64,000 bases of DNA from Gammaproteobacteria bacterium (GCA_022071965.1 JAJVIQ010000005.1:1-64000), one strand, 5' to 3'. Counted from the stretch's first letter, positions 1 to 64,000 are shown. The notes: a model not told the origin generated them from the sequence alone. Program-made: numbers and translations.

Positions 1-90
1 CCCGGAGGCGGCGGCGGGCGACGCGGGCGGGCGCGCGGTCCGCGTGCGGCGCAACCGGCAACCTGAGCGCACACCGCCGGCGTGGCGTTT

Positions 91-762
91 TCAGGCGGGC
101 AGTCGCTGTCTCAACCAGCGCGAGATGTCGGCGACCTCCTCCTCACAGACCGAGTGCGGCATCGGGTAGCTTCGCCACTCCACCTTGTAGCCGGAGGCCA
201 TGAGCAGTTTGGCCGATGCGTCGCCCTGGCGGGCGGGGATGACCGGGTCGAAACTGCCATGGGCCATGAAGATCGGGACGTTGACGTTGGCCGGGCTGGC
301 CTCAGCGGGGAGCGTCAGCGGCAGCGGCAGGTAGGTCGAAAGGGCCATGATCCCGGCCAGGGGCTCGTGGTGGCGCAGGCCCGCGAACAGTGCGATCGCC
401 CCGCCCTGGGAAAATCCGGCGAGCACGATCCGCCTGTTGTCTATGCCGAGCACCCTCTGTCCGGCGATGTGCTCGCTCAGGATTCTGGCGGAGTCCCGGA
501 TACCCGCCTCGTCCTCGCGCCGGGTGAGGTCGTTCTCGGCGACGTCGTACCAGCCGCGCATCGCCATGCCGCGATTGATGGTGATGGGTCTGACCGGCGC
601 GTGCGGAAATACGAAGCGGATACCGTGATCGGTGGGCAGGTCGAGTTCTGCCACGATGGGTTCGAAATCATGGCCGTCGGCGCCCAGACCGTGCAGCCAG
701 ATCACCGACGCCGTGGCCCCGCGGGCGCCTTCGACAATCACGGGTGGCGGTATGCGGGTCAT
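91..762 (-). CDS. Carboxylesterase / phospholipase family alpha/beta hydrolase
   Basis: Predicted 223-residue soluble serine hydrolase of the small carboxylesterase/acyl-protein-thioesterase-like family, which cleaves short-chain carboxylic or lysophospholipid esters. Visible motifs are the oxyanion-side LHGLGADG (residues 23-30), the nucleophile elbow GFSQGG with Ser118, Asp172 in GSFDPVIP, and His203 in PMPHSV, giving a complete catalytic triad in the expected order. The reading frame is open further upstream, but that part is low-complexity shadow sequence overlapping lptM, so I chose the ATG at 762, where family homology begins (MTRIPPPVIVEG). It is transcribed divergently from lptM-lysA. 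The physiological substrate cannot be read from the sequence. Confidence 0.88.
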   Translation of the reverse strand: MTRIPPPVIVEGARGATASVIWLHGLGADGHDFEPIVAELDLPTDHGIRFVFPHAPVRPITINRGMAMRGWYDVAENDLTRREDEAGIRDSARILSEHIAGQRVLGIDNRRIVLAGFSQGGAIALFAGLRHHEPLAGIMALSTYLPLPLTLPAEASPANVNVPIFMAHGSFDPVIPARQGDASAKLLMASGYKVEWRSYPMPHSVCEEEVADISRWLRQRLPA

Positions 763-870
763 GGGGCGGGCGATCGCGATTCGTTCAGGTAGGAATTCTC
801 TGCCGCCCAATTTATCATGCCGTAAGCGCGGCGATGCTCGCCGCCCAGGAACTTCGTCCGACACGCAAGC

Positions 871-1023
871 ATGCGCCTTCGCACCTGCCTCCGCACCTGC
901 CTGATCGGTCTGGTCGCCACCGGTCTGTTGCTGCTCGCCGCCTGTGGCCAGAAGGGCGACCTCTATCTGCCGGAACGGACTTCCGCCTTTCCACCGGCCG
1001 GGCCCACGACGGCGCGGGGCTGA
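871..1023 (+). CDS. lptM: LPS assembly lipoprotein LptM (YifL family), small
   Basis: A 50-codon reading frame encodes a short lipoprotein. The basic start MRLRT is followed by a hydrophobic stretch, the lipobox LLAAC with Cys25 as the predicted lipidated residue, and then GQKGDLYLP, the diagnostic motif of the LptM/YifL family directly after the lipidated cysteine. In Escherichia coli LptM assists maturation of the LptDE outer-membrane LPS translocon. The gene ends 4 bases before lysA. The lptM-lysA pairing is conserved in gammaproteobacteria and supports the call. The low-complexity tail (PPAGPTTARG) is typical of the family. Confidence 0.85.
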   Translation: MRLRTCLRTCLIGLVATGLLLLAACGQKGDLYLPERTSAFPPAGPTTARG

Positions 1024-1027
1024 GCGC

Positions 1028-2272
1028 ATGCAGGCGTTCGCTTACCGCGACGGGGTGTTGCACGCGGAGGGGGTGGCGTTGACCGGCATCGCCGGGCGCC
1101 ACGGGACCCCGACGTACGTGTATTCGCGCGCCGCCATCGAGGCGCGCTGGCGGGCCTTCGACCAGGGATTCGCCTGCCTTCCGCATCTCATCTGTTACGC
1201 CGTGAAGGCCAATTCGAACCTCGCCGTCCTCGGCGTGCTCGCGCGCCTCGGTTCCGGATTCGACATCGTCTCGGTGGGCGAGCTGGAGCGTGTCCTGCGT
1301 GCCGGCGGCGATCCCGGCAAGGTGGTATTCGCCGGCGTGGGCAAACGCGAGGACGAGATTGCCCGCGCGCTCGAGGTCGGCATTCGCTGTTTCAATGTCG
1401 AACTCGTGCCGGAGCTCGAGCGCATCCACGATGTCGCGCGACGCATGGGTGCGCGCGCGCCGGTGGCGTTGCGTGTCAATCCGGATGTCGATGCGCGCAC
1501 TCACCCCTATATCGCCACGGGGATGAAGCAGAACAAGTTCGGGATCCCCGCCGACGAGGCGCTGTCCGTTTATGAATACGCCACACGGCTGCCGCATCTG
1601 AAGGTGACCGGCATTGGCTGTCACATCGGTTCCCAGCTTACCGAGGTCGGGCCGTTCGACGACGCGGTGGCGAAGGTGCTTGACCTCGTGCACCTATTGC
1701 GGGCGCGCGGCGTGGAGATCGAGCACATCGACATCGGTGGCGGCCTGGGCATCCAGTATCGCGACGAGGAGCCGCCCGCGGTCCATGCATATGCCGAGCT
1801 CATCAGCCGGCGCCTTGCCGGGCAGGTGAAGGAGGTGCTGATGGAGCCCGGAAGGGCGATCGTCGGCAACGCCGGCATCCTGCTGACACGGGTGGAATAC
1901 GTGAAGGAGACTCCGGCGAAGCGCTTCGTCATCGTCGATGCGGCGATGAACGACCTGATCCGCCCGGCGCTGTACGAGGCATGGCACGAGATACTGCGCG
2001 TGAGGCGCGACTCGGACGCGCCGGTCGCGGAATGCGATGTCGTGGGACCGGTCTGCGAGACGGGGGATTTTCTGGCCCGCAATCGCGCCATCGTGGCCGT
2101 GCAGGGCGACCTTCTGGCCGTGATGTCGGCCGGCGCTTATGGTTTTTCGATGAGTTCGAACTACAATGCGCGGCCACGCGCGGCCGAGGTCATGGTCGAC
2201 GGCGCGCAGGCGTATTTGGTGCGCGCACGCGAGACAGTGGGTCAGCTTCTGGCCGGCGAGACGACCCTATAG
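1028..2272 (+). CDS. lysA: Diaminopimelate decarboxylase
   Basis: Catalyses the last step of lysine synthesis, PLP-dependent decarboxylation of meso-diaminopimelate in the cytoplasm. The 414-residue protein has the fold-type III PLP site: YAVKANSN with Lys60 as the Schiff-base lysine, the HIGSQ motif, the glycine-rich phosphate loop GGGLGIQY, and the C-terminal active-site segment VGPVCETGDF whose cysteine comes from the dimer partner. Length is normal for the family. The ATG at 1028 follows lptM by 4 bases, so the two are probably co-transcribed. In many gammaproteobacteria dapF follows lysA; here it is absent and glnA follows behind its own promoter. Confidence 0.97.
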   Translation: MQAFAYRDGVLHAEGVALTGIAGRHGTPTYVYSRAAIEARWRAFDQGFACLPHLICYAVKANSNLAVLGVLARLGSGFDIVSVGELERVLRAGGDPGKVVFAGVGKREDEIARALEVGIRCFNVELVPELERIHDVARRMGARAPVALRVNPDVDARTHPYIATGMKQNKFGIPADEALSVYEYATRLPHLKVTGIGCHIGSQLTEVGPFDDAVAKVLDLVHLLRARGVEIEHIDIGGGLGIQYRDEEPPAVHAYAELISRRLAGQVKEVLMEPGRAIVGNAGILLTRVEYVKETPAKRFVIVDAAMNDLIRPALYEAWHEILRVRRDSDAPVAECDVVGPVCETGDFLARNRAIVAVQGDLLAVMSAGAYGFSMSSNYNARPRAAEVMVDGAQAYLVRARETVGQLLAGETTL

Positions 2273-2280
2273 TCATCGTT

Positions 2281-2296
2281 TGCACAATAATGGTGC
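2281..2296 (+). promoter_or_regulatory. NtrC-type binding site 1 upstream of glnA
   Basis: TGCAC-N6-GGTGC matches the NtrC dyad (TGCAC-N6-GGTGC form) exactly. It lies 8 bases after the lysA stop and about 125 bases upstream of the predicted glnA start point, the usual enhancer distance. An ntrB-ntrC pair is encoded just downstream of glnA. Confidence 0.75.
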
Positions 2297-2311
2297 GCCA
2301 ACCAACAAATG

Positions 2312-2327
2312 CGCACGCTTTGAGTGC
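2312..2327 (+). promoter_or_regulatory. NtrC-type binding site 2 upstream of glnA
   Basis: CGCAC-N6-AGTGC is one mismatch per half from the NtrC dyad. It is placed 31 bp (about three helical turns) from site 1, close to the 32-bp phasing of the two strong NtrC sites at the Escherichia coli glnA promoter. It is weaker than site 1, and its phasing is the main support. Confidence 0.6.
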
Positions 2328-2379
2328 CAGGCAACATGGGTAGTCACTATTAATGCTTTGTTTTTGCAACAGAAAGTGA

Positions 2380-2395
2380 TGGCATACTTCCTGCT
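2380..2395 (+). promoter_or_regulatory. Sigma-54 promoter of glnA
   Basis: TGGCAT-N5-CTGCT has the invariant GG and GC dinucleotides separated by exactly 10 bases, as required for RpoN (-24/-12) promoters. It lies downstream of the two NtrC sites and 110 bases before the glnA start codon. Transcription would begin near 2407. Confidence 0.75.
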
Positions 2396-2504
2396 GCTTG
2401 GGCGCAGATTCTGAACCGCAAATGAGCGTCGCCGCCTTTAGGTCGATTAGCCGCTACCGTAATCACAACTCAACCGAACCTTGGTATCCCTTCCGGAGGA
2501 GAGC

Positions 2505-3917
2505 ATGTCTACACCCGACCAGATCCTGAAAATGATCGAGGACAAGGAGGTCAAGTTCGTCGATCTCCGCTTCACCGACACGCGTGGCAAGGAGCAGCAT
2601 GTCTCCGTGCCCAGCAGTCATTTCGATGCCGACAAGTTCGATGGCGGCCACGCGTTCGATGGGTCCTCGATCGCGGGGTGGAAGGGCATACAGGCCTCTG
2701 ACATGCTGCTGATACCTGATCCGGCGACCGCGCGCCTGGATCCCTTCACCGAAGAACCCGTGCTGAACATCACCTGCGACGTCGTCGATCCCGCCGACGG
2801 CAAGGGCTATGACCGCGATCCGCGCAGCATCGCCAAGCGGGCCGAGGCCTACCTGAAATCCAGCGGCATCGGTGATACCGCCTACTTCGGTCCGGAACCG
2901 GAATTCTTCGTCTTCGACGGCGTCACGTGGAGTGTCGACATGGCGGGCAGCTTCGTGAAGATCAAATCGGAGGAGGCGCCCTGGTCCAGCGGGATCGAAT
3001 ACGACGAGGGCAACATCGGCCACCGCGCGCCGGTGAAGGGCGGCTATTTTCCCGTGGCGCCACAGGATTCGCTTCAGGATCTCCGCAACGCCATGTGCAT
3101 TGCAATGGAGAAGCAGGGCGTGGAGGTGGAGGTGCATCACCACGAGGTGGCGGCGCCGGGGCAGTGCGAGATCGGCACCCGGTTCGCGCCGCTGGTGCAG
3201 CGCGCCGACTGGTTGCAGATCCTCAAGTACACCGTGTGGAACGTCGCGCATGCCTACGGCAAGACGGCGACCTTCATGCCCAAGCCGGTCGTCGGGGACA
3301 ACGGCTCCGGCATGCACGTGCACCAGTCGATCTGGAAGGGCGGCCAGAACCTGTTCGCGGGTGACGGCTATGCCGGCCTCTCCGAATTCGCGCTGTACTA
3401 CATCGGTGGCATCGTCAGGCACGCGCGCGCCCTGAATGCCATCACCAATCCGGGCACGAACAGCTACAAGCGGCTGGTCCCGGGCTTCGAGGCGCCAATC
3501 AACCTGGCCTACTCGGCACGCAACCGCTCGGCAGCCTGCCGTATCCCCTACGTGTCCAGTCCCAAGGGCCGCCGCGTGGAGGTGCGGTTCCCCGACCCGA
3601 TCGCCAATCCGTACCTGGCCTTCGCCGCGTTGATGATGGCCGGGCTCGACGGCGTACAGAACAAGATTCACCCGGGCGATCCGATCGACAAGAACCTCTA
3701 CGACCTGCCGACTGAGGAGGCGAAGAAGGTGCCGACGGTTTGCCATTCGCTCGACCAGGCGCTGGGAGAACTCGACAAGGACCGCGCCTTCCTCACCCGG
3801 GGCGGCGTGTTCTCCGACGACATGATCGATGCGTACATGGAGCTGAAGATGGAGGAGGTCACGCGCTTCCGCATGACCACCCATCCGCTGGAGTTCGAGA
3901 TGTACTATTCCGGCTGA
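2505..3917 (+). CDS. glnA: Glutamine synthetase, type I
   Basis: ATP-dependent amidation of glutamate to glutamine, the main ammonia-assimilating step. The 470-residue length and sequence fit dodecameric GSI-beta enzymes: an N-terminal beta-grasp domain with FDGSSIAGW, the metal-binding block EPEFFVFD, the ATP-site block [27 protein letters not shown], and NLYDLP with Tyr399 as the adenylylation site. The last feature predicts control by GlnE as well as by transcription. I chose the ATG at 2505 because a strong GGAGGA site lies just upstream; an upstream in-frame ATG at 2481 lacks support. NtrC sites and a sigma-54 promoter precede it and a terminator follows it. Confidence 0.98.
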
Positions 3918-3943
3918 GGCGCCCGGCGGGCGAAGTGGTCGCG

Positions 3944-3967
3944 AAAAGCCCCCGAACGGGGGCTTTT
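3944..3967 (+). terminator. Rho-independent terminator after glnA
   Basis: A 10-bp perfect stem (AAAAGCCCCC / GGGGGCTTTT) closes a GAAC tetraloop and runs into a T-rich tail, 26 bases after the glnA stop. It separates glnA from the DUF4124 gene and ntrBC. The A-stretch on the 5' arm means it could also work on the other strand. Confidence 0.9.
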
Positions 3968-4016
3968 CTTTCTGGTCCAACTTGTTGGGCTTCCCAGGCT
4001 TGGCTATCCTGCTTCA

Positions 4017-4583
4017 ATGCGCAAATCGATCATTGTGGTGCTGCTGACGGTCTCCTCCTTCGCGGCCGGGGCCGTGGAACTGTATAAATGGGTCGACAAG
4101 GATGGCGTCCACTACTCCGATCAGCCGGCGCCCGGCGCCGAGAAGATGGAAGTTCACGGAGTACCCAGTATCGGAACGACGCCTGTCCCGGAGCCGGCCC
4201 CGGCGGCGCCGACAGCCGAGCCGTTTGCCGGCTACACGCAGTTCGCGGTGACCGAGCCGGCGGATAACAGCATCATCCGCGACAACAGCGGCGCGGGCGC
4301 GGTCTCCGTTACGGTCTCGCTGACCCCGGCCTTGCGCGTGGATCTGGGCCACACGGTGCGGGTGGTGCTGGCGGGACAGACACAGGGCGGGGCCGCCACG
4401 CAGTTCAGCTTCACGGGCATCGATCGTGGCACCCATACCATTTCCGCCGCGGTCATCGACGGGGCCGGCAGCACGCTGCAGACATCCAGCTCGACCTTCA
4501 CGCTGCAACGGACCTCCATCCTTCAGAAGAAACCCGCTCCCGTCCCTGCACCAGCCCCGGCGCCCAAGCCCGCCGCCCCCTAG
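4017..4583 (+). CDS. DUF4124 domain-containing exported protein
   Basis: A 188-residue predicted periplasmic or envelope protein of unknown function. An N-terminal signal peptide (MRKSIIVVLLTVSSFAAGA) is followed by the short DUF4124 motif VELYKWVDKDGVHYSDQPAPGA (residues about 20-41). A beta-rich middle part (about 70-160) resembles an Ig-like fold, and the last 20 residues are a Pro/Ala/Lys-rich tail. Proteins of this kind are frequently found between glnA and ntrB in gammaproteobacteria, but the function is not established. It lies after the glnA terminator and so needs its own promoter or read-through. Confidence 0.8.
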   Translation: MRKSIIVVLLTVSSFAAGAVELYKWVDKDGVHYSDQPAPGAEKMEVHGVPSIGTTPVPEPAPAAPTAEPFAGYTQFAVTEPADNSIIRDNSGAGAVSVTVSLTPALRVDLGHTVRVVLAGQTQGGAATQFSFTGIDRGTHTISAAVIDGAGSTLQTSSSTFTLQRTSILQKKPAPVPAPAPAPKPAAP

Positions 4584-4649
4584 CCCAGTACGCGGTCCCG
4601 CGCTCGCCTTTTCCCGGTGCAGGCGTGTCCGGGCGCCGTCCCGGTTTCG

Positions 4650-4665
4650 TGGTCTGATTATTGCT
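4650..4665 (+). promoter_or_regulatory. Possible sigma-54 promoter upstream of ntrB
   Basis: TGG-N9-TTGCT has a perfect -12 element and GG-N10-GC spacing, but the -24 element is only TGGTCT instead of TGGCAC. It would start transcription near 4677, about 127 bases before ntrB. No strong NtrC dyad was found at enhancer distance, so this is tentative. Confidence 0.35.
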
Positions 4666-4712
4666 GATTAACTCCATGGGTGACGCCGAACAAGGCCGAT
4701 TAAATCAGCAAT
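4660..4712. repeat. Inverted repeat in the ntrB leader region
   Basis: Perfect 10-bp arms (ATTGCTGATT at 4660-4669, AATCAGCAAT at 4703-4712) flank a 33-bp spacer in an unusually AT-rich patch. The left arm overlaps the possible sigma-54 -12 element. It could be an operator with two half sites or an RNA hairpin in the ntrB leader. Confidence 0.6.
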
Positions 4713-4803
4713 TAATTGTTTTCATTGACGGTCGCCTGCGGATCAGCTCTACACACGGAGTATGCCGCACGCCAGCGCACTACAATGATGCAATGAAGAA
4801 AAT

Positions 4804-5863
4804 TTGTGGGTGATTTCGGTGCGAGATGCCGGTGCGTTGTGCGATTCCCTTTCCACCGGAGTGTTGCTGTTCGATGCGGAACTGCGGGTCATCTACCTGA
4901 ACTCGGCGGCCGAGGCGCTGCTATCGGTGAGCGCACGCAAGATTCTCGGCGTTGCGGTGCAAAGCCTGCTGCCGGAGGTGCCGTGGCAGCTCAGCGACGG
5001 CCTGAATCGCGCGTTGCGGCTGGGGCAGCCACTGGCGGAGCGAGAGGTCACGCTGCACGGCCAGGGCGGCGAGCCGCTGACGGTGGATTGCATCATCACC
5101 CCCACCGGGGACCAGGTCGCCGGCGCCAGGGTCCTGCTCGAACTCGTGAACGTGGATCGACTGCACCAGATCGCGCGCGAGGAAAACTTGACGGCCCAAC
5201 AGACCATGACCAGCGCGCTGCTGCGCGGGATGGCGCATGAGGTCAGGAATCCGCTCGGCGGCATACGCGGCGCCGCCCAGCTGCTCGAGCGCGAACTGCC
5301 CAGCGAGGATCAGCGCGAGTACACGCGCATCATCATCGGCGAGTGCGACCGGCTGCGAAAACTGATCGACCGTATCCTGCTGCCGGATCGCGCCCAGCAC
5401 AAGCAGATCCTCAATCTGCACGAGGTCCTCGAGCACGTGCGCAGCCTGGTGCAGGCGGAGGCGACGGGCATCGCGATCACCCGCGATTACGATCCCAGCC
5501 TGCCGGACCTGTACGCCGATCGCGACCAGCTCATCCAGGCCGTTCTCAACGTGGCGCGCAACGCGGTCCATGCCGTGCGGGACGGCGGCAGCATAGTTCT
5601 GCGCACCCGCGTGGAGCGTCAGTTCACCATCGGCGGCAAGTGCCATCGGCTGGTCGCGCGCAGCGATATCACCGACAGCGGCCCGGGCATTCCGCCCGGG
5701 ATCGCCGGTCAGATCTTTTATCCCATGGTCGCGGGGCGGCCCGATGGCGCCGGTCTGGGCCTTTCCATCACGCGGACGCTGATCCAGCGTCAGGGAGGCA
5801 TGATTGCATTCGAGAGCCGACCAGGTAAGACAACCTTCAGCATCTGGCTGCCAGTGGGGAACC

Positions 5864-5877
<14 letters not shown>
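4804..5877 (+). CDS. glnL: Nitrogen regulation sensor histidine kinase NtrB
   Basis: Cytoplasmic PII-responsive kinase that phosphorylates and dephosphorylates NtrC. A PAS domain (about residues 10-120, LSTGVLLFDAELRVIYLNSAAE) is followed by a HisKA box GMAHEVRNPLGG with His145, then the N box NVARNAVHA, the G1 box DSGPGIP and the G2 box GAGLGLS of the ATPase domain. There is no transmembrane segment, as expected. The start is uncertain: TTG at 4804 gives 357 residues, and GTG codons at 4810 and 4819 are alternatives; no ATG fits the frame. Its 3' end overlaps ntrC by 14 bases, indicating translational coupling. It is the likely controller of the upstream glnA promoter. Confidence 0.95.
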
Positions 5878-7261
<1,384 letters not shown>

Positions 7262-7376
7262 CACGCGGGCCGTCGATGTGGAACTCGACGTGCCTCGCCT
7301 GCGGCCCCGGCTCCCGCCTTGTCAGTGGTCCTCTCGAGCCCCCCGCGCGGCCGAACCGCCGAAGAGACGGACACCG

Positions 7377-8724
<1,348 letters not shown>

Positions 8725-9246
8725 ATGGAGCCTATGCCGACTTCGACCAATGTCCCCGCAAGCGAGTCTGCGGAAATGCTGACGCCGGCTGAAGAAAGGA
8801 GCATCGCACGCATACTCGAGGAGAAACGCGCGCTGCCGGGGGCGCTGTTGCCGGTGCTGCATGCGGTACAGGATGAGTTCGGTTACATCCCGGCGGCGGC
8901 CATCCAGTTGATTGCCGACGGATTGAACATCTCGCGCGCCGACGCGCACGGCGTGGTGACGTTCTATCACCACTTCCGACGTGCGCGCCCCGGCCGGCAC
9001 AGGATCCGGCTTTGTCGCGCCGAGTCCTGCCAGTCGATGGGGGCGGCGGCGCTCGAGAAGCATGTGAAGAACAGATTGCAGATCGATTTTCACGCCGCCA
9101 CGGCGGACGGGCGCTATTCGCTGGAGGCCGTTTACTGCCTCGGACATTGCGCCTGTTCGCCCGCGATTACGATAGACGACCAGCCCTATGGGCGTGTTAC
9201 CCCGCAGCGGTTCGATGAACTGCTCGCCGCCGAGACCGGAAAATAG
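8725..9246 (+). CDS. fdsG: NAD-dependent formate dehydrogenase gamma subunit (NuoE-like)
   Basis: Small electron-transfer subunit of the soluble formate dehydrogenase. It has a thioredoxin-like [2Fe-2S] domain homologous to NuoE, with ligands Cys97 and Cys102 (CRAESC) and Cys138 and Cys142 (CLGHC) in the 173-residue version. The N-terminal helical part (LEEKRALPGALLPVLHAVQDEFGYIP) is typical. The start is uncertain: ATG at 8686, 8725 and 8734 are all in frame; GGAG lies just before 8734 but very close. It is the first gene of fdsGBA-fdhD-fdsD and sits 3 bases before fdsB. Confidence 0.93.
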   Translation: MEPMPTSTNVPASESAEMLTPAEERSIARILEEKRALPGALLPVLHAVQDEFGYIPAAAIQLIADGLNISRADAHGVVTFYHHFRRARPGRHRIRLCRAESCQSMGAAALEKHVKNRLQIDFHAATADGRYSLEAVYCLGHCACSPAITIDDQPYGRVTPQRFDELLAAETGK

Positions 9247-9249
9247 GCC

Positions 9250-10800
9250 ATGCCCGCCAGAATCTACATACCCCGTGATTCAACGAGTCTGGCAATGGGA
9301 GCCGAGAAGGTGGCCGTCGGCATAGAGATCGAGGCGCGTCGTCGAAACGTCCCCGTGGAGCTGGTCCGCAACGGTTCCCGCGGCATGTTCTGGCTGGAGC
9401 CCATGGTGGAGGTCGAGACCGGCGCTGGGCGGGTCGCCTACGGTCCGGTTACACCAGGAGATGTGCCGGCATTGTTCGATGCCGGATTCACCACCGGCGG
9501 CGGGCATCCTCTGAGCCTTGGGCCGACCGGAGAGATTGCGTTTCTGAAAAAACAGCAGCGCCTTACCTTCGCCCGAGCAGGTATCACCGATCCTATCTCG
9601 CTGGACGATTACATCGCGCACGACGGCTACCGCGGCTTGCGGAACGCCCTGGAGATGGCGGGCGCGGACATCGTGCAGACCGTCACCGATTCGGGCCTGC
9701 GTGGCCGCGGCGGCGCGGCCTTCCCGACCGGCATCAAGTGGAAGACGGTGCTCAACGCCGCCGCCAATCGGAAATACGTGGTCTGCAACGCCGACGAGGG
9801 CGATTCCGGCACATACGCCGATCGCATGATCATGGAGGGCGATCCTTACGTGCTGATCGAGGGAATGACGATCGCCGGCATCGCCGTGGGCGCCACGAGG
9901 GGATACATCTACGTACGTTCGGAGTATCCGCATTCCATCGCGGCACTGAACAGCGCCATCGCGACCGCGTATGAACGCGGCTATCTCGGCCCCGGTCTCC
10001 TTGCCAGCGGCAAGACCTTCGACCTGGAGGTTCGCAAGGCCGCAGGTGCCTACGTCTGCGGCGAGGAGACGGCCATGCTGGAGAGCCTGGAAGGCAAGCG
10101 CGGCATGGTGCGTTTCAAGCCGCCGTTGCCCGCGATCAAGGGCTTGTTCGGTGAGCCGACGATCATCAACAACGTCCTGTCGCTTGCAACCGTGCCCATC
10201 ATCCTCGACAAGGGGGCGGAGTTCTACAAGGATTTCGGCATGGGACGCTCCCGCGGCACCCTGCCGATACAGCTGGCGGGCAACGTCAGGCACGGGGGCC
10301 TCATCGAAACGGCATTCGGCATCACGCTGCGCGAGGTGATGTACGACCTCGGCGGCGGCACGGCCAGTGGGCGGCCGATACGTGCCGCGCAGGTCGGCGG
10401 CCCGCTCGGGGCCTACCTGCCCGAGTCCCAGTTCGATACGCCGATGGACTACGAGGCCTACGCGGCCATCCGGGCGGTCCTGGGGCACGGCGGCGTGGTC
10501 GTTTTCGACGACACCGTGGACATGGCGGCGATGGCCCGTTTCGCCATGGAGTTCTGCGCCGTCGAGTCCTGCGGCAAGTGCACTCCCTGCCGTATCGGGT
10601 CCATACGCGGGACCGAAGTCATTGATCGGATCCTCGCGCGCACCGAGCATGGCCGGAACGTCAGGCTGCTCCGCGATCTGTGCGACACGATGCTGAACGG
10701 CTCGCTCTGCGCACTGGGGGGCATGACGCCCTACCCCGTGTTGAGCGCTCTCGATCATTTTCCTGAAGACTTTGGCGCCGAAGGGGCAAAGGTCGCCTAA
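9250..10800 (+). CDS. fdsB: NAD-dependent formate dehydrogenase beta subunit (NuoF-like)
   Basis: Diaphorase subunit that passes electrons from the iron-sulfur chain through FMN to NAD+. The first 110 residues are a thioredoxin-like domain without cluster cysteines. The NuoF module follows: the NADH/FMN site SGLRGRGGAAFPTGIKW, the acidic flavin-site block VVCNADEGDSGT, GAYICGEET-like GAYVCGEETAMLESLEG, and the C-terminal [4Fe-4S] motif ESCGKCTPCRIG (about 440-450) with the distal cysteine in GSLCALG. At 516 residues it matches FdsB of Rhodobacter and Cupriavidus. It lies between fdsG and fdsA with short spacers and is co-transcribed. Confidence 0.96.
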   Translation: MPARIYIPRDSTSLAMGAEKVAVGIEIEARRRNVPVELVRNGSRGMFWLEPMVEVETGAGRVAYGPVTPGDVPALFDAGFTTGGGHPLSLGPTGEIAFLKKQQRLTFARAGITDPISLDDYIAHDGYRGLRNALEMAGADIVQTVTDSGLRGRGGAAFPTGIKWKTVLNAAANRKYVVCNADEGDSGTYADRMIMEGDPYVLIEGMTIAGIAVGATRGYIYVRSEYPHSIAALNSAIATAYERGYLGPGLLASGKTFDLEVRKAAGAYVCGEETAMLESLEGKRGMVRFKPPLPAIKGLFGEPTIINNVLSLATVPIILDKGAEFYKDFGMGRSRGTLPIQLAGNVRHGGLIETAFGITLREVMYDLGGGTASGRPIRAAQVGGPLGAYLPESQFDTPMDYEAYAAIRAVLGHGGVVVFDDTVDMAAMARFAMEFCAVESCGKCTPCRIGSIRGTEVIDRILARTEHGRNVRLLRDLCDTMLNGSLCALGGMTPYPVLSALDHFPEDFGAEGAKVA

Positions 10801-10833
10801 TACTCCACGCTCCAAGAACAGGGGGTCAAGGCC

Positions 10834-13719
10834 ATGCAATCGATCACCGACAGAGATCTCGGCACACCGCCGTCGGCGGCCACGGAGAAGGTCACGCTTC
10901 AGATCGACGGATTCACCGTCACGGTTCCGCAAGGCACCACGGTCATGCGCGCCGCGGCGACCATCGGTATCGGCGTGCCCAAGCTGTGCGCCACCGACAT
11001 GCTGGAAGCGTTCGGATCATGCCGCCTGTGCCTGGTGGAAATCGAGGGGATGCGCGGCTACCCGGCCTCGTGCACGACGCCGGTAGCCGAGGGCATGAAG
11101 GTGACGACACAGAACCAGAAGCTCGGAGACCTGCGCCGGGGGGTCATGGAGCTCTACATTTCGGATCATCCGCTCGACTGCTTCACCTGTCCGGCCAATG
11201 GCCACTGCGAGCTGCAGGACATGGCCGGCGTCGTGGGTCTGCGCGAAGTCCGCTATGGATACGACGGCGCCAACCACGTCCATGCCGAGACCCGCGATGG
11301 GGCGGCGAATCCGATGTTTGCCGCCAAGGACGAGACCAATCCGTACTTCACTTTCGATCCGGCCAGCTGCATCGTCTGCTCGCGCTGCGTGCGCGCGTGC
11401 GACGAAGTGCAAGGCACCTTCGCGCTGACGATCCAGGGCCGGGGATTCGAGTCCAAGGTCTCGCCCAGTCAGAATCAGAGTTTCATGGAATCGGAGTGCG
11501 TCTCCTGCGGCGCATGTGTACAGTCGTGCCCGACGGCGGCGCTGAGCGAGAAATCCCTCATCGAGATGGGACAGGCGGATCACAGCATCATCACGACCTG
11601 CGCCTACTGCGGCGTCGGCTGTTCGTTCAAGGCCGAGATGAAGGGTGCCCAGGTGATGCGCATGGTGCCAAACAAGGACGGTCATGCGAACCACGGGCAC
11701 TCGTGCGTGAAGGGCCGGTTTGCATTCGGGTATGCCACGCATCCCGATCGCATAACGAAGCCGATGATCCGCGCGCGCATCAGCGATCCGTGGCGCGAAG
11801 TGTCGTGGGAGGAAGCCATAGCTCACGTGGCTGGTGAGATCAAGCGAATTCAGGCGACGTACGGTGCCGGCTCGGTGGGCGGAATCACCTCGTCGCGTTG
11901 CACGAATGAAGAGACCTATCTGGTCCAGAAGCTGGTGCGGGCAGCTTTTGGAAACAACAATGTCGATACCTGCGCCCGTGTGTGCCATTCGCCCACGGGT
12001 TACGGCTTGAAGCAGACGCTGGGTGAGTCCGCCGGAACGCAGACTTTCGATTCGGTGGAGAAGGCTGATGTCGTCATGGTAATCGGCGCCAATCCCACCG
12101 ATGGGCACCCCGTGTTCGCCTCGAGGATGAAGCAGCGGCTTCGTGAGGGGACGAAGCTCATTGTGGCTGATCCACGCACGATCGAGCTGGTACGTGCCCC
12201 CCACATCGCCGCAGACTACCACTTGAAGCTGAAGCCGGGCACCAACGTGGCGCTGATCACCGCGCTGGCGCATGTGATCGTAACGGAGGGGCTATGCCGC
12301 GAGGATTTTGTCGAGGCCCGGTGCGACGTCAATTCGTACCGCAAGTGGAAGGCCTTTGTCGCCGAGCAACGTCACTCCCCGGAGGCCACCGAGGCCGTCA
12401 CCGGCGTGCCCGCCGAGCTCGTTCGCGGCGCTGCGCGGCTGTATGCCACCGGCGGCAACGCCGCCATTTACTACGGCCTCGGCGTGACCGAGCACAGCCA
12501 GGGGTCCACCGCTGTCATCGGCATCGCCAATCTCGCGATGTGCACCGGCAATGTTGGGCGCGAGGGCGTCGGAGTGAATCCGCTGCGCGGCCAGAACAAC
12601 GTCCAGGGGTCGTGCGACATGGGCTCCTTCCCGCACGAGTTCCCCGGGTATCGCCACGTTGCCGATCAAGCCACCCGCGCGCTGTTCGAGCGCGCCTGGG
12701 GAGTCACGCTGGAATCCGAGCCCGGTCTGCGGATACCCAACATGTTCGAGGCAGCGTTGGACGGAAGTTTCAAGGGACTTTACGTTCAGGGCGAGGACAT
12801 TGCGCAGTCCGATCCGGATACTCAACATGTGACAGCGGCGCTCGAGGCAATGGAGTGCGTAGTGGTACAGGAGCTGTTCCTGAGCGAGACGGCGAAGTTT
12901 GCACACGTGTTCCTGCCGGGATCCTCGTTCCTGGAGAAAAACGGTACCTTCACCAACTCCGAGCGCCGCGTATCGCCGGTGCGCCGGGTGATGCCACCGC
13001 TCGCCGGCAAGGAAGACTGGGAGGTCACGGTCATGCTGTCGAACGCACTCGGCTACCGGATGGACTACACGCATCCGTCTCAGATCATGGATGAGATCGC
13101 CGCCCTTACGCCCACTTTCAAGGGCGTGAGTTTCGCGAAACTGGAGGACCTCGGCAGCGTCCAGTGGCCCTGCAATGATAGCCATCCGCAGGGTACGCCG
13201 ACCATGCACGTGGAGGAATTCGTGCGCGGCAAGGGACGTTTCCTGCTGACGGAGTACGTACAGAGCCATGAGCGCACCAACAGCCGCTTCCCGCTCATCC
13301 TCACCACCGGCCGCATTCTGTCTCAGTACAACGTAGGCGCGCAGACTCGCCGCACGTCGAACTCGATGTGGCATCCCGAGGACCGACTGGAGATCCACCC
13401 GCACGACGCCGAGGTGCGGGGCATACTTGACGGCGATTGGGCTGGTATCGAGAGCCGCGCCGGAGAAACCGTCCTGCGGGCGACCCTTACCGAGCGTGTT
13501 CAGCCGGGTGTGGTCTACACGACATTCCATTTCCCGGAATCGGGCGCCAACGTCATCACGACCGACAACTCAGACTGGGCCACCAACTGTCCGGAGTACA
13601 AGGTCACGGCGGTGCAGGTAACCAGGGTCAGCCAGCCCTCGGAGTGGCAGCAGCGGCATCGCGAGTTCTCCGATCGGCAGATGCACCTGCTGGAACAGCG
13701 GAATGCCGTCTCAGGCTGA
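10834..13719 (+). CDS. fdsA: NAD-dependent formate dehydrogenase alpha (catalytic) subunit
   Basis: Catalytic subunit that oxidises formate to CO2 at a bis-molybdopterin (Mo or W) site. The 961-residue protein contains an N-terminal [2Fe-2S] ferredoxin domain (Cys52, 63, 66, 80), a His/Cys [4Fe-4S] motif (His112, Cys116, 119, 125), two ferredoxin clusters (Cys179/182/185/189 and Cys222/225/228/232) and the proximal cluster (Cys256/259/263/291). The metal ligand is Cys384 in ARVCHSP, with His385 beside it, so this is a cysteine enzyme that needs no selenocysteine. The C-terminal molydopterin-dinucleotide-binding domain is complete. The FdhD gene overlaps its 3' end by 17 bases. Confidence 0.97.
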   Translation: MQSITDRDLGTPPSAATEKVTLQIDGFTVTVPQGTTVMRAAATIGIGVPKLCATDMLEAFGSCRLCLVEIEGMRGYPASCTTPVAEGMKVTTQNQKLGDLRRGVMELYISDHPLDCFTCPANGHCELQDMAGVVGLREVRYGYDGANHVHAETRDGAANPMFAAKDETNPYFTFDPASCIVCSRCVRACDEVQGTFALTIQGRGFESKVSPSQNQSFMESECVSCGACVQSCPTAALSEKSLIEMGQADHSIITTCAYCGVGCSFKAEMKGAQVMRMVPNKDGHANHGHSCVKGRFAFGYATHPDRITKPMIRARISDPWREVSWEEAIAHVAGEIKRIQATYGAGSVGGITSSRCTNEETYLVQKLVRAAFGNNNVDTCARVCHSPTGYGLKQTLGESAGTQTFDSVEKADVVMVIGANPTDGHPVFASRMKQRLREGTKLIVADPRTIELVRAPHIAADYHLKLKPGTNVALITALAHVIVTEGLCREDFVEARCDVNSYRKWKAFVAEQRHSPEATEAVTGVPAELVRGAARLYATGGNAAIYYGLGVTEHSQGSTAVIGIANLAMCTGNVGREGVGVNPLRGQNNVQGSCDMGSFPHEFPGYRHVADQATRALFERAWGVTLESEPGLRIPNMFEAALDGSFKGLYVQGEDIAQSDPDTQHVTAALEAMECVVVQELFLSETAKFAHVFLPGSSFLEKNGTFTNSERRVSPVRRVMPPLAGKEDWEVTVMLSNALGYRMDYTHPSQIMDEIAALTPTFKGVSFAKLEDLGSVQWPCNDSHPQGTPTMHVEEFVRGKGRFLLTEYVQSHERTNSRFPLILTTGRILSQYNVGAQTRRTSNSMWHPEDRLEIHPHDAEVRGILDGDWAGIESRAGETVLRATLTERVQPGVVYTTFHFPESGANVITTDNSDWATNCPEYKVTAVQVTRVSQPSEWQQRHREFSDRQMHLLEQRNAVSG

Positions 13720-14569
13720 ACGGCAGCCCAGCACCAACTCCGCCGGCACCCCACTGCCTTACGGCCCCGTGGTGACGCTCGAAGTCGAGCGCCGCCACGC
13801 GGGTCGAGTCGAACGGGTCCAGGGCTTTGTCGCGGAGGAGGTCCCGGTCTGCATGATGCTGAACGACGAGCCCTATTCCGTGATGATGCTGAGCCCCCGG
13901 GACATTCCGGATTTCGTCCTCGGCTTCTGCCTGACGGAGGGGATACTCTCGAGCTCTCATCAATTGCTGAACGTGCGCGTGGATCGCCATCCCGAAGGCC
14001 TCGTCGCAAACTGCACCGTGCCCCGGGATTGCGCCGAAGCGCTGCTGGCGCGCCAGCGTAACCTGACCTCACGGACCGGCTGCGGATTGTGCGGCGTGCG
14101 GAATCTCGCGGATGCAGTGCGCACGCCCGGGAAGATCGGCGCGGGCGTCGCCGTTGCGAGCGGTGCAATTGCCCGCGCGCATCGGGACCTGTGCTGCTGC
14201 CAGGCCTTCAACCAGCAGACGGGAGCCGTTCATGCCGCCGGCTGGGCCGATGTCGATGGCAGAGTGCTGCACGTGCGCGAGGACGTCGGCAGGCACAACG
14301 CGCTGGACAAGCTCATCGGCCACCTTGCGCGAACGGGGTTCAATGCCAATGACGGCTTCTGCGTCATCACCAGCAGAGCGAGCTACGAGATGGTCGTGAA
14401 AGCAGCGACCGTGGGCATGACATTGCTCGCTGCCGTATCTGCGCCGACGGCACTTGCCGTACGTATGGCTCGGGACACAAATCTGACGCTGGCCGGCTTC
14501 GTGCGAGGTAACGACCTCGTCCTGTACAGTCACCCGGAGCGTGTGGGCACAAATGAGGAGCGATCCTGA
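13703..14569 (+). CDS. fdhD: Formate dehydrogenase accessory sulfurtransferase FdhD (FdsC)
   Basis: FdhD/FdsC transfers sulfur to the molybdenum cofactor before its insertion into formate dehydrogenase, and binds the cofactor. The 288-residue protein has the conserved CxxC loop SRTGCGLCG (Cys127, Cys130), the EEVPV segment near residue 45, and the C-terminal blocks VREDVGRHNALDKLIG and FCVITSRASYEMVVKAA. Start at ATG 13703 overlaps fdsA by 17 bases, giving translational coupling; the protein has a slightly long N-terminus. Its position between fdsA and fdsD is the standard fdsGBACD order. Confidence 0.95.
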   Translation: MPSQAERQPSTNSAGTPLPYGPVVTLEVERRHAGRVERVQGFVAEEVPVCMMLNDEPYSVMMLSPRDIPDFVLGFCLTEGILSSSHQLLNVRVDRHPEGLVANCTVPRDCAEALLARQRNLTSRTGCGLCGVRNLADAVRTPGKIGAGVAVASGAIARAHRDLCCCQAFNQQTGAVHAAGWADVDGRVLHVREDVGRHNALDKLIGHLARTGFNANDGFCVITSRASYEMVVKAATVGMTLLAAVSAPTALAVRMARDTNLTLAGFVRGNDLVLYSHPERVGTNEERS

Positions 14570-14572
14570 GTC

Positions 14573-14806
14573 ATGCACATAGAACGTCTCGTGAAGATGG
14601 CCAATGACATCGGCGATTTCTTCAAGGCCGAGCCCAATCGAGAGGATGCCGTACGAGGCATTACCCACCATATACAACGCTTCTGGGATCCGCGCATGCG
14701 TGAACAGATCCTCGAGTACCTGAGGCAGGATGGCAGCGATCTCGATGAGGTCGTACGCGAGGCCCTGAGACTTTTGACCGCTCCGGAGCCACGCAGCGCG
14801 GTTTGA
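14573..14806 (+). CDS. fdsD: Formate dehydrogenase delta subunit
   Basis: A 77-residue helical protein of the FdsD family, needed for assembly or activity of soluble NAD-dependent formate dehydrogenase. It starts MHIERLVKMANDIGDFF and contains the conserved RFWDPRMREQILEYL motif. It follows fdhD after 3 bases and closes the operon. No clear Rho-independent terminator follows before the convergent DUF779 gene. Confidence 0.92.
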   Translation: MHIERLVKMANDIGDFFKAEPNREDAVRGITHHIQRFWDPRMREQILEYLRQDGSDLDEVVREALRLLTAPEPRSAV

Positions 14807-14911
14807 GAAGATTTCCCCTGCCTCTGTCGGCAGACACGCCGGCACATCCTCCCCGTTCCGTATCGAACGTTGCAGTTCTCAGGGGTAGCCGCGTTGCCCA
14901 CGGCCCGCCCG

Positions 14912-15055
14912 TCACCACGGGTCCGCGACGCCGGGTACCACGGCTGCGTAGGGGTCGGGCATGCCGGCGGGACCCGCTCCGCGCAGAGCCTGCGCGAAAG
15001 TGATCTGCCCGCGTATCGAGGCCGTGAGTGCCCAGCCGTCCGCATCCTCTTGCAT
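14912..15055 (-). CDS. Possible small protein or remnant downstream of the DUF779 gene
   Basis: A 47-codon minus-strand frame (start ATG at 15055) begins 40 bases after the DUF779 stop. It has protein-like composition (MQEDADGWALTASIRGQ...DPYAAVVPGVADPW), but no family is recognised and no ribosome site is clear. It could be a gene end left by a deletion. The rest of the 14807-15095 gap holds nothing recognisable. Confidence 0.2.
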   Translation of the reverse strand: MQEDADGWALTASIRGQITFAQALRGAGPAGMPDPYAAVVPGVADPW

Positions 15056-15095
15056 CTTGCCGAACAACCGGACAGCGCCGGCAGCCGCACCGTGT

Positions 15096-15521
15096 TTACT
15101 TGTTTCGGACGCTGATGTCCACGACGGCGGGCGCACAGGTGACGGCGGACATCGGGAGCGGATTGGTTTCCCCGAGCTCGCTCCATTCCTCGTCCGTGTA
15201 CAGGCGCGAGCGCGTGAGGAAGCGCCTGCCCTCGGGACCTTCCAGCGAGAACATGCCGCCGCGCCCGTCGACCACGTCGATGATGAGTTGCGTGTGCTTC
15301 CAGTATTCGTACTGGGACTTGCTGATGTAGAAGGGGCAGCCGCCGATCTCTCCCAGCCGCACGTCGGCATCGCCTACCTGGAACTCGCCCAGGGGATAAC
15401 ACATCGGCGAACTGCCGTCGCAGCAGCCCCCCGACTGATGGAACATGAGCTTGCCGTATTTGCCTTCGAGGATCCTGATGAGCTCGAGCGCGGGAGCAGT
15501 CGTGACAACACGTTCCACCAT
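15096..15521 (-). CDS. DUF779 domain-containing protein
   Basis: A 141-residue protein of the DUF779 family, which is repeatedly encoded beside NAD-dependent acetaldehyde/aldehyde dehydrogenases; its role is not established. It has a conserved cysteine-rich block HQSGGCCDGSSPMCYPLGEF (about 30-49) that looks like a possible metal site, and CPFYISKSQYEYWKHTQLIIDVVDGRGGMFSLE in the middle. AGGAGG lies 8 bases before the ATG at 15521. It is downstream of the aldehyde dehydrogenase on the same strand but behind a strong hairpin terminator. Confidence 0.88.
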   Translation of the reverse strand: MVERVVTTAPALELIRILEGKYGKLMFHQSGGCCDGSSPMCYPLGEFQVGDADVRLGEIGGCPFYISKSQYEYWKHTQLIIDVVDGRGGMFSLEGPEGRRFLTRSRLYTDEEWSELGETNPLPMSAVTCAPAVVDISVRNK

Positions 15522-15536
15522 GGTTCTACCCTCCTG

Positions 15537-15571
15537 AAAAAAAGGCGGGGTGCGCTTTCGCGCAGCCCGCC
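15537..15571 (-). terminator. Terminator/attenuator between ALDH and DUF779 genes
   Basis: Read on the minus strand, a GC-rich stem of 6 + 5 bp with one G-G mismatch and a GAAA tetraloop is followed by seven T residues. It ends just before the AGGAGG ribosome site of the DUF779 gene, so it may limit the downstream gene relative to the dehydrogenase. Confidence 0.85.
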
Positions 15572-15597
15572 CCCGGTATGCGCTCCTGTCGGGCGTA

Positions 15598-17154
15598 TCA
15601 GAAGAAGCCGAGCGCTTTCGGGCTGTAGCTCACCAGCATGTTCTTCGTCTGCTGGTAGTGATCGAGCATCATCTTGTGCGTCTCGCGCCCGATGCCCGAC
15701 TGCTTGTAGCCACCGAACGCCGCGTGCGCCGGGTAAAGGTGATAACAGTTGGTCCACACGCGACCCGCCTTGATGTTGCGGCCGAAGCGGTAGGCGCGGC
15801 TGCCGTCGCGGGTCCACACGCCGGAGCCAAGTCCGTAGAGCGTATCGTTGGCGATGGCGAGCGCCTCGGCGTCATCCTTGAAGGTGGTGACCGAGAGTAC
15901 CGGACCGAAGATCTCCTCCTGGAAGATACGCATCTTGTTGTGACCCTTGAACACGGTCGGCGTGACGTAGTAGCCGTCGGCCAGGTCGCCGCCGAGCTTC
16001 GGACGGGTGCCGCCGGTCAGGCATTGCGCGCCTTCCTGCTTGCCGATGTCGATGTAGGAGAGGATCTTCTCGACCTGCTCCTGCGAGGCCTGCGCGCCGA
16101 TCATGGTCGACGGATCGAGCGGGCTGCCCTGCTTGATCGCCTTCACGCGCGCCAGCGCGCGATCCATGAACTTCTCGTAGATGGACTCCTGGATCAGGGC
16201 GCGGGACGGCGCGGTGCAGACCTCGCCCTGGTTGAGCGCGAACATCACGAAGCCCTCGATGGCCTTGTCGAAGAAGTCATCGTCCGCGGCGCAGACGTCG
16301 CTGAAGAAAATGTTCGGCGACTTGCCGCCCAGCTCCAGGGTGACCGGGATGATGTTCTGGCTGGCGTACTGCATGATCAGCCGTCCGGTGGTGGTCTCGC
16401 CGGTGAAGGCGATCTTCGCGATGCGGCTGCTCGACGCGAGCGGCTTGCCGGCCTCCAGGCCGAAGCCATTGACGACGTTGAGCACGCCCGGCGGCAGCAG
16501 GTCGGCGATCAGTTCCATCAGTACCAATATGCCCACGGGTGTCTGCTCGGCGGGCTTGATTACCACGCAATTGCCGGCAGCCAGCGCCGGCGCGAGCTTC
16601 CAGGCGGCCATCAGGATTGGGAAGTTCCATGGGATGATCTGGCCGACCACGCCCAGCGGCTCGTGGAAGTGATAGGCGACCGTGTTGTCGTCGATCTCGC
16701 AGATGCTGCCTTCCTGCGCGCGTATGCAGGCGGCGAAATAGCGGAAGTGATCGATCGCCAGCGGAATGTCGGCGGCCAGCGTCTCACGGATCGGCTTGCC
16801 GTTGTCGACGGTCTCGGCATAGGCGACCTTCTCGAGGTTCTGCTCAATCCGATCGGCGATCTTGAGCAGGACGTTGGCCCGTTCGGTGGGCGAGGTGCGG
16901 CCCCACTTCTCGGCGGCCGCGTGCGCGGCATCGAGCGCGAGGCTGACGTCCTCCTCGGTCGAGCGGGCAACCTTGCAGAACACCTTGCCGGTGATCGGCG
17001 TGATGTTCTCGAAATACTGACCCTTCGACGGCGCAACCCACTTGCCGCCGATGAAGTTGTCGTACTTGGCCTTGAACTGAACCCGTGCCCCCGGGCTGCC
17101 CGGGAGGCCGTAACCCTTCGTGGTCTGGGAAAGATCTTCTGCTGCTGCGCTCAT
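15598..17154 (-). CDS. NAD-dependent aldehyde dehydrogenase (ExaC/acetaldehyde dehydrogenase type)
   Basis: Oxidises an aliphatic aldehyde to the acid with NAD+. The 518-residue protein has the ALDH catalytic residues Asn177 (PWNFP), Glu274 ([12 protein letters not shown]) and Cys313 ([11 protein letters not shown]), plus the cofactor block FTGETTTGR. The sequence ([15 protein letters not shown] start, [18 protein letters not shown] end) is typical of the ExaC/AldA acetaldehyde dehydrogenase group associated with ethanol oxidation. I chose the ATG at 17154 because AGGAGG precedes it by 5 bases; the frame is open 7 codons further upstream. No alcohol dehydrogenase is encoded nearby, so the source of the aldehyde is unknown. 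Confidence 0.95.
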
Positions 17155-17553
17155 GTAACCTCCTGCGTACGTCAATGAATGGTGTGTCCGCGCCGAAATG
17201 GGTCTGCACTGGCGTAAGCGGGTAGAATCGCGAACCGCGCTCCCGTTCGGGACACGCCATGTGTCGTGTCAGCGCGCGATTGCGACGGACCTCGCCGCAG
17301 ACGCCCGGGCGGAGCATCGTCGGCGTCGAACGAGCTTGCCTTGATTTGAGGTAAGGTTGTCGCTGTTGGACGCGTATTGATGATGCCTGCGTCAACAATG
17401 AATGCTGGCGCAATGGTACGCAGTATTGGTCATTTGAAAAACTATTCAATAGGAACGGCAATGCAGATGTTTCAGAATGAAACAAATGGTGCAGAATGCT
17501 ACACGTAATGGGCGCGGGATGTCCCGAAACGGGTCATAGGCATTCTGAAGCAT
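17155..17553. other. Divergent regulatory region ALDH / yqeC
   Basis: These 399 bases contain no gene. The part from about 17370 to 17510 is markedly AT-richer than the surroundings and holds the 17-bp palindrome at 17468-17484, plus a second looser dyad (TTGAA...TTCAA near 17438). I looked for a -24/-12 sigma-54 promoter facing the dehydrogenase and did not find a convincing one. Confidence 0.5.
17468..17484. promoter_or_regulatory. 17-bp perfect palindrome, likely operator (parS-like)
   Basis: TGTTTCA-GAA-TGAAACA has perfect 7-bp arms around a 3-base centre. The arms equal those of the ParB site parS (TGTTTCA-CG-TGAAACA), but the spacer is one base longer. Its place between divergent genes fits an operator of a dimeric regulator of the aldehyde dehydrogenase or yqeC-like gene. 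Confidence 0.6.
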
Positions 17554-18339
17554 ATGCAATCAGCTCACATTAGCCGCACTCCCGCAGCCGAGCTCATCGA
17601 CGCGTTGCAGGCGCGCAGCGGGATTGTCAGTTTCGTCGGTGCCGGCGGCAAGAAGTCCGCGATGTTCCGTATCGCCGATGCCCATCCCGGGCGGGTGGGC
17701 ATTACGGCGACGGCCCATATCGAGCGGTTTCCCCGCCGCTACCGCGACGCCTCGGTGCTGGGCGGCGGCGAGGACCTGCACGCGCGCGTCGTTGCGCTGC
17801 GCGACGCCCGCGTCGTGGCATTCGCGAAGAACTGCGATCTGCCCGGTCGCCATGCCGGCGTCTCCGACGAGGATCTGCAACGGCTTTACGTCGAGGGCGG
17901 CTTCGATGTTTGCGTGGTCAAGGCCGATGGCGCGAGAGGAAGGCTGATCAAGGCGCCGGCGGAACACGAACCGCCGATCGCGGCCTGTTCGACCGTCGTC
18001 GTGCCGGTCGTTTCGGCGCGCACGATAGGGCGGCCTCTGAGCGGAAAGATTGCGCATCGCCCGGAGCGCGTGGCGGCGGTGACCGGCGCCGGCATCGGTG
18101 AACCAATCGCGGCGGAACATCTGGCCCGCCTGCTCAGCAGTCCCGATGGCCTGCTCAGAAATACGCGCGATAGCGAGGTCGTGCCGCTCATCAACATGGT
18201 GGATGACCCCGGGCGCGAGCGGCTGGCGCGGCAGGCTGCCGAACAGGCCCTTGCGCTGACCGATCGATTCGACCGCGTAGTGCTCGGCGCGATGACGAAG
18301 GATCATCCCCTCATCGCAGTGGTGCGGCGGGCTCATTGA
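17554..18339 (+). CDS. YqeC-like selenium/molybdenum-hydroxylase accessory protein
   Basis: A 261-residue protein of the YqeC family (annotated as putative selenium-dependent hydroxylase or selenium-cofactor accessory protein; biochemical role unproven). It has a P-loop-like SFVGAGGKKSAMFRIA (residues 26-41), the segment ITATAHIERFP, and the family block DVCVVKADGARGRLIKAPAEHEPPI followed by VVPVVSARTIGRPLSGKIAHRPERV. Weak GAAG precedes the ATG. No selenium-dependent hydroxylase is visible in the window, and the nearby formate dehydrogenase uses cysteine, so the link to Mo/W enzymes is by neighbourhood only. It is convergent with the TonB receptor gene. Confidence 0.78.
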   Translation: MQSAHISRTPAAELIDALQARSGIVSFVGAGGKKSAMFRIADAHPGRVGITATAHIERFPRRYRDASVLGGGEDLHARVVALRDARVVAFAKNCDLPGRHAGVSDEDLQRLYVEGGFDVCVVKADGARGRLIKAPAEHEPPIAACSTVVVPVVSARTIGRPLSGKIAHRPERVAAVTGAGIGEPIAAEHLARLLSSPDGLLRNTRDSEVVPLINMVDDPGRERLARQAAEQALALTDRFDRVVLGAMTKDHPLIAVVRRAH

Positions 18340-18387
18340 TTGTTCGGACGGGGCGTCCGGGCGCCGCGATCGACTCTCGATCTCCCG

Positions 18388-21126
18388 TCAGAGTCGCACC
18401 TTCATGCCGCCGAAGATGAATCGGCCCGCCTGCGGGAAGCCGTAGCTCTCCTCGTAGTCCTCATCGAGTACGTTGTCGGCGCCGACGAAAAGGGCGGCCT
18501 GATCACTGAAGAACGTGCGTTCCAGCTTGAGGTTGAGCAGGGCGTAAGGATCGCGCCCGGCCTTGAGCGCCGAGCCGCCGCGCGCATAGAAGAATTCATC
18601 GGAGACGAACAGCCATGACAGGTTTGCGCTCCAGCCGGCGCAGCAGTCATAACTGGCCTTCACGCTGACGGTGTCGCCGGGGACGTTCTGTATCTCCTCG
18701 CGCATCGTGCCCGGCGAGAGATCCAGGCTGTCCACCAGGCTGTAGTTGAACTGCAGCGCAAGGCGGTCGAAGGGGGTCGCGTCCGCGGTGAGCTCCACAC
18801 CCCGGAAACGCACCTCCTCGAAGTTCTCCTGCAGGCCGGTGCTGCGGTCCCGCTGTATGAGATCGGAAACATCGTCATGGAAGGCGACGATATTGGCGGT
18901 CAGGCGCGGACCGACATGCTGGCGGAAGCCGATCTCGTAGCCGAGCGTGCGCTCGAAGTCGAGATCGGGGTTGCCGCCGCGGAAGCTGTAGAGCTGCGAG
19001 ACGGACGGCGGCCGAACCTTGCGGCTCACGCCTGCGCGGATGCGCGTGGCATCGCTGAAATCGTGGTAGGCGCCGATGCCGAAGGTGAAGGCGCCGGAGG
19101 CCTCCTCCTCCTCGCGCAACAGCCAATGATGCCCCACGCCCAGGGTGCCACCCCAGCCGGGGATGGGCTCGATGCCGTACTCCGTGGCGGCCGAGACGAC
19201 CTGGATGGCGTTCTCCTGTTCCAGATTGCGGACATCGAACACGAAGCCGGGAATCGGACCGACGGGTGTCGCATCGTCGCCGCCGCCGCCGCCTTCGCAC
19301 GAGGCGGCCGTCGGCGGCGAAGGCGTGAAAGGCGGTTCGCCGCTGCCGGCCAGCGCCACCGCCGGCGCCTGCACATTGACGCGCGGCGTCGGTCCCTGGC
19401 CGGTGAGGTCGATGCTGGACACGCCCCAGAAGCCGGCGGCATCCGCGCCGCGGAATCCGATCGCGGAGTACATGTCCGGCGCGCCGCCGCCGGCGCGCGC
19501 TATCGGCGTCGATATCAGATCCGCGACGCTGCCTTCGGAGAACAGGAAGCGGGCGGTCTCGCCTTCCAACAGCGGGTCGGCGGTCCCGCCCGCGCCGCCG
19601 GGCCGCTGGAAATTCACGCGTATCGGATAGAGGTACGCGTCGACGACCTCGTTGTTGGTCCCGAAGGTGACGCCGCCGAGGCTCGCCTGGCTGTTGGCGG
19701 CGTTGCTGAACCCCCAGGTGCTGGTGTCGACGGCCGGATCGACGCTGAGAAAGAGACGCGAGAGAAAGTCGTTGGATCCGAAGTTCGTTCCCGCGAGGTT
19801 GGTCAGGCTGAAATCCACGCCACCTCCCGGCCGGTCGGTCATCACCAGCCGCGCGACCGGGGCATTGGTTCCCGCGGCAGTCGTGTCGCCCGCGAGATTG
19901 GTGGTCGTGTAGGTGTATTCGATCGTCGCGGTCGTGGGGGCAGGCGCCGGACCGGGTGTCGGATCCACAGGCGCCACCAGCCGTGGTACGTCCCGCACGG
20001 CGCACTCCTCGGCCAGGCGTTCCTCCCGCCCCTCGACCATGAACGACAACGTTCCGCCCCAGGGATCGCGGTACTCGCTCTGTGCGTGCGCGCCGACGAT
20101 GCGCGAGTCGGCATCGTTGGAGAAGGTCCCGTAAACCGTAGGGTCGTTGTAGGTGCGGAGCGTGCCGTCCGTATAGCGGTTGGTAACCTCGTTGAACTGG
20201 CTGACGTAGGCCCAGCCGCGGTGCGACCAGTTTCCCTCGGGCGAGTAGTCGGCGCTGACCTGCGCGTAGTACGCGCGCTCCTCGTCGACACGCTCGTTGC
20301 GCGGCGGATTGACGAACGGATCGCTGGTATCGTCGAAAACGCTCGAGGGCACGCCGTGATCGCCATCGACGAAGTTGAAGGTGAGCCCAATATCCAGATC
20401 GTTGCGCGGCGTATAGGTGGCATTCGCGTAGAGCGTCTCCCGGCGCCGATCGCTGTTCTCGCGCAGGCCGCCACCCTCCAGCAGCGTGGCGCGGAACTCA
20501 TCGGCCAGATCGTATCCGTCGCGCGCCTGGTGCCCGGCGCTGACCAGCAGTCCGAACTCCTTGTTCGCGCCCGTGAACGTGGCGAAGACCCGCCGGGCGT
20601 TGCCGTTGCCGACCTCCGTCAGCAGGTTGGCGTGCCTGCCCTCGACGGCCTGCTTGGTGACGATGTTGATGACGGCGCCGAGACCGTTGTCGCCATAGAG
20701 CTGGGACTGCAGCCCGCTGGTGATCTTAATGCGCGCGATCTGCTCGGTGGGGATCAGGGTCGGGTCGAACTGGCCGTCGGCGGCGTTGTTGAAGGGCACG
20801 CCGTTGATGAGCAGCTTGACGTGGCGTGTACGGCGCCCGCGCACGTCGATGCGCGGAGTGCCATCGGCCCGAGTCGAGATGTTTACGCCTGGTTCGAGCT
20901 CGATCGCTTCGTCGAGCGTCCTCGATCCGCGACGCTGCAGGTCCTCGCTCGACAATTCGCGCACCGAGCCGGCCTGCTCGACAACCGGCTGTGCGCCCGA
21001 GACCACGATCTCGCCCAGTTCATAGGGCTGCGAGTCGACCTCCTGTGAGCTGGCCGAACCGGTACCGGCGGCCAGCGCCCCCACGCAGGCGAGCGGGATC
21101 CATCGGTGATTCGCGGCTAGTTGCAT
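18388..21126 (-). CDS. TonB-dependent outer-membrane receptor with PEP-CTERM-like loop insert
   Basis: A 912-residue energised outer-membrane transporter. It has a signal peptide (about 1-27) and a plug (about 40-160, ELGEIVVSGAQ, IDVRGRRTRHVKLLINGVPFNN, YGDNGLGAVINIVTK). The barrel ends FGGMKVRL. Between about residues 382 and 625 an extra, Pro/Gly-linked domain interrupts the barrel. Its text (VDFSLTNLAGTNFGSNDFLSRLFLSVDP..., MYSAIGFRG..FWGV) resembles secreted PEP-CTERM proteins. Cys375 and Cys610 flank the insert and may pair. The ATG at 21126 gives the proper signal peptide; the longer open frame upstream is shadow. It is the last gene of a three-gene operon. The substrate is unknown; tungstate/molybdate, a chelate or a cobalamin-like molecule is possible. 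Confidence 0.88.
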   Translation of the reverse strand: MQLAANHRWIPLACVGALAAGTGSASSQEVDSQPYELGEIVVSGAQPVVEQAGSVRELSSEDLQRRGSRTLDEAIELEPGVNISTRADGTPRIDVRGRRTRHVKLLINGVPFNNAADGQFDPTLIPTEQIARIKITSGLQSQLYGDNGLGAVINIVTKQAVEGRHANLLTEVGNGNARRVFATFTGANKEFGLLVSAGHQARDGYDLADEFRATLLEGGGLRENSDRRRETLYANATYTPRNDLDIGLTFNFVDGDHGVPSSVFDDTSDPFVNPPRNERVDEERAYYAQVSADYSPEGNWSHRGWAYVSQFNEVTNRYTDGTLRTYNDPTVYGTFSNDADSRIVGAHAQSEYRDPWGGTLSFMVEGREERLAEECAVRDVPRLVAPVDPTPGPAPAPTTATIEYTYTTTNLAGDTTAAGTNAPVARLVMTDRPGGGVDFSLTNLAGTNFGSNDFLSRLFLSVDPAVDTSTWGFSNAANSQASLGGVTFGTNNEVVDAYLYPIRVNFQRPGGAGGTADPLLEGETARFLFSEGSVADLISTPIARAGGGAPDMYSAIGFRGADAAGFWGVSSIDLTGQGPTPRVNVQAPAVALAGSGEPPFTPSPPTAASCEGGGGGDDATPVGPIPGFVFDVRNLEQENAIQVVSAATEYGIEPIPGWGGTLGVGHHWLLREEEEASGAFTFGIGAYHDFSDATRIRAGVSRKVRPPSVSQLYSFRGGNPDLDFERTLGYEIGFRQHVGPRLTANIVAFHDDVSDLIQRDRSTGLQENFEEVRFRGVELTADATPFDRLALQFNYSLVDSLDLSPGTMREEIQNVPGDTVSVKASYDCCAGWSANLSWLFVSDEFFYARGGSALKAGRDPYALLNLKLERTFFSDQAALFVGADNVLDEDYEESYGFPQAGRFIFGGMKVRL

Positions 21127-21164
21127 ACGATACTCATGCCAGCTGGGCGAGGGCGGGCGATACC

Positions 21165-21746
21165 CTACGCCCTCTTCAGCATGCGGTTCGTCGCCCTGCC
21201 GAGCAGCACGCCGATCATGCCGCCCACGAAGCCGAAGCACAGATGCGTCATCAGTGGAAATCCCAAACCCGAGGCCATTGAGCCGAACTTCAGGTTCCAG
21301 CCGCTCGCGGCCACCCACTTCCACAGCGGCTTGGTCGCGTGTGCCAGCGCCGACATCGCGGCGAGCACGACCGGGTTGCGCCATGGCACGTAACGGTAGA
21401 GGAGATCGACCGTGACGCCGGCGAGCAGGAAGCTGAAGCGCATGCCGAGCTCGTTGAAGCCGAAGACGGGGATGAAGGAGGTCGCGGCGGCGCTGGCGGC
21501 AATGGTGAGCGCCGCCCAGCGATGGCTGACGACGGTTCGCCCGAACATCATGAGCGCCATGTATTCCAGGCCGTGATGGCCGGGCAGCCTCAGCGGCCAG
21601 TGCAGCAGCGCGTGCAGGACGGGGATCGCCGCCCCCAGCCCGATGAGGAGCAGGAGCTGCCTCGTCTGCGCCGCGCCGGCGCCGGCTTCAATATTGCTTG
21701 ATGACTTCTTTTCCGACCACGCACCAGCGGCAGCCTCGGTCTTCAT
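21165..21746 (-). CDS. Integral membrane protein of unknown function (ECF S-component-like topology)
   Basis: A 193-residue inner-membrane protein with about five or six hydrophobic segments, starting at QLLLLIGLGAAIPVLHALL (about 30-48) and ending HLCFGFVGGMIGVLLGRATNRMLKRA. The first 28 residues are polar and cytoplasmic-like. Size and topology are like substrate-binding S components of energy-coupling-factor transporters, but no signature proves this and no ECF ATPase or T component is nearby. The ATG at 21746 has an AGAGG site and lies inside the end of the upstream TiaS-like gene (59-base overlap); no later start codon occurs before the first membrane segment. The TonB receptor gene starts 38 bases after its stop. 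Confidence 0.7.
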   Translation of the reverse strand: MKTEAAAGAWSEKKSSSNIEAGAGAAQTRQLLLLIGLGAAIPVLHALLHWPLRLPGHHGLEYMALMMFGRTVVSHRWAALTIAASAAATSFIPVFGFNELGMRFSFLLAGVTVDLLYRYVPWRNPVVLAAMSALAHATKPLWKWVAASGWNLKFGSMASGLGFPLMTHLCFGFVGGMIGVLLGRATNRMLKRA

Positions 21747-22464
21747 AGTGTTTGCCCTCTGATTCGACCAGCAGTACGGAGCGTCCCTGCCTGAGGATGG
21801 GCTTGGCCCATTCCGTGATTCCTATGCGAGTGTCCTCGTCGGCCAGCAGATCGCCGTGCAGCGAGCGGTAGTCGTCGATGTCGACCAGCCTGCGCAGCTG
21901 TTCGATCGAATAAACGCCCGGCTCGAGCTCGCGCAGGCCGCGCAGCCACAGGAAGCGGCCGTCGTTGCCGCCATGATGAAGCCCTACGGCGGCCAGCGAG
22001 CCAATGACGCCCTGGCGCGTGCCGGTGAGGCCCTCCACGTAGATGCCTTCCGCGCGCGCCGTGTCGTAGCAGTGGTCCATGGTGAGCACGGTCTGCTTCG
22101 CGCTCTCGGCGTAGGCGGTCACGCGGCCGTTCACCTGCTCCGGCGAGGCGATGCAGAGGCCGGCGTCGGATCCGGGCGCGCTCTCGCGCTCGAGGTAGTC
22201 ACGGCAGTACGCCCGGATGTCATCGATCCGCCCGGTATCGGCAACGAACTCCAGGCAGGCGGCGCTGTTGTGTGAGGTGTAGGGGATGTCGGGGCTGACG
22301 AACAGCTGGTGGCGGGTGACGCTCTTCAGCGTTGCCAGCCCGAGCTCAGTGAGCTGCGCGCCCAGCTCACGCGCGCGGAAGCCCGTGCCCCGGCTATCGA
22401 GGTTGTCGGTGTCGTCGATGCCGATCAGTAGATGGGATCGCGACTCGGTGCCTGCCAGCTCCAT
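21688..22464 (-). CDS. TiaS-superfamily IDDTDN protein (stand-alone bacterial form)
   Basis: A 258-residue cytoplasmic protein with the N-terminal nucleotide-binding motif IGIDDTDNLDSRGTG (residues about 14-28). This motif is shared with archaeal TiaS, where the aspartates handle ATP-Mg during agmatine transfer to tRNA-Ile. A second TiaS-like block is FVSPDIPYTSHNSAACLEF. The archaeal OB-fold and full zinc ribbon are missing; only one CxxC (CRWC) is near the C-terminus. It is therefore probably not a tRNA agmatinyl transferase; some ATP-dependent modification or sensing role linked to the downstream membrane protein and TonB receptor is inferred. First gene of the operon; GGAG before the start lies in a small hairpin. 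Confidence 0.7.
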   Translation of the reverse strand: MELAGTESRSHLLIGIDDTDNLDSRGTGFRARELGAQLTELGLATLKSVTRHQLFVSPDIPYTSHNSAACLEFVADTGRIDDIRAYCRDYLERESAPGSDAGLCIASPEQVNGRVTAYAESAKQTVLTMDHCYDTARAEGIYVEGLTGTRQGVIGSLAAVGLHHGGNDGRFLWLRGLRELEPGVYSIEQLRRLVDIDDYRSLHGDLLADEDTRIGITEWAKPILRQGRSVLLVESEGKHYEDRGCRWCVVGKEVIKQY

Positions 22465-22478
22465 GCCGTTTCTCCGGC
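22465..22478 (-). promoter_or_regulatory. Hairpin holding the ribosome site of the TiaS-like gene
   Basis: GCCG-GAGAAA-CGGC directly abuts the ATG and places most of the GGAG ribosome site in the loop. Just upstream on the minus strand lies a second possible hairpin (CCTG-ATGCG-CAGG), and further up CAAGTC...GACTTG (6 bp). The leader is therefore structured, but I could not match it to a known riboswitch. Confidence 0.35.
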
Positions 22479-22673
22479 CTGCGCATCAGGTTCGTGATTG
22501 TGCATATGCAAGTCGTCTCATATTGACTTGGTCACCCGTAGCCGGGGTAGCATGCACCAGAAATCGCGGCGCTACAAGTCACATTAATATATGCCTGTAA
22601 CCTCGTAGAACAAAGCCAAAATATCGGCGGCGCATGATATCTGAAAATTGTGGAGATATAAGGAGTCGAGGAA

Positions 22674-23372
22674 ATGAAGAACTACGCTTGCTTTGCGGCT
22701 GCCGCACTCCTCTGCCAGGCGCCCATTGCCGTGGGGGCGACGGTTGTTGGGTTCAATTTTGGAACCGATACGAACGTTGGGGGCGCTCCTTACCAGAATG
22801 TCGCCTCGACTTTGGCGGGCGATATTTCGATTACAGACGTGGATGCTGTCACCGCTGGAGCGCAAGCGTGGGCGTTCTCCGGCGCAGGAACAAACCTGCG
22901 GTTCGACTCCGCCGGCAATCCCGGAGCAGCAATGCAACTTGAAGGTTGGGATACAACGACTCGGCTGGGCTTTACGTTCACGATAGCGCCAGGCCGCATA
23001 CTTGCGCTGGATGGCGTGAGCTTCAATGAACGATCTGGTGGCGCAGGTACGGGTGGCGGTGCTGCGAGACCCTTTCAGGCCTTCAGTCTCGCGCTCGATG
23101 ACCCGGACACCATTGGTGTGGATTTCTCACTTATAAATAGTGGCGCGATATCTGGTGGCTCGACGTGGACTTCCCCGTCGACGTTGCTGAGTCTCACGGG
23201 ACTCAGCGGCACCTATAACGTGTATTTTTCCATATCCGATCCGACAGGGGTGGGGGCTTGGCGCATTGACAACTTCACGTTGACCGGAACAGTCGTGCCG
23301 TTGCCACCGGCAGCCTGGCTGCTCGGGTCAGCGCTGTTGCCGCTGCTCTTGAGTCGTCATCGGCGTAGCTAA
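22674..23372 (+). CDS. VPLPA-CTERM sorting domain protein (exosortase substrate)
   Basis: A 232-residue secreted protein. The signal peptide MKNYACFAAAALLCQAPIAVGA is followed by a beta-rich, Gly/Ser/Thr-rich body, and the C-terminus is VPLPPAAWLLGSALLPLLLSRHRRS: a VPLPA-type motif, one membrane segment and a basic end. This is the tripartite signal cut and sorted by exosortase/EpsH systems, so the protein is probably surface-attached or in exopolysaccharide. A good GGAG site precedes the ATG. A strong terminator follows. No exosortase is in the window. The PEP-CTERM-like domain inside the neighbouring TonB receptor makes the adjacency notable. Confidence 0.82.
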   Translation: MKNYACFAAAALLCQAPIAVGATVVGFNFGTDTNVGGAPYQNVASTLAGDISITDVDAVTAGAQAWAFSGAGTNLRFDSAGNPGAAMQLEGWDTTTRLGFTFTIAPGRILALDGVSFNERSGGAGTGGGAARPFQAFSLALDDPDTIGVDFSLINSGAISGGSTWTSPSTLLSLTGLSGTYNVYFSISDPTGVGAWRIDNFTLTGTVVPLPPAAWLLGSALLPLLLSRHRRS

Positions 23373-23389
23373 TCCTATTTAATGGCTGG

Positions 23390-23434
23390 GGCACCGGGCT
23401 GGTTTGCCAATTGGCGCACCAGCCCGTGCCTTTT
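23390..23434 (+). terminator. Rho-independent terminator after the VPLPA-CTERM gene
   Basis: A 13-bp stem (GGCAC, bulged C, GGGCTGGT pairing with ACCAGCCC-GTGCC) carries an inner GCCAATTGGC palindrome and ends in TTTTCT, 17 bases after the stop codon. Confidence 0.88.
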
Positions 23435-23495
23435 CTGGAAGTCGCATGGCTGACCGCATACGACCAAGTATCTGAGTCGCCACCGGGCGGATCCC

Positions 23496-24290
23496 ATGAG
23501 TAGGCAAACATCCCTCATGGCGCTGCTGTTGAGTGTCATGCCAATGTCGGTTCTTGCCGGCGGCAAGCTGGAGGAGATCCGGGCGCGCGACGTGCTGCGG
23601 GTCAGCGTCAAGAACGAGGGCGCGGTCACGCGCACCGAGCACAACGATCCCGCCCATTTCCAGAAGCGCAATTTCGAGATCGAACTGGCCGGCCACATCG
23701 CCAAGCGCATCCTGGGCGACGAAAAGAAGCTCGACCTGCAGGTCTTCAAGCGGCGCTACCGGCTGGCGGCCGTCGCCGAAGGCAAAGTCGACATCGGCAT
23801 CTCGATGTTCCGTGTGGACGAAGAGAACCGCGCCCTGGTCGACTTCTCCATGCCCTATTATTCGGGCGGGCTTGCCGTGCTGCAAAAATCGGGGGCCCCG
23901 ATTCGGACGCTCGCGGATCTCGATGGCGAGACAATAGTCGCCATGGAGGAGAAGTCACACGACCCCGGTGGCGAGCTGCAGTCGCTGGCCGTGGCGCAGG
24001 GCGTGAAGGTCAATATCGAGCATGTCTCCCGGTTCGACGACGGCATCGGGATGATCGAGTCAGGGCAGGCGGCCGGTATGGTGGCCATGCACGCCAACCT
24101 CGATGCCTTCATCGCCGCCGGCCGTTCCGATTTTCGGCGCTCACCGCTGCTGTCGCACGAGGAATACGCCGTGGCGGTACGCAAGGGCGACGACGACCTG
24201 CTCGCGGCCGTCAATGAGACCATCGGCGAGCTGAGGGGCTCCGGCGAGCTGGCGGCGATGCTCACGAAATACCGGCTGACCGAGCAGTAA
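23496..24290 (+). CDS. Periplasmic solute-binding protein (family 3 type), orphan
   Basis: A 264-residue exported binding protein of the amino-acid-type family 3 (SBP_bac_3). It has a signal peptide ending SVLAGG, the family start KLEEIRARDVLRVSVKNEGA, then FQKRNFEIELAGHIAKRIL, DIGISMFRVDEENRALVDFSMPYYSGGLAVL (the hallmark hinge region) and the second lobe DLDGETIVAMEEKS. No ABC permease for this family lies nearby, so it may serve a distant transporter or act as a sensor or redox-enzyme partner, as MoxJ/XoxJ-type family members do. It lies between the VPLPA-CTERM terminator and the molbindin gene; any functional tie is only positional. Confidence 0.85.
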   Translation: MSRQTSLMALLLSVMPMSVLAGGKLEEIRARDVLRVSVKNEGAVTRTEHNDPAHFQKRNFEIELAGHIAKRILGDEKKLDLQVFKRRYRLAAVAEGKVDIGISMFRVDEENRALVDFSMPYYSGGLAVLQKSGAPIRTLADLDGETIVAMEEKSHDPGGELQSLAVAQGVKVNIEHVSRFDDGIGMIESGQAAGMVAMHANLDAFIAAGRSDFRRSPLLSHEEYAVAVRKGDDDLLAAVNETIGELRGSGELAAMLTKYRLTEQ

Positions 24291-24333
24291 CAACCGCTGA
24301 ACTGGCGGCCGGATGCGGGCTCCCCGTCACCGG

Positions 24334-24385
24334 CGTCAGCGGCGGAGTCGACGCGGTTGCGTACCCGTCCCGATCGCCGCTGACG
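24334..24385. repeat. Inverted repeat between convergent SBP and molbindin genes
   Basis: Perfect 11-bp arms CGTCAGCGGCG (24334-24344) and CGCCGCTGACG (24375-24385) with a 30-bp spacer. There is no T tract, so a simple intrinsic terminator is unlikely; a Rho-region hairpin or mRNA 3'-end stabiliser for both convergent genes is possible. Confidence 0.7.
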
Positions 24386-24435
24386 GCTCGGTCGCGGGCA
24401 TCTCCCGGTCCGGCCCGCGAAGCGTGCCTGGCCGT

Positions 24436-24645
24436 CTATTCGGTCGCCAGCATGACGTTGGAGGCCTTGATGACGGCCATCACCTTCCTGCCGTTCTTCA
24501 CCGCGAGGTGATCCGCGGAGGCCTTGGTGATCATCGACACCAGCTCCGCTCCCCCCTGCAGCTCTATGGTGACTTCGCTGTTGACCTCGCCGTGCACGAC
24601 GGCCTTGACCTTGCCCTTCAAGACATTGCGCGCGCTGATCTTCAT
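24436..24645 (-). CDS. mop: Molbindin (molybdenum-pterin/oxyanion binding, single TOBE domain)
   Basis: A 69-residue single-domain molbindin. MKISARNVLKGKVKAVVHGEVNSEVTIEL is the classical Mop/TOBE start, followed by the second half VSMITKASADHLAVKNGRKVMAVIKASNVML. Such proteins form hexamers that bind molybdate or tungstate and buffer the cytoplasmic oxyanion pool. I chose the ATG at 24645 because the Mop fold begins there; the in-frame codons before it are not conserved. It is encoded divergently from, and 508 bases away from, the tungstate transporter operon, which fits a common metal theme. Confidence 0.92.
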   Translation of the reverse strand: MKISARNVLKGKVKAVVHGEVNSEVTIELQGGAELVSMITKASADHLAVKNGRKVMAVIKASNVMLATE

Positions 24646-25153
24646 GGCCACGCCCCCCCGGTTGAACCCGAGAGGCATCATCCGCCAAGGAGATCCGGGC
24701 AGGCAAGCACCCTATGCGACGGGCGGGATGACGCGGCCCCGGGGCAGCAGATAGCAGGAAAGCCTCCAGATACCCTGTGCCGATGGCACGGACAGGAGGT
24801 CGGGGAAGGCGCAGTGCCAGCCCGGCACTCCCTTGTTGGCCGTGTCTCAGCACGAGAGTGGCCGGCGCGTTGCCCGAGGGACTCCGCGGGGATCCGCCCG
24901 TCGTCTCCTCGCGCCCTCACTCGCCGCATGACGGCCCGCACGGGGTCACGCCGTGGGCCGTGGGGTGTCGATGCGGAAACAGACCCGGCCCATGAGTGCC
25001 TGCAGCCACGAGGCGGCACACCTGGAACAGCCGCGAGGCGGCCGCGGTGCGTCGATCCGGCATGATGCTGCATTTATGCGGCGACCCGCAGAGTAGGTTA
25101 GCATTGGCTCGTGCATGCGCAGATATGCGTGAATGATCATAATAGGATGATCG
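24646..25153. other. Divergent gap mop / tup operon
   Basis: 508 bases without a recognised gene; frames here look random in composition. Near the tup end, CGCA-GATA-TGCG (25118-25129) is a small dyad about 25 bases before tupB and is a candidate operator for the ModE-like regulator encoded after tupA, though it does not match the Escherichia coli ModE box. A -10-like CATAAT lies next to the tupB start without a clear -35. Confidence 0.4.
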
Positions 25154-25861
25154 ATGCGTGAGATGTCGCAGGCGTTCGCCTCGGCGGTCGATCTGGTGGC
25201 GCGCGCGGATCCGGAACTGATCGAGATCGTGCAGTTGTCGTTGCAGGTCAGCGTGTCGGCCGTAAGCATCGCGGCACTGATCGGCATACCGGCTGGCGCG
25301 GCGCTGGCCGTGTTCAGGTTCCCGGGGCGCCGGGGCCTCGTCGTCACCGTCAATGCGATGATGGGCCTGCCGCCCGTTGTCGTCGGCCTTTGCGTATACC
25401 TGCTGCTGTCCCGATCCGGGCCGCTCGGGGGCTGGGGAATCCTGTTCACGGCGCCGGCGATGATTGTCGCGCAGACCATCCTGATTGCGCCGATCGTCAC
25501 GGCGCTCAGCCGCGCCGTGATCGAGGACTTGTGGTTGGAGTTGAGCGAGCAGTTGCGCTCCCTCGGCGTGGGCACCGCGCGCGCCGTGCTGACGCTCATC
25601 CGGGAGGCACGATATCGCTTGTTGACCGCCGTGCTGGCCGGGTTCGGGCGGGCGATCGCAGAGGTAGGCGCCGTGCTGATCGTCGGCGGGAATATCGCGC
25701 ACCACACCCGCGTCATGACCACGGCGATCGCCCTGGAGACTTCCAAGGGCAACCTCGCCCTGGCCCTTGGGCTAGGGGTGATCCTTATTGCGGTGTCGCT
25801 GCTCGTCAATGCGCTGGTCTATCTCACCAGCGGCATTGCCAGGCGCTACTCGGGAGCGTGA
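25154..25861 (+). CDS. tupB: Tungstate-type ABC transporter permease TupB
   Basis: Inner-membrane permease of the TupABC tungstate importer. The 235-residue protein has about five to six hydrophobic segments and the typical TupB text: LSLQVSVSAVSIAALIGIPAGAALAV, MMGLPPVVVGLCVYLLLSRSGPLG, the cytoplasmic EAA-like loop EQLRSLGVGTARAVLTLIREARYRLLTAVLAGFGRAIAEVGAVLIVGGNI. AGGA precedes the ATG by 7 bases. It is followed 3 bases later by the ATPase. Tungstate rather than molybdate is predicted from resemblance to TupB instead of ModB; specificity cannot be proven here. Confidence 0.92.
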   Translation: MREMSQAFASAVDLVARADPELIEIVQLSLQVSVSAVSIAALIGIPAGAALAVFRFPGRRGLVVTVNAMMGLPPVVVGLCVYLLLSRSGPLGGWGILFTAPAMIVAQTILIAPIVTALSRAVIEDLWLELSEQLRSLGVGTARAVLTLIREARYRLLTAVLAGFGRAIAEVGAVLIVGGNIAHHTRVMTTAIALETSKGNLALALGLGVILIAVSLLVNALVYLTSGIARRYSGA

Positions 25862-25864
25862 TGC

Positions 25865-26626
25865 ATGGCCAGGCCGGCGATTGAAGACCAGATAGCGATA
25901 CCGGCGGGAGGACCGTCGATTCAGCCTCTCGTGCTGCGCGATCTCTGCTTCAGTGCAGGCGGGCGGGTGCTGCTGGACCGGATCAATCTCGTATTGGCGG
26001 CGGGCGTCCGTACCGTGATGCTCGGGCCAAATGGCGCTGGCAAGAGCCTGCTGCTGCGGATCTGTCACGGCCTGATCAGCCCGAGCTCGGGAACGGTCGA
26101 GTGGATGGGCCCGGGGGCGCGTGAGGCGCGTGTACGGCAGGCCATGGTCTTTCAGCGGCCGATGCTGCTTCGCCGATCGGTCTTCGCCAACGTCGATTAT
26201 GCTCTCGCGGTGCGGCGGCTGCCCAAGGCGTTGCGAACCAGTCGGGCGTGGACGGCGCTGGAAGTGACGGGCCTGGCGGGGCTTGCAGAACGCCCTGCAG
26301 GCGTGCTGTCGGGGGGCGAGCAGCAGCGCGTGGCGCTGGCGCGGGCCTGGGCGCTGAATCCCGAGGTCCTGTTTCTCGATGAACCGACCGCCAACCTCGA
26401 TCCCGCGGCCACGCGGGCGGTCGAGGAGGCCATCGCCGGTATTGCGCTCGGGGGTACGAAGATCGTCATGACGACGCACGATCTCGGACAGGCACGTCGT
26501 CTCGCCGAGGAGATTGTCTTCCTGCACGGCGGGCGCTTGGTGGAACGGCGGCCGGCCGCGGAGTTTTTCGCGGAGCCTGAGCACGACGCAGCGCGCGCCT
26601 TCCTGCACGGAGAGCTGCTCTGGTAA
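25865..26626 (+). CDS. tupC: Tungstate-type ABC transporter ATP-binding protein TupC
   Basis: ATPase of the importer, 253 residues. Walker A GPNGAGKS (54-61), a Q-loop in MVFQRP, the signature LSGGEQQRVALARA, Walker B VLFLDEP, and the switch histidine in MTTHDLGQARRLA are all present. Unlike ModC there is no C-terminal TOBE/molybdate-sensing domain, in line with Tup systems. It sits between tupB and tupA with almost no spacer, so the genes form one operon in the order permease, ATPase, binding protein. Confidence 0.93.
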   Translation: MARPAIEDQIAIPAGGPSIQPLVLRDLCFSAGGRVLLDRINLVLAAGVRTVMLGPNGAGKSLLLRICHGLISPSSGTVEWMGPGAREARVRQAMVFQRPMLLRRSVFANVDYALAVRRLPKALRTSRAWTALEVTGLAGLAERPAGVLSGGEQQRVALARAWALNPEVLFLDEPTANLDPAATRAVEEAIAGIALGGTKIVMTTHDLGQARRLAEEIVFLHGGRLVERRPAAEFFAEPEHDAARAFLHGELLW

Positions 26627-26653
26627 TTGTATTCCGGCCCGGAGGATTACACG

Positions 26654-27490
26654 GTGAGAGGGTTTCTCAATAGGGTTCGACTGCTCCTGCCGCTGATGAT
26701 CGCGATCGTTCCGGCGCTCGTACATCCTGCCGGTCGCTTCATCACGCTCGCCTCGACCACTTCCACGCAGAACTCGGGACTGTTCGACTACCTGTTGCCC
26801 GCGTTCACGCGCAAGACCGGGATCGAGGTTCGGGTCATCGCCGTCGGCACCGGACAGGCGTTAAGGCTGGCCGCGAATGGAGACGCCGACGTGCTGCTCG
26901 TGCACGACAAGGCCGGCGAGATGCGGTTCATGAGCGATGGGCACGGCGTCAATCGCCGCGAGTTCATGTACAACGACTATGTCATCGTCGGTCCCGCCAG
27001 CGACCCAGCGGCGGTGCGCGGACTGACGGACGCCGGGGCCGCGTTTCGCAGGATCGCCGCCGCCGGAGCGAACTTCGCATCGCGCGGCGACGACAGCGGT
27101 ACGAATCGCGAGGAACTGCGCTTGTGGGAGACTGCGGGCATAGACACGAAATCGGCCACCGGGGGTTGGTACAAGGAGGTTGGTGCCGGCATGGGCGCCA
27201 CGCTGAACACCGCGGTCGGCCTGCAGGCCTATACGCTGACCGATCGCGCCACCTGGGCCACCTTCCGCAATCGCGGCAACCTCGAGCTCCTCGTCGACGG
27301 AGATCCGCGGCTCTTCAATCAGTACGCGGTCATCGAGATCAATCCGGCGCTGCATCCAGCGGTCAAGGTGGAAGAGGCGCGCCAGTTCGCCGATTGGCTG
27401 GTCTCCGCGGAGGGACAGGCGCTGATCGGATCGTTCACCGTCGACGGTCAGGCCCTTTTCTTCCCGAACGCCGCGACGCCGGCGTATTGA
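26654..27490 (+). CDS. tupA: Tungstate-binding periplasmic protein TupA
   Basis: Periplasmic receptor of the importer, 278 residues. It has a signal sequence (LLLPLMIAIVPALVHPAG) followed by the oxyanion-site motif ASTTSTQNSGL (33-43), characteristic of TupA/WtpA-like tungstate binders, then GTGQALRLAANGDADVLLVHDKAGEMRF and FASRGDDSGTNREE. The GTG at 26654 was chosen because GGAGGA lies 7 bases upstream; an upstream TTG at 26627 directly after tupC has no such site. The C-terminal VEEARQFADWLVSAEGQALIGSF is typical for the family. Confidence 0.93.
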   Translation: MRGFLNRVRLLLPLMIAIVPALVHPAGRFITLASTTSTQNSGLFDYLLPAFTRKTGIEVRVIAVGTGQALRLAANGDADVLLVHDKAGEMRFMSDGHGVNRREFMYNDYVIVGPASDPAAVRGLTDAGAAFRRIAAAGANFASRGDDSGTNREELRLWETAGIDTKSATGGWYKEVGAGMGATLNTAVGLQAYTLTDRATWATFRNRGNLELLVDGDPRLFNQYAVIEINPALHPAVKVEEARQFADWLVSAEGQALIGSFTVDGQALFFPNAATPAY

Positions 27491-27528
27491 CCTCGCGATT
27501 CAACCGCCGATCCGCCTGGGAGACGACA

Positions 27529-28605
27529 TTGAGCATAGGATTCGAAGTGCGGTGGAAGCTTCAGGGCAGGGATGCACTGCAGATAGAACCGGATCTGTTC
27601 AACCTCCTGCAGGAGATCGAGGGCAGCGGATCGCTGCTGGTTGCCAGCAGGACGCTGGGGATCTCCTACCGCTATGCCTGGGAGCTCATCCGCAAGTGGT
27701 CGGCGCGGATTGGTCACCCGCTGGCGGAGCTGCAGCGCGGCCGCGGCACCAAGCTGACCGCCATGGGCGCGAAGCTCTTGTGGGCGCAGCGCAAGGTGAA
27801 TGCGCGCCTCGGGCCCATGCTGGAGAGCCTCGCCTCCGAGATCGATGCGGAGATCCGCGGCATGATGCGGACCAAGGAGGTCCCGCCGTTGCGCGCACAC
27901 GCGAGCCACGGGCTGGCCATCGCCATACTCCGTGACATGCTCAATGCGATGGATGCCGGTGCGATCGACCTGCAGTTCCGCGGCAGCCTCGACAGCCTGC
28001 GGGTCTATCGCAATGGCAAGTGCGACATCGCCGGGTTCCATCTGCCGGAGGGACGCCTCGGCGCGGAGCTGGGGCCGCGGTTCCGGCGTCTGCTCGATCC
28101 CGCCGAGGATGTCCTCGTCCATGTCGTGCGCCGCGACCAGGGAATGATGACGGCGCCGGGCAATCCCAGGAAGATTGCGCGCGTGAAGGATCTCCTGCGC
28201 AAGGGCATCGTCATGGTCAACCGGCAGCCTGGCTCCGGAACGCGGCTCATCGTCGACGCGATACTTGCCGATGCCGGTGTCGACGCTCACAAGATCCGCG
28301 GCTACGGCAACGAGGAGTTCACGCACATGGCGGTGGCGGCGATCGTCGCGAGCGGCGCCGCGGACGCGGGCTTCGGGATCCGTGCGGCGGCTGCGCAGTT
28401 GGGCCTCTCCTTCATCCCGCTGGTACAGGAGAATTACCTCTTCGTCCTGCGCCGGGAGCGGCTGCGGACCGCGGAGATTGCGCGGTTGCGCGAGCTTCTG
28501 CGCAGCGACGAATATCGCCGGCGGATCGCGGCGTTGCCCGGCTACGACGCCGCGCTCTCCGGCAACGTCATCGACATGGAGAGCCTCTTCCAGTCCGCGT
28601 CGTGA
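27529..28605 (+). CDS. ModE-like HTH / periplasmic-binding-like fusion regulator
   Basis: A 358-residue DNA-binding regulator. The N-terminus is a ModE/LysR-like winged helix (LFNLLQEIEGSGSLLVASRTLGISYRYAWELIRKW, residues 23-57). In place of the molbindin domains of ModE it carries a C-terminal substrate-binding domain of the PBP-like type (about 125-340; VMVNRQPGSGTRLIVDAIL, ADAGFGIRAAAAQLGLSFIPLVQENYLFVLRRE). Such fusions are found next to tup and mod genes and probably sense the oxyanion or cofactor. The start is TTG at 27529 with GGGAG upstream; a GTG at 27547 is an alternative. The frame is open far upstream only as tupA shadow. It follows tupA by 38 bases, probably in the same operon. 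Confidence 0.85.
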   Translation: MSIGFEVRWKLQGRDALQIEPDLFNLLQEIEGSGSLLVASRTLGISYRYAWELIRKWSARIGHPLAELQRGRGTKLTAMGAKLLWAQRKVNARLGPMLESLASEIDAEIRGMMRTKEVPPLRAHASHGLAIAILRDMLNAMDAGAIDLQFRGSLDSLRVYRNGKCDIAGFHLPEGRLGAELGPRFRRLLDPAEDVLVHVVRRDQGMMTAPGNPRKIARVKDLLRKGIVMVNRQPGSGTRLIVDAILADAGVDAHKIRGYGNEEFTHMAVAAIVASGAADAGFGIRAAAAQLGLSFIPLVQENYLFVLRRERLRTAEIARLRELLRSDEYRRRIAALPGYDAALSGNVIDMESLFQSAS

Positions 28606-28667
28606 TTGGCGGCGAGCACGCGCAATTGTGGTCGTGCGCTCGCGGCGGACATGTGCGAGCCGGCTGG

Positions 28668-29420
28668 CTAAGGGAATTTCCGCGGCTCGATCGGCTGGCA
28701 GGCGCGTTCGGCGAGCAGACGGTTGGACTGCTCCTCGATCCACGATTCCGCTTCGCGCATGATGTCGCGGGCGTCACGTCCTGCCGTGCTTATCCGGGGA
28801 CCGATGACCATATCGATGGTGCCGGGACGCTTGGCGAACGCGCGGGGCGGCCAGAACACGCCGGCGTTGTGGGCGACGGGCAGCACCGGGATCCCGGTCT
28901 CGGCCGCGAGCATGGCGCCGCCGGCGTTGTAGCGACCCTTGCTCCCGGGCGCGACGCGCGTGCCCTCGGGAAACAGCGTTACCCAAAGGCCGCGCGCGAG
29001 CCGCTCGCGGCCCTGTTCGATGAGCGTGCGCAGGGCCTGATGACGCGCGCTGCGGTCGAGGATGATGGGGTTGAGCGTCGCCAGGCCCCACCCGAAGAAG
29101 GGGATCAGGACCAGTTCCCGCTTGAATACCAACACCTGCGGCGGGAACAGCGGCGGCAGGGCGATCGTCTCCCAGGCGGATTGATGCTTGCAGAAGATGA
29201 TGACGGGGCTGCCATCCGTCGGGACGTGTTCCCAGCCGGCGACGCGGTGCGTCAGGCCGCAGGTGATCCCCAGCCACCACAATGCGAAGCGGTTCCAGAG
29301 CGTCACAAAGTGATAGCGCCAGCGCAGCGGCAACGGCCACAGCAGCAGGGCGAGCGGGGCGATCACGACCGCCGCCAGCCCGATGCCGAGATAGTAGAGC
29401 AGCGCGCGCAAGACCAGCAT
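28668..29420 (-). CDS. plsC: 1-acyl-sn-glycerol-3-phosphate acyltransferase
   Basis: Membrane-bound acyltransferase making phosphatidic acid from lysophosphatidate. The 250-residue protein has a hydrophobic N-terminus (about 1-55), the catalytic block KHQSAWET with His79 and an acidic partner Glu84 (HX4E, a common variant of HX4D), the FPEGTR motif (150-155), and the PVLPVAHNAG block. It is the last gene of glyQ-glyS-gmhB-plsC, an order conserved in many gammaproteobacteria. Confidence 0.93.
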   Translation of the reverse strand: MLVLRALLYYLGIGLAAVVIAPLALLLWPLPLRWRYHFVTLWNRFALWWLGITCGLTHRVAGWEHVPTDGSPVIIFCKHQSAWETIALPPLFPPQVLVFKRELVLIPFFGWGLATLNPIILDRSARHQALRTLIEQGRERLARGLWVTLFPEGTRVAPGSKGRYNAGGAMLAAETGIPVLPVAHNAGVFWPPRAFAKRPGTIDMVIGPRISTAGRDARDIMREAESWIEEQSNRLLAERACQPIEPRKFP

Positions 29421-29450
29421 GGCCGGTGGATTCGATGGGCGGACTGAGTC

Positions 29451-29999
29451 CTAGTCGAGCCAGCCGGTGGTGAAGAGCTTCTCCACCACGGCGTTCAGAT
29501 CTGCGTACGCAGGTCCCGTGTATATGCCGTCGGCCTCCTTCAGGGCATTCTGGCCGCGCCCGGTCAACACCAGGTAGGGCTTGGCGCCCACCGCCCGCGC
29601 GGCCTTGATGTCGCTGAGCCGGTCCACCACGATAGGCACGTTTTCCAGCGACGTGCGCAGGCGGCGGCCTATCTCCTCGTACATCCCGGGGCTGGGTTTG
29701 CGGCAGTGGCAGTTGTCCTCGGGCAGATGGGGACAGAAGAAGATGGCCTCGATGGTGCCGCCCACGGCGGCAACCTCCCGCAGCATCTTCTGGTGGATCT
29801 GGTTGAGCGTGTCCATGCTGAACAGTCCGCGACCGATGCCGGACTGATTGCTGGCAACGACGACGCGGCAGCCGGCGCGCGAGGCGCGGGCAATGGCCTC
29901 CAGGCTTCCCGGGATCGCATGCCATTCCTCCGGTGACTTGATGAAGTCATCGGAGTCCTGGTTTATCACGCCATCGCGGTCGAGGATGAGCAGCCGCAT
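29451..29999 (-). CDS. gmhB: D-glycero-D-manno-heptose 1,7-bisphosphate 7-phosphatase
   Basis: HAD-family phosphatase in ADP-heptose synthesis for the LPS inner core. The 182-residue protein has the nucleophile motif LDRDGVIN (Asp7, Asp9), motif II SNQSGIGRG, the zinc-loop cysteines and histidine (Cys89, His91, Cys97, Cys99) specific to GmhB, and a C-terminal acidic motif. It sits between glyS and plsC on the same strand, 30 bases before plsC. It implies that the organism makes a heptose-containing LPS. Confidence 0.94.
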   Translation of the reverse strand: MRLLILDRDGVINQDSDDFIKSPEEWHAIPGSLEAIARASRAGCRVVVASNQSGIGRGLFSMDTLNQIHQKMLREVAAVGGTIEAIFFCPHLPEDNCHCRKPSPGMYEEIGRRLRTSLENVPIVVDRLSDIKAARAVGAKPYLVLTGRGQNALKEADGIYTGPAYADLNAVVEKLFTTGWLD

Positions 30000-30112
30000 C
30001 GTCGAAGATCATGCCCCAGGTCTGTGCCGTCGCCTCCAGCATCGGCTATGACGGCTGGTAGGACCGTACGGCGAGAGGCGGGGCGTCGCCATGTGAGCGG
30101 CGATCATCGGTT

Positions 30113-32191
30113 TCAGCCCTGCAGTCTCGAGATGTCGGCCACCTTCAGAAACAGTGTACGCAACTCCTGCAGCATTGCCAGCCGGTTGCCGCGCAGGTCG
30201 CCGTCGTCGCACATGACCATCACATGGTCGAAGAATGCGTCAACCGGCTCCCTCAATCCGGCCATAACCGCCATGGCCTCGGCGTAGTCGCGCTCGGACA
30301 GCAACGGCGTGACGATCCCCGCGGTGCGCCGCAACTCCTGGTCCAGTGCCTGCTCGGCAGGCTCCACCAGCAGGCTGGGCGTGACGCGCCCCGGGATTGC
30401 CTCCCCGGTCTTTTTCAGGATGTTGGCGATGCGCTTGTTGGCGGCCGCCAGGCTGTCCGCGGCCGGAAGGTGGCTGAAGGCACTCACCGCGCGCAGGCGC
30501 GCGCCGAAGTCCAGCGGCCGCGTTGGCCGGGTTGCCAGCACCGCCTCAAAGACATCGGGCCGGGTCCCGTTCTCGAGGCAATAGCCGCGCAGGCGCTCGA
30601 GCAGGAAGGCCAGCACGTCGGCGACCAACTGCTCCTGATTGCCAAACATGCCGGCGTACTGGCGCACCGCCAGCCGCATCAGGTCCTCCAGATCGAGGTC
30701 CAGGCGCTGCTCGACCAGGATGCGTAGCACCCCGAGCGCCGCGCGCCGCAGCGCGTAAGGATCCTTCTCGCCCGTGGGCGGTTGGCCGATTCCGAATATG
30801 CCGACCAGCGTGTCTATCCTGTCCGCAATCGCCAGCGCGGCACCGGTGCGGGTCGTAGGCAGGTCGCCACCGGCCTGGCGCGGGCGGTACATCTCCTCGA
30901 GCGCGTGCGGCACCTCGCCCGGCTCGCCGTCGTGCGTCGCGTAATAACGGCCCATCAATCCCTGCAGCTCGGGGAACTCGCCTACCATGTGGGTGAGCAG
31001 GTCGCAGCGCGACAGCATGGCAGCGCGATGCGCCCACTCGAGATTTCCCCCAATGAGGGTGGCGATCTCGGTCGCGAGCGCTGCGACACGATGGGTCTTG
31101 TCGTACAGCGTGCCCAGGTCCTTCTGGAATATCACCGACGCGAGGGCGTCCACGCGCGCTGCCAGCGGCTGGGCGCGGTCCTTGTTCCAGAAGAATTCCG
31201 CATCGCTGAGACGCGGCCGGATGACGCGTTCGTTGCCCTGTTGCACGGCGAGCGGTTGGCGACTCTCGATGTTGGCGATGGCGACGAATCGGGCCAGCAG
31301 CTTTCCGGCACGTTCCCACAGCGGGAAATAGCGCTGGTGCTCCTGCATCGTGGCGATCAGCACCTCGGTTGGCAGTGCGAGAAAGCGCGCCTCGAAGCCT
31401 CCGGTGATCGCCACCGGCCACTCGCACAGCGCCGTGACCTCCTCGAGGAGGTCGGCGTCCACGTGCACCTGGGCATGCTCTTGTGCGGCCGCCGCGGCCA
31501 CCTGTTCGCGTATGCGCGCCTGACGGGCGTCGAAATCGGCGATCACATAGCCGCGCGTCCGCAGGGCCTGCTCGTAATCACGCGGGTGACTCAACTCGAT
31601 CGGGGCCGGGTGATGAAAGCGGTGGCCCTGCGTGTAGCGGTTGCTACGCACGCCCAGCACCTCCGCGTCGATGACCTCGTTGCCGAACAGCAGCACCACC
31701 CAGTGCACAGGACGCACGAACTCCGATCTGCCGCTACCCCAGCGCATGCGCTTCGGAATGGGTAGCTTCTCCAGGGCGGCCTGCAGGATGCCCGGGATCA
31801 GTTCGCTCATCGACCTGCCGCGCTCCTGCGCCTGGTAGCCCAGCCACTCGCCCTTGTCGGTCCTGATCCGTTCCAGTTTTTCCACGGCCACGCCGCAGGA
31901 TTGCGCGAACCCGACGGTCGCCGGTGTCGGGTTGCCGTGCTTGTCGTAGGCGGCGCTGACGGCCGGTCCTCGACGCTGCACGATGCGGTCCGGCTGTGCG
32001 TGGTCCAGCTGCCGGAGGAGCACGGCGAGCCGGCGCGGGGTGGCGTAGGTCCTCGCCTCGTCATGTGCCATTCCCGCCGCGGCCAGGCCGCCGGTGACCC
32101 CGGAGGCCAGCGCGCGCTCCAGCGTCCGCAGCGCCCGCGGCGGCAGTTCCTCCGTACCCAGTTCAATGAGCAAATCGTCTTTATCAGCCAT
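30113..32191 (-). CDS. glyS: Glycine-tRNA ligase beta subunit
   Basis: Large subunit of the alpha2-beta2 glycyl-tRNA synthetase, involved in tRNA recognition. At 692 residues it has normal length. It starts LLIELGTEELPPRALRTLERAL, contains the GlyS core with HHPAPIELSHPRDYEQALR and SLAAANKRIANILKK, and an HD-like region (RVAALATEIATLIG, MLSRCDLLTHMVGEFPELQGLMG). A long in-frame extension upstream is shadow of glyQ; the ATG at 32191 lies 50 bases after glyQ. Confidence 0.97.
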   Translation of the reverse strand: MADKDDLLIELGTEELPPRALRTLERALASGVTGGLAAAGMAHDEARTYATPRRLAVLLRQLDHAQPDRIVQRRGPAVSAAYDKHGNPTPATVGFAQSCGVAVEKLERIRTDKGEWLGYQAQERGRSMSELIPGILQAALEKLPIPKRMRWGSGRSEFVRPVHWVVLLFGNEVIDAEVLGVRSNRYTQGHRFHHPAPIELSHPRDYEQALRTRGYVIADFDARQARIREQVAAAAAQEHAQVHVDADLLEEVTALCEWPVAITGGFEARFLALPTEVLIATMQEHQRYFPLWERAGKLLARFVAIANIESRQPLAVQQGNERVIRPRLSDAEFFWNKDRAQPLAARVDALASVIFQKDLGTLYDKTHRVAALATEIATLIGGNLEWAHRAAMLSRCDLLTHMVGEFPELQGLMGRYYATHDGEPGEVPHALEEMYRPRQAGGDLPTTRTGAALAIADRIDTLVGIFGIGQPPTGEKDPYALRRAALGVLRILVEQRLDLDLEDLMRLAVRQYAGMFGNQEQLVADVLAFLLERLRGYCLENGTRPDVFEAVLATRPTRPLDFGARLRAVSAFSHLPAADSLAAANKRIANILKKTGEAIPGRVTPSLLVEPAEQALDQELRRTAGIVTPLLSERDYAEAMAVMAGLREPVDAFFDHVMVMCDDGDLRGNRLAMLQELRTLFLKVADISRLQG

Positions 32192-32240
32192 GTCCGTGTC
32201 GGGAGGAGTTGTTTTCCGGGGAGGCGGATCGTGTTCCGGG

Positions 32241-33185
32241 TCACGCCCCGGTGTTCTGGCGGGAGGAATCCTTGAGCAGCGGGAATCCCATCGCCTCACG
32301 GCGCGCCAGATAGGCCTCCGCGCAGCCGCGCGCGAGGGTGCGCACGCGCAGGATGTAGCGCTGCCGCTCCGTGACCGAGATCGCGCGCCGTGCGTCGAGC
32401 AGGTTGAAGGTGTGTGAGGCCTTGAGCACCTGTTCGTAGGCGGGCAGGGGCAGCTGCCTGTCGATGAGGCGCTGCGATTCCCGCTCGCAGGCGTTGAACC
32501 ACTCGGCCAGCGAGGCGGTATCCGCGCAATCGAAGTTGTAGGCGGACTGCTCGACCTCATTCTGGTGATAGACGTCGCCGTAGGTGATGACGCCCTGCGG
32601 GCCGCGCACCCAGACCAGGTCGAAGACGCTGTCTGCGCCCTGCAGATACATGGCGATGCGCTCCAGGCCATAGGTCAGTTCCCCGGCCACCGGATCGCAG
32701 TTCAGGCCGCCGACCTGCTGAAAATAGGTGAACTGGCTGATCTCCATGCCGTTGAGCCAGACCTCCCACCCCAGGCCCCAGGCGCCGAGCGTCGGCGACT
32801 CCCAGTTGTCCTCTACGAAGCGGATGTCGTGTACCAGCGGGTCGATACCGATGACTCGCAGCGACTGCAGGTAGAGCTCCTGAAGATTCAGCGGAGAGGG
32901 CTTGAGGTTGACCTGAAACTGGAAGTAGCGCTGCAGGCGATTGGGATTGTCGCCGTAGCGGCCATCGGTCGGGCGTCGCGAGGGCTGTACGTACGCCGTC
33001 CGCCAGGGCTCCGGGCCGACGGCACGGAGGAAGGTCGAGGGATGGAAGGTACCGGCCCCGACCTCCATGTCGTAGGGCTGCTCGATCGCGCACCCGTGTC
33101 CGGCCCAATACGTCTGCAGGACCTGTATCAGCCCCTGGAAACTGTCGTGTGCAGCCTGTGCGGCTACGTCGAAGTCAGTGGTCAC
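32241..33185 (-). CDS. glyQ: Glycine-tRNA ligase alpha subunit
   Basis: Catalytic alpha subunit of tetrameric glycyl-tRNA synthetase, 314 residues. Family blocks are clear: [99 protein letters not shown] and [12 protein letters not shown]. It begins the glyQ-glyS-gmhB-plsC operon and is divergent from the hypothetical gene at 33395. Confidence 0.98.
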
Positions 33186-33394
33186 TATTTCTGTTTGCCT
33201 TGTTATTCGTGAGATTCATCAGGCTGGGTCGCGGCGGCGACGGCGTATGGCGTACGCTGCGGAGGCCAAAGTATACCCCGCGGCGGCGGGCCACGGCACG
33301 GCAGCGGCACACGCGGCCGGGGCGTGCGCGGCCGCCGTTCAAGAAAGGTCGGCCATCGTCGATAACGATCTGGTATCCACCGGAGTTTCGAACC

Positions 33395-33949
33395 ATGAGT
33401 TCGCTCGCTCTCCACACCCGCGACACCGCCCATTGGCGGGCCCTGGTCACCGCCGCGGAGGCATCGGTACAGTCGTGCCTGGATGACGACCTGGAAGGCT
33501 ATCTCGTCATGCTCCTGCTCCGCTTCGCCCGGCGCGGACAGGGGCCGGGCGATCCGCCGGCGCCGTGCGCGGGTGGCGCGCCGGAGACACTGACGACCGA
33601 GGGGCTCATAGACGCGGGAGATCGCTGCCTGGTGATCGCCGGCCTGATGCCCGACCAGGCGCTCGCGCAGGGCCTGCCCGTGCGGCACTTTGTCGACACC
33701 GGCCGTTACGCCTTCCGGGAGGCCGCCCGCCGTACTGCAAATCCGATCTTCCATCGGCTGGCCGGCCAGTTCGTCGAGCTCATGGACGTGCTGCAGGTGA
33801 TGCGCACGCTCGATGAGGACGAGATCATGGTCGATCTCCTCCGCGTCTACGACCAGTGGCAGGACACGGGCAGCCGGTACGCCTATCGACTGCTTTTGGC
33901 CGCCACGCATGCCTTGCCGGTATCGAACATCAGCCGGCACCGGCACTGA
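33395..33949 (+). CDS. Conserved hypothetical protein
   Basis: A 184-residue, probably all-helical cytoplasmic protein with no recognised domain. It begins MSSLALHTRDTAHWRALVTAAEASVQSCLDDDLEGYLVMLLLRFARRG and has a conserved-looking middle (LVIAGLMPDQALAQGLPVRHFVDTGRYAFREAARR, FHRLAGQFVELMDVLQVMRTL). There is no signal peptide or membrane segment. GGAG lies 10 bases before the ATG at 33395; the upstream open frame is not credible. It may be co-transcribed with the hybrid kinase that follows 158 bases later. Confidence 0.6.
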   Translation: MSSLALHTRDTAHWRALVTAAEASVQSCLDDDLEGYLVMLLLRFARRGQGPGDPPAPCAGGAPETLTTEGLIDAGDRCLVIAGLMPDQALAQGLPVRHFVDTGRYAFREAARRTANPIFHRLAGQFVELMDVLQVMRTLDEDEIMVDLLRVYDQWQDTGSRYAYRLLLAATHALPVSNISRHRH

Positions 33950-34107
33950 CGCCGGAACGTAACGCGTCAGTACACCGGCGGGGAGCAGCCTCTGATGAAG
34001 TCCCCTGATTCCACAACGCCGCGGGCGCACGGCGGAACGCGTGGGGCCCGGCTCCGGGTCCGCAGGCCGAACGATCAGGATCGCGCTGAGGGAGGCAGGA
34101 CGCCCCG

Positions 34108-36486
34108 ATGAATATCGAACAAGGCAGAATCACCGATGCACCGCTCGGAGCGGGCGGCTCCGGCTGGCGGCTCGCATTGGCGGCTGCGGCGGTGGTGGCC
34201 GTCGTTTCGGCAGTCCTCTGGAGCCAGCAGACACAGCTCGGCATGCCGCTCGTGGTGCTGGTCGTGGGTCTGGCGGTCTGCGCCCTGCACCTGCTTGCCC
34301 AGGCCGCCCGGCGCGAGCGGGAGATCGGCAATCTGGTTCGGTCGCTGGAGGCCGCGCAGCGCAAGGTCAAGGCGGCGCGACACGATCTGGATGTGCTGGT
34401 GCGCTCGCATCAGCGCACCGAACAGGAGCTCGGCGGCGCCAAGCGTGACGCGGAGCGCGCGGTGCAGGTGAAGTCGGAGTTCCTGGCCAACATGAGCCAT
34501 GAGATCCGCACGCCCATGAATGGCGTGATGGGCATGACGGAGCTCCTGCTGGCCACCGATCTGAATCGCAAGCAGCGCCACCTTGCCGAGACCATCAATC
34601 TCTGCGGTGAGCAGTTGCTGGCGTTGATCAACGACGTGCTGGATCTCTCGAAGATCGAGGCTGGCAGACTCGAGCTGAATGACTCCATTTTCGATCTTCG
34701 CCGGCTCATCGAGGATGTCAACGACATGTTTGCCGAGCAGGCGCACCGCAAGGGCCTGGCCGTGACCACGGTGTGCCCGCCCGACCTGTGCACGACCCTG
34801 CGGGGAGACGCCTTCCGCCTGCGGCAGGTGCTGGTGAATCTGGTGGGCAACGCGGTGAAATTCACGACTGCCGGCGAGGTGGTCACGCGTGTGGTACCGC
34901 TTCGCGACGAGCCGGATACCGTGAGCTTGCGCCTGGAGGTCAGCGACACGGGCATCGGGATCGGCCCGGAGGCGATACCCAGGTTGTTCACGGCCTTTTC
35001 GCAGGCGGACTCCTCGACCACGCGTCAGTTCGGCGGCACCGGACTCGGGCTTGCAATCTGCGCCCAGCTGGTCAGGCTCATGGGCGGCCAGATCGGCGTG
35101 ACGAGCACGCCGGGGAAAGGCTCCACCTTCTCGGCGACGCTCATCCTGCCCAAGGCGCTCAACCAGGCGGTCCCCTGCACCGAGGACGTCCAGGCGCTGC
35201 GCGGCGCACGGCTGCTGATCCTCGACGACAACGCCGGCTCGCGCGAGGCCATGCGCATGCAATTCGAGGCCTGGGGCATGAAGGGGCTCGCGGTAACGAA
35301 GGGCGACCACGTGCTCCGGGCCCTGCAACAGGCGACGGCTTCCGGCCGCCCGTTCGACGCGGCGATCCTGGACCAGTCGGCGCCCGGCATCTCGGCCGTC
35401 GACCTGGTGCGCGTCATCAAGGCGACGCCCGCGATAGCCGACATCCGCATCATCATGCTGACGGCCGTGGCGAATCTCGAGGACACCGGGCAGTGGCTGA
35501 CGGCAGGCGCCGATGCCTACATCGAGAAACCGGTGCGCCAGCTCGATCTGCAGAAATGTCTGCTGCGTGTGCTGGGATGCGCCGGCCGCGTCGTGAACGC
35601 GACGGTGGGCACCCGGCCTGCCGCCGAGGAGGCGCACTATGCCGCACACGTGCTGGTCGCCGAGGACAACCCGGTCAACCAGGAGGTCATCGTCACCCTC
35701 CTCGAAGGTTACGGTTGCCGCGTGAGCGTGATGGGCGACGGCAAGGAGGCGGTCGAAGCCGTCACCGGCAGTTCCGTGGACCTCGCGCACGACCCATACG
35801 ATCTGGTGCTGATGGATTGCCAGATGCCGATACTCGACGGCTATGCCGCGACCCGGCGCATACGCGAATGGGCGCGGACCGCGGGCCGCGGGGCCTGCCC
35901 GCCGATCATCGCGCTCACGGCCAACTCGCTGCAGGGCGATCGGGAACGCTGCCTGCAGGCCGGCATGGACGACTATCTGTCCAAGCCGCTGCGACGCACG
36001 GAGTTATCGGAGGTCCTCATGCGCTGGCTGCCGATGAAGTCGCGCGTGCCGGTACGCGACGCCCGGCCCGTCGCCACGCCCGCTGCCCGGGAGGCCGGAC
36101 TCGCCGAACATGCAATGTCCGCCGACGTGGGCATTTTGGACATGGAGGCCATCGGGCGCATACGCGCGTTGCAGCGCCCCGGGGTGCCGGACGTGCTGTC
36201 GAAGATCGTCCATCTTTTCATCGATCATTCCCCGAGGATACTCGCGGCAGTCCGGCAGGCAGTCGCGAACTCCGATGCCCCGGCGCTGCGCAACAGCGCA
36301 CATTCACTGAAATCCAGCAGCGCCAACATCGGTGCGGCGCGGGTGACCGCGATCTGCCGGCGTCTGGAGACGATGGGCCGCGACGTGAAGCTGGACGGCG
36401 CCCGGGCCGAGCTGGACGTGCTCGAGTTCGAGTTCAAGGCCGCCTGCGATGCGCTGCTGCGACAGGTGGCCCGCCGGGCCGCCTGA
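34108..36486 (+). CDS. Hybrid sensor histidine kinase (2 TM, HisKA-HATPase-REC-REC-HPt)
   Basis: A 792-residue membrane kinase with a complete internal phosphorelay. Two membrane helices (about 18-37 and 45-66) enclose almost no periplasmic loop, so it probably senses the membrane or cytoplasm. A short coiled coil leads to His[14 protein letters not shown] with His131. The ATPase domain follows ([21 protein letters not shown]), then REC1 (about 370-490, Asp422), REC2 (about 515-640, Asp570 in LMDCQMP) and a C-terminal HPt with His732 in [15 protein letters not shown]. Architecture is BarA-like. No free response regulator with only REC is adjacent; the REC-PAS-GGDEF-EAL protein 58 bases downstream is the likely target. 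Confidence 0.92.
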
Positions 36487-36544
36487 TGAACCGCCGCTTC
36501 CGCGCCGAACGCTTCCGCGGGGCGCGGGGATCGGAAACTTCGAT

Positions 36545-38692
36545 ATGGAAACCATGAAGAACCGCCCGCCGCTCGTGCTCGTCGTCGATGATGACGTGAC
36601 GGCGCGCGCGATCGCCCGCGAGGCCCTCGAGGTCGCGGGATTCTCCGTCGAGGAGGCGGGTAATGGCCGCGAGGCCCTCGAGCGGGCGCGCGTCCAGACG
36701 CCGGACATCGTGCTGATGGACGTGGTGATGCCCGAGATGGACGGGTTCGCGGCCTGCGCGGCGCTGCGTGCCGAGCGCGCCACGAGGCACGTGCCGGTCC
36801 TGATGATGACCGGGCTCGACGACGTCGCCTCCATCAATCGCGCCTACGAGGCGGGTGCGACCGATTTCACGACCAAGCCGATCAATTATCTGCTGGTGGC
36901 GCATCGCATCCGCTACATCCTGCGCGCCAAGATTACGGCCGATGAACTGCGGGCCAGTGAGGCGCGTCTGGCCAACGCCCAGCGCATCGCCCGTCTCGGT
37001 CATTTCGAGTGGGAGCTGGAATCCGGGCACGTCCACTGCTCGCCGCAGGTCTACCGGCTGTTCGGCATCCCCGCGGACGGCAGTGTGACGACCAACCGTG
37101 ATCTGCTCCGCTTCATCCACCCGCGCGATCGCGTACAGTTCGCCGGCGAACTGCGCAGTGCCGTGACGACCGGCATGGGCTACAGCCTCGAGCACCGGAT
37201 CGTCCGCCGTGACAAGACCGTGCGCATCATGTACCAGGAGGGCGAGATAGTGCGCACGCCGGCCGGCCTGGCTGTCTCCGCGACGCTGCAGGACATCACC
37301 GAGCGGCGCAACATGGAAAGAAAGGTCTTGAAGATCGCGAATTTCGACGCCACCACGGGGCTGCCGAACCGGCAGCTCATGCACCGCTATCTCACCGAGT
37401 CCATCGCGCACGCGAGGCGGAACGCGGGCGTGGTCGTAGTCATGGCGATCGATCTCGACAACTTCTCGCGTGTCAACGACACCCTCGGTCACGGCGCCGG
37501 AGACGCCCTGCTGAAGGTCGTCGCATCGCGCCTGGGGTCCTGCATCCGGCCCTGCAGCGCGATGGGACGCGTCGGCGAGGAGCTGCAGCCCGACGGCGAC
37601 CTGCTCGCGCGCACGGGGGGAGACGAGTTCACAGTCGTGCTCACCCAGCTCAAGGAGCTGGAGGACGCGGCCGCGCTCGCCCGCAAGATGGCGGAGTCGC
37701 TGGCAGTGCCGTTCTCCGCGGGCGAGAACGAGGTTTCCGTGAACGCCAGCATCGGTATCAGCGGCTTCCCGGCCGATGCTTCCGATGCCGACGTGCTGCT
37801 GCAGCAGGCCGACACCGCGCTCCATCACGCCAAGAACCTCGGGCGCAACCAGTGGGCCTTCAGCTCCGCGGCCATCAGTCGCCGCGTGACCGACAGATTC
37901 CAGCTCGAGAGCGACCTGCGCCGGGCGTTGGTGGCAGGCCAGTTCGAGCTTCACTACCAGCCAAAGGTGAGAACCGACGACGAGATGCCCCATGGCACGG
38001 AGGCCCTGCTGCGCTGGCGCCATCCGGAGAAGGGATTGATATCTCCCGCGACCTTCATCCCGATTGCCGAGGAGACCGGGCTCATCGTTCCGATCAGCGA
38101 GTGGATCGTGTTCGAGGCCTGCCGGCAGGTGCAGGAGTGGCAACAGGCCGGCCTGCCGCCGCTGCGGGTGGCGATCAACGTCTCCTCCGCGCAGTTCCGC
38201 AACAGCGGCCTGCATCTGATTGTTGCAAATGCCATCGCCGGCACCGGCATCGACCCGGCCCTGGTCGAGCTCGAATTGACAGAGAGCCTGTTGATGGAGG
38301 AAGGCGAGGCGAGCATCCGCCTGATGCGGAGGCTGCGCGCACTCGGCCTGTGGCTGTCGATCGACGATTTCGGCACCGGCTACTCCTCGCTCAGCTACCT
38401 GAAGCGATTCCCCATAAACGCCCTGAAAATCGATCGTTCCTTCATCATGGAGTCCGCCAACAGCCACGCCGACGGCGCCATCGTCGCCGGCATCATCGCG
38501 CTCGCGCACAGTCTCGGCCTGAGCGTGGTGGCCGAGGGTGTGGAAACCGAGAAGCAGATGCGCCTGCTGCGCGAGTTGAAGTGTGACGAAGTGCAGGGGT
38601 TCTACTACAGCGCGCCGCTGCCGCCCCGGCAGTTCGCGGCATGGCTGCACGACCGCCTTCAGCCCGCAATGAAGGCGGCCGCCTCGAACTGA
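36545..38692 (+). CDS. REC-PAS-GGDEF-EAL response regulator (c-di-GMP turnover)
   Basis: A 715-residue response regulator for cyclic-di-GMP. The REC domain (about 8-125) has acidic Asp15-17 and phospho-acceptor Asp59. A PAS domain (about 140-260) follows, then a GGDEF domain with intact GGDEF near residue 358, and an EAL domain with EALLRW near 484 and DFGTGYSSLSYL. Both catalytic signatures are intact, so it may make and degrade c-di-GMP. ATG at 36545 and 36554 are both possible. It follows the hybrid kinase closely and probably receives phosphate from its HPt. Its stop codon directly abuts the convergent DUF4340 gene. Confidence 0.92.
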   Translation: METMKNRPPLVLVVDDDVTARAIAREALEVAGFSVEEAGNGREALERARVQTPDIVLMDVVMPEMDGFAACAALRAERATRHVPVLMMTGLDDVASINRAYEAGATDFTTKPINYLLVAHRIRYILRAKITADELRASEARLANAQRIARLGHFEWELESGHVHCSPQVYRLFGIPADGSVTTNRDLLRFIHPRDRVQFAGELRSAVTTGMGYSLEHRIVRRDKTVRIMYQEGEIVRTPAGLAVSATLQDITERRNMERKVLKIANFDATTGLPNRQLMHRYLTESIAHARRNAGVVVVMAIDLDNFSRVNDTLGHGAGDALLKVVASRLGSCIRPCSAMGRVGEELQPDGDLLARTGGDEFTVVLTQLKELEDAAALARKMAESLAVPFSAGENEVSVNASIGISGFPADASDADVLLQQADTALHHAKNLGRNQWAFSSAAISRRVTDRFQLESDLRRALVAGQFELHYQPKVRTDDEMPHGTEALLRWRHPEKGLISPATFIPIAEETGLIVPISEWIVFEACRQVQEWQQAGLPPLRVAINVSSAQFRNSGLHLIVANAIAGTGIDPALVELELTESLLMEEGEASIRLMRRLRALGLWLSIDDFGTGYSSLSYLKRFPINALKIDRSFIMESANSHADGAIVAGIIALAHSLGLSVVAEGVETEKQMRLLRELKCDEVQGFYYSAPLPPRQFAAWLHDRLQPAMKAAASN

Positions 38693-40036
38693 CTACTGCG
38701 GATCCGGCGAGGCGGCTGCGTCGGCGGGAGGCGCCGTGGGTGGTGTCTCAGGCGTTGCCGTGGGCAGGTCGCCCTGCGGCATCTCCGGCAGCGGCCCGGG
38801 TGCCGGCGCGGCGGAGGCTGGCGGCGCAACGAGACGGCCCTGCTCATCGAAATGCTCCACCGTCAGCGGGTCCGGCGGCGGCGCGGCGGGCCCGGCAGGC
38901 TTCTGGAGTTCGACCTTGGTGACGAGGTCATCCATGGTCTTGGTGAGCATGGCCCGCTTGTAGTCCGGCAGGACGAATACCCAGTTCTGCACGCGCTCGT
39001 TGAGGGTCTTGACCTCCTCGGCCACGGATTGAGCCGGCTTGGCCGCTTCGGACCCGCCGCCCGTCTTGTCCTCGGTGCCGGGCAGGGGCAGTTCCGGTAC
39101 CTCGGGCTGCTTGGCGATCTCTGCCGCGTCGGCGGTGACGGCAGCCGGATCGAAGTCGAATGCAAGCTGGCTGTAGATCCTGCCGTCCACCTCCGCGGTC
39201 CTGACCCGGGCGATGAGGCCGTCGAAACCCTTCAACGTGGTGACGACGGCATCGGTCGGGAACGGCACGTTGCTGCCGGCGCGCACGTCGTCGAAGCGGA
39301 GTTCCTCCAGTGCCGAGGCCAGGCTGGTGACGGTTGCCGTCGATCGCACCTTGTAACCGGTCGCCACGCCGTCGAGGCTCAGGTCGATGTCCGCCGCCTT
39401 CTGCCGGCTCATCCGCACCGGATCCTTGCCCGGACGCTCGATCACGATCTCGCGTATGCGCGCGGCCGGCACGCTCAGCAGCTCCCGATCCGTCCAGCTC
39501 AAGGGATCCGCCTGAAGCGTCAATTCGCCCTCGACGAGATAGGACTGCTCCTCGCCGGCCTTGCGCACGTAGCGCGCGGCCTTGATCGGGCCGCCACTCC
39601 CCGCGCGTTCCTTGCCTATGATGAGCGAGGCGATCGCCGCTCCGGAGGCGTCCTTCAGCGTCACCTGGGTGGATTTGGAATCCTCGGCGGCGACGTCCTC
39701 GACGCCGATGTGCGTGTACATCTCCGGCAGTCTGGTCTTCGGCTCGATGATCTTCAGTTCGCCCAGCGCGAGTATCGCGCGTTTGACGGCCTCGAACCTG
39801 GCCGGGTAGCCGTCGCGGTTCTCAATCTTCCACGTGGCGCCGTCGCCGGCCAGCACCGTGTGGTTGTCGCGCGAGTCGATCTCCATGCGCCTGATGTCGT
39901 TGACTTTCGATAACAGGTCGGGAAAGAGCGGCGGCGTGCCCACGTCGGTTTCGGGCGCGCGCAAGTGCGATACGTACCACGCCGCCCCGGCTACCAGCAG
40001 CGTTGCGGCGACGGCGATCAGGGATTTGCTCTTCAT
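38693..40036 (-). CDS. DUF4340 domain-containing membrane-anchored protein
   Basis: A 447-residue protein with one N-terminal membrane anchor (about 6-24), a DUF4340 repeat region (about 60-290; MEIDSRDNHTVLAGDGATWKIENRDGYPARFEAVKRAILAL) and a Pro/Ala/Asp-rich C-terminal tail. Proteins of this family are the fourth partner of GldFG-like ABC systems and are thought to sit in the periplasm. It follows the GldG-like gene by 52 bases in the same operon. Confidence 0.88.
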   Translation of the reverse strand: MKSKSLIAVAATLLVAGAAWYVSHLRAPETDVGTPPLFPDLLSKVNDIRRMEIDSRDNHTVLAGDGATWKIENRDGYPARFEAVKRAILALGELKIIEPKTRLPEMYTHIGVEDVAAEDSKSTQVTLKDASGAAIASLIIGKERAGSGGPIKAARYVRKAGEEQSYLVEGELTLQADPLSWTDRELLSVPAARIREIVIERPGKDPVRMSRQKAADIDLSLDGVATGYKVRSTATVTSLASALEELRFDDVRAGSNVPFPTDAVVTTLKGFDGLIARVRTAEVDGRIYSQLAFDFDPAAVTADAAEIAKQPEVPELPLPGTEDKTGGGSEAAKPAQSVAEEVKTLNERVQNWVFVLPDYKRAMLTKTMDDLVTKVELQKPAGPAAPPPDPLTVEHFDEQGRLVAPPASAAPAPGPLPEMPQGDLPTATPETPPTAPPADAAASPDPQ

Positions 40037-40088
40037 ACGCTCCTGTCCACAACCGTGTTGAAGTCCGAATGCATCCGACTCGCGGCAA

Positions 40089-42017
40089 TCAGCCCGACGC
40101 GCGGGTGGCTCGCCTGGAGCGTCGCATCAGCGCGAACACGATGGCGAACGCGCCGAGCAGCACCGGCACCAGACCGATGTTCACGATCCGCAGCCTGGTG
40201 CCCAGGCCCTCGATGTTCTTGCGCAAGTCGTGCTGCACGTCACGCAGCTGCTTGCGCGTGTTGAGCATCTCCATCTTGAATTTCTCCACCTCGGCCTTCT
40301 GCTGAGGGCTCATGAGCGTGCCAGCACCCTGATCCTTCTGCTGCTGCAGCTCGGCGATCTTCTTCTCGGTTTCCTGCAGCTTGTCCTGCAGCGCGCGCTC
40401 CTTGCTTCTGTACTGCGCCTCGGCGTCCCTCTGAATCTGCTCGACCACCGTGAAGGGCCGGCTCGAGCTGCCGCGGCTGCGCAGGCTGATGAGGTCGCTG
40501 TTGCCGCCGAGGTTGTCGATGGCGTTGATCAGGAAATTGCCGTTGTCCGCGAAGGGCGTGGGTACGCGCACGCCCATCGACTGCTGCATGCGTATCCAGA
40601 AACTGTCCGCGAGCATGTCGGTGTCGGCGACCACGATGACGTTGATGGGCTGGGCGGATTCCTCGACATGATTGGACTTGGTGATCGTTTCCTTCCCGGC
40701 GTTCTCGCCATCGGCCGGCTGCCCGGCAGGGTTGAATGCCGCCTTCTCGACCTTGCCGCCGGGGAACGCCGATTTGACCTTGCCGGTCACGCGGGCGGCG
40801 AGCATCTGCGGTTTGCCGTCGGACTTGAAACTCTCGAGCAGGCCGCGCGGATCGCGCACGATCATCACGGCCTCGGCATCCAGCAGACCGGAATTGCTGC
40901 CGGTCTCGATCAGCGGAGTGATCGTGGTCGTGGCGCCCTCCAGACGTTGCAGCACACCGCTGCTGCCGACATTGATGAGCTTGAGCTGACTGGTGGTGAA
41001 GTCCTCGCGATTGAGGTTCTTCTCCTCCAGGTGCAGCCACGGGAGATACTCGATTTCCTGCGGTCCGCGATTGCCGGTGTAAGAAACGCGAATCGCCGCG
41101 TCGGTATCGGCGGCGACCTTGCCTTCGATGAGTTTCAGTCCCCATGCCTCGAGCAGCTTGGGCAGATCCGACTTGTGCTCGGGCAATATCGTGGGGTTGG
41201 CCGGGTCGGGCGCCGTGCTGTCGTTCTCGGCGGAGGGATCGACGAATACCATCGCCTTGCCGCCCTTCAGCACGAACTGGTCGATCGCATACTGCGTCTC
41301 CTCCGGCAGATTCTGCGGATGGATGACGAGCAGGGTGTCGATGTCCTTGTCTATGCTGACGAGGTCCGCGCGCAGCTCGCGCAGATCGAAGGCCTCGCGC
41401 AGCACCGGCACCACGGTCCACGGCTGACCCGGCCGGCCATACGGATCCGGATTGCCGAAGATGGGCAGGCCGCTGATGACGCCGACCACGCGCTTCTTCG
41501 GGTGCGCGAGGTTGTAGACGAGCTTGGTCAGGTCATATTCCAGCGCCTGTTCCTGGCTCGGGTCGAAGAAGGGGATGGCGATCTCCTGATCGACGGAGTT
41601 CGTGCCGACCAGGCCGAAATACGCCATGTCGCCGACTTCACTCACCGGCAACTGCCGTATGCCGAAGGCGACCGCCTGGTCCTCGGCCTCCGAAAACGGC
41701 TCGGGATCGATGACAGTGAGCTCGATCTTTCCGCCCGAGCGGCCCGCGTACTCCTCCAGCAGGTCGCGAACCCGCACGCCATAGGTCTGCAGATCCGGAT
41801 ATCCGGCAAGCAGCTTGGTGGAAAAGTAGTACCGCAGATTTATCGGCTCCCTGAGTGAATCGAGAATGTTGCGCGTCCCCTGCGACAGCGTGAACAGCTT
41901 GTTCTCCGTGACGTCCAGCCGCATCGAGGTGAGCGTCTGGTTGCCGATTATGTTGACGGCCAGGAAGGCCACCAGCGCGAGCAGCAGGCCCCCGCCGGAC
42001 AGTAACCGTGTGTTCAT
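40089..42017 (-). CDS. GldG-like ABC transport auxiliary protein
   Basis: A 642-residue membrane protein of the GldG/ABC_transp_aux type. An N-terminal helix (about 8-28) is followed by DVTENKLFTLSQGTRNILDSLREPINLRYYFSTKLL, the standard start of the family, then a large extracytoplasmic part (IYEDPEPFSEAEDQAV-like TVIDPEPFSEAEDQAVAFGI). A long coiled coil (about 525-600) precedes a C-terminal membrane helix (about 612-632). It works with the permease and ATPase encoded just upstream. The substrate is not known; gliding is unlikely in this lineage. Confidence 0.9.
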   Translation of the reverse strand: MNTRLLSGGGLLLALVAFLAVNIIGNQTLTSMRLDVTENKLFTLSQGTRNILDSLREPINLRYYFSTKLLAGYPDLQTYGVRVRDLLEEYAGRSGGKIELTVIDPEPFSEAEDQAVAFGIRQLPVSEVGDMAYFGLVGTNSVDQEIAIPFFDPSQEQALEYDLTKLVYNLAHPKKRVVGVISGLPIFGNPDPYGRPGQPWTVVPVLREAFDLRELRADLVSIDKDIDTLLVIHPQNLPEETQYAIDQFVLKGGKAMVFVDPSAENDSTAPDPANPTILPEHKSDLPKLLEAWGLKLIEGKVAADTDAAIRVSYTGNRGPQEIEYLPWLHLEEKNLNREDFTTSQLKLINVGSSGVLQRLEGATTTITPLIETGSNSGLLDAEAVMIVRDPRGLLESFKSDGKPQMLAARVTGKVKSAFPGGKVEKAAFNPAGQPADGENAGKETITKSNHVEESAQPINVIVVADTDMLADSFWIRMQQSMGVRVPTPFADNGNFLINAIDNLGGNSDLISLRSRGSSSRPFTVVEQIQRDAEAQYRSKERALQDKLQETEKKIAELQQQKDQGAGTLMSPQQKAEVEKFKMEMLNTRKQLRDVQHDLRKNIEGLGTRLRIVNIGLVPVLLGAFAIVFALMRRSRRATRASG

Positions 42018-42038
42018 GTCTCGTTCCCCTCGTCGGAC

Positions 42039-42773
42039 CTAGCCCGCCTTCTTCAAGTTGATGACCAGCGTGCTCGCGTACAGCCAGAATGCGGTCAGGG
42101 TGCCGAAGTACAACACGTCACGCGCGTCGATTACGCCCTTCTTGATGGAATCGAAGTGCGTGAGGAAGCTGAAGGAGCTGATCGCGTCGACAACCGCCTG
42201 CGGCGCCCATGCGCGGAAGAAATCCAGCACGATCGGATAGCCGCTCAGGATGATCAAGAAGCAGATCACCACGCTGACGACGAAGGCGATGACCTGATTC
42301 TTCGTCAGCGCGGATATGCATGAGCCGATGGCGAGAAACCCGCCCGCCATCAGCAGGCTTCCGAGGTAGCCGAACAGGATGACCGTGTTGTCCGGATTGC
42401 CCAGGTAATTGACGGTGATCCACATCGGGAACGTCAGCGCCAGGGCGATCGCCGTGAAACACCAGGCCGCGAGGAACTTGCCCAATACGGCCTCGCCCAG
42501 CGTCACCGGCAGCGTCATCAGCAGCTCGATCGTGCCGCTCTTGCGCTCCTCGGACCAGAGGCGCATGGAGATGGCGGGAATGAGGAACAGATACAGCCAC
42601 GGATGGAATCGGAAGAACGGCTCGAGATCCGCCTGGCCGCGCTCGAAGAAACCGCCGATGTAGAAGGTGAATATCCCGGTGAGGAACAGGAAGATAACGA
42701 TGAAGACGTACGCGACGGGGGTGGCGAAGTAGCCGCGCAGCTCGCGCTTGAAGATCGACAGGATGTTCCTCAT
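42039..42773 (-). CDS. ABC-2 type transporter permease (GldF-like)
   Basis: A 244-residue permease with six hydrophobic segments (IFKRELRGYFATPVAYVFIVIFLFLTGIFTFYIGGFF at the start). It contains the characteristic RLWSEERKSGTIELLMTLPVTLGEAVLGKFLAAW. The start overlaps the ATPase stop by 4 bases (ATGA), showing translational coupling; the GldG-like gene follows after 21 bases. Confidence 0.92.
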   Translation of the reverse strand: MRNILSIFKRELRGYFATPVAYVFIVIFLFLTGIFTFYIGGFFERGQADLEPFFRFHPWLYLFLIPAISMRLWSEERKSGTIELLMTLPVTLGEAVLGKFLAAWCFTAIALALTFPMWITVNYLGNPDNTVILFGYLGSLLMAGGFLAIGSCISALTKNQVIAFVVSVVICFLIILSGYPIVLDFFRAWAPQAVVDAISSFSFLTHFDSIKKGVIDARDVLYFGTLTAFWLYASTLVINLKKAG

Positions 42774-43732
42774 GTGCGCGCTCCGCCGCCCGCCTGCTGC
42801 GTCGTGATCGTCCGGAAGACCTCATCCAGACGTCCCGACTCGACCCGGAATTCCGTCGTGGTCCAGCCGCGGATCCGGACGAAGTCGGTGACCTCGCTGA
42901 TGATATTCATGCCGGCGGCGGGCACGACGGTGAGGCGGGTGTTGCCGCTGCTGTCGGTCCTGATGTCGACGCTCTCGACGTTCTCCAGCGCGCCGAGCTC
43001 CCGCTGCGCGGCGAAGGAGTCGCGGTTCACCGACAGCGTGACGGCGTTGTGCAGCCTCGATCTCGTCTCCAGGTCCGCCGGCGTGCCTTCGAAGAGCAGG
43101 CGGCCGCCGGCGATGATGATCGCGCGCGTGCACACGGACTCGACCTCCTCGAGTATGTGCGTGGAGATGATGATCGCCTTGGTGCTGGCCATCTCGCGGA
43201 TGAGCGTGCGCACCTCGTGCTTCTGGTTGGGGTCCAGGCCGTCGGTGGGCTCGTCCATGACCAGTACCTCGGGGTCGTGCAGGATCGCCTGCGCCAGGCC
43301 GACGCGGCGCTTGTAGCCTTTCGAGAGCGTCTCGATGCGCTGCTCGAGCACCGCCTCGAGATGGATCATGCGAATCACGTCGTTGATGCGATCCTGCAGG
43401 TGCCGCCTGCCCAGCCCGCGGATCTCGCCGATGAACTCCAGGAAGCTGACGGGCGTCATCTCGCCATAGGCGGGCGCGCCCTCCGGGAGGTATCCGATCT
43501 TGCTCTTCAGTTGCACGGGCTCCTCGTGCAGGTCGTGGCCGCAAACGCTCACGCGCCCGGCGGAGGGTTCGAGGAATCCGGTGATCATCTTCATCGTGGT
43601 GGATTTGCCGGCGCCGTTGGGGCCGAGGAATCCGAGCACGTCGCCGCGGGCGACATTGAAGGAGATGTCCCGCACCGCGCGCAGGTTGCCGAAGCTCTTG
43701 CTCAGGTTCTGGACTTCTATTGCGTATGGCAT
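42770..43732 (-). CDS. ABC transporter ATP-binding protein (GldA-like)
   Basis: A 320-residue ATPase for the ABC-2 permease. It has Walker A GPNGAGKST (about 39-47), the signature LSKGYKRRVGLAQAI, Walker B VLVMDEPTDGLDPNQ, the H-loop IISTHILEEVESVC and a C-terminal accessory domain. The ATG at 43732 matches the family start MPYAIEVQNLSKSFG; the longer open frame is shadow. First gene of the four-gene operon ATPase, permease, GldG-like, DUF4340. Confidence 0.94.
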   Translation of the reverse strand: MPYAIEVQNLSKSFGNLRAVRDISFNVARGDVLGFLGPNGAGKSTTMKMITGFLEPSAGRVSVCGHDLHEEPVQLKSKIGYLPEGAPAYGEMTPVSFLEFIGEIRGLGRRHLQDRINDVIRMIHLEAVLEQRIETLSKGYKRRVGLAQAILHDPEVLVMDEPTDGLDPNQKHEVRTLIREMASTKAIIISTHILEEVESVCTRAIIIAGGRLLFEGTPADLETRSRLHNAVTLSVNRDSFAAQRELGALENVESVDIRTDSSGNTRLTVVPAAGMNIISEVTDFVRIRGWTTTEFRVESGRLDEVFRTITTQQAGGGART

Positions 43733-43963
43733 GAAAGGCTCCCGTTCCGGTTCTCTGTGCCCGGGGCATCGCCCGGTGCCGGATTTGAGCGAGTATCCAT
43801 GGTTGATGCCACTGGCTGTAGCCAGGCTCACCGGAGGCGGTCCGCAGCGGCGCGCCAATGTTCCACAACGTCGCGGGGGCGTCAACCTTGGCGCTACGAG
43901 GCTGTTAGTCCGCGGGACACCGGCGGAGTTCCGCGTCCATACGGGCGGGCGGGCACGGCATGG

Positions 43964-44830
43964 CTAACCGTACTGGGAGCGCTTGAGGCGATAGAGGGCG
44001 GAGATGTCCTCCTCGCCACGGCCCTCGGACATGAGCCGCTCGTAATCGGCAAGCGTCGCATCCACGACGGTGAGGGGGCCGTTCAGCCTTTCCCGGGCCA
44101 TGTCCCGCACGATCGTGAGGTCCTTGTGGTGCAGCGCGAGCTTGAACCCCGGGGCATAGGTGCCGGCGACCATCGTGCGGCCGCGCTTGTCGAGAAACCA
44201 GTTGGCCGCCGCACCGCTGCCCACGACCGCGATGACCTTTTCCATGTCCAGGCCCATGGCCGCACCGAAGGCGAGGGCCTCGGTCACGGCGTGGTTGATG
44301 CCGGCGACCATGATCTGGTTGACCGCCTTGGTGGCCTGGCCGCTGCCGCTCGGCCCCATGTGCACGATCTTCGCGGCGACCTTCGAGAGCAGCGGCCTGG
44401 CCAGTTCGAGGGCCGCCTCGTCCCCGCCCACCATCATCGCGAGCGTTGCATCGCGCGCGCCTTCCACGCCGCCCGAGACCGGGCAGTCGAGGAAGTGCGC
44501 CGCGCGCGCGGCGAGCCTGCGCGCCGCCTCTCTCGCCGTGGCGGCGCTGACGGTCGACGTGTCGCAGACGATGGCGTCCGGCCGGATGGCGGGCGTCATC
44601 GCATCGACCATCTCCAGGACGTCGGCGTCACGGGAGACGCAGGTGATGATGACATCCGCGACGGCCGCGACCTCGCGTGGCGAGCCCGCCCGCAGGACAT
44701 CCGCCCCGACCGGCAGCGTCGCCGCGGTCTGCGCGGTGCGGTTCCAGATCGCCGCCAGCAGGCCGGCCCGGTCGAGATTCACGGCCATGTGCGCGCCCAT
44801 CGCGCCCAATCCGATCACTCCGGCTTTCAT
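43964..44830 (-). CDS. NAD(P)-binding beta-hydroxyacid dehydrogenase (3-hydroxyisobutyrate / tartronate semialdehyde type)
   Basis: A 288-residue oxidoreductase of the beta-hydroxyacid dehydrogenase family. It has the Rossmann motif VIGLGAMGAHMAVNL (5-19), the substrate-binding DCPVSGGVEGA (115-125) and catalytic Lys168 in GSGQATKAVNQ. Candidates are 3-hydroxyisobutyrate dehydrogenase and 2-hydroxy-3-oxopropionate reductase; neighbours do not decide. GGAGGT precedes the ATG. A run of seven TGCC units lies 24 bases upstream of the start, in the spacer after the M20 peptidase gene. Confidence 0.88.
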   Translation of the reverse strand: MKAGVIGLGAMGAHMAVNLDRAGLLAAIWNRTAQTAATLPVGADVLRAGSPREVAAVADVIITCVSRDADVLEMVDAMTPAIRPDAIVCDTSTVSAATAREAARRLAARAAHFLDCPVSGGVEGARDATLAMMVGGDEAALELARPLLSKVAAKIVHMGPSGSGQATKAVNQIMVAGINHAVTEALAFGAAMGLDMEKVIAVVGSGAAANWFLDKRGRTMVAGTYAPGFKLALHHKDLTIVRDMARERLNGPLTVVDATLADYERLMSEGRGEEDISALYRLKRSQYG

Positions 44831-44853
44831 GCTACCTCCGCCCCGTGGATACT

Positions 44854-44881
44854 TGCCTGCCTGCCTGCCTGCCTGCCTGCC
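44854..44881. repeat. Tetranucleotide repeat (TGCC)7
   Basis: Seven perfect tandem TGCC units (GGCA on the coding strand of the flanking genes). They lie in the 84-bp spacer between the M20 peptidase stop (44915) and the dehydrogenase start (44830), outside both reading frames. Slippage would alter spacing upstream of the dehydrogenase ribosome site. Confidence 0.95.
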
Positions 44882-44914
44882 GCACCCGCAGGTCCGCCCG
44901 CCGTGCGCGACGAT

Positions 44915-46327
44915 TCAGCCACGGGCCTGGCGATGGTGCTCCGCGAGCACCTCGGCGATGCAGCACGTGAGCCGTTTCGCGGTCGGAATATGCAGGAATT
45001 CGTTCGGACCATGCGCGTTGGAGTGCGGCCCCAGCACGCCGGTGATGACGAACTGCGCGGCCGGAAACCTCTCGCCCAGCATGGCCATGAACGGAATGGT
45101 GCCGCCCTCGCCCATGTAGATGGCCGGCTTCCCGAAGTAAGCCTGCGAGGAGGAGTCCAGCGCCCGCGTGAGCCACGGCGCCTCGGCGGGCGCGTTCCAT
45201 CCACTCGCCGCCCAGTCGGGCGTGAAGCGCACCCGCGCGTTGCACGGCGGATCGCGCTCGAACAGCGCCTTGAGGGCCTGCGAGGCCTTGACTCCGTCGC
45301 AGCCCGGCGGCAGGCGCAGCGAGACCTTTACCGAGTTTGCGGGCAGCGCGACATTGCCCGCGTCCGCGATCGCCGGCAGCCCGCCGGCGCCGGTGATCGC
45401 GAGCGCCGGCCGCCAGGTCGCGTTCAGGACGAGCTCCGCACCATCCTCGGTCACGGCCCGCACGCCCTGGGCGAAGGGAAGCTTGCGCGCAACGTCGCCC
45501 AGCACGGCGGCGGCGATCCGCGCCTGCGCGACACGATTCGCGGGTATCTCGACGTGGAACTCGCGCGCAACGATCGTCCCGTCCCCGCACGCCTCTAGGC
45601 GCTCCAGCAGTTGCCGCAGGATGCGAAAACAGCCGGGCACGATGCCGCTGGCGGCGCCGGAGTGCACGCCCTCGCGCATCACCTCGACCTCGAGCACCCC
45701 GCCGATGAGCCCACGCAGGGAGGTGGTCACCCAGAGTTGATCGTAATTCCCGCAGCCGGAGTCCAGGCAGATGACCAGTGACGGGCTGCCGATGCGCGCC
45801 TGCAGCGCGTCGATGTAATAGGGCAGATCGAAGCTGCCGCTCTCCTCGCAGGCCTCGATGATGACGACACAGCGCGCGTGCGGGATGCCCTGCTCCTGCA
45901 GCAACCTGATGGAAGTCAGCGAGGCGAACATCGCGTAGCCGTCGTCGGCGCCGCCCCGGCCATACAGCCGGTCTCCGTCGATCACCGGCTTCCACGGGCC
46001 CAGATCCTCGCGCCAGCCGGTCATCTCCGGCTGCTTGTCGAGATGCCCATAGAGCAGCACGGTGTCCGTGCCGGTCCCGGGGATATCCATATATATGAGT
46101 GGGGTGCGGCCCGGCAGCCTCACGACCTCGAGTTGCAGCCCGCGTATGCCGGCGCCGAGCGCCCAGCGCTCGAACCGCCGCACGACCTCCTCCATGTAAC
46201 CGTGCGCCTGCCAGTGCTCATCGAACGCCGGCGATTTGTTGGGGATCCTGATGTACTCGACGAGCTCGGGGACCACCGAGTCGTTCCACAGCTCGCTGAT
46301 GAAATCCTGGGCGGACGCGCGATCCAT
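44915..46327 (-). CDS. M20 family metallopeptidase (dipeptidase-like)
   Basis: A 470-residue zinc peptidase of family M20 (CNDP/ArgE-like). It has the metal-ligand blocks LLYGHLDKQP (His95, Asp97), GRGGADDGYA (bridging Asp128), and EACEESGS (Glu161 catalytic, Glu162 ligand), and an inserted dimerisation domain (about 195-330). The C-terminal His is in GPHSNAHGPNEF. It probably cleaves dipeptides or deacylates N-acyl amino acids in the cytoplasm. It is upstream of the dehydrogenase on the same strand. Confidence 0.92.
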   Translation of the reverse strand: MDRASAQDFISELWNDSVVPELVEYIRIPNKSPAFDEHWQAHGYMEEVVRRFERWALGAGIRGLQLEVVRLPGRTPLIYMDIPGTGTDTVLLYGHLDKQPEMTGWREDLGPWKPVIDGDRLYGRGGADDGYAMFASLTSIRLLQEQGIPHARCVVIIEACEESGSFDLPYYIDALQARIGSPSLVICLDSGCGNYDQLWVTTSLRGLIGGVLEVEVMREGVHSGAASGIVPGCFRILRQLLERLEACGDGTIVAREFHVEIPANRVAQARIAAAVLGDVARKLPFAQGVRAVTEDGAELVLNATWRPALAITGAGGLPAIADAGNVALPANSVKVSLRLPPGCDGVKASQALKALFERDPPCNARVRFTPDWAASGWNAPAEAPWLTRALDSSSQAYFGKPAIYMGEGGTIPFMAMLGERFPAAQFVITGVLGPHSNAHGPNEFLHIPTAKRLTCCIAEVLAEHHRQARG

Positions 46328-46453
46328 GCGTCCAGTGTAACGGCGCGATCGGCGTCGGCAAAGGGTTCGGGTCGCGGCCTCACTCGCGGAGCGCGGCGCT
46401 GCGCCGTGCCGGGGACCGGACGATCATTGAACAATTCGTGCCGATGGTGTCAC

Positions 46454-47977
46454 ATGCCTAATGCGCCGGCAATACAATGGCGCGTCGGCAAGATTGAGCG
46501 GGATGATCCGGGACGTGGGGTGGCGAACGTGGCGGCGAGCGTGCAGGAGGAACTGAAACACCCCCGTGACGTGAGGGTGACTCTCGAGGAGATCGAGGAG
46601 CTGCTGAACAAGCAGGAGGCGGCGAGCGAGCTGACCGCCCGCCAGGAAACCCCGCGCCATGAAATGGTCATGGATCTCCTGCTGCGGCAGCAGCACGTCG
46701 ACGTGGAACGCCGCCTGCAGGAGTCCCACCCGGCGGACATCGCCTACGTGCTCGAGGGACTGCCGCTGGAGCGGCGGCGGCTGGTGTGGAGCCTCGTCCG
46801 TCCCGAGGCGCGCGGCGCCGTACTGCTGGAACTGTCGGAAGCGGTGCGCGAGGGCCTGCTCGGCGGGATGCCGAGCAGGGAGATCGTCGACGCCGCCGAG
46901 CACCTGGATTCCGACGAGATCGCCGATCTCGTTCCCAGTCTGCCCAGGGACACGGTCTTCGAGCTCTTCAACTCCCTCGACGGCAAGGATCGCGCCGAGT
47001 TGCAGGACGTGCTCTCGTTCCCGGAGGGCAGCGTGGGCGCGCTGATGGACCTCGACGTCCTGAGCGTTCGCGACGACGTCGAGATCGAGGTGGTACTGCG
47101 CTACCTGCGCAAGCGCAAGGATCTGCCGGAGCAGATCGATCAGATCATCGTCGTCGATCGCGCCGGCGTGCTGAAGGGCGTGCTGCCGGTCAAGCGGCTG
47201 CTGATCCACGACCCGGAGGCGATGGTCGGGGACGTGATGCTGCTGGAGCCGGTGTCGTTCCGCACCGACGAGTCCGCGCGTGATGCCGCGCAGGCGTTCG
47301 AGCGTTATGACCTGCGCACGGCGCCTGTCATCAACATCCATAACCAGGTCGTGGGCGTGCTGAGCGTCGATCAGGTGATGGATTACGTGAACGAGTCCGC
47401 CCAGCGCGAGCGCCTGAGCCTGGTGGGTCTGAGGGAGGACGAGGACCTGTTCGGTTCGGTGTGGAAGAGCAGCAGGAACCGCTGGACCTGGCTGATCTTG
47501 AACCTCATGACGGCCTTCATCGCCTCGCGCGTGATCGGACTGTTCGAGGGCACGATCGAGCGACTCGTCGCGCTGGCGGCGCTAATGCCCATCGTGGCGA
47601 GCGTGGCCGGCAATTCGGGCAACCAGACCGTCGCGCTGGTGATCCGCGGCCTCGCCCTCAACCAGGTCAATACCGGGAACTTCTACCGGCTGTTGTTCAA
47701 GGAGATCGGCATCAGCCTCGTCAACGGCCTGGTATGGGGTTCGGTCGTGGGCTTCTTCGCGTATCTCTTCTACAACAAGGTGTCGCTGGCCGTCGTCATG
47801 GTCGCGGCGATGATACTCAATCTGCTGATGGGCGCCCTGGCCGGGGTGATCTTCCCCCTGACGCTTCACAAGCTGGGGCGCGACCCGGTGATGGGCAGCA
47901 GCGTCATGCTCACCGCGATCACCGACAGCATGGGCTTTTTCATCTTCCTGGGGCTGGCGGCGGCGTTCCTGCGCTAG
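46454..47977 (+). CDS. mgtE: Magnesium transporter MgtE
   Basis: Mg2+-gated Mg2+ channel. The 507-residue protein has an N domain of helical repeats (about 50-185; HPADIAYVLEGLPLERRRLVWSLV), two CBS domains (about 195-320) and five C-terminal membrane helices with the pore motif LMPIVASVAGNSGNQTVALVIRGLAL. The ATG at 46454 is the first plausible start; a GTG near 46520 would remove a non-conserved N-terminal stretch. It is divergent from the M20 peptidase. Confidence 0.95.
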   Translation: MPNAPAIQWRVGKIERDDPGRGVANVAASVQEELKHPRDVRVTLEEIEELLNKQEAASELTARQETPRHEMVMDLLLRQQHVDVERRLQESHPADIAYVLEGLPLERRRLVWSLVRPEARGAVLLELSEAVREGLLGGMPSREIVDAAEHLDSDEIADLVPSLPRDTVFELFNSLDGKDRAELQDVLSFPEGSVGALMDLDVLSVRDDVEIEVVLRYLRKRKDLPEQIDQIIVVDRAGVLKGVLPVKRLLIHDPEAMVGDVMLLEPVSFRTDESARDAAQAFERYDLRTAPVINIHNQVVGVLSVDQVMDYVNESAQRERLSLVGLREDEDLFGSVWKSSRNRWTWLILNLMTAFIASRVIGLFEGTIERLVALAALMPIVASVAGNSGNQTVALVIRGLALNQVNTGNFYRLLFKEIGISLVNGLVWGSVVGFFAYLFYNKVSLAVVMVAAMILNLLMGALAGVIFPLTLHKLGRDPVMGSSVMLTAITDSMGFFIFLGLAAAFLR

Positions 47978-48027
47978 CCGCGGGCATTCCTCGCCCGGCC
48001 GCGGTGCGCGGCGCGTCTCCGGCAGGC

Positions 48028-48426
48028 TCAATCCGTGAAAATGTCGGCGAGCACCAGGCCCCAGACGATCACGCAGTTGGCCAGGCTGATGAATACGGCC
48101 GCGCTGCCCATGTCCTTGGCACGCTTCGCGAGGGCATGACGTTCCGCGGAGACACGATCGACGACCGCCTCCACCGCCGAGTTCAGCAGCTCGGTGACGA
48201 GCACCAGCAGCACGCTCGCGAGCAGCAGCGCCATCTGCACCAGGTCTGCCGGCAGCAATACCGCGACGGCCACCATGACCATGCCGAGCCAGACCTCCTG
48301 GCGAAACGCGGACTCGTGGCGATAGGCGCTCGCCAGCCCGTCCAGGGAGTACCGGAAGGCTTTCCGGATGCGCACCAGCCCGATCTTTCCCTTGAAGGGG
48401 TTCGTGTTCATCTCATCGACTGCCAC
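48028..48426 (-). CDS. dgkA: Diacylglycerol kinase (prokaryotic DgkA)
   Basis: Small trimeric membrane kinase recycling diacylglycerol from envelope reactions. At 132 residues it shows the family text RIRKAFRYSLDGLASAYRHESAFRQEVWLG, three membrane helices, and the active-site motif ELLNSAVEAVVDRV followed by KRAKDMGSAAV. GTG at 48426 with GGAGG upstream is preferred; ATG at 48411 is an alternative. It is convergent with mgtE. Confidence 0.95.
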   Translation of the reverse strand: MAVDEMNTNPFKGKIGLVRIRKAFRYSLDGLASAYRHESAFRQEVWLGMVMVAVAVLLPADLVQMALLLASVLLVLVTELLNSAVEAVVDRVSAERHALAKRAKDMGSAAVFISLANCVIVWGLVLADIFTD

Positions 48427-48548
48427 CGCCCCGCTCCTCCGCCCGAGGACGGGGGATGCAACAGAAATGACGCGGAACCTTCATCAACCGGGAAAGATCG
48501 CCCACTGGGCGTCGCCCCGATCATTGGCGATGGCCGGGCGGATGGAGA

Positions 48549-48932
48549 ATGTCGGGTGCGTCGCGCGGAAGCGCCATCTGGTTCTCCGACGGGCATCCGG
48601 GCTCCCGCGGCCGCAGCGCCGATTTCCGGCGCGAACTCCTGCGCACGGTCGGGTGCCATCCTCCCGATCCCGGCAGCGGCATCGTAGACATCTGGCAGAT
48701 GCGCAAGCGTCCATACCGGCCGCGGGCGCACGGCAGCCTCGTGTGCACCGTGCCCGGCCGTGCCGGGCACCGCACGGATATGGTCTTGGCGCCGGGGAAC
48801 CGCGAGGAATTGCTGCGCGACCACGAGGGCATGCATTTCGGCAACATCCGGAAAGAGGAGCGGGCGATGGACGTCAGGGCCATGGCAGACGCCCGCTCAT
48901 TCTACACGGCGGCGAGTTCGGCAGCGTCGTGA
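48549..48932 (+). CDS. Uncertain hypothetical reading frame
   Basis: A 127-codon frame with high third-position GC, as in the real genes around it. No family is recognised; the middle (GIVDIWQMRKRPYRPRAHGSLVCTVPG) looks protein-like. No ribosome site is evident and several overlapping frames of similar length exist on both strands. The whole stretch from 48427 to 49256 (830 bases) otherwise holds nothing I can name, and may be decayed sequence. Confidence 0.25.
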   Translation: MSGASRGSAIWFSDGHPGSRGRSADFRRELLRTVGCHPPDPGSGIVDIWQMRKRPYRPRAHGSLVCTVPGRAGHRTDMVLAPGNREELLRDHEGMHFGNIRKEERAMDVRAMADARSFYTAASSAAS

Positions 48933-49256
48933 TGTGTTGGCGGCTGCCGGCGACGGCCGGAGCGACTCCCGATGACCGGCCGCGGCGGCAGTTCGTGCCG
49001 CCGCGCCCCGTTGCGGGGTACGTCCGCCGCGTGGCGACCGCGAAGAATGTCGGGGCCTTGCTTTGCCTGGGCCCGCCCGCCAGCGGGGTGGAGATCGGCG
49101 ATGGGCCGCCGCTGGAGCCCTGGCGCGCTCGACGGGGAGCGGCGCCTTGCCGCGCCGGCGGCGCTGATGCCCCGCGGTGAGTACCGCCTGCCGCGCGCCC
49201 GGCCCCCCGTGTATCCCGTGTATAGTGATCGGCAGGACGGCCGGGGCGCGCGTACG

Positions 49257-49562
49257 ATGCAGGCGGTGGTCATCATCCTCCAGGTCCTGGTGCTGACGTT
49301 GGCGATCGCGGGGCTGGTGGGAGAGCGGCTCTGCACCTTGTGCGGCGCGGCGTGGTCGTTCGGGGACGCCGGCAGCGGCAGCCGGGTCGTGGGGATCTCG
49401 CTGCCGTTCGCCGTGCCGTCGTATTTCCTCATACGGGCGCCGTGGCATTCGTTGGATCGGCACCTGGATGCCGCGGCCGAAGGCGTGGCGGCGACCGTAT
49501 CGGCGGTGTCGGAGCAGAATGAGCCCGCATCGTCGCGCGACAACCGACAGGTTCGTGCGTGA
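49257..49562 (+). CDS. Small single-pass membrane protein, first gene of the Lgt/radical SAM cassette
   Basis: A 101-residue protein with one N-terminal hydrophobic helix (MQAVVIILQVLVLTLAIAGLVGERLCTLCG; note CTLC right after the helix) and a polar Ala/Glu-rich C-terminus. There is no known domain. The frame is open upstream, but the ATG at 49257 starts the hydrophobic segment. Its stop overlaps the GTG start of the next gene by 4 bases (GTGA), and third-position GC is high, which supports real coding and translational coupling. Confidence 0.5.
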   Translation: MQAVVIILQVLVLTLAIAGLVGERLCTLCGAAWSFGDAGSGSRVVGISLPFAVPSYFLIRAPWHSLDRHLDAAAEGVAATVSAVSEQNEPASSRDNRQVRA

Positions 49563-49810
49563 AAACGATCTTCACGGCACTGTGGTGGATCATCCGTGTG
49601 CTCATCCTGCTGGGGCTGTTCCTTCTGGTTGCCGGCGCCGGCATCTGCGGCTACATCTACTACGAATTCAGCGCCCAGTACCACCGGCCAGGGCCGGGGG
49701 ACTGGCTGTTCATGGGGATGCTTGGGTCCTTGACGCTGCTGTTCGGGTGGATCTTCTGGGTCGTGATGCGAGCCCTGTTCCGGCCGCGGTCGAGCGCCGA
49801 TGGCTCCTGA
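49559..49810 (+). CDS. Small two-pass membrane protein in the Lgt/radical SAM cassette
   Basis: An 83-residue protein with two membrane helices (about 6-32 and 48-70) joined by a short YYEFSAQYHRPGPGDW loop and ending in a basic tail. No family is recognised. It starts with GTG overlapping the previous stop, and its 3' end overlaps the Lgt-like gene by 11 bases. The tight packing suggests a membrane partner of the Lgt-like protein or the radical SAM enzyme. Confidence 0.65.
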   Translation: MKTIFTALWWIIRVLILLGLFLLVAGAGICGYIYYEFSAQYHRPGPGDWLFMGMLGSLTLLFGWIFWVVMRALFRPRSSADGS

Positions 49811-50543
49811 ACGTGCCCTGCTCCTGCACGCGGTCTTCGAATGGGCCGCCATCCTCGCCGGCGCCCGGCTGTACTTTCACGAGCGCGGGCTGCATGGGTT
49901 GCGCGGCGCCCTGCAGCCGCAGAATTACGCCGTGCTGACCGGCTGCCTGCTCGGCGCGGCGATCGGCAACAAGGCGGTGTTCTGGGTGGACAATCCGCAA
50001 CTCTGGAACTCCGACACCGGTGTCGTCCAGTTCTTCCTGGGCGGACAGTCGATGGTCGGCGGTTTGGTGGGCGGCCATCTCGGCGTCGAGCTCGGAAAGT
50101 GGTTCGCGGGCGTGCGCCATTCCACCGGCGATCATTTCGTCTTTCCGATCCTGCTCGGCATCGTGATCGGTCGCCTCGGATGCCTCCTTGCCGGTCTTCA
50201 CGATCAGACCTTCGGCATCCAGACCAGCCTGCCGTGGGGTGTCGATTTCGGCGACGGGATCAGGCGGCATCCAACGCAGCTCTACGAGATCCTGTTTGCG
50301 ATGCTGCTCTGGGGGACGTTCAAACGCGGGCGCACGCGGCTGGCGGTCCGCCCGGGCCTGATGTTCAAGATTCTCCTCGTCTCCTACCTGTCATGGCGGC
50401 TGCTCGTCGACGCGATCAAGCCCGTCCCGTACGCCTATCCCATGGGCCTGAGCGGCATACAGCTCGTGTGCGCGGCGGCGCTGGCGCTCTGCATTCCGCT
50501 GCTCTTGGCGCAATTGCGGCGGCGCGAGGCCGTGCGTGCATGA
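49800..50543 (+). CDS. Lgt-like membrane protein (divergent prolipoprotein diacylglyceryl transferase family)
   Basis: A 247-residue polytopic membrane protein of the Lgt fold, which in canonical members moves diacylglycerol from phosphatidylglycerol to lipoprotein cysteines. Family blocks are GGQSMVGGLVGG (81-92), GRLGCLLAG (124-132) and HPTQLYE (157-163). However, the residue matching Escherichia coli His103 is Val86 and that matching Asn146 is Cys128. Arg125 (Arg143 equivalent) and Arg200 remain. It is therefore probably a paralogue that still binds a phospholipid but does a different reaction. It overlaps the upstream gene by 11 bases and the radical SAM gene by 4 bases (ATGA). Confidence 0.82.
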   Translation: MAPERALLLHAVFEWAAILAGARLYFHERGLHGLRGALQPQNYAVLTGCLLGAAIGNKAVFWVDNPQLWNSDTGVVQFFLGGQSMVGGLVGGHLGVELGKWFAGVRHSTGDHFVFPILLGIVIGRLGCLLAGLHDQTFGIQTSLPWGVDFGDGIRRHPTQLYEILFAMLLWGTFKRGRTRLAVRPGLMFKILLVSYLSWRLLVDAIKPVPYAYPMGLSGIQLVCAAALALCIPLLLAQLRRREAVRA

Positions 50544-51976
50544 GGCGCAAGGCGAGGCCCTATCTTTTCTACGACACGACCAGCGCGGTGTGCACGACCT
50601 GCCTGCGCGTGATCGAGGCGAAGATCCTGCTGAAGGACGGGAAGGTTTACATGGAGAAGTGGTGTCCGGCCCACGGCACGGAGCGGGCGCTGGTCAGCGA
50701 CGATGCCGACTACTATCGGCAGTGTCGCGAGCTGTGGATCAAGCCGCCGGAGATGCCGAATAGGTTCAACACCCGCATGCAATACGGGTGTCCTTACGAC
50801 TGCGGCCTGTGCCCGGATCACATGCAGCACTCCTGTCTCACGCTGCTGGAGCTGACCGATCACTGCAATCTCCGCTGCCCGATCTGCTACGCGGGCTCCG
50901 GCCCTGAGCGCTCGGGCAACCGGACGCTGGCGGAGATCGAGCGCATGCTGGACGCCATCGTCGCCAACGAGGGCGAGCCGGACGTGGTGCAGCTCTCCGG
51001 CGGTGAGCCGACGCTGCATCCGGATTTCTTCGCGGTGCTCGATGCGGCACGCGCGCGCGGAGTGCGGCACCTGATGGTGAACACCAACGGCGTGCGGCTG
51101 GGACAGGACCGCGAGTTCTGCGCACGGCTGTCCGAATACCGCAGGGCCTTCGAGGTCTACCTGCAGTTCGATTCGCGGCGGGCGGAGGTCTTGAAGGAGA
51201 TGCGCGGCGCGGATCTCACCCGCGCGCGCGAGCAGGCGCTGCAGCATCTCAATGAGTTCGACATCTCCACCACGCTGGTGGTGACGCTGAAAAAGGGCGT
51301 CAACGACGGCGAGATCGGCGACATCATCGGCTACGCGCTCGCCCAGCCCTGCGTACGCGGGGTGACGCTGCAGCCGATCCAGGACGCTGGCCGGGTGGAG
51401 GGCTACGACCCGAGGATCAATCGGCTTACGGTAAGCGAGATTCGCCGCCGCATCGCCGAGCAGACGGGCGTGTTCACGGCCGCGGACATACTGCCGGTGC
51501 CATGCAACCCGGACACACTGGCCATGGGATACGCGCTGAAGGTCGGGGGCGAGGTCGTGGCGCTCACGCGCTACCTCGACCCCGCGGTACTGCTCGAGGG
51601 CGGTCGCAATACCATCACCTTCGAACACGACGGCGAATTGAAGCAGCGCGTCTTCAATCTTTTTTCCACCAACCATTCGCCGGCGTCGCAGGCGAGCTGC
51701 CTTGCCGAGCTGATGTGTTGCCTGCCCCGCGTCAGCGCGCCCGCGGAGCTGACCTATCGCAACGTCTTCCGCGTGCTCATCGTGCAGTTCATGGACGCGT
51801 TGTCGCTGGACATCCGCGCCCTGAAGAAGTCGTGCATCCACCTCGTCCAGCCCGACGGCCGTCTCATCCCCTTCGAGTCGTTCAACCTCTTCTACCGTGA
51901 TGGCCGCGCTCAGTTGCTGCAGACGCTGCGGGAGGAGGTCGCGCGCGCAACCCGGGCCCGCCGGACGGAGATTTGA
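50540..51976 (+). CDS. Radical SAM enzyme of the Tes / MJ0619 type
   Basis: A 478-residue radical SAM enzyme. An N-terminal cysteine-rich part (Cys18, Cys21, Cys42 in CPAHG, Cys62, then GCPYDCGLCPDH with Cys84, 88, 91, and Cys99) precedes the radical SAM motif Cys109-x3-Cys113-x2-Cys116 and the SAM-binding QLSGGEPTLHPDF. This layout is that of archaeal tetraether synthase (Tes) and MJ0619, the latter described as a dihydropterin methylase. Tes couples lipid chains through C-C bonds. It starts at 50540 inside the Lgt-like stop; the longer upstream frame is shadow. The Lgt partner favours a lipid substrate, but this is inference. Confidence 0.85.
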   Translation: MRRKARPYLFYDTTSAVCTTCLRVIEAKILLKDGKVYMEKWCPAHGTERALVSDDADYYRQCRELWIKPPEMPNRFNTRMQYGCPYDCGLCPDHMQHSCLTLLELTDHCNLRCPICYAGSGPERSGNRTLAEIERMLDAIVANEGEPDVVQLSGGEPTLHPDFFAVLDAARARGVRHLMVNTNGVRLGQDREFCARLSEYRRAFEVYLQFDSRRAEVLKEMRGADLTRAREQALQHLNEFDISTTLVVTLKKGVNDGEIGDIIGYALAQPCVRGVTLQPIQDAGRVEGYDPRINRLTVSEIRRRIAEQTGVFTAADILPVPCNPDTLAMGYALKVGGEVVALTRYLDPAVLLEGGRNTITFEHDGELKQRVFNLFSTNHSPASQASCLAELMCCLPRVSAPAELTYRNVFRVLIVQFMDALSLDIRALKKSCIHLVQPDGRLIPFESFNLFYRDGRAQLLQTLREEVARATRARRTEI

Positions 51977-51994
51977 GCCGAGACGGATCGGGCG

Positions 51995-52187
51995 GCCATC
52001 GCGATCGGCGCCGGTTCCTCGAAGTGGATCGGGTTCGCCATCGCGCATGCCCTGCTTGCCGTGTCGTACCGAGTGGCCATCACCGGCACCACCGTGCGCA
52101 TCGGGGAGCGCGTGCGCGGTCGAGGTGGCCGCAAGCCTGCGCGCCGGTGGCGCCGAGGCCAGCGCGGCGGGCGCAAAGGCGCGTTAG
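51995..52187 (+). pseudogene. Decayed short-chain dehydrogenase/reductase fragment
   Basis: Frame 1 from 51995 reads AIAIGAGSSKWIGFAIAHALLAVSYRVAITG, clearly the SDR dinucleotide fold (normal form xGxSSGIGxAIA). After a +1 shift near 52116 the next frame reads AVEVAASLRAGGAEASAAGAKAR and stops at 52185-52187. The TG-x3-G-x-G motif is damaged and only about 65 residues of a 250-residue enzyme remain. The gene has lost its start and its catalytic half. Confidence 0.75.
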
Positions 52188-52222
52188 GGGCGCGGCCGCG
52201 TATTCCGTAGAATGCGGCAGTC

Positions 52223-54466
52223 GTGCAGAACAACCACGCCCACATCTTCGTCGCCACCGCGCCGAAGGGAGTCACCGGCCTGCTCGCGGATGAATTGCGC
52301 GCGCTCGGCGCCGGGCACATTCGCGAAGTGACTGCCGGCGTGCTGTTCTCGGGCGCGCTGGAGGCCGGCTATCGCGCCTGCCTGTGGTCGCGCACGGCCA
52401 GCCGCGTGCTGCTGCAACTGGGCCGCTTTGCGGCGCCCGATGCCGACGCGCTCCATGCCGGGGCGCAGACCATCAACTGGGACGATCACCTGACCGCGCA
52501 GGGTACGCTGGCGGTCGACGTCAACGTCCGCAGCTCCCGCCTGAAGCACTCGCAGTTCGCGGCCCAGCGCGTGAAGGACGCGATCGTCGATCAGTTCCGC
52601 GGCCGCCATGGTCTGCGCCCATCGGTGGATCTCGAGCGGCCCGACCTGCGCATCAACGTCTTCATCGACCGCGACGTGGCGAGCGTCGCCATCGATCTCT
52701 CCGGAGAGAGCCTGCACCGCCGTGGTTATCGCGAGGACACGGTGGTGGCGCCGCTGAAGCAGAATCTGGCCGCCGCGATCCTGCTGCGGGCGGGGTGGCC
52801 GGAGATCGCGCACGGCGGCGGCGGATTCGTCGACCCGATGTGCGGCTCGGGCACCCTGCTCGTCGAGGCGGCGTGGATCGCCGGCGATCGCGCCCCGGCG
52901 CTGCTGCGGCAGGTCTTCGGATTCGATCGCTGGCTGGGGCATGTGCCGCGGCTCTGGCAGCGCCTGCGCGAGGAGGCGCAGGGGCGCGCAGCGGACGGCG
53001 AGCGGCGGATCCCGTCGATGCGCGGTTTCGACGCGGATCCGCGCTCGGTGCGCGCCGCGCGCGAGAATGTGGCGGCGGCCGGCGTCGCGGGGCATGTCCG
53101 CATCGACAGGCTCGATGTCGCCGACGTTCCTGGACCCGATGCCCCGACCGGCCTGCTCGCGGTCAATCCACCGTATGGCGAGCGTCTCGGCGCGAGCGAC
53201 GAGCTCGAGGCGCTGTACGCGCGGCTGGGCGCGACGCTGCGCGCGCGCTACCAGGGATGGGAGGCGGCGGTCTTCACCGGCAATCCGCCGCTTGGCCGGC
53301 TCATCGGCCTGAAGGCGCGCCGCGTCCATACCTTCTACAACGGCGCCATCGAGTGCCGGTTGCTGCGATTCGCCGTCGCGCCGGAGCATTTCGAGGCCTC
53401 ACGGGAAGAGCGCGCGCAGGCCGCGAGCGAGCGGCCCCTGGGCGAGGGCGCGCAGATGTTCGCGAACCGGCTGCGCAAGAACATGCAGGCGTTGAAGCCT
53501 TGGGCGGAGCGGGAAGGCATCGCCTGTTATCGAATCTACGATGCCGACATGCCCGAGTATGCCGCGGCCATCGACCTGTACCGGAGCGGCGAGCCGTACC
53601 TCGTCGTGCAGGAGTACGTGCCGCCGAAGACGGTAGCCGAGGACAGGGCGCGCCAGCGGCTGCGCGACATGCTGAACGCCATCCCGCCGACGCTGGGCGT
53701 GAGCCGCGAGCAGGTGTTCCTGAAGCGGCGCGAGCGCCAGCGCGGCGCGGCGCAATACGAACGGCAGGCGCAGACGGGGGCGTTCCACGAGGTGAGAGAG
53801 GGGCCGTGCCGCCTGCTGGTGAATTTCAGCGATTACCTGGATACCGGGCTCTTTCTCGATCACCGCCTGACGCGCTCGATGGTGGGCGAGCTCGCGCGCG
53901 GCCGCGACATGCTCAATCTGTTCTGCTACACGGCCACCGCCAGCGTACATGCCGCGCTGGCGGGGGCGCGCTCGACCACCTCGGTCGACATGTCGGCGAC
54001 CTATCTCGACTGGGCGCGGCGGAATTTCACGCTGAACGGCATCGATCCGCGCGTCCACGTACTGGTCCAGGCCGACTGCCTGTGGTGGCTGGCGCAGCAG
54101 GCCGGCGAGCCGCGCGCGCCGCGATACGGGGTGATCTTTCTCGACCCCCCGACCTTCTCCAATTCCAAACGCATGCAGTCGACCTTCGATGTGCAGCGCG
54201 ACCACGGGGTGCTCGTGCGCCAGGCCGCAAGCCTGCTCGCCGAGGGCGGCGTGCTGGTGTTCTCCACCAACCGGCAGCGTTTCCGCCTCGATCTCGACGG
54301 TCTCGCGGGACTTGGGATCGAGGACGTGAGCGATCGGACAATCCCCAGGGATTTCGCCCGCAACGCGAAGATCCATCGTTGCTGGCTGATACGTGCCCCG
54401 GCCCGGCCGCCGGGGGCGGCCCCTGCACGGCCAGGCCTGCATCCTGCACCATGGCACGCTTCGTGA
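52223..54466 (+). CDS. rlmL: 23S rRNA bifunctional methyltransferase RlmKL
   Basis: Makes m2G2445 and m7G2069 in 23S rRNA. The 747-residue fusion has a THUMP domain (about 45-155), the RlmL methyltransferase (about 165-390; DPMCGSGTLLVEAAWIAGDRAP, NPPYGERL) and the RlmK methyltransferase (about 450-735; LNLFCYTATASVHAALAGA, LDPPTFSNSKRM). The start is GTG at 52223, only 36 bases after the SDR remnant. The protein ends in a Pro/Ala-rich tail. Confidence 0.95.
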   Translation: MQNNHAHIFVATAPKGVTGLLADELRALGAGHIREVTAGVLFSGALEAGYRACLWSRTASRVLLQLGRFAAPDADALHAGAQTINWDDHLTAQGTLAVDVNVRSSRLKHSQFAAQRVKDAIVDQFRGRHGLRPSVDLERPDLRINVFIDRDVASVAIDLSGESLHRRGYREDTVVAPLKQNLAAAILLRAGWPEIAHGGGGFVDPMCGSGTLLVEAAWIAGDRAPALLRQVFGFDRWLGHVPRLWQRLREEAQGRAADGERRIPSMRGFDADPRSVRAARENVAAAGVAGHVRIDRLDVADVPGPDAPTGLLAVNPPYGERLGASDELEALYARLGATLRARYQGWEAAVFTGNPPLGRLIGLKARRVHTFYNGAIECRLLRFAVAPEHFEASREERAQAASERPLGEGAQMFANRLRKNMQALKPWAEREGIACYRIYDADMPEYAAAIDLYRSGEPYLVVQEYVPPKTVAEDRARQRLRDMLNAIPPTLGVSREQVFLKRRERQRGAAQYERQAQTGAFHEVREGPCRLLVNFSDYLDTGLFLDHRLTRSMVGELARGRDMLNLFCYTATASVHAALAGARSTTSVDMSATYLDWARRNFTLNGIDPRVHVLVQADCLWWLAQQAGEPRAPRYGVIFLDPPTFSNSKRMQSTFDVQRDHGVLVRQAASLLAEGGVLVFSTNRQRFRLDLDGLAGLGIEDVSDRTIPRDFARNAKIHRCWLIRAPARPPGAAPARPGLHPAPWHAS

Positions 54467-54636
54467 ATCGACCCGCCTGATCCTCCACGAACCGGCCGCG
54501 AGACCGTGATCCTGCCGGGGTCGAGTGCCGGGAGTACGCCTGGGCAATAGATGTCGTGCCGAGAAATCAATAACTTGAGTATCATGCGGCCCGGCCATGG
54601 CCGGCGTCCGGCCACGCGGGAGTCTTGACGGTACCG

Positions 54637-57600
54637 ATGCGAATCAGATCGAGACTGGCGGTCGCGGCACTCACGGCCTTCGCGGTGGCCGCCGTACCGG
54701 GTGCATTGTTCTCGTATCGGGTGACCCGCGAACACGTCATCGCCGATGTCGCACAGGAAGTCACGGCGCACGTGACATGGCTCGCCTCGCTGTTCCAGGC
54801 CCGCGTGGTCACCGCCGAACACACGCTGCCCGGACTGCAGCGGCTGCTCGCCAGCGCGATTGCGCAGCCGCCGAGAACGGGGGAGGTCGAGGAATTCGAC
54901 CACCTGTTCGCGCCGGGAGGCGACGGCGTCTACCGCAGTCGCAAGGCGGATTTCGATGGCAAACGCGAGGCAGGCGCTTACATTCCGGGATCCCCGGCGC
55001 TCGACGATGATCGCAAGCGTTTCTATGTGCGTGCGAAGGGCGTCCTCGACATCTTCGGCGCGCACGACAATCCGGATTTTCAGAACGTCTGGCTGCTCGA
55101 TCACCATCGCGCCCTGGTGATATTCGATCGCCAGAAGCCGGACTTCGTCTTTAGGATGAGCGCCGACCAGGACTACACGCAGACGGCGTGGATGACCCTC
55201 ACGGGCCCGGCCGCGAATCCCGTGCGTACGCTGCGCTGGACCCCCGTCATCTACGATCCGGTCCCGCGGACATGGATGGTGAGCGCGGTGTATCCGCTCG
55301 ATCTCGGGCAGTCATGGCTCGGATCGGTGGGATTCGACCTGCCGCTCGCGCAACTGACCCAGACGCTCGTGCACAGCAATCGCGAGTTCTCCGGCGTGGA
55401 GCATTTCCTGCTCGACGAGAACGGCCGCTTCATACTGGCCGGCCCGTGGCAGTCGCAGCTCATCACGCGCGGACAGGTGCTCCCGGATCTCAGCCGCGAA
55501 CCGGAACTGGACCGTCTGCTGCGCTGGCAGGCGACCCTGGACGCGGATGCCGGCCGTTCGCGCGTGGTGACGATGCGCGGCCTGCGCTACCTGGCGATCC
55601 CCGCCACGCTCAAGACGCTCAACTGGAAGTATGTCCGGCTCATCCCGTTGTCGGAGGTGCTCGCGCCCGTGCACCAGCTCTTCCTGCTTATCGGCAAGTC
55701 GGCGCTGCTGATATTGCTGTTGAGCGGCCTGGTCGTCCTGCTGGTCACCCACAGCACGCTCGTGCAGCCGATATTGCGCCTGGCGGCGGCGGCCCGCGCC
55801 TACGGCAGCGGCGACACGCGCACCCGCGTGGGCAGGGGCGGCGACGACGAGCTCGCGGAACTGGCGCTGAGCTTCGATGCGATGGCCGACGGGCTCGAGC
55901 GCAGCCAGGCCGAACTGCGTCAGCGCGAGGCGCGCTACCGCACCGTCGTGAACAGCGTGCGCGAGGTGATCTTCCAGCTGAGCGGAGAGGGACGGTGGCT
56001 GTTTCTGAGCGAGGCGTGGACCGCGCTCAGCGGATACTCCATCGAGGACGCGTTGTGCCGCAGCGTGTACGAGTTCGTGGCCGTGGAGGACATCGACGAG
56101 ATCAGGGGGCAGATCAGGGCGCTGACGAACCACGAGATCGAGGCCTGCCGGTGCGAATTCCGGCTCCGCACCCGCTCCGGGGAGAGACTGTGGGTCGAGT
56201 TTCTCGCGCAGACGGCGCGTTCGAGCGCCGGCGAGGACGTCTTCACGGGTACCATGGACGACGTCAGCGAGCGTTACTACCAGCGCGAGGTCAGCGCGCT
56301 GTTGCGGCGGGCCGAGGAGTTCGTCAACGAGGGGTACCGCACCGAGCAGCTGCTGCAGTATTTCTGCGAGAAGCTCGCCTGGCTGTTCGGTTTCCCGCTG
56401 GTGGTCGCGGCGCTCAACCGGGAGCAGAGGCTCAGCATCGTCGGCCGCTCGGACTGCGAGGCGGACTTCCTGCGCACGCTGAGCGGCTCGGGGCGTCAGA
56501 ATCCCGAGGTCGAGCTCTACGCGCGCGCGTTCGCCGAGGGCAGGCTCCTCACCCTGACCAGCGAGGACGATGAGTCCGGCGAGTGGGCCCGGGCCGCCGC
56601 GCGCGCGGGGATTGGTCTGGCGGTGGCCGTCCCGATCCGCATCCACGAGCAGCTTGGCGCGCTGCTCGGATTCCACATGCGCGGCGGCGCCGGACTCGCA
56701 CCCGAGCGCGTGCAGCGCATGGAATCACTCTGCCAGCGCATCGGCGACGTGCTGCGCAGGGCCGAGGACCTGCAGTGGCTGCAATTGCAGCGCACCGCGC
56801 TCGAGTCGGTGGCGAACGGGATCATGATTATGGATACCGATCACGAGGTCATCTGGATCAACCCGGCGATGGAGCGGCTGAGCGGGTACGCCCGCGAGGA
56901 GGTGATCGGCAGGAGCACGAGACTGTTCTCGGCCGGTTTCGCCTCGAGCCCCCAGCCGAACGAGCTCGTCGAAGCGCAGCGGCGGGGCGGGACGTGGTCG
57001 GGAGAGATCGTCAGTCGACGCAAGGACGGCAGCCTCTACACGGTGCACGAAACGGTCACGGCGCTGACCGACACCTCAGGGAGGATCACCCACTTCGTCG
57101 CGGTGCAGGCCGATATCACCGCACTGAAGAACGCGGAGGCGCGCCTGCAGCACATGGCCACGCATGATGCGTTGACGGGGCTGTCCAACCGCCTGCTGTT
57201 CCGCGAGCGGCTGAAGGAGGCCTTCTCGCGCGCCAGCCGCACCGGCAGCCAGGTGGCGGTGCTGCTCCTCGATCTCGATCGCTTCAAGGCGATCAACGAC
57301 ACCCTCGGCCACATGCGTGCCGACGAGCTGCTGCAGGCCGTCGCCGGCCGTTTGCACGGCTGCCTGCGCGAGCACGATACCGTCGCCCGGCTCGGCGGCG
57401 ACGAATTCACGGTCCTGCTGCCGGAGCTGGAGACCTCCGAGCATGCCGCCGTGGTAGCCGGCAAGATCCTCACCTCATTGAGCGATCCGTTCGACATCGC
57501 CGGGCAGTCCGTCACCACCACGGCCAGCATCGGGATCAGCATCTACCCGCACGATGGCATCGACATCGACGACATACTGCAGCGCGCGGACGCGGCGATG

Positions 57601-58491
57601 TACCAGTCCAAGGCCATGGGCAGGAACACGTACCAGTTCTACACGCGCGCGATACACGAACGCAGCATGCAGCGCCTCAGCATAGAGAAAGAGCTGCGCC
57701 GCGCCGTCGAACATAACGAGTTCGTGCTGCATTTCCAGCCGATTGCCGATACGCGCAGCGGCACCATCACCGGCGCCGAGGCGCTGGTCCGCTGGCAGCA
57801 CCCCGTGCGGGGCCTGCTGCCGCCGACGGCGTTCATAGGGGTGGCGGAGGATTCCGGCCTCATACTGGCAATCGGGGACTGGGTGCTGCGCGCCGCGTGC
57901 GAGCAGGGCGCGGCTTGGGAGGCGCAGGGCATCCGGGACATGGAGGTGTCGGTGAATCTTTCGACGCGGCAGTTCCGCCAGTCCGACCTGGTCGAGCAGG
58001 TTGCGCACGCGTGCGCGCAGGCGGGATTCAGCTCGCGCAGCATGCACATCGAGTTGACCGAGAGCCTGATGATGGATGACATGGAGCAGGGCATAAGGAC
58101 CATGAAGGCGTTGAAGGAGCTCGGGGTAAGCATCTCCATCGACGACTTCGGTGTCGGCTACTCGAGCCTTGCCTACCTGAAGCGATTCCCGCTGGATACG
58201 CTGAAGATCGATCGCTCCTTCATCGAGACCGTGCCGCAGAATTCCGAGGCGACCGCCATCGCCAGCACGATACTGGCGATGGCCCGCACCCTCGGTCTGA
58301 GCGTCGTCGCCGAGGGCGTGGAGCACGAGGCGCAGCTGGAATTCCTGCGCGCGCTGGGGTGTCCGCGCTATCAGGGCTTTCTGCTCGGCAAGCCGATGTC
58401 CGCCGAGGAACTCGGCGCGTTCATCCGCCGCAGCCGCGCCCGCCAGCCGGAACTGCTTGCGCCGGTCACGGCGATACGCCCCGCCAACTAG
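54637..58491 (+). CDS. Membrane sensor with Cache-like domain, HAMP, PAS, GAF, PAS, GGDEF and EAL
   Basis: A 1284-residue c-di-GMP sensor. An N-terminal helix (about 5-27), a large periplasmic sensor domain (about 30-340, dCache-like), a second helix (about 345-375, LIGKSALLILLLSGLVVLLV) and HAMP (about 375-425) lead to PAS1 (about 430-545), GAF (about 550-705), PAS2 (about 715-830), GGDEF (RLGGDEF near 925) and EAL (GAEALVRWQH near 1045; DFGVGYSSLAYL). Both catalytic motifs are intact. Start is unsettled between TTG 54625 and ATG 54637. No neighbour gives the ligand. Confidence 0.92.
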   Translation: MRIRSRLAVAALTAFAVAAVPGALFSYRVTREHVIADVAQEVTAHVTWLASLFQARVVTAEHTLPGLQRLLASAIAQPPRTGEVEEFDHLFAPGGDGVYRSRKADFDGKREAGAYIPGSPALDDDRKRFYVRAKGVLDIFGAHDNPDFQNVWLLDHHRALVIFDRQKPDFVFRMSADQDYTQTAWMTLTGPAANPVRTLRWTPVIYDPVPRTWMVSAVYPLDLGQSWLGSVGFDLPLAQLTQTLVHSNREFSGVEHFLLDENGRFILAGPWQSQLITRGQVLPDLSREPELDRLLRWQATLDADAGRSRVVTMRGLRYLAIPATLKTLNWKYVRLIPLSEVLAPVHQLFLLIGKSALLILLLSGLVVLLVTHSTLVQPILRLAAAARAYGSGDTRTRVGRGGDDELAELALSFDAMADGLERSQAELRQREARYRTVVNSVREVIFQLSGEGRWLFLSEAWTALSGYSIEDALCRSVYEFVAVEDIDEIRGQIRALTNHEIEACRCEFRLRTRSGERLWVEFLAQTARSSAGEDVFTGTMDDVSERYYQREVSALLRRAEEFVNEGYRTEQLLQYFCEKLAWLFGFPLVVAALNREQRLSIVGRSDCEADFLRTLSGSGRQNPEVELYARAFAEGRLLTLTSEDDESGEWARAAARAGIGLAVAVPIRIHEQLGALLGFHMRGGAGLAPERVQRMESLCQRIGDVLRRAEDLQWLQLQRTALESVANGIMIMDTDHEVIWINPAMERLSGYAREEVIGRSTRLFSAGFASSPQPNELVEAQRRGGTWSGEIVSRRKDGSLYTVHETVTALTDTSGRITHFVAVQADITALKNAEARLQHMATHDALTGLSNRLLFRERLKEAFSRASRTGSQVAVLLLDLDRFKAINDTLGHMRADELLQAVAGRLHGCLREHDTVARLGGDEFTVLLPELETSEHAAVVAGKILTSLSDPFDIAGQSVTTTASIGISIYPHDGIDIDDILQRADAAMYQSKAMGRNTYQFYTRAIHERSMQRLSIEKELRRAVEHNEFVLHFQPIADTRSGTITGAEALVRWQHPVRGLLPPTAFIGVAEDSGLILAIGDWVLRAACEQGAAWEAQGIRDMEVSVNLSTRQFRQSDLVEQVAHACAQAGFSSRSMHIELTESLMMDDMEQGIRTMKALKELGVSISIDDFGVGYSSLAYLKRFPLDTLKIDRSFIETVPQNSEATAIASTILAMARTLGLSVVAEGVEHEAQLEFLRALGCPRYQGFLLGKPMSAEELGAFIRRSRARQPELLAPVTAIRPAN

Positions 58492-58684
58492 GCCTCCCCC
58501 GGGTGCGAGCCCGGGGAAGGAAGCCGCGTCCGATCGCCGGCATGGTCGCCTTGCCCGGCCACGCGAGTTTGAGCCACGTTCCGGGCCTGCGGTATTCTTT
58601 CCCCCGCCGGCCCGTACGCGGGGCCCTCATTCCGATCCGGTCCGCGAGCCCCTGGAACCGATCTTGACCCGGCAAACACCGCCC

Positions 58685-59212
58685 ATGACGATTCGCGACT
58701 TTCAGGACTCCAAGCCCCGTATCGATGCCCGTGCGTACATCGATCCCACGGCGGTGGTGATTGGCAACGTCACCATTGGCGAGCACAGTTCGATCTGGCC
58801 GATGGCGGTCGTGCGCGGCGACGTCAACGCCGTGGCGATCGGCGCATATACCAACATCCAGGACGGCGGCGTGATCCATTGCACGCACGACGGGCCATAC
58901 ACCCCTGGCGGCTTCGCGACGCGCATCGGCGATCGCGTCACGATCGGGCACAGGGCCGTGGTGCACGCATGCACGGTCGGCGAGCTTTGCCTGGTCGGCA
59001 TGTCGGCGACGATCATGGATGGGGCGGTGCTCGAGCCGCGGGTGATGCTGGGCGCCGGCAGCCTCGTGCCGCCCGGCAAGGTGCTCGAAGGAGGCTGCCT
59101 GTGGGTCGGGGTCCCGGCCCGTCGCGTGCGCCCGCTCACGCAGCCCGAACTGGAATCACTCGCCTATTCCGCCGAGCATTACGTCAGGCTGAAGGACAGG
59201 TACACCGCCTAG
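58685..59212 (+). CDS. Gamma carbonic anhydrase family protein
   Basis: A 175-residue left-handed beta-helix protein of the YrdA/gamma-CA family. Hexapeptide repeats run through RAYIDPTAVVIGNVTIGEHSSIWPMAVVRGDVNAVAIGAYTNIQDGGVIH, and the three metal histidines are His65 (VIHCTHDG), His89 (IGHRA) and His94 (VVHAC). Many members lack measured carbonic anhydrase activity. The ATG at 58685 is chosen because the family start MTIRDFQ lies there. Confidence 0.92.
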   Translation: MTIRDFQDSKPRIDARAYIDPTAVVIGNVTIGEHSSIWPMAVVRGDVNAVAIGAYTNIQDGGVIHCTHDGPYTPGGFATRIGDRVTIGHRAVVHACTVGELCLVGMSATIMDGAVLEPRVMLGAGSLVPPGKVLEGGCLWVGVPARRVRPLTQPELESLAYSAEHYVRLKDRYTA

Positions 59213-59253
59213 GGCGCCGGGGCGGGGTGCGGCGCGATTCGGCCGCCGGGGAA

Positions 59254-59889
59254 CTAGCCCGGAAGCTCGTCGAGGCCGGCGATCGGCATCGCGTTCCACG
59301 ACTGCAGCCGCCAGCGCCCGTCCGCCTGGGCGATCCAGCTGACGCCGGCATTGGAGATGACGAAATCGCGCGGCGCCGTCAGCGGCAGCCCCGTGGCCAA
59401 TCGGTAGGCGATGTCGAGCACGCCGCCGTGCGCGACCACCAGTGTCGCGGCGCCGCGCTGTGTCTCCGCGATCGCGCACAGTGCGGTCTGCACGCGCCGG
59501 CTGAATTCCTCCAGCGACTCGCCGCTGCGGAAGTTCTCGCGCGGATCGCGATCGTGAAAGCGCTTGTAGGCCCTGGGATAGCGTTGCTCGGCCTCCGCGT
59601 AGGTGAGCCCCTGGAATTTCCCGTACATCCGTTCGCGCAGCCCGCCATGCAGCTGCACCGGCAGAGCGTGATGCGCGGCGATGATCTGTGCGGTCCTGCG
59701 CGCGCGCTGCAGGTCGCTGCTGTAGACGGCGGTGAATGGCACCTTCGACAGCCGGCGCGCAGCCGCATGGGCCTGGCCGATGCCGATCTCGTTCAGGGGG
59801 GAGTCGATCTGCCCCTGGATGCGGCGATCGGCGTTCCAGGCCGTCTCGCCGTGTCGGACCAGGCAGATTCTGGTTATCGACACGCTCAC
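59254..59889 (-). CDS. Histidine phosphatase (phosphoglycerate mutase family)
   Basis: A phosphatase of the two-histidine superfamily with ICLVRHGETAWNADRRIQGQIDSPLNEIG, the second acidic motif LRERMYGKFQGLTYAEAE and the C-terminal VAHGGVLD. It is CobC/GpmB-like; substrate not known. The start is uncertain: GTG at 59889 begins just before the conserved strand and gives about 211 residues, while an ATG at 59970 would add a basic stretch without similarity. It is convergent with the carbonic anhydrase gene and divergent from mnmG. Confidence 0.88.
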   Translation of the reverse strand: MSVSITRICLVRHGETAWNADRRIQGQIDSPLNEIGIGQAHAAARRLSKVPFTAVYSSDLQRARRTAQIIAAHHALPVQLHGGLRERMYGKFQGLTYAEAEQRYPRAYKRFHDRDPRENFRSGESLEEFSRRVQTALCAIAETQRGAATLVVAHGGVLDIAYRLATGLPLTAPRDFVISNAGVSWIAQADGRWRLQSWNAMPIAGLDELPG

Positions 59890-60024
59890 GAGCAGCGGGA
59901 TCGCCGCACCCCGCGGCCGCCTCCGGTGCTGCGATCGACAGAGGGGGACATGGCTGACTCCGGGCGTCAATTATAGAATCATGCGCTATATTCACAGGAT
60001 ACCTCACCGGTAGCGGGCGGCGTC

Positions 60025-61899
60025 ATGCAATATCCGGAGACCTTCGATGTCATCGTTGTGGGTGGCGGGCACGCGGGCACCGAGGCGGCGCTCGCCAGCG
60101 CGCGCCTGGGCTGCAGGACCCTGCTGCTGACCCACAGCATCGAGACCCTGGGCCAGATGTCGTGCAATCCCGCCATCGGCGGGATCGGCAAGAGCCACCT
60201 CGTCCGCGAGATCGATGCGCTGGACGGCGCCATGGCGCTGGCTGCCGATCAATCCGGCATCCACTGGCGCGTTCTCAATGCGAGCAAGGGCCCGGCGGTG
60301 CGGGCGACGCGCGCGCAGATCGACCGGGCGATGTACAAGCAGCTCATCCGCCGCATGCTGGAGAGCCAGCCCAATCTCATCATCTTCCAGCAGACCGTCG
60401 AGGATCTCGTCATCGAGTACGAGGAGGTGGCGGGCGTGATGACGCAGGCGGGCATGCGATTCCTGGCGCAATCGGTCGTGCTCACCGTCGGTACCTTCCT
60501 GGCCGGTCGCATCCACATCGGCGAGCATCACTACCAGGGCGGACGCGCCGGCGATCCGCCGTCCAACGCGCTTTCGCGCCGGTTGCGCGAGCTGCCGTTC
60601 CGGGTCGGGCGCCTGAAGACGGGCACGCCGCCGCGACTGGACGGGCGCACGCTGGATTATTCGAAGTTCAGTGTGCAGCGGGGCGACGAACCCATGCCGG
60701 TGCTTTCCTATCTCGGGAACGCCGGCATGCATCCGCGCCAGGTCGACTGCCACATCACCGCCACCAACCCGCGCACCCACGAGACCATCCGCCAGGGGCT
60801 CAGCCGATCGCCGATGTACAGCGGCGCAATCGAAGGTGTGGGTCCCCGCTATTGCCCGTCGGTGGAGGACAAGGTGGTGCGGTTCGCCGACCGTGCCTCG
60901 CACCAGGTATTCGTCGAGCCGGAGGGGCTGAACACGCAGGAGGTCTACCCGAACGGCATCTCCACGAGCCTGCCTTTCGAGGTTCAACTCGAGCTCGTGC
61001 GCAGCATTCGCGGGTTCGAGAACGCGCATATCACGCGCCCCGGCTATGCGATCGAGTACGACTACTTCGACCCGCGCGAGATCCGCCCGTCGCTGGAGAC
61101 GAAGTATCTCCCCGGGCTGTTCTTCGCCGGCCAGATCAACGGCACCACCGGCTACGAGGAAGCCGCGGCGCAGGGCATCATCGCGGGCCTCAATGCCGCG
61201 CGCAGGGTGCAGGCGCGCGAGCCATGGTGGCCGAAGCGCGACGAGGCCTACATCGGCGTGCTGATCGACGATCTGACCACCCGCGGGACCGACGAGCCGT
61301 ATCGCATGTTCACCAGCCGCGCCGAGTACCGGCTGCTGCTGCGCGAGGACAACGCCGATCTGCGGCTGACGCCGATCGGCCGCGAGCTGGGGCTGGTCGG
61401 TGACGCGAGGTGGCGGCGTTTCGAGGAGAAGCGCAAGGCGCTCGCGGCCGAGCAGGAGCGCCTGCGCGGCCTCCGGGTACGCCCGGGCGCGCACAACGAC
61501 GAGGACATCGCCCGCGTGCTCGGTCAGCCCATCGAACGCGAGTACACCGCCGCGGAGCTGCTGCGGCGGCCGGGGGTGCGCTATCGCGGCCTGATGCGCC
61601 TGGGCGGCATCGGCCCCGGCGTCGACGATCAGGAGATCATCGATCAGGTCGAGATCCAGTCGCGCTACACCGGCTACATCGATCGCCAGGCCGAGGAGAT
61701 CGAGCGCGCCAGGCGTCACGAGGAAACCCCGCTGCCGCCGGACCTCGATTATCGCGAGGTGCACGGTCTGTCCACCGAGGCGATGCAGAAACTCAACGAC
61801 TTCCGACCCGCCACCATCGGACAGGCCTCGCGCATCGCCGGCATCACGCCGGCGGCCGTGACCCTGCTGCTGGTGCACCTGCGCAAGCGTTTCGCCTGA
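60025..61899 (+). CDS. mnmG: tRNA uridine-5-carboxymethylaminomethyl(34) synthesis enzyme MnmG
   Basis: FAD-dependent enzyme that works with MnmE to modify U34 of tRNA. The 624-residue length is usual. It has the FAD motif [19 protein letters not shown] (12-30), the MnmG block [24 protein letters not shown], the [14 protein letters not shown] region, and the C-terminal helical part ending [16 protein letters not shown] that binds tRNA and MnmE. It starts the mnmG-rsmG-parA-parB cluster. Confidence 0.98.
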
Positions 61900-61908
61900 C
61901 CCTGGAAA

Positions 61909-62550
61909 GTGGGCTCCGGGACCCCGCTGCGCGATCGACTGACCGCCGGCGCCATGCGCCTGGGCGCGCCGCTGTCGATCGAGGCCGCCGATCGGCTGAT
62001 CGCCTATCTCGAACTCCTGTGCAAGTGGAACCGCGTCTTCAACCTGACCGCCATCCGCGACGCGGAGCAGGTGATGACGCACCATCTGCTCGACAGCCTG
62101 GCCGTGGCACCCCATGTCCGTGGTGCGCGAGTACTGGACGTGGGCAGCGGCGCCGGCCTGCCCGGGCTGGTCATCGCGATCGCGCGTCCCGAGCTCTATT
62201 GCACGCTGCTGGACAGCAACGGCAAGAAGACGCGCTTTCTCACCCAGGCGTGCATCGACCTGCGGGTCGCCAATGTCGAGGTCGTCCGCTGCCGAATCGA
62301 GGACTTCCATCCCGCCACCGCCTTCGACTGCATCGTCTCCCGCGCCTTCACTGCGCTCGGAACCTTCATCGCGGTGGCCGGGCCGCTGCTGGCCGGCGAC
62401 GGAGAACTGCTCGCCATGAAATCCGTGCGCAGCGCGGAGGAGATGACGTCCGTGCCCGCGGGCTGGGAGGCCCGGTCCCTGGAGCTCGCGGTGCCCGGCC
62501 TGCACGCCGTGCGGCGCCTGGTGGTGGCGCGCCGTGCGGCCACGTCATGA
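61909..62550 (+). CDS. rsmG: 16S rRNA (guanine(527)-N(7))-methyltransferase RsmG
   Basis: Methylates G527 of 16S rRNA with SAM. The 213-residue protein has LCKWNRVFNLTAIRDAEQVMTHHLLDSLA and the SAM site VLDVGSGAGLPGLVIAIARP, then DSNGKKTRFL and VSRAFTALGTF. It begins with GTG at 61909, 9 bases after mnmG. Loss of RsmG gives low-level streptomycin resistance in other bacteria. Confidence 0.95.
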   Translation: MGSGTPLRDRLTAGAMRLGAPLSIEAADRLIAYLELLCKWNRVFNLTAIRDAEQVMTHHLLDSLAVAPHVRGARVLDVGSGAGLPGLVIAIARPELYCTLLDSNGKKTRFLTQACIDLRVANVEVVRCRIEDFHPATAFDCIVSRAFTALGTFIAVAGPLLAGDGELLAMKSVRSAEEMTSVPAGWEARSLELAVPGLHAVRRLVVARRAATS

Positions 62551-62849
62551 GCAGCGGAATCCGGCGGCACCTCCGGGCCGCTCGTTGCGCGGATCCTCCT
62601 CCCCTACTGTAAACCGGCGGTGAATACTCGGGCGGATTAGGCAGATAGACGCCGGAACAGCCAGTCCGCCGGAGCATCGCCGGCCAACCATCGGTGGCTG
62701 CATCGTTTTCCCCGGGGCGGAGCGCGATGGCGCGCCGGCGATGAGGGCATCGTGCCGGCGTGCGCGCCGTCGCTTGAGAGCTGTGCCATAATCTTGCCCC
62801 GCTCGACGCGGTCTGTGCGAGCGGTGGTCCCGGAGACTACAGGCGCGTC
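62551..62849. other. Intergenic region before parA
   Basis: 299 bases without a gene. A CATAAT hexamer about 60 bases before parA might be a -10 element, but there is no matching -35. I found no ParB site (TGTTTCACGTGAAACA) and no DnaA-box cluster here. Confidence 0.4.
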
Positions 62850-63632
62850 ATGGCCAGGATTTTCGCAATCGCCAATCAGAAGGGTGGGGTGGGGAAAACC
62901 ACCACCAGCGTCAACCTGGCCGCCTCGCTCGCCGCCACGAAACGCCGTGTGCTTCTCGTCGACATCGATCCCCAGGGCAATGCAACCATGGGCAGCGGCA
63001 TCGACAAGCGCGAGTTACGGCGCTCGACCTTCGACCTGCTGATGAACGACGCGCCGGTGTCGGAGGTGGCGCTCTCGTTGCCCGCGGTCGGATACGAGCT
63101 GGTGCCCGCCAACAGCGATCTCACGGGCGCCGAGGTCGGGCTGCTGGAGGAACTCGGGCGCGAGCTCAAGCTGCGGGTCGCGCTCAGCGCGGTGGTGGAT
63201 GATTACGACTACATACTCGTCGACTGCCCGCCGTCGCTCAACATGCTGACCGTGAACGCGCTGGTGGCCGCCGATTCCGTGATCATCCCGATCCAATGCG
63301 AGTACTACGCGCTGGAGGGACTCTCGGCACTGGTCGAGACGATCGAGAAGATCCGTAAGGTATTGAACCCAAAGCTCAAAATCGAAGGCCTCTTGCGCAC
63401 CATGTACGACCCGCGCAACAACCTGGCCACCCAGGTCTCGGCGCAATTGCTGAAGTACTTCGGCGACAAGGTCTATACGACGGTCATTCCGCGCAACGTG
63501 CGCCTGGCGGAGGCCCCGAGTCATGGCCTGCCGGTCATACTCTATGATCGGCAATCGAGCGGTTCACTTGCATATCTGGCACTTGCCGGCGAGATGCTGC
63601 GCAAGGACAACAATTACGAACGTCTGAATTGA
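62850..63632 (+). CDS. parA: Chromosome partitioning ATPase ParA (Soj)
   Basis: Walker-type ATPase of the chromosomal ParABS segregation system. The 260-residue protein has the deviant Walker A KGGVGKTT (11-18), switch I VDIDPQGNAT, Walker B ILVDCPPSLNMLT and the DNA-binding C-terminal part ending YLALAGEMLRKDNNYERLN. It lacks the N-terminal HTH domain of plasmid ParA proteins. It lies directly upstream of parB and is typical of origin-proximal DNA. Confidence 0.97.
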   Translation: MARIFAIANQKGGVGKTTTSVNLAASLAATKRRVLLVDIDPQGNATMGSGIDKRELRRSTFDLLMNDAPVSEVALSLPAVGYELVPANSDLTGAEVGLLEELGRELKLRVALSAVVDDYDYILVDCPPSLNMLTVNALVAADSVIIPIQCEYYALEGLSALVETIEKIRKVLNPKLKIEGLLRTMYDPRNNLATQVSAQLLKYFGDKVYTTVIPRNVRLAEAPSHGLPVILYDRQSSGSLAYLALAGEMLRKDNNYERLN

Positions 63633-63688
63633 CCGCGGCGGCGGTGGGGGAACTGCACGCCCGCGCGCCGCGCTCCGGAGAGCGAACA

Positions 63689-64000
63689 ATGTCATCCGCC
63701 AACAAGCGTGGCCTGGGCCGCGGGCTGGACGCGTTGCTCGGCATCGGCCCCGAAACGGCTACACCGATGCCGGAGTCCGCGGCGCCGGATCTCGGTCTGC
63801 GCTCCATGCCGGTGGACCTTGTCCAGCGCGGCCGCTATCAACCGCGCAGCGATTTCGAGCAGGAGTCGCTGCAGGAACTGGCCGACTCCATCCGGGCCCA
63901 GGGGATTGTCCAGCCCATCGTCGTGCGGCGTCTGCCCGGCCAGGATCGCTACGAGATCATCGCCGGCGAGCGGCGCTGGCGTGCCGCGCAGATCGCGGGT
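63689..64000 (+). CDS. parB: Chromosome partitioning protein ParB (3' end beyond the window)
   Basis: The first 104 residues of ParB, cut by the window end. It starts MSSANKRGLGRGLDALLG, the conserved ParA-interacting N-terminus, and goes on to the CTPase/N-engagement block LVQRGRYQPRSDFEQESLQELADSI, RAQGIVQPIVVR, ending inside the GERRWRAAQIAG motif that binds CTP. GGAG lies upstream of the ATG at 63689. The helix-turn-helix that reads parS lies past the window. Confidence 0.95.
   Translation, partial: MSSANKRGLGRGLDALLGIGPETATPMPESAAPDLGLRSMPVDLVQRGRYQPRSDFEQESLQELADSIRAQGIVQPIVVRRLPGQDRYEIIAGERRWRAAQIAG

Follow-up and report, generated by a model that had tools for sequence, protein, structure and literature searches.

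A patchily distributed gene module linking Lgt-like and Tes-like proteins to small cysteine-helix membrane proteins, with a likely role in membrane lipids

Why would a bacterium hold a relative of Lgt, the prolipoprotein diacylglyceryl transferase, in one overlapping run of genes with a radical SAM (rSAM) enzyme of the Tes/GDGT-MAS type? The question was raised by a locus of a Gammaproteobacteria bacterium within a 64,000-nucleotide stretch of DNA (GCA_022071965.1 JAJVIQ010000005.1:1-64000), the whole of which is called the window here. An initial annotation had described four overlapping plus-strand genes, and an open reading frame check confirmed them, with overlaps of 4, 11, and 4 bases; given these overlaps, translation of the genes is probably coupled. 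The features were as follows.

49257..49562, plus strand: 101-aa two-helix membrane protein, helix 1 ending in GERLC26TLC29G; of the same kind as the 83-aa protein
49559..49810, plus strand: 83-aa two-helix membrane protein with a GTG start, helix 1 ending in VAGAGIC30G; proposed acceptor or partner
49646..49648, plus strand: codon of Cys30 of the 83-aa protein; candidate lipidation site, from sequence and motif statistics
49800..50543, plus strand: Lgt-like membrane protein of 247 aa (PF01790), from domain match, alignment, and fold
50540..51976, plus strand: rSAM enzyme of 478 aa, Tes/GDGT-MAS/TrsS superfamily, from domain, motif, and fold matches

Gene order was identical in a sister genome (L037), and the dN/dS values between the two were 0.31 for the 83-aa gene, 0.40 for the Lgt-like gene, and 0.13 for the rSAM gene; these three genes are under purifying selection. 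For the 101-aa gene the value was 0.97 at 67% identity, its counterpart in L037 encodes 86 aa, and there an 8-base gap, with no overlap, precedes the 83-aa gene; on these grounds the 101-aa gene may be under relaxed selection and perhaps decaying. The 101-aa protein has the charged residues ER within helix 1. The closest recognized gene upstream of the module encodes a diacylglycerol kinase (48028-48426, opposite strand), with MgtE beyond it, and RlmKL lies downstream.

The association of the Lgt-like and rSAM genes was followed in 90 loci anchored on the rSAM gene, drawn from the best 80 of at least 569 relatives in a genome contig scan together with the class genomes and the window, so that the set favors relatives nearest the window and many of its loci are akin to one another. 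An Lgt-like gene lay on the strand of the rSAM gene in 82 of the 90; 58 of these 82 pairs were spaced by 60 bases or fewer and 36 overlapped, the 4-base overlap recurring at other loci. The records came from Gamma- and Betaproteobacteria, Bacillota, Acidobacteriota, Cyanobacteria, Myxococcota, a Verrucomicrobiota-type lineage, Omnitrophota, and Planctomycetota, and a Bacteroidota plasmid also carried the module; in annotated plasmid records, only distant or unannotated relatives were present. Among 369 class genomes, an Lgt-like protein scoring above 200 bits occurred in 8 of the 10 with the rSAM enzyme and in 0 of the 359 without it (Fisher P = 6e-15, a value that, like the others given here, overstates independence because the loci are phylogenetically related); all eight genomes with such a protein thus also had the rSAM enzyme. 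Six rSAM loci had no local Lgt-like gene, four of them in genomes with an Lgt-like gene elsewhere, and the gene was absent from only two such genomes, both 72% complete. The neighborhood seen at the original locus is therefore conserved across several phyla, and this linkage rules out chance neighbors. The family is nevertheless patchy, being present in 14 of 100 genomes sampled from Acidobacteriaceae and in 16 of 104 from the Paenibacillus family.

Several loci carried further genes. In some betaproteobacterial loci, a fusion of an MFS transporter and a PlsC-type acyltransferase (PF07690 plus PF01553; L047, 5161-7041) lay upstream of the module, and at one betaproteobacterial locus an AMP-ligase-acyltransferase gene did so (L067, 1391-3490). 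In Oxalobacteraceae-type loci (L050, 7249-8004; L052, 7186-8004), a 250- to 270-aa protein with an N-terminal GGTGC helix, and in L052 a Sel1-like repeat, was encoded between the Lgt-like and rSAM genes. A defense system was considered and rejected, PADLOC having returned only generic viperin-like radical SAM matches. No paper describing the Lgt-like/Tes-like pair was found in the open-access literature searched, which is weak evidence of absence.

The Lgt-like protein matched PF01790 at 57.7 bits (cut-off, 24.9), and its predicted fold matched that of Escherichia coli Lgt (5AZB) with a Z score of 13.0 over 227 residues, the next fold reaching 8.3; the Lgt kinship first proposed for it is thereby supported. 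Its score against TIGR00544, 26 bits, was below the cut-off of 118.9. In an alignment of 84 Lgt-like orthologues with canonical Lgt proteins, the equivalents of E. coli R143, Y235, R239, and G154 were invariant (84/84; the first three are R125, Y196, and R200 in the window protein). The position of His103, in the HGGL motif, was occupied by Val in 75 and Leu in 9 and never by His or by the alternatives Tyr, Trp, and Phe, that of Asn146 by Cys in all 84, that of Y26 mostly by Glu, and that of R246 by Lys; the corresponding replacements in the window protein are H103 to V86, N146 to C128, and R246 to K207. New invariant residues, E97, K100, T109, and G110, would lie toward the cytosolic end of helix 3, judging from the Lgt fold.

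In published work on E. coli Lgt, mutation of Y26, H103, N146, or R246 abolishes complementation (PMC4728403, PMC13251419), and the latter source reports that H103, together with arm-2 and the head domain, sets protein-substrate specificity, that a Leptospira Lgt with Cys at the N146 position is partly functional, and that H103 varies elsewhere (PMC13251419). In view of this role of H103, the natural N146C enzyme, and the retention of R143, Y235, and R239, the pattern fits a protein in which the donor-lipid site may have been kept and the acceptor side rewired. Lgt binds phosphatidylglycerol, as the initial annotation noted; the core for this binding was retained in 84/84 orthologues, but three positions essential in E. 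coli Lgt, the H103, N146, and R246 equivalents, were lost. That the Lgt-like protein is the only Lgt of its host was ruled out, a separate canonical Lgt (270 bits) being encoded elsewhere in the genome (G000:C2). Distant Lgt-like proteins of myxobacterial and other types (L146, L147, L148, L136) had V/L/M-GG plus GRxGC...GCCYG, which suggests that rewired Lgt proteins make up a broader group.

The rSAM enzyme had the Pfam Radical_SAM domain and an MJ0619-type N-terminal zinc ribbon. Its best NCBIfam match, nearly full length, was TrsS (NF045646; 323 bits, below the cut-off of 490), and it reached 266.2 bits against Tes (NF045702; cut-off, 450); 66/66 aligned members matched TrsS at an E value of 1e-20 or better. 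The AlphaFold model (pLDDT, 88.8) superposed on GDGT-MAS (7TOM) over 422 residues with a Z score of 44.1 and an rmsd of 3.1, the next fold having a Z score of 19.7, and the full-length match supports the Tes/MJ0619-type identity originally assigned. The initial annotation had also described MJ0619 as a dihydropterin methylase. MJ0619 is GDGT-MAS itself, the enzyme by which membrane lipids of archaea are fused, and the authors of the structure judged the pterin-methylase annotation incorrect and irreproducible (PMC9433317), so "Tes versus MJ0619" is no real alternative and a pterin methylase, its basis gone, was dropped as a candidate. In the GDGT-MAS crystal, phospholipids occupied a hydrophobic pocket (PMC9433317).

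The ligands of the rubredoxin-like site (CX2CX20CX2H), the N-terminal cluster (CX3CX2C), and the radical SAM cluster (CX3CX2C) were invariant in 67/67 members. At the C-terminal cluster site, whose Tes ligand set (C338/C456/C470) beyond Met439 was deduced from conservation rather than from the structure, the equivalent of MJ0619 C456 was kept in 67/67 and that of C470 was Asp or Glu in 67/67; the Met439 position held Val in 35, Met in 30, and Ile in 2, the C338 position was variable, and Tyr459 was not conserved. The family has instead C322 and a CC pair at 393-394, and the C-terminal site of the window enzyme consists of C322, CC393-394, C432, and E446. Because this third cluster site is altered, C-C coupling of the Tes type may be doubtful in these enzymes and perhaps absent. 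The Lgt-linked rSAM enzymes formed one clade (support, 0.96), the deepest members of which were Lgt-linked too, and relatives without an Lgt link retained C470. Plasmid-borne relatives from Mycolicibacterium and a haloarchaeon (L140, 3971-6339; L141, 4010-6173) adjoin a methyltransferase gene. Archaeol is the only such lipid that haloarchaea are reported to make, and the placing of these relatives suggests that their subfamily has another function.

The small genes are a third component of the module, and their products carry a membrane-helix cysteine that the initial annotation had missed. Small membrane open reading frames with a helix motif [x]C[GAF] occurred at 0.348/kb beside the Lgt-like/rSAM pair on the same strand, against 0.010/kb on the opposite strand and 0.016 to 0.034/kb in distant stretches, and the helix cysteine was present in 69 of 117 small membrane frames beside the pair versus 30 of 180 in the controls (P = 5e-14). 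A small cysteine-helix protein was encoded in about 79 of the 82 Lgt-linked loci, 70 found by an automatic search, which misses some proteins with long upstream open frames, and 9 by eye; neither approach found one at L100 (a contig end), L115, or L124. Where a local Lgt-like gene was lacking, at six loci, some of which end near the gene, no such protein was found. The module looks patchy, mobile, and three-part, with a defined small partner.

The motif around the cysteine is [G/T/S/A]-[L/A/I]-C-[G/A], with a small residue at position -2 in 58 of 64 sites and Gly at +1 in 42 of 64; a slightly widened lipobox, [LVI][ASTVI][GAS]C, matched only 4 of the 64, and the motif would not be expected to suit signal peptidase II. 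The cysteine mostly lies 16 to 25 residues past the last charged residue, and the net charge is +1.5 before it and -0.25 after it. From this spacing and charge asymmetry, with topology taken from the positive-inside rule alone, the cysteine is predicted to sit where an in-to-out helix terminates on the outer side, the position that Lgt normally modifies. The proteins bearing it have different architectures: two-helix hairpins in the window, Proteobacteria, and Acidobacteriota; three helices and the end LLNAACFG in Bacillota; a B-box zinc-finger domain with one helix ending in LLLTICGA in Paenibacillaceae; and a short protein ending in GTGICGSLLS in Persicobacter (Bacteroidota). With this conserved cysteine in a membrane helix, the small proteins probably serve as acceptors or partners.

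Gene linkage, family membership, folds, kept and lost residues, and the recurrence of the cysteine helix are direct observations, and the membrane-lipid role first suggested for these genes is likely. The reading that we tentatively prefer, while placing it short of probable, is a noncanonical inner-membrane lipid-modification module in which the Lgt-like protein lipidates the small-protein cysteine and the rSAM enzyme alters acyl chains. The Lgt-like enzyme would bind phosphatidylglycerol or a related phospholipid through its conserved arginine/tyrosine network and move a diacylglyceryl unit onto the helix-end cysteine of a small partner, the helix of which, with a motif unlike a lipobox, would probably stay uncleaved. 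The cytosolic Tes-like enzyme would work from the inner face by means of a 5'-deoxyadenosyl radical, functionalizing the far ends of acyl chains, through C-C coupling or some other C-H modification, on either the donor phospholipid or the attached lipid. We infer the phospholipid substrate, the cysteine acceptor, the chain-modifying chemistry, and the order of the steps. Several points stand against this model. The replaced Lgt positions (Y26, H103, N146, and R246) are those at which E. coli mutants fail complementation (PMC4728403, PMC13251419), the rSAM C-terminal site is unlike that of Tes (Cys470 to Asp/Glu in 67/67, Met439 not conserved), and the small proteins, being of several unrelated architectures, could be regulators or scaffolds, their cysteine binding a metal or pairing in a disulfide, Cys128 of the Lgt-like protein being one conceivable partner.

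Part of this evidence also serves a lipid-only scheme, that of the initial annotation, in which the Lgt-like protein presents or transfers a diacylglyceryl or phospholipid unit, the rSAM enzyme edits or couples its chains, and the small proteins are unmodified scaffolds or regulators. The kinship of the rSAM fold and pocket to GDGT-MAS, the retained phosphatidylglycerol-binding residues, and the acyltransferase genes (MFS fusion or AMP-ligase type) upstream at some betaproteobacterial loci all agree with it, but it offers no reason for the shared depth of the helix cysteine in several small proteins that are unrelated to one another, and we regard it as possible though somewhat unlikely. If instead the small protein were the substrate of the rSAM enzyme, acquiring a thioether or other backbone or side-chain cross-link as in RiPPs, and the Lgt-like protein served as a chaperone in the membrane or as a second modifier, the constancy of the small cysteine-containing partners would be accounted for; the nearest folds after GDGT-MAS include the RiPP maturases SuiB and SkfB, and RiPP-lipoprotein hybrids exist (PMC12636315). 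However, the predicted place of the cysteine is the outer helix end, away from an enzyme in the cytosol, a leader-binding domain was not recognized, and the pocket is of a lipid-binding class, all of which makes such a role improbable.

A soluble cofactor or small-molecule pathway (pterin methylation or a TrsS-like function) with no lipid link would suit the match of 66/66 aligned members to TrsS, the higher score of the window enzyme against TrsS than against Tes (323 versus 266 bits), and the methyltransferase gene adjoining the haloarchaeal and mycolicibacterial relatives; it is very doubtful, the MJ0619 pterin annotation not having been reproduced (PMC9433317) and the constant partners being membrane proteins that include an Lgt fold. 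There is a similarly slim chance that the rSAM enzyme, aided by the Lgt-like protein, is a membrane-spanning fatty acid synthase making iso-diabolic acid or brGDGT precursors in aerobic bacteria. A part in brGDGT synthesis has been proposed for bacterial Tes homologues (PMC8941075) and the family has members in Acidobacteriaceae, but its third cluster site is altered, and a family as patchy as this one (14/100 and 16/104 genomes, as above) is hard to reconcile, as a general synthase, with an acid that was abundant in 17/17 cultures of acidobacterial subdivisions 1 and 3 (PMC13274423). Another Tes-family radical SAM protein, with an open frame of about 700 to 770 aa, is far commoner, occurring in most of the 100 Acidobacteriaceae sampled (genomes G376-G479; for example, G376:C10:93405-94268), and is a stronger candidate than the Lgt-linked enzyme for making iso-diabolic acid in that family.

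The lipidation model with a chain-modifying rSAM enzyme has a stronger form, which we consider unlikely in its entirety: a new membrane protein modification in which an uncleaved helix would receive, on the cysteine at its outer end, a phospholipid-derived anchor whose chains are altered or tail-coupled by the rSAM enzyme, possibly so as to span the bilayer, through a dedicated Lgt-like/rSAM pair in many phyla. More broadly, the linked gene set likely serves, in many unrelated bacteria, to attach or alter membrane lipids in a new way, and the module offers a concrete, testable case of lipid or lipoprotein modification absent from the literature searched. Databases would label genes like the Lgt-like ones prolipoprotein diacylglyceryl transferase, and for bacterial Tes homologues a role as brGDGT synthases has been put forward; these data indicate that the whole Lgt-like subfamily, and likewise the Lgt-linked rSAM subfamily, is something else. 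Caution is thus advisable before Lgt-linked rSAM genes are taken, in environmental studies, to mark membrane-spanning lipids.

Among known systems, GDGT-MAS/Tes (MJ0619; NF045702) shares with the window enzyme its fold, the rubredoxin-like CX2CX20CX2H, the N-terminal CX3CX2C plus His, and the radical SAM CX3CX2C; the window enzyme differs in being bacterial and Lgt-linked, in its score (266 against 450 bits), in the change of Cys470 to Asp/Glu, the nonconserved Met439, and the loss of Tyr459, and in its new C322 and CC393-394. TrsS, a radical SAM (seleno)protein (NF045646) for which no published function was found in the literature searched, is the best and a nearly full-length NCBIfam match at 323 bits, but the window enzyme falls below its cut-off of 490 and belongs to an Lgt-linked family. 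Mss, a bacterial membrane-spanning lipid synthase, reportedly has the Tes catalytic architecture and couples fatty acyl tails (PMC13274423); it is tied to iso-diabolic acid, mainly under anaerobic conditions, the comparison with the present family being by description only. Canonical Lgt (TIGR00544, 5AZB) has in common with the Lgt-like protein its fold, PF01790, and the R143, Y235, R239, and G154 equivalents, whereas the latter scores 26 against 118.9 bits, replaces H103 by V/L, N146 by C, Y26 mostly by E, and R246 by K, and adds the invariant E97, K100, T109, and G110. The distant Lgt proteins MSMEG_5408 and that of Leptospira, likened here by description, also have Cys at the N146 position, and the available portion of the source mentions no radical SAM partner for them (PMC13251419). 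Although the MYXO-CTERM/myxosortase system concerns a tag at the C terminus of exported proteins and involves an inverted topology, cleavage by a protease, and no radical SAM enzyme, it likewise features, near a membrane helix, an invariant cysteine for which lipidation by an Lgt-like enzyme is predicted (PMC11980579).
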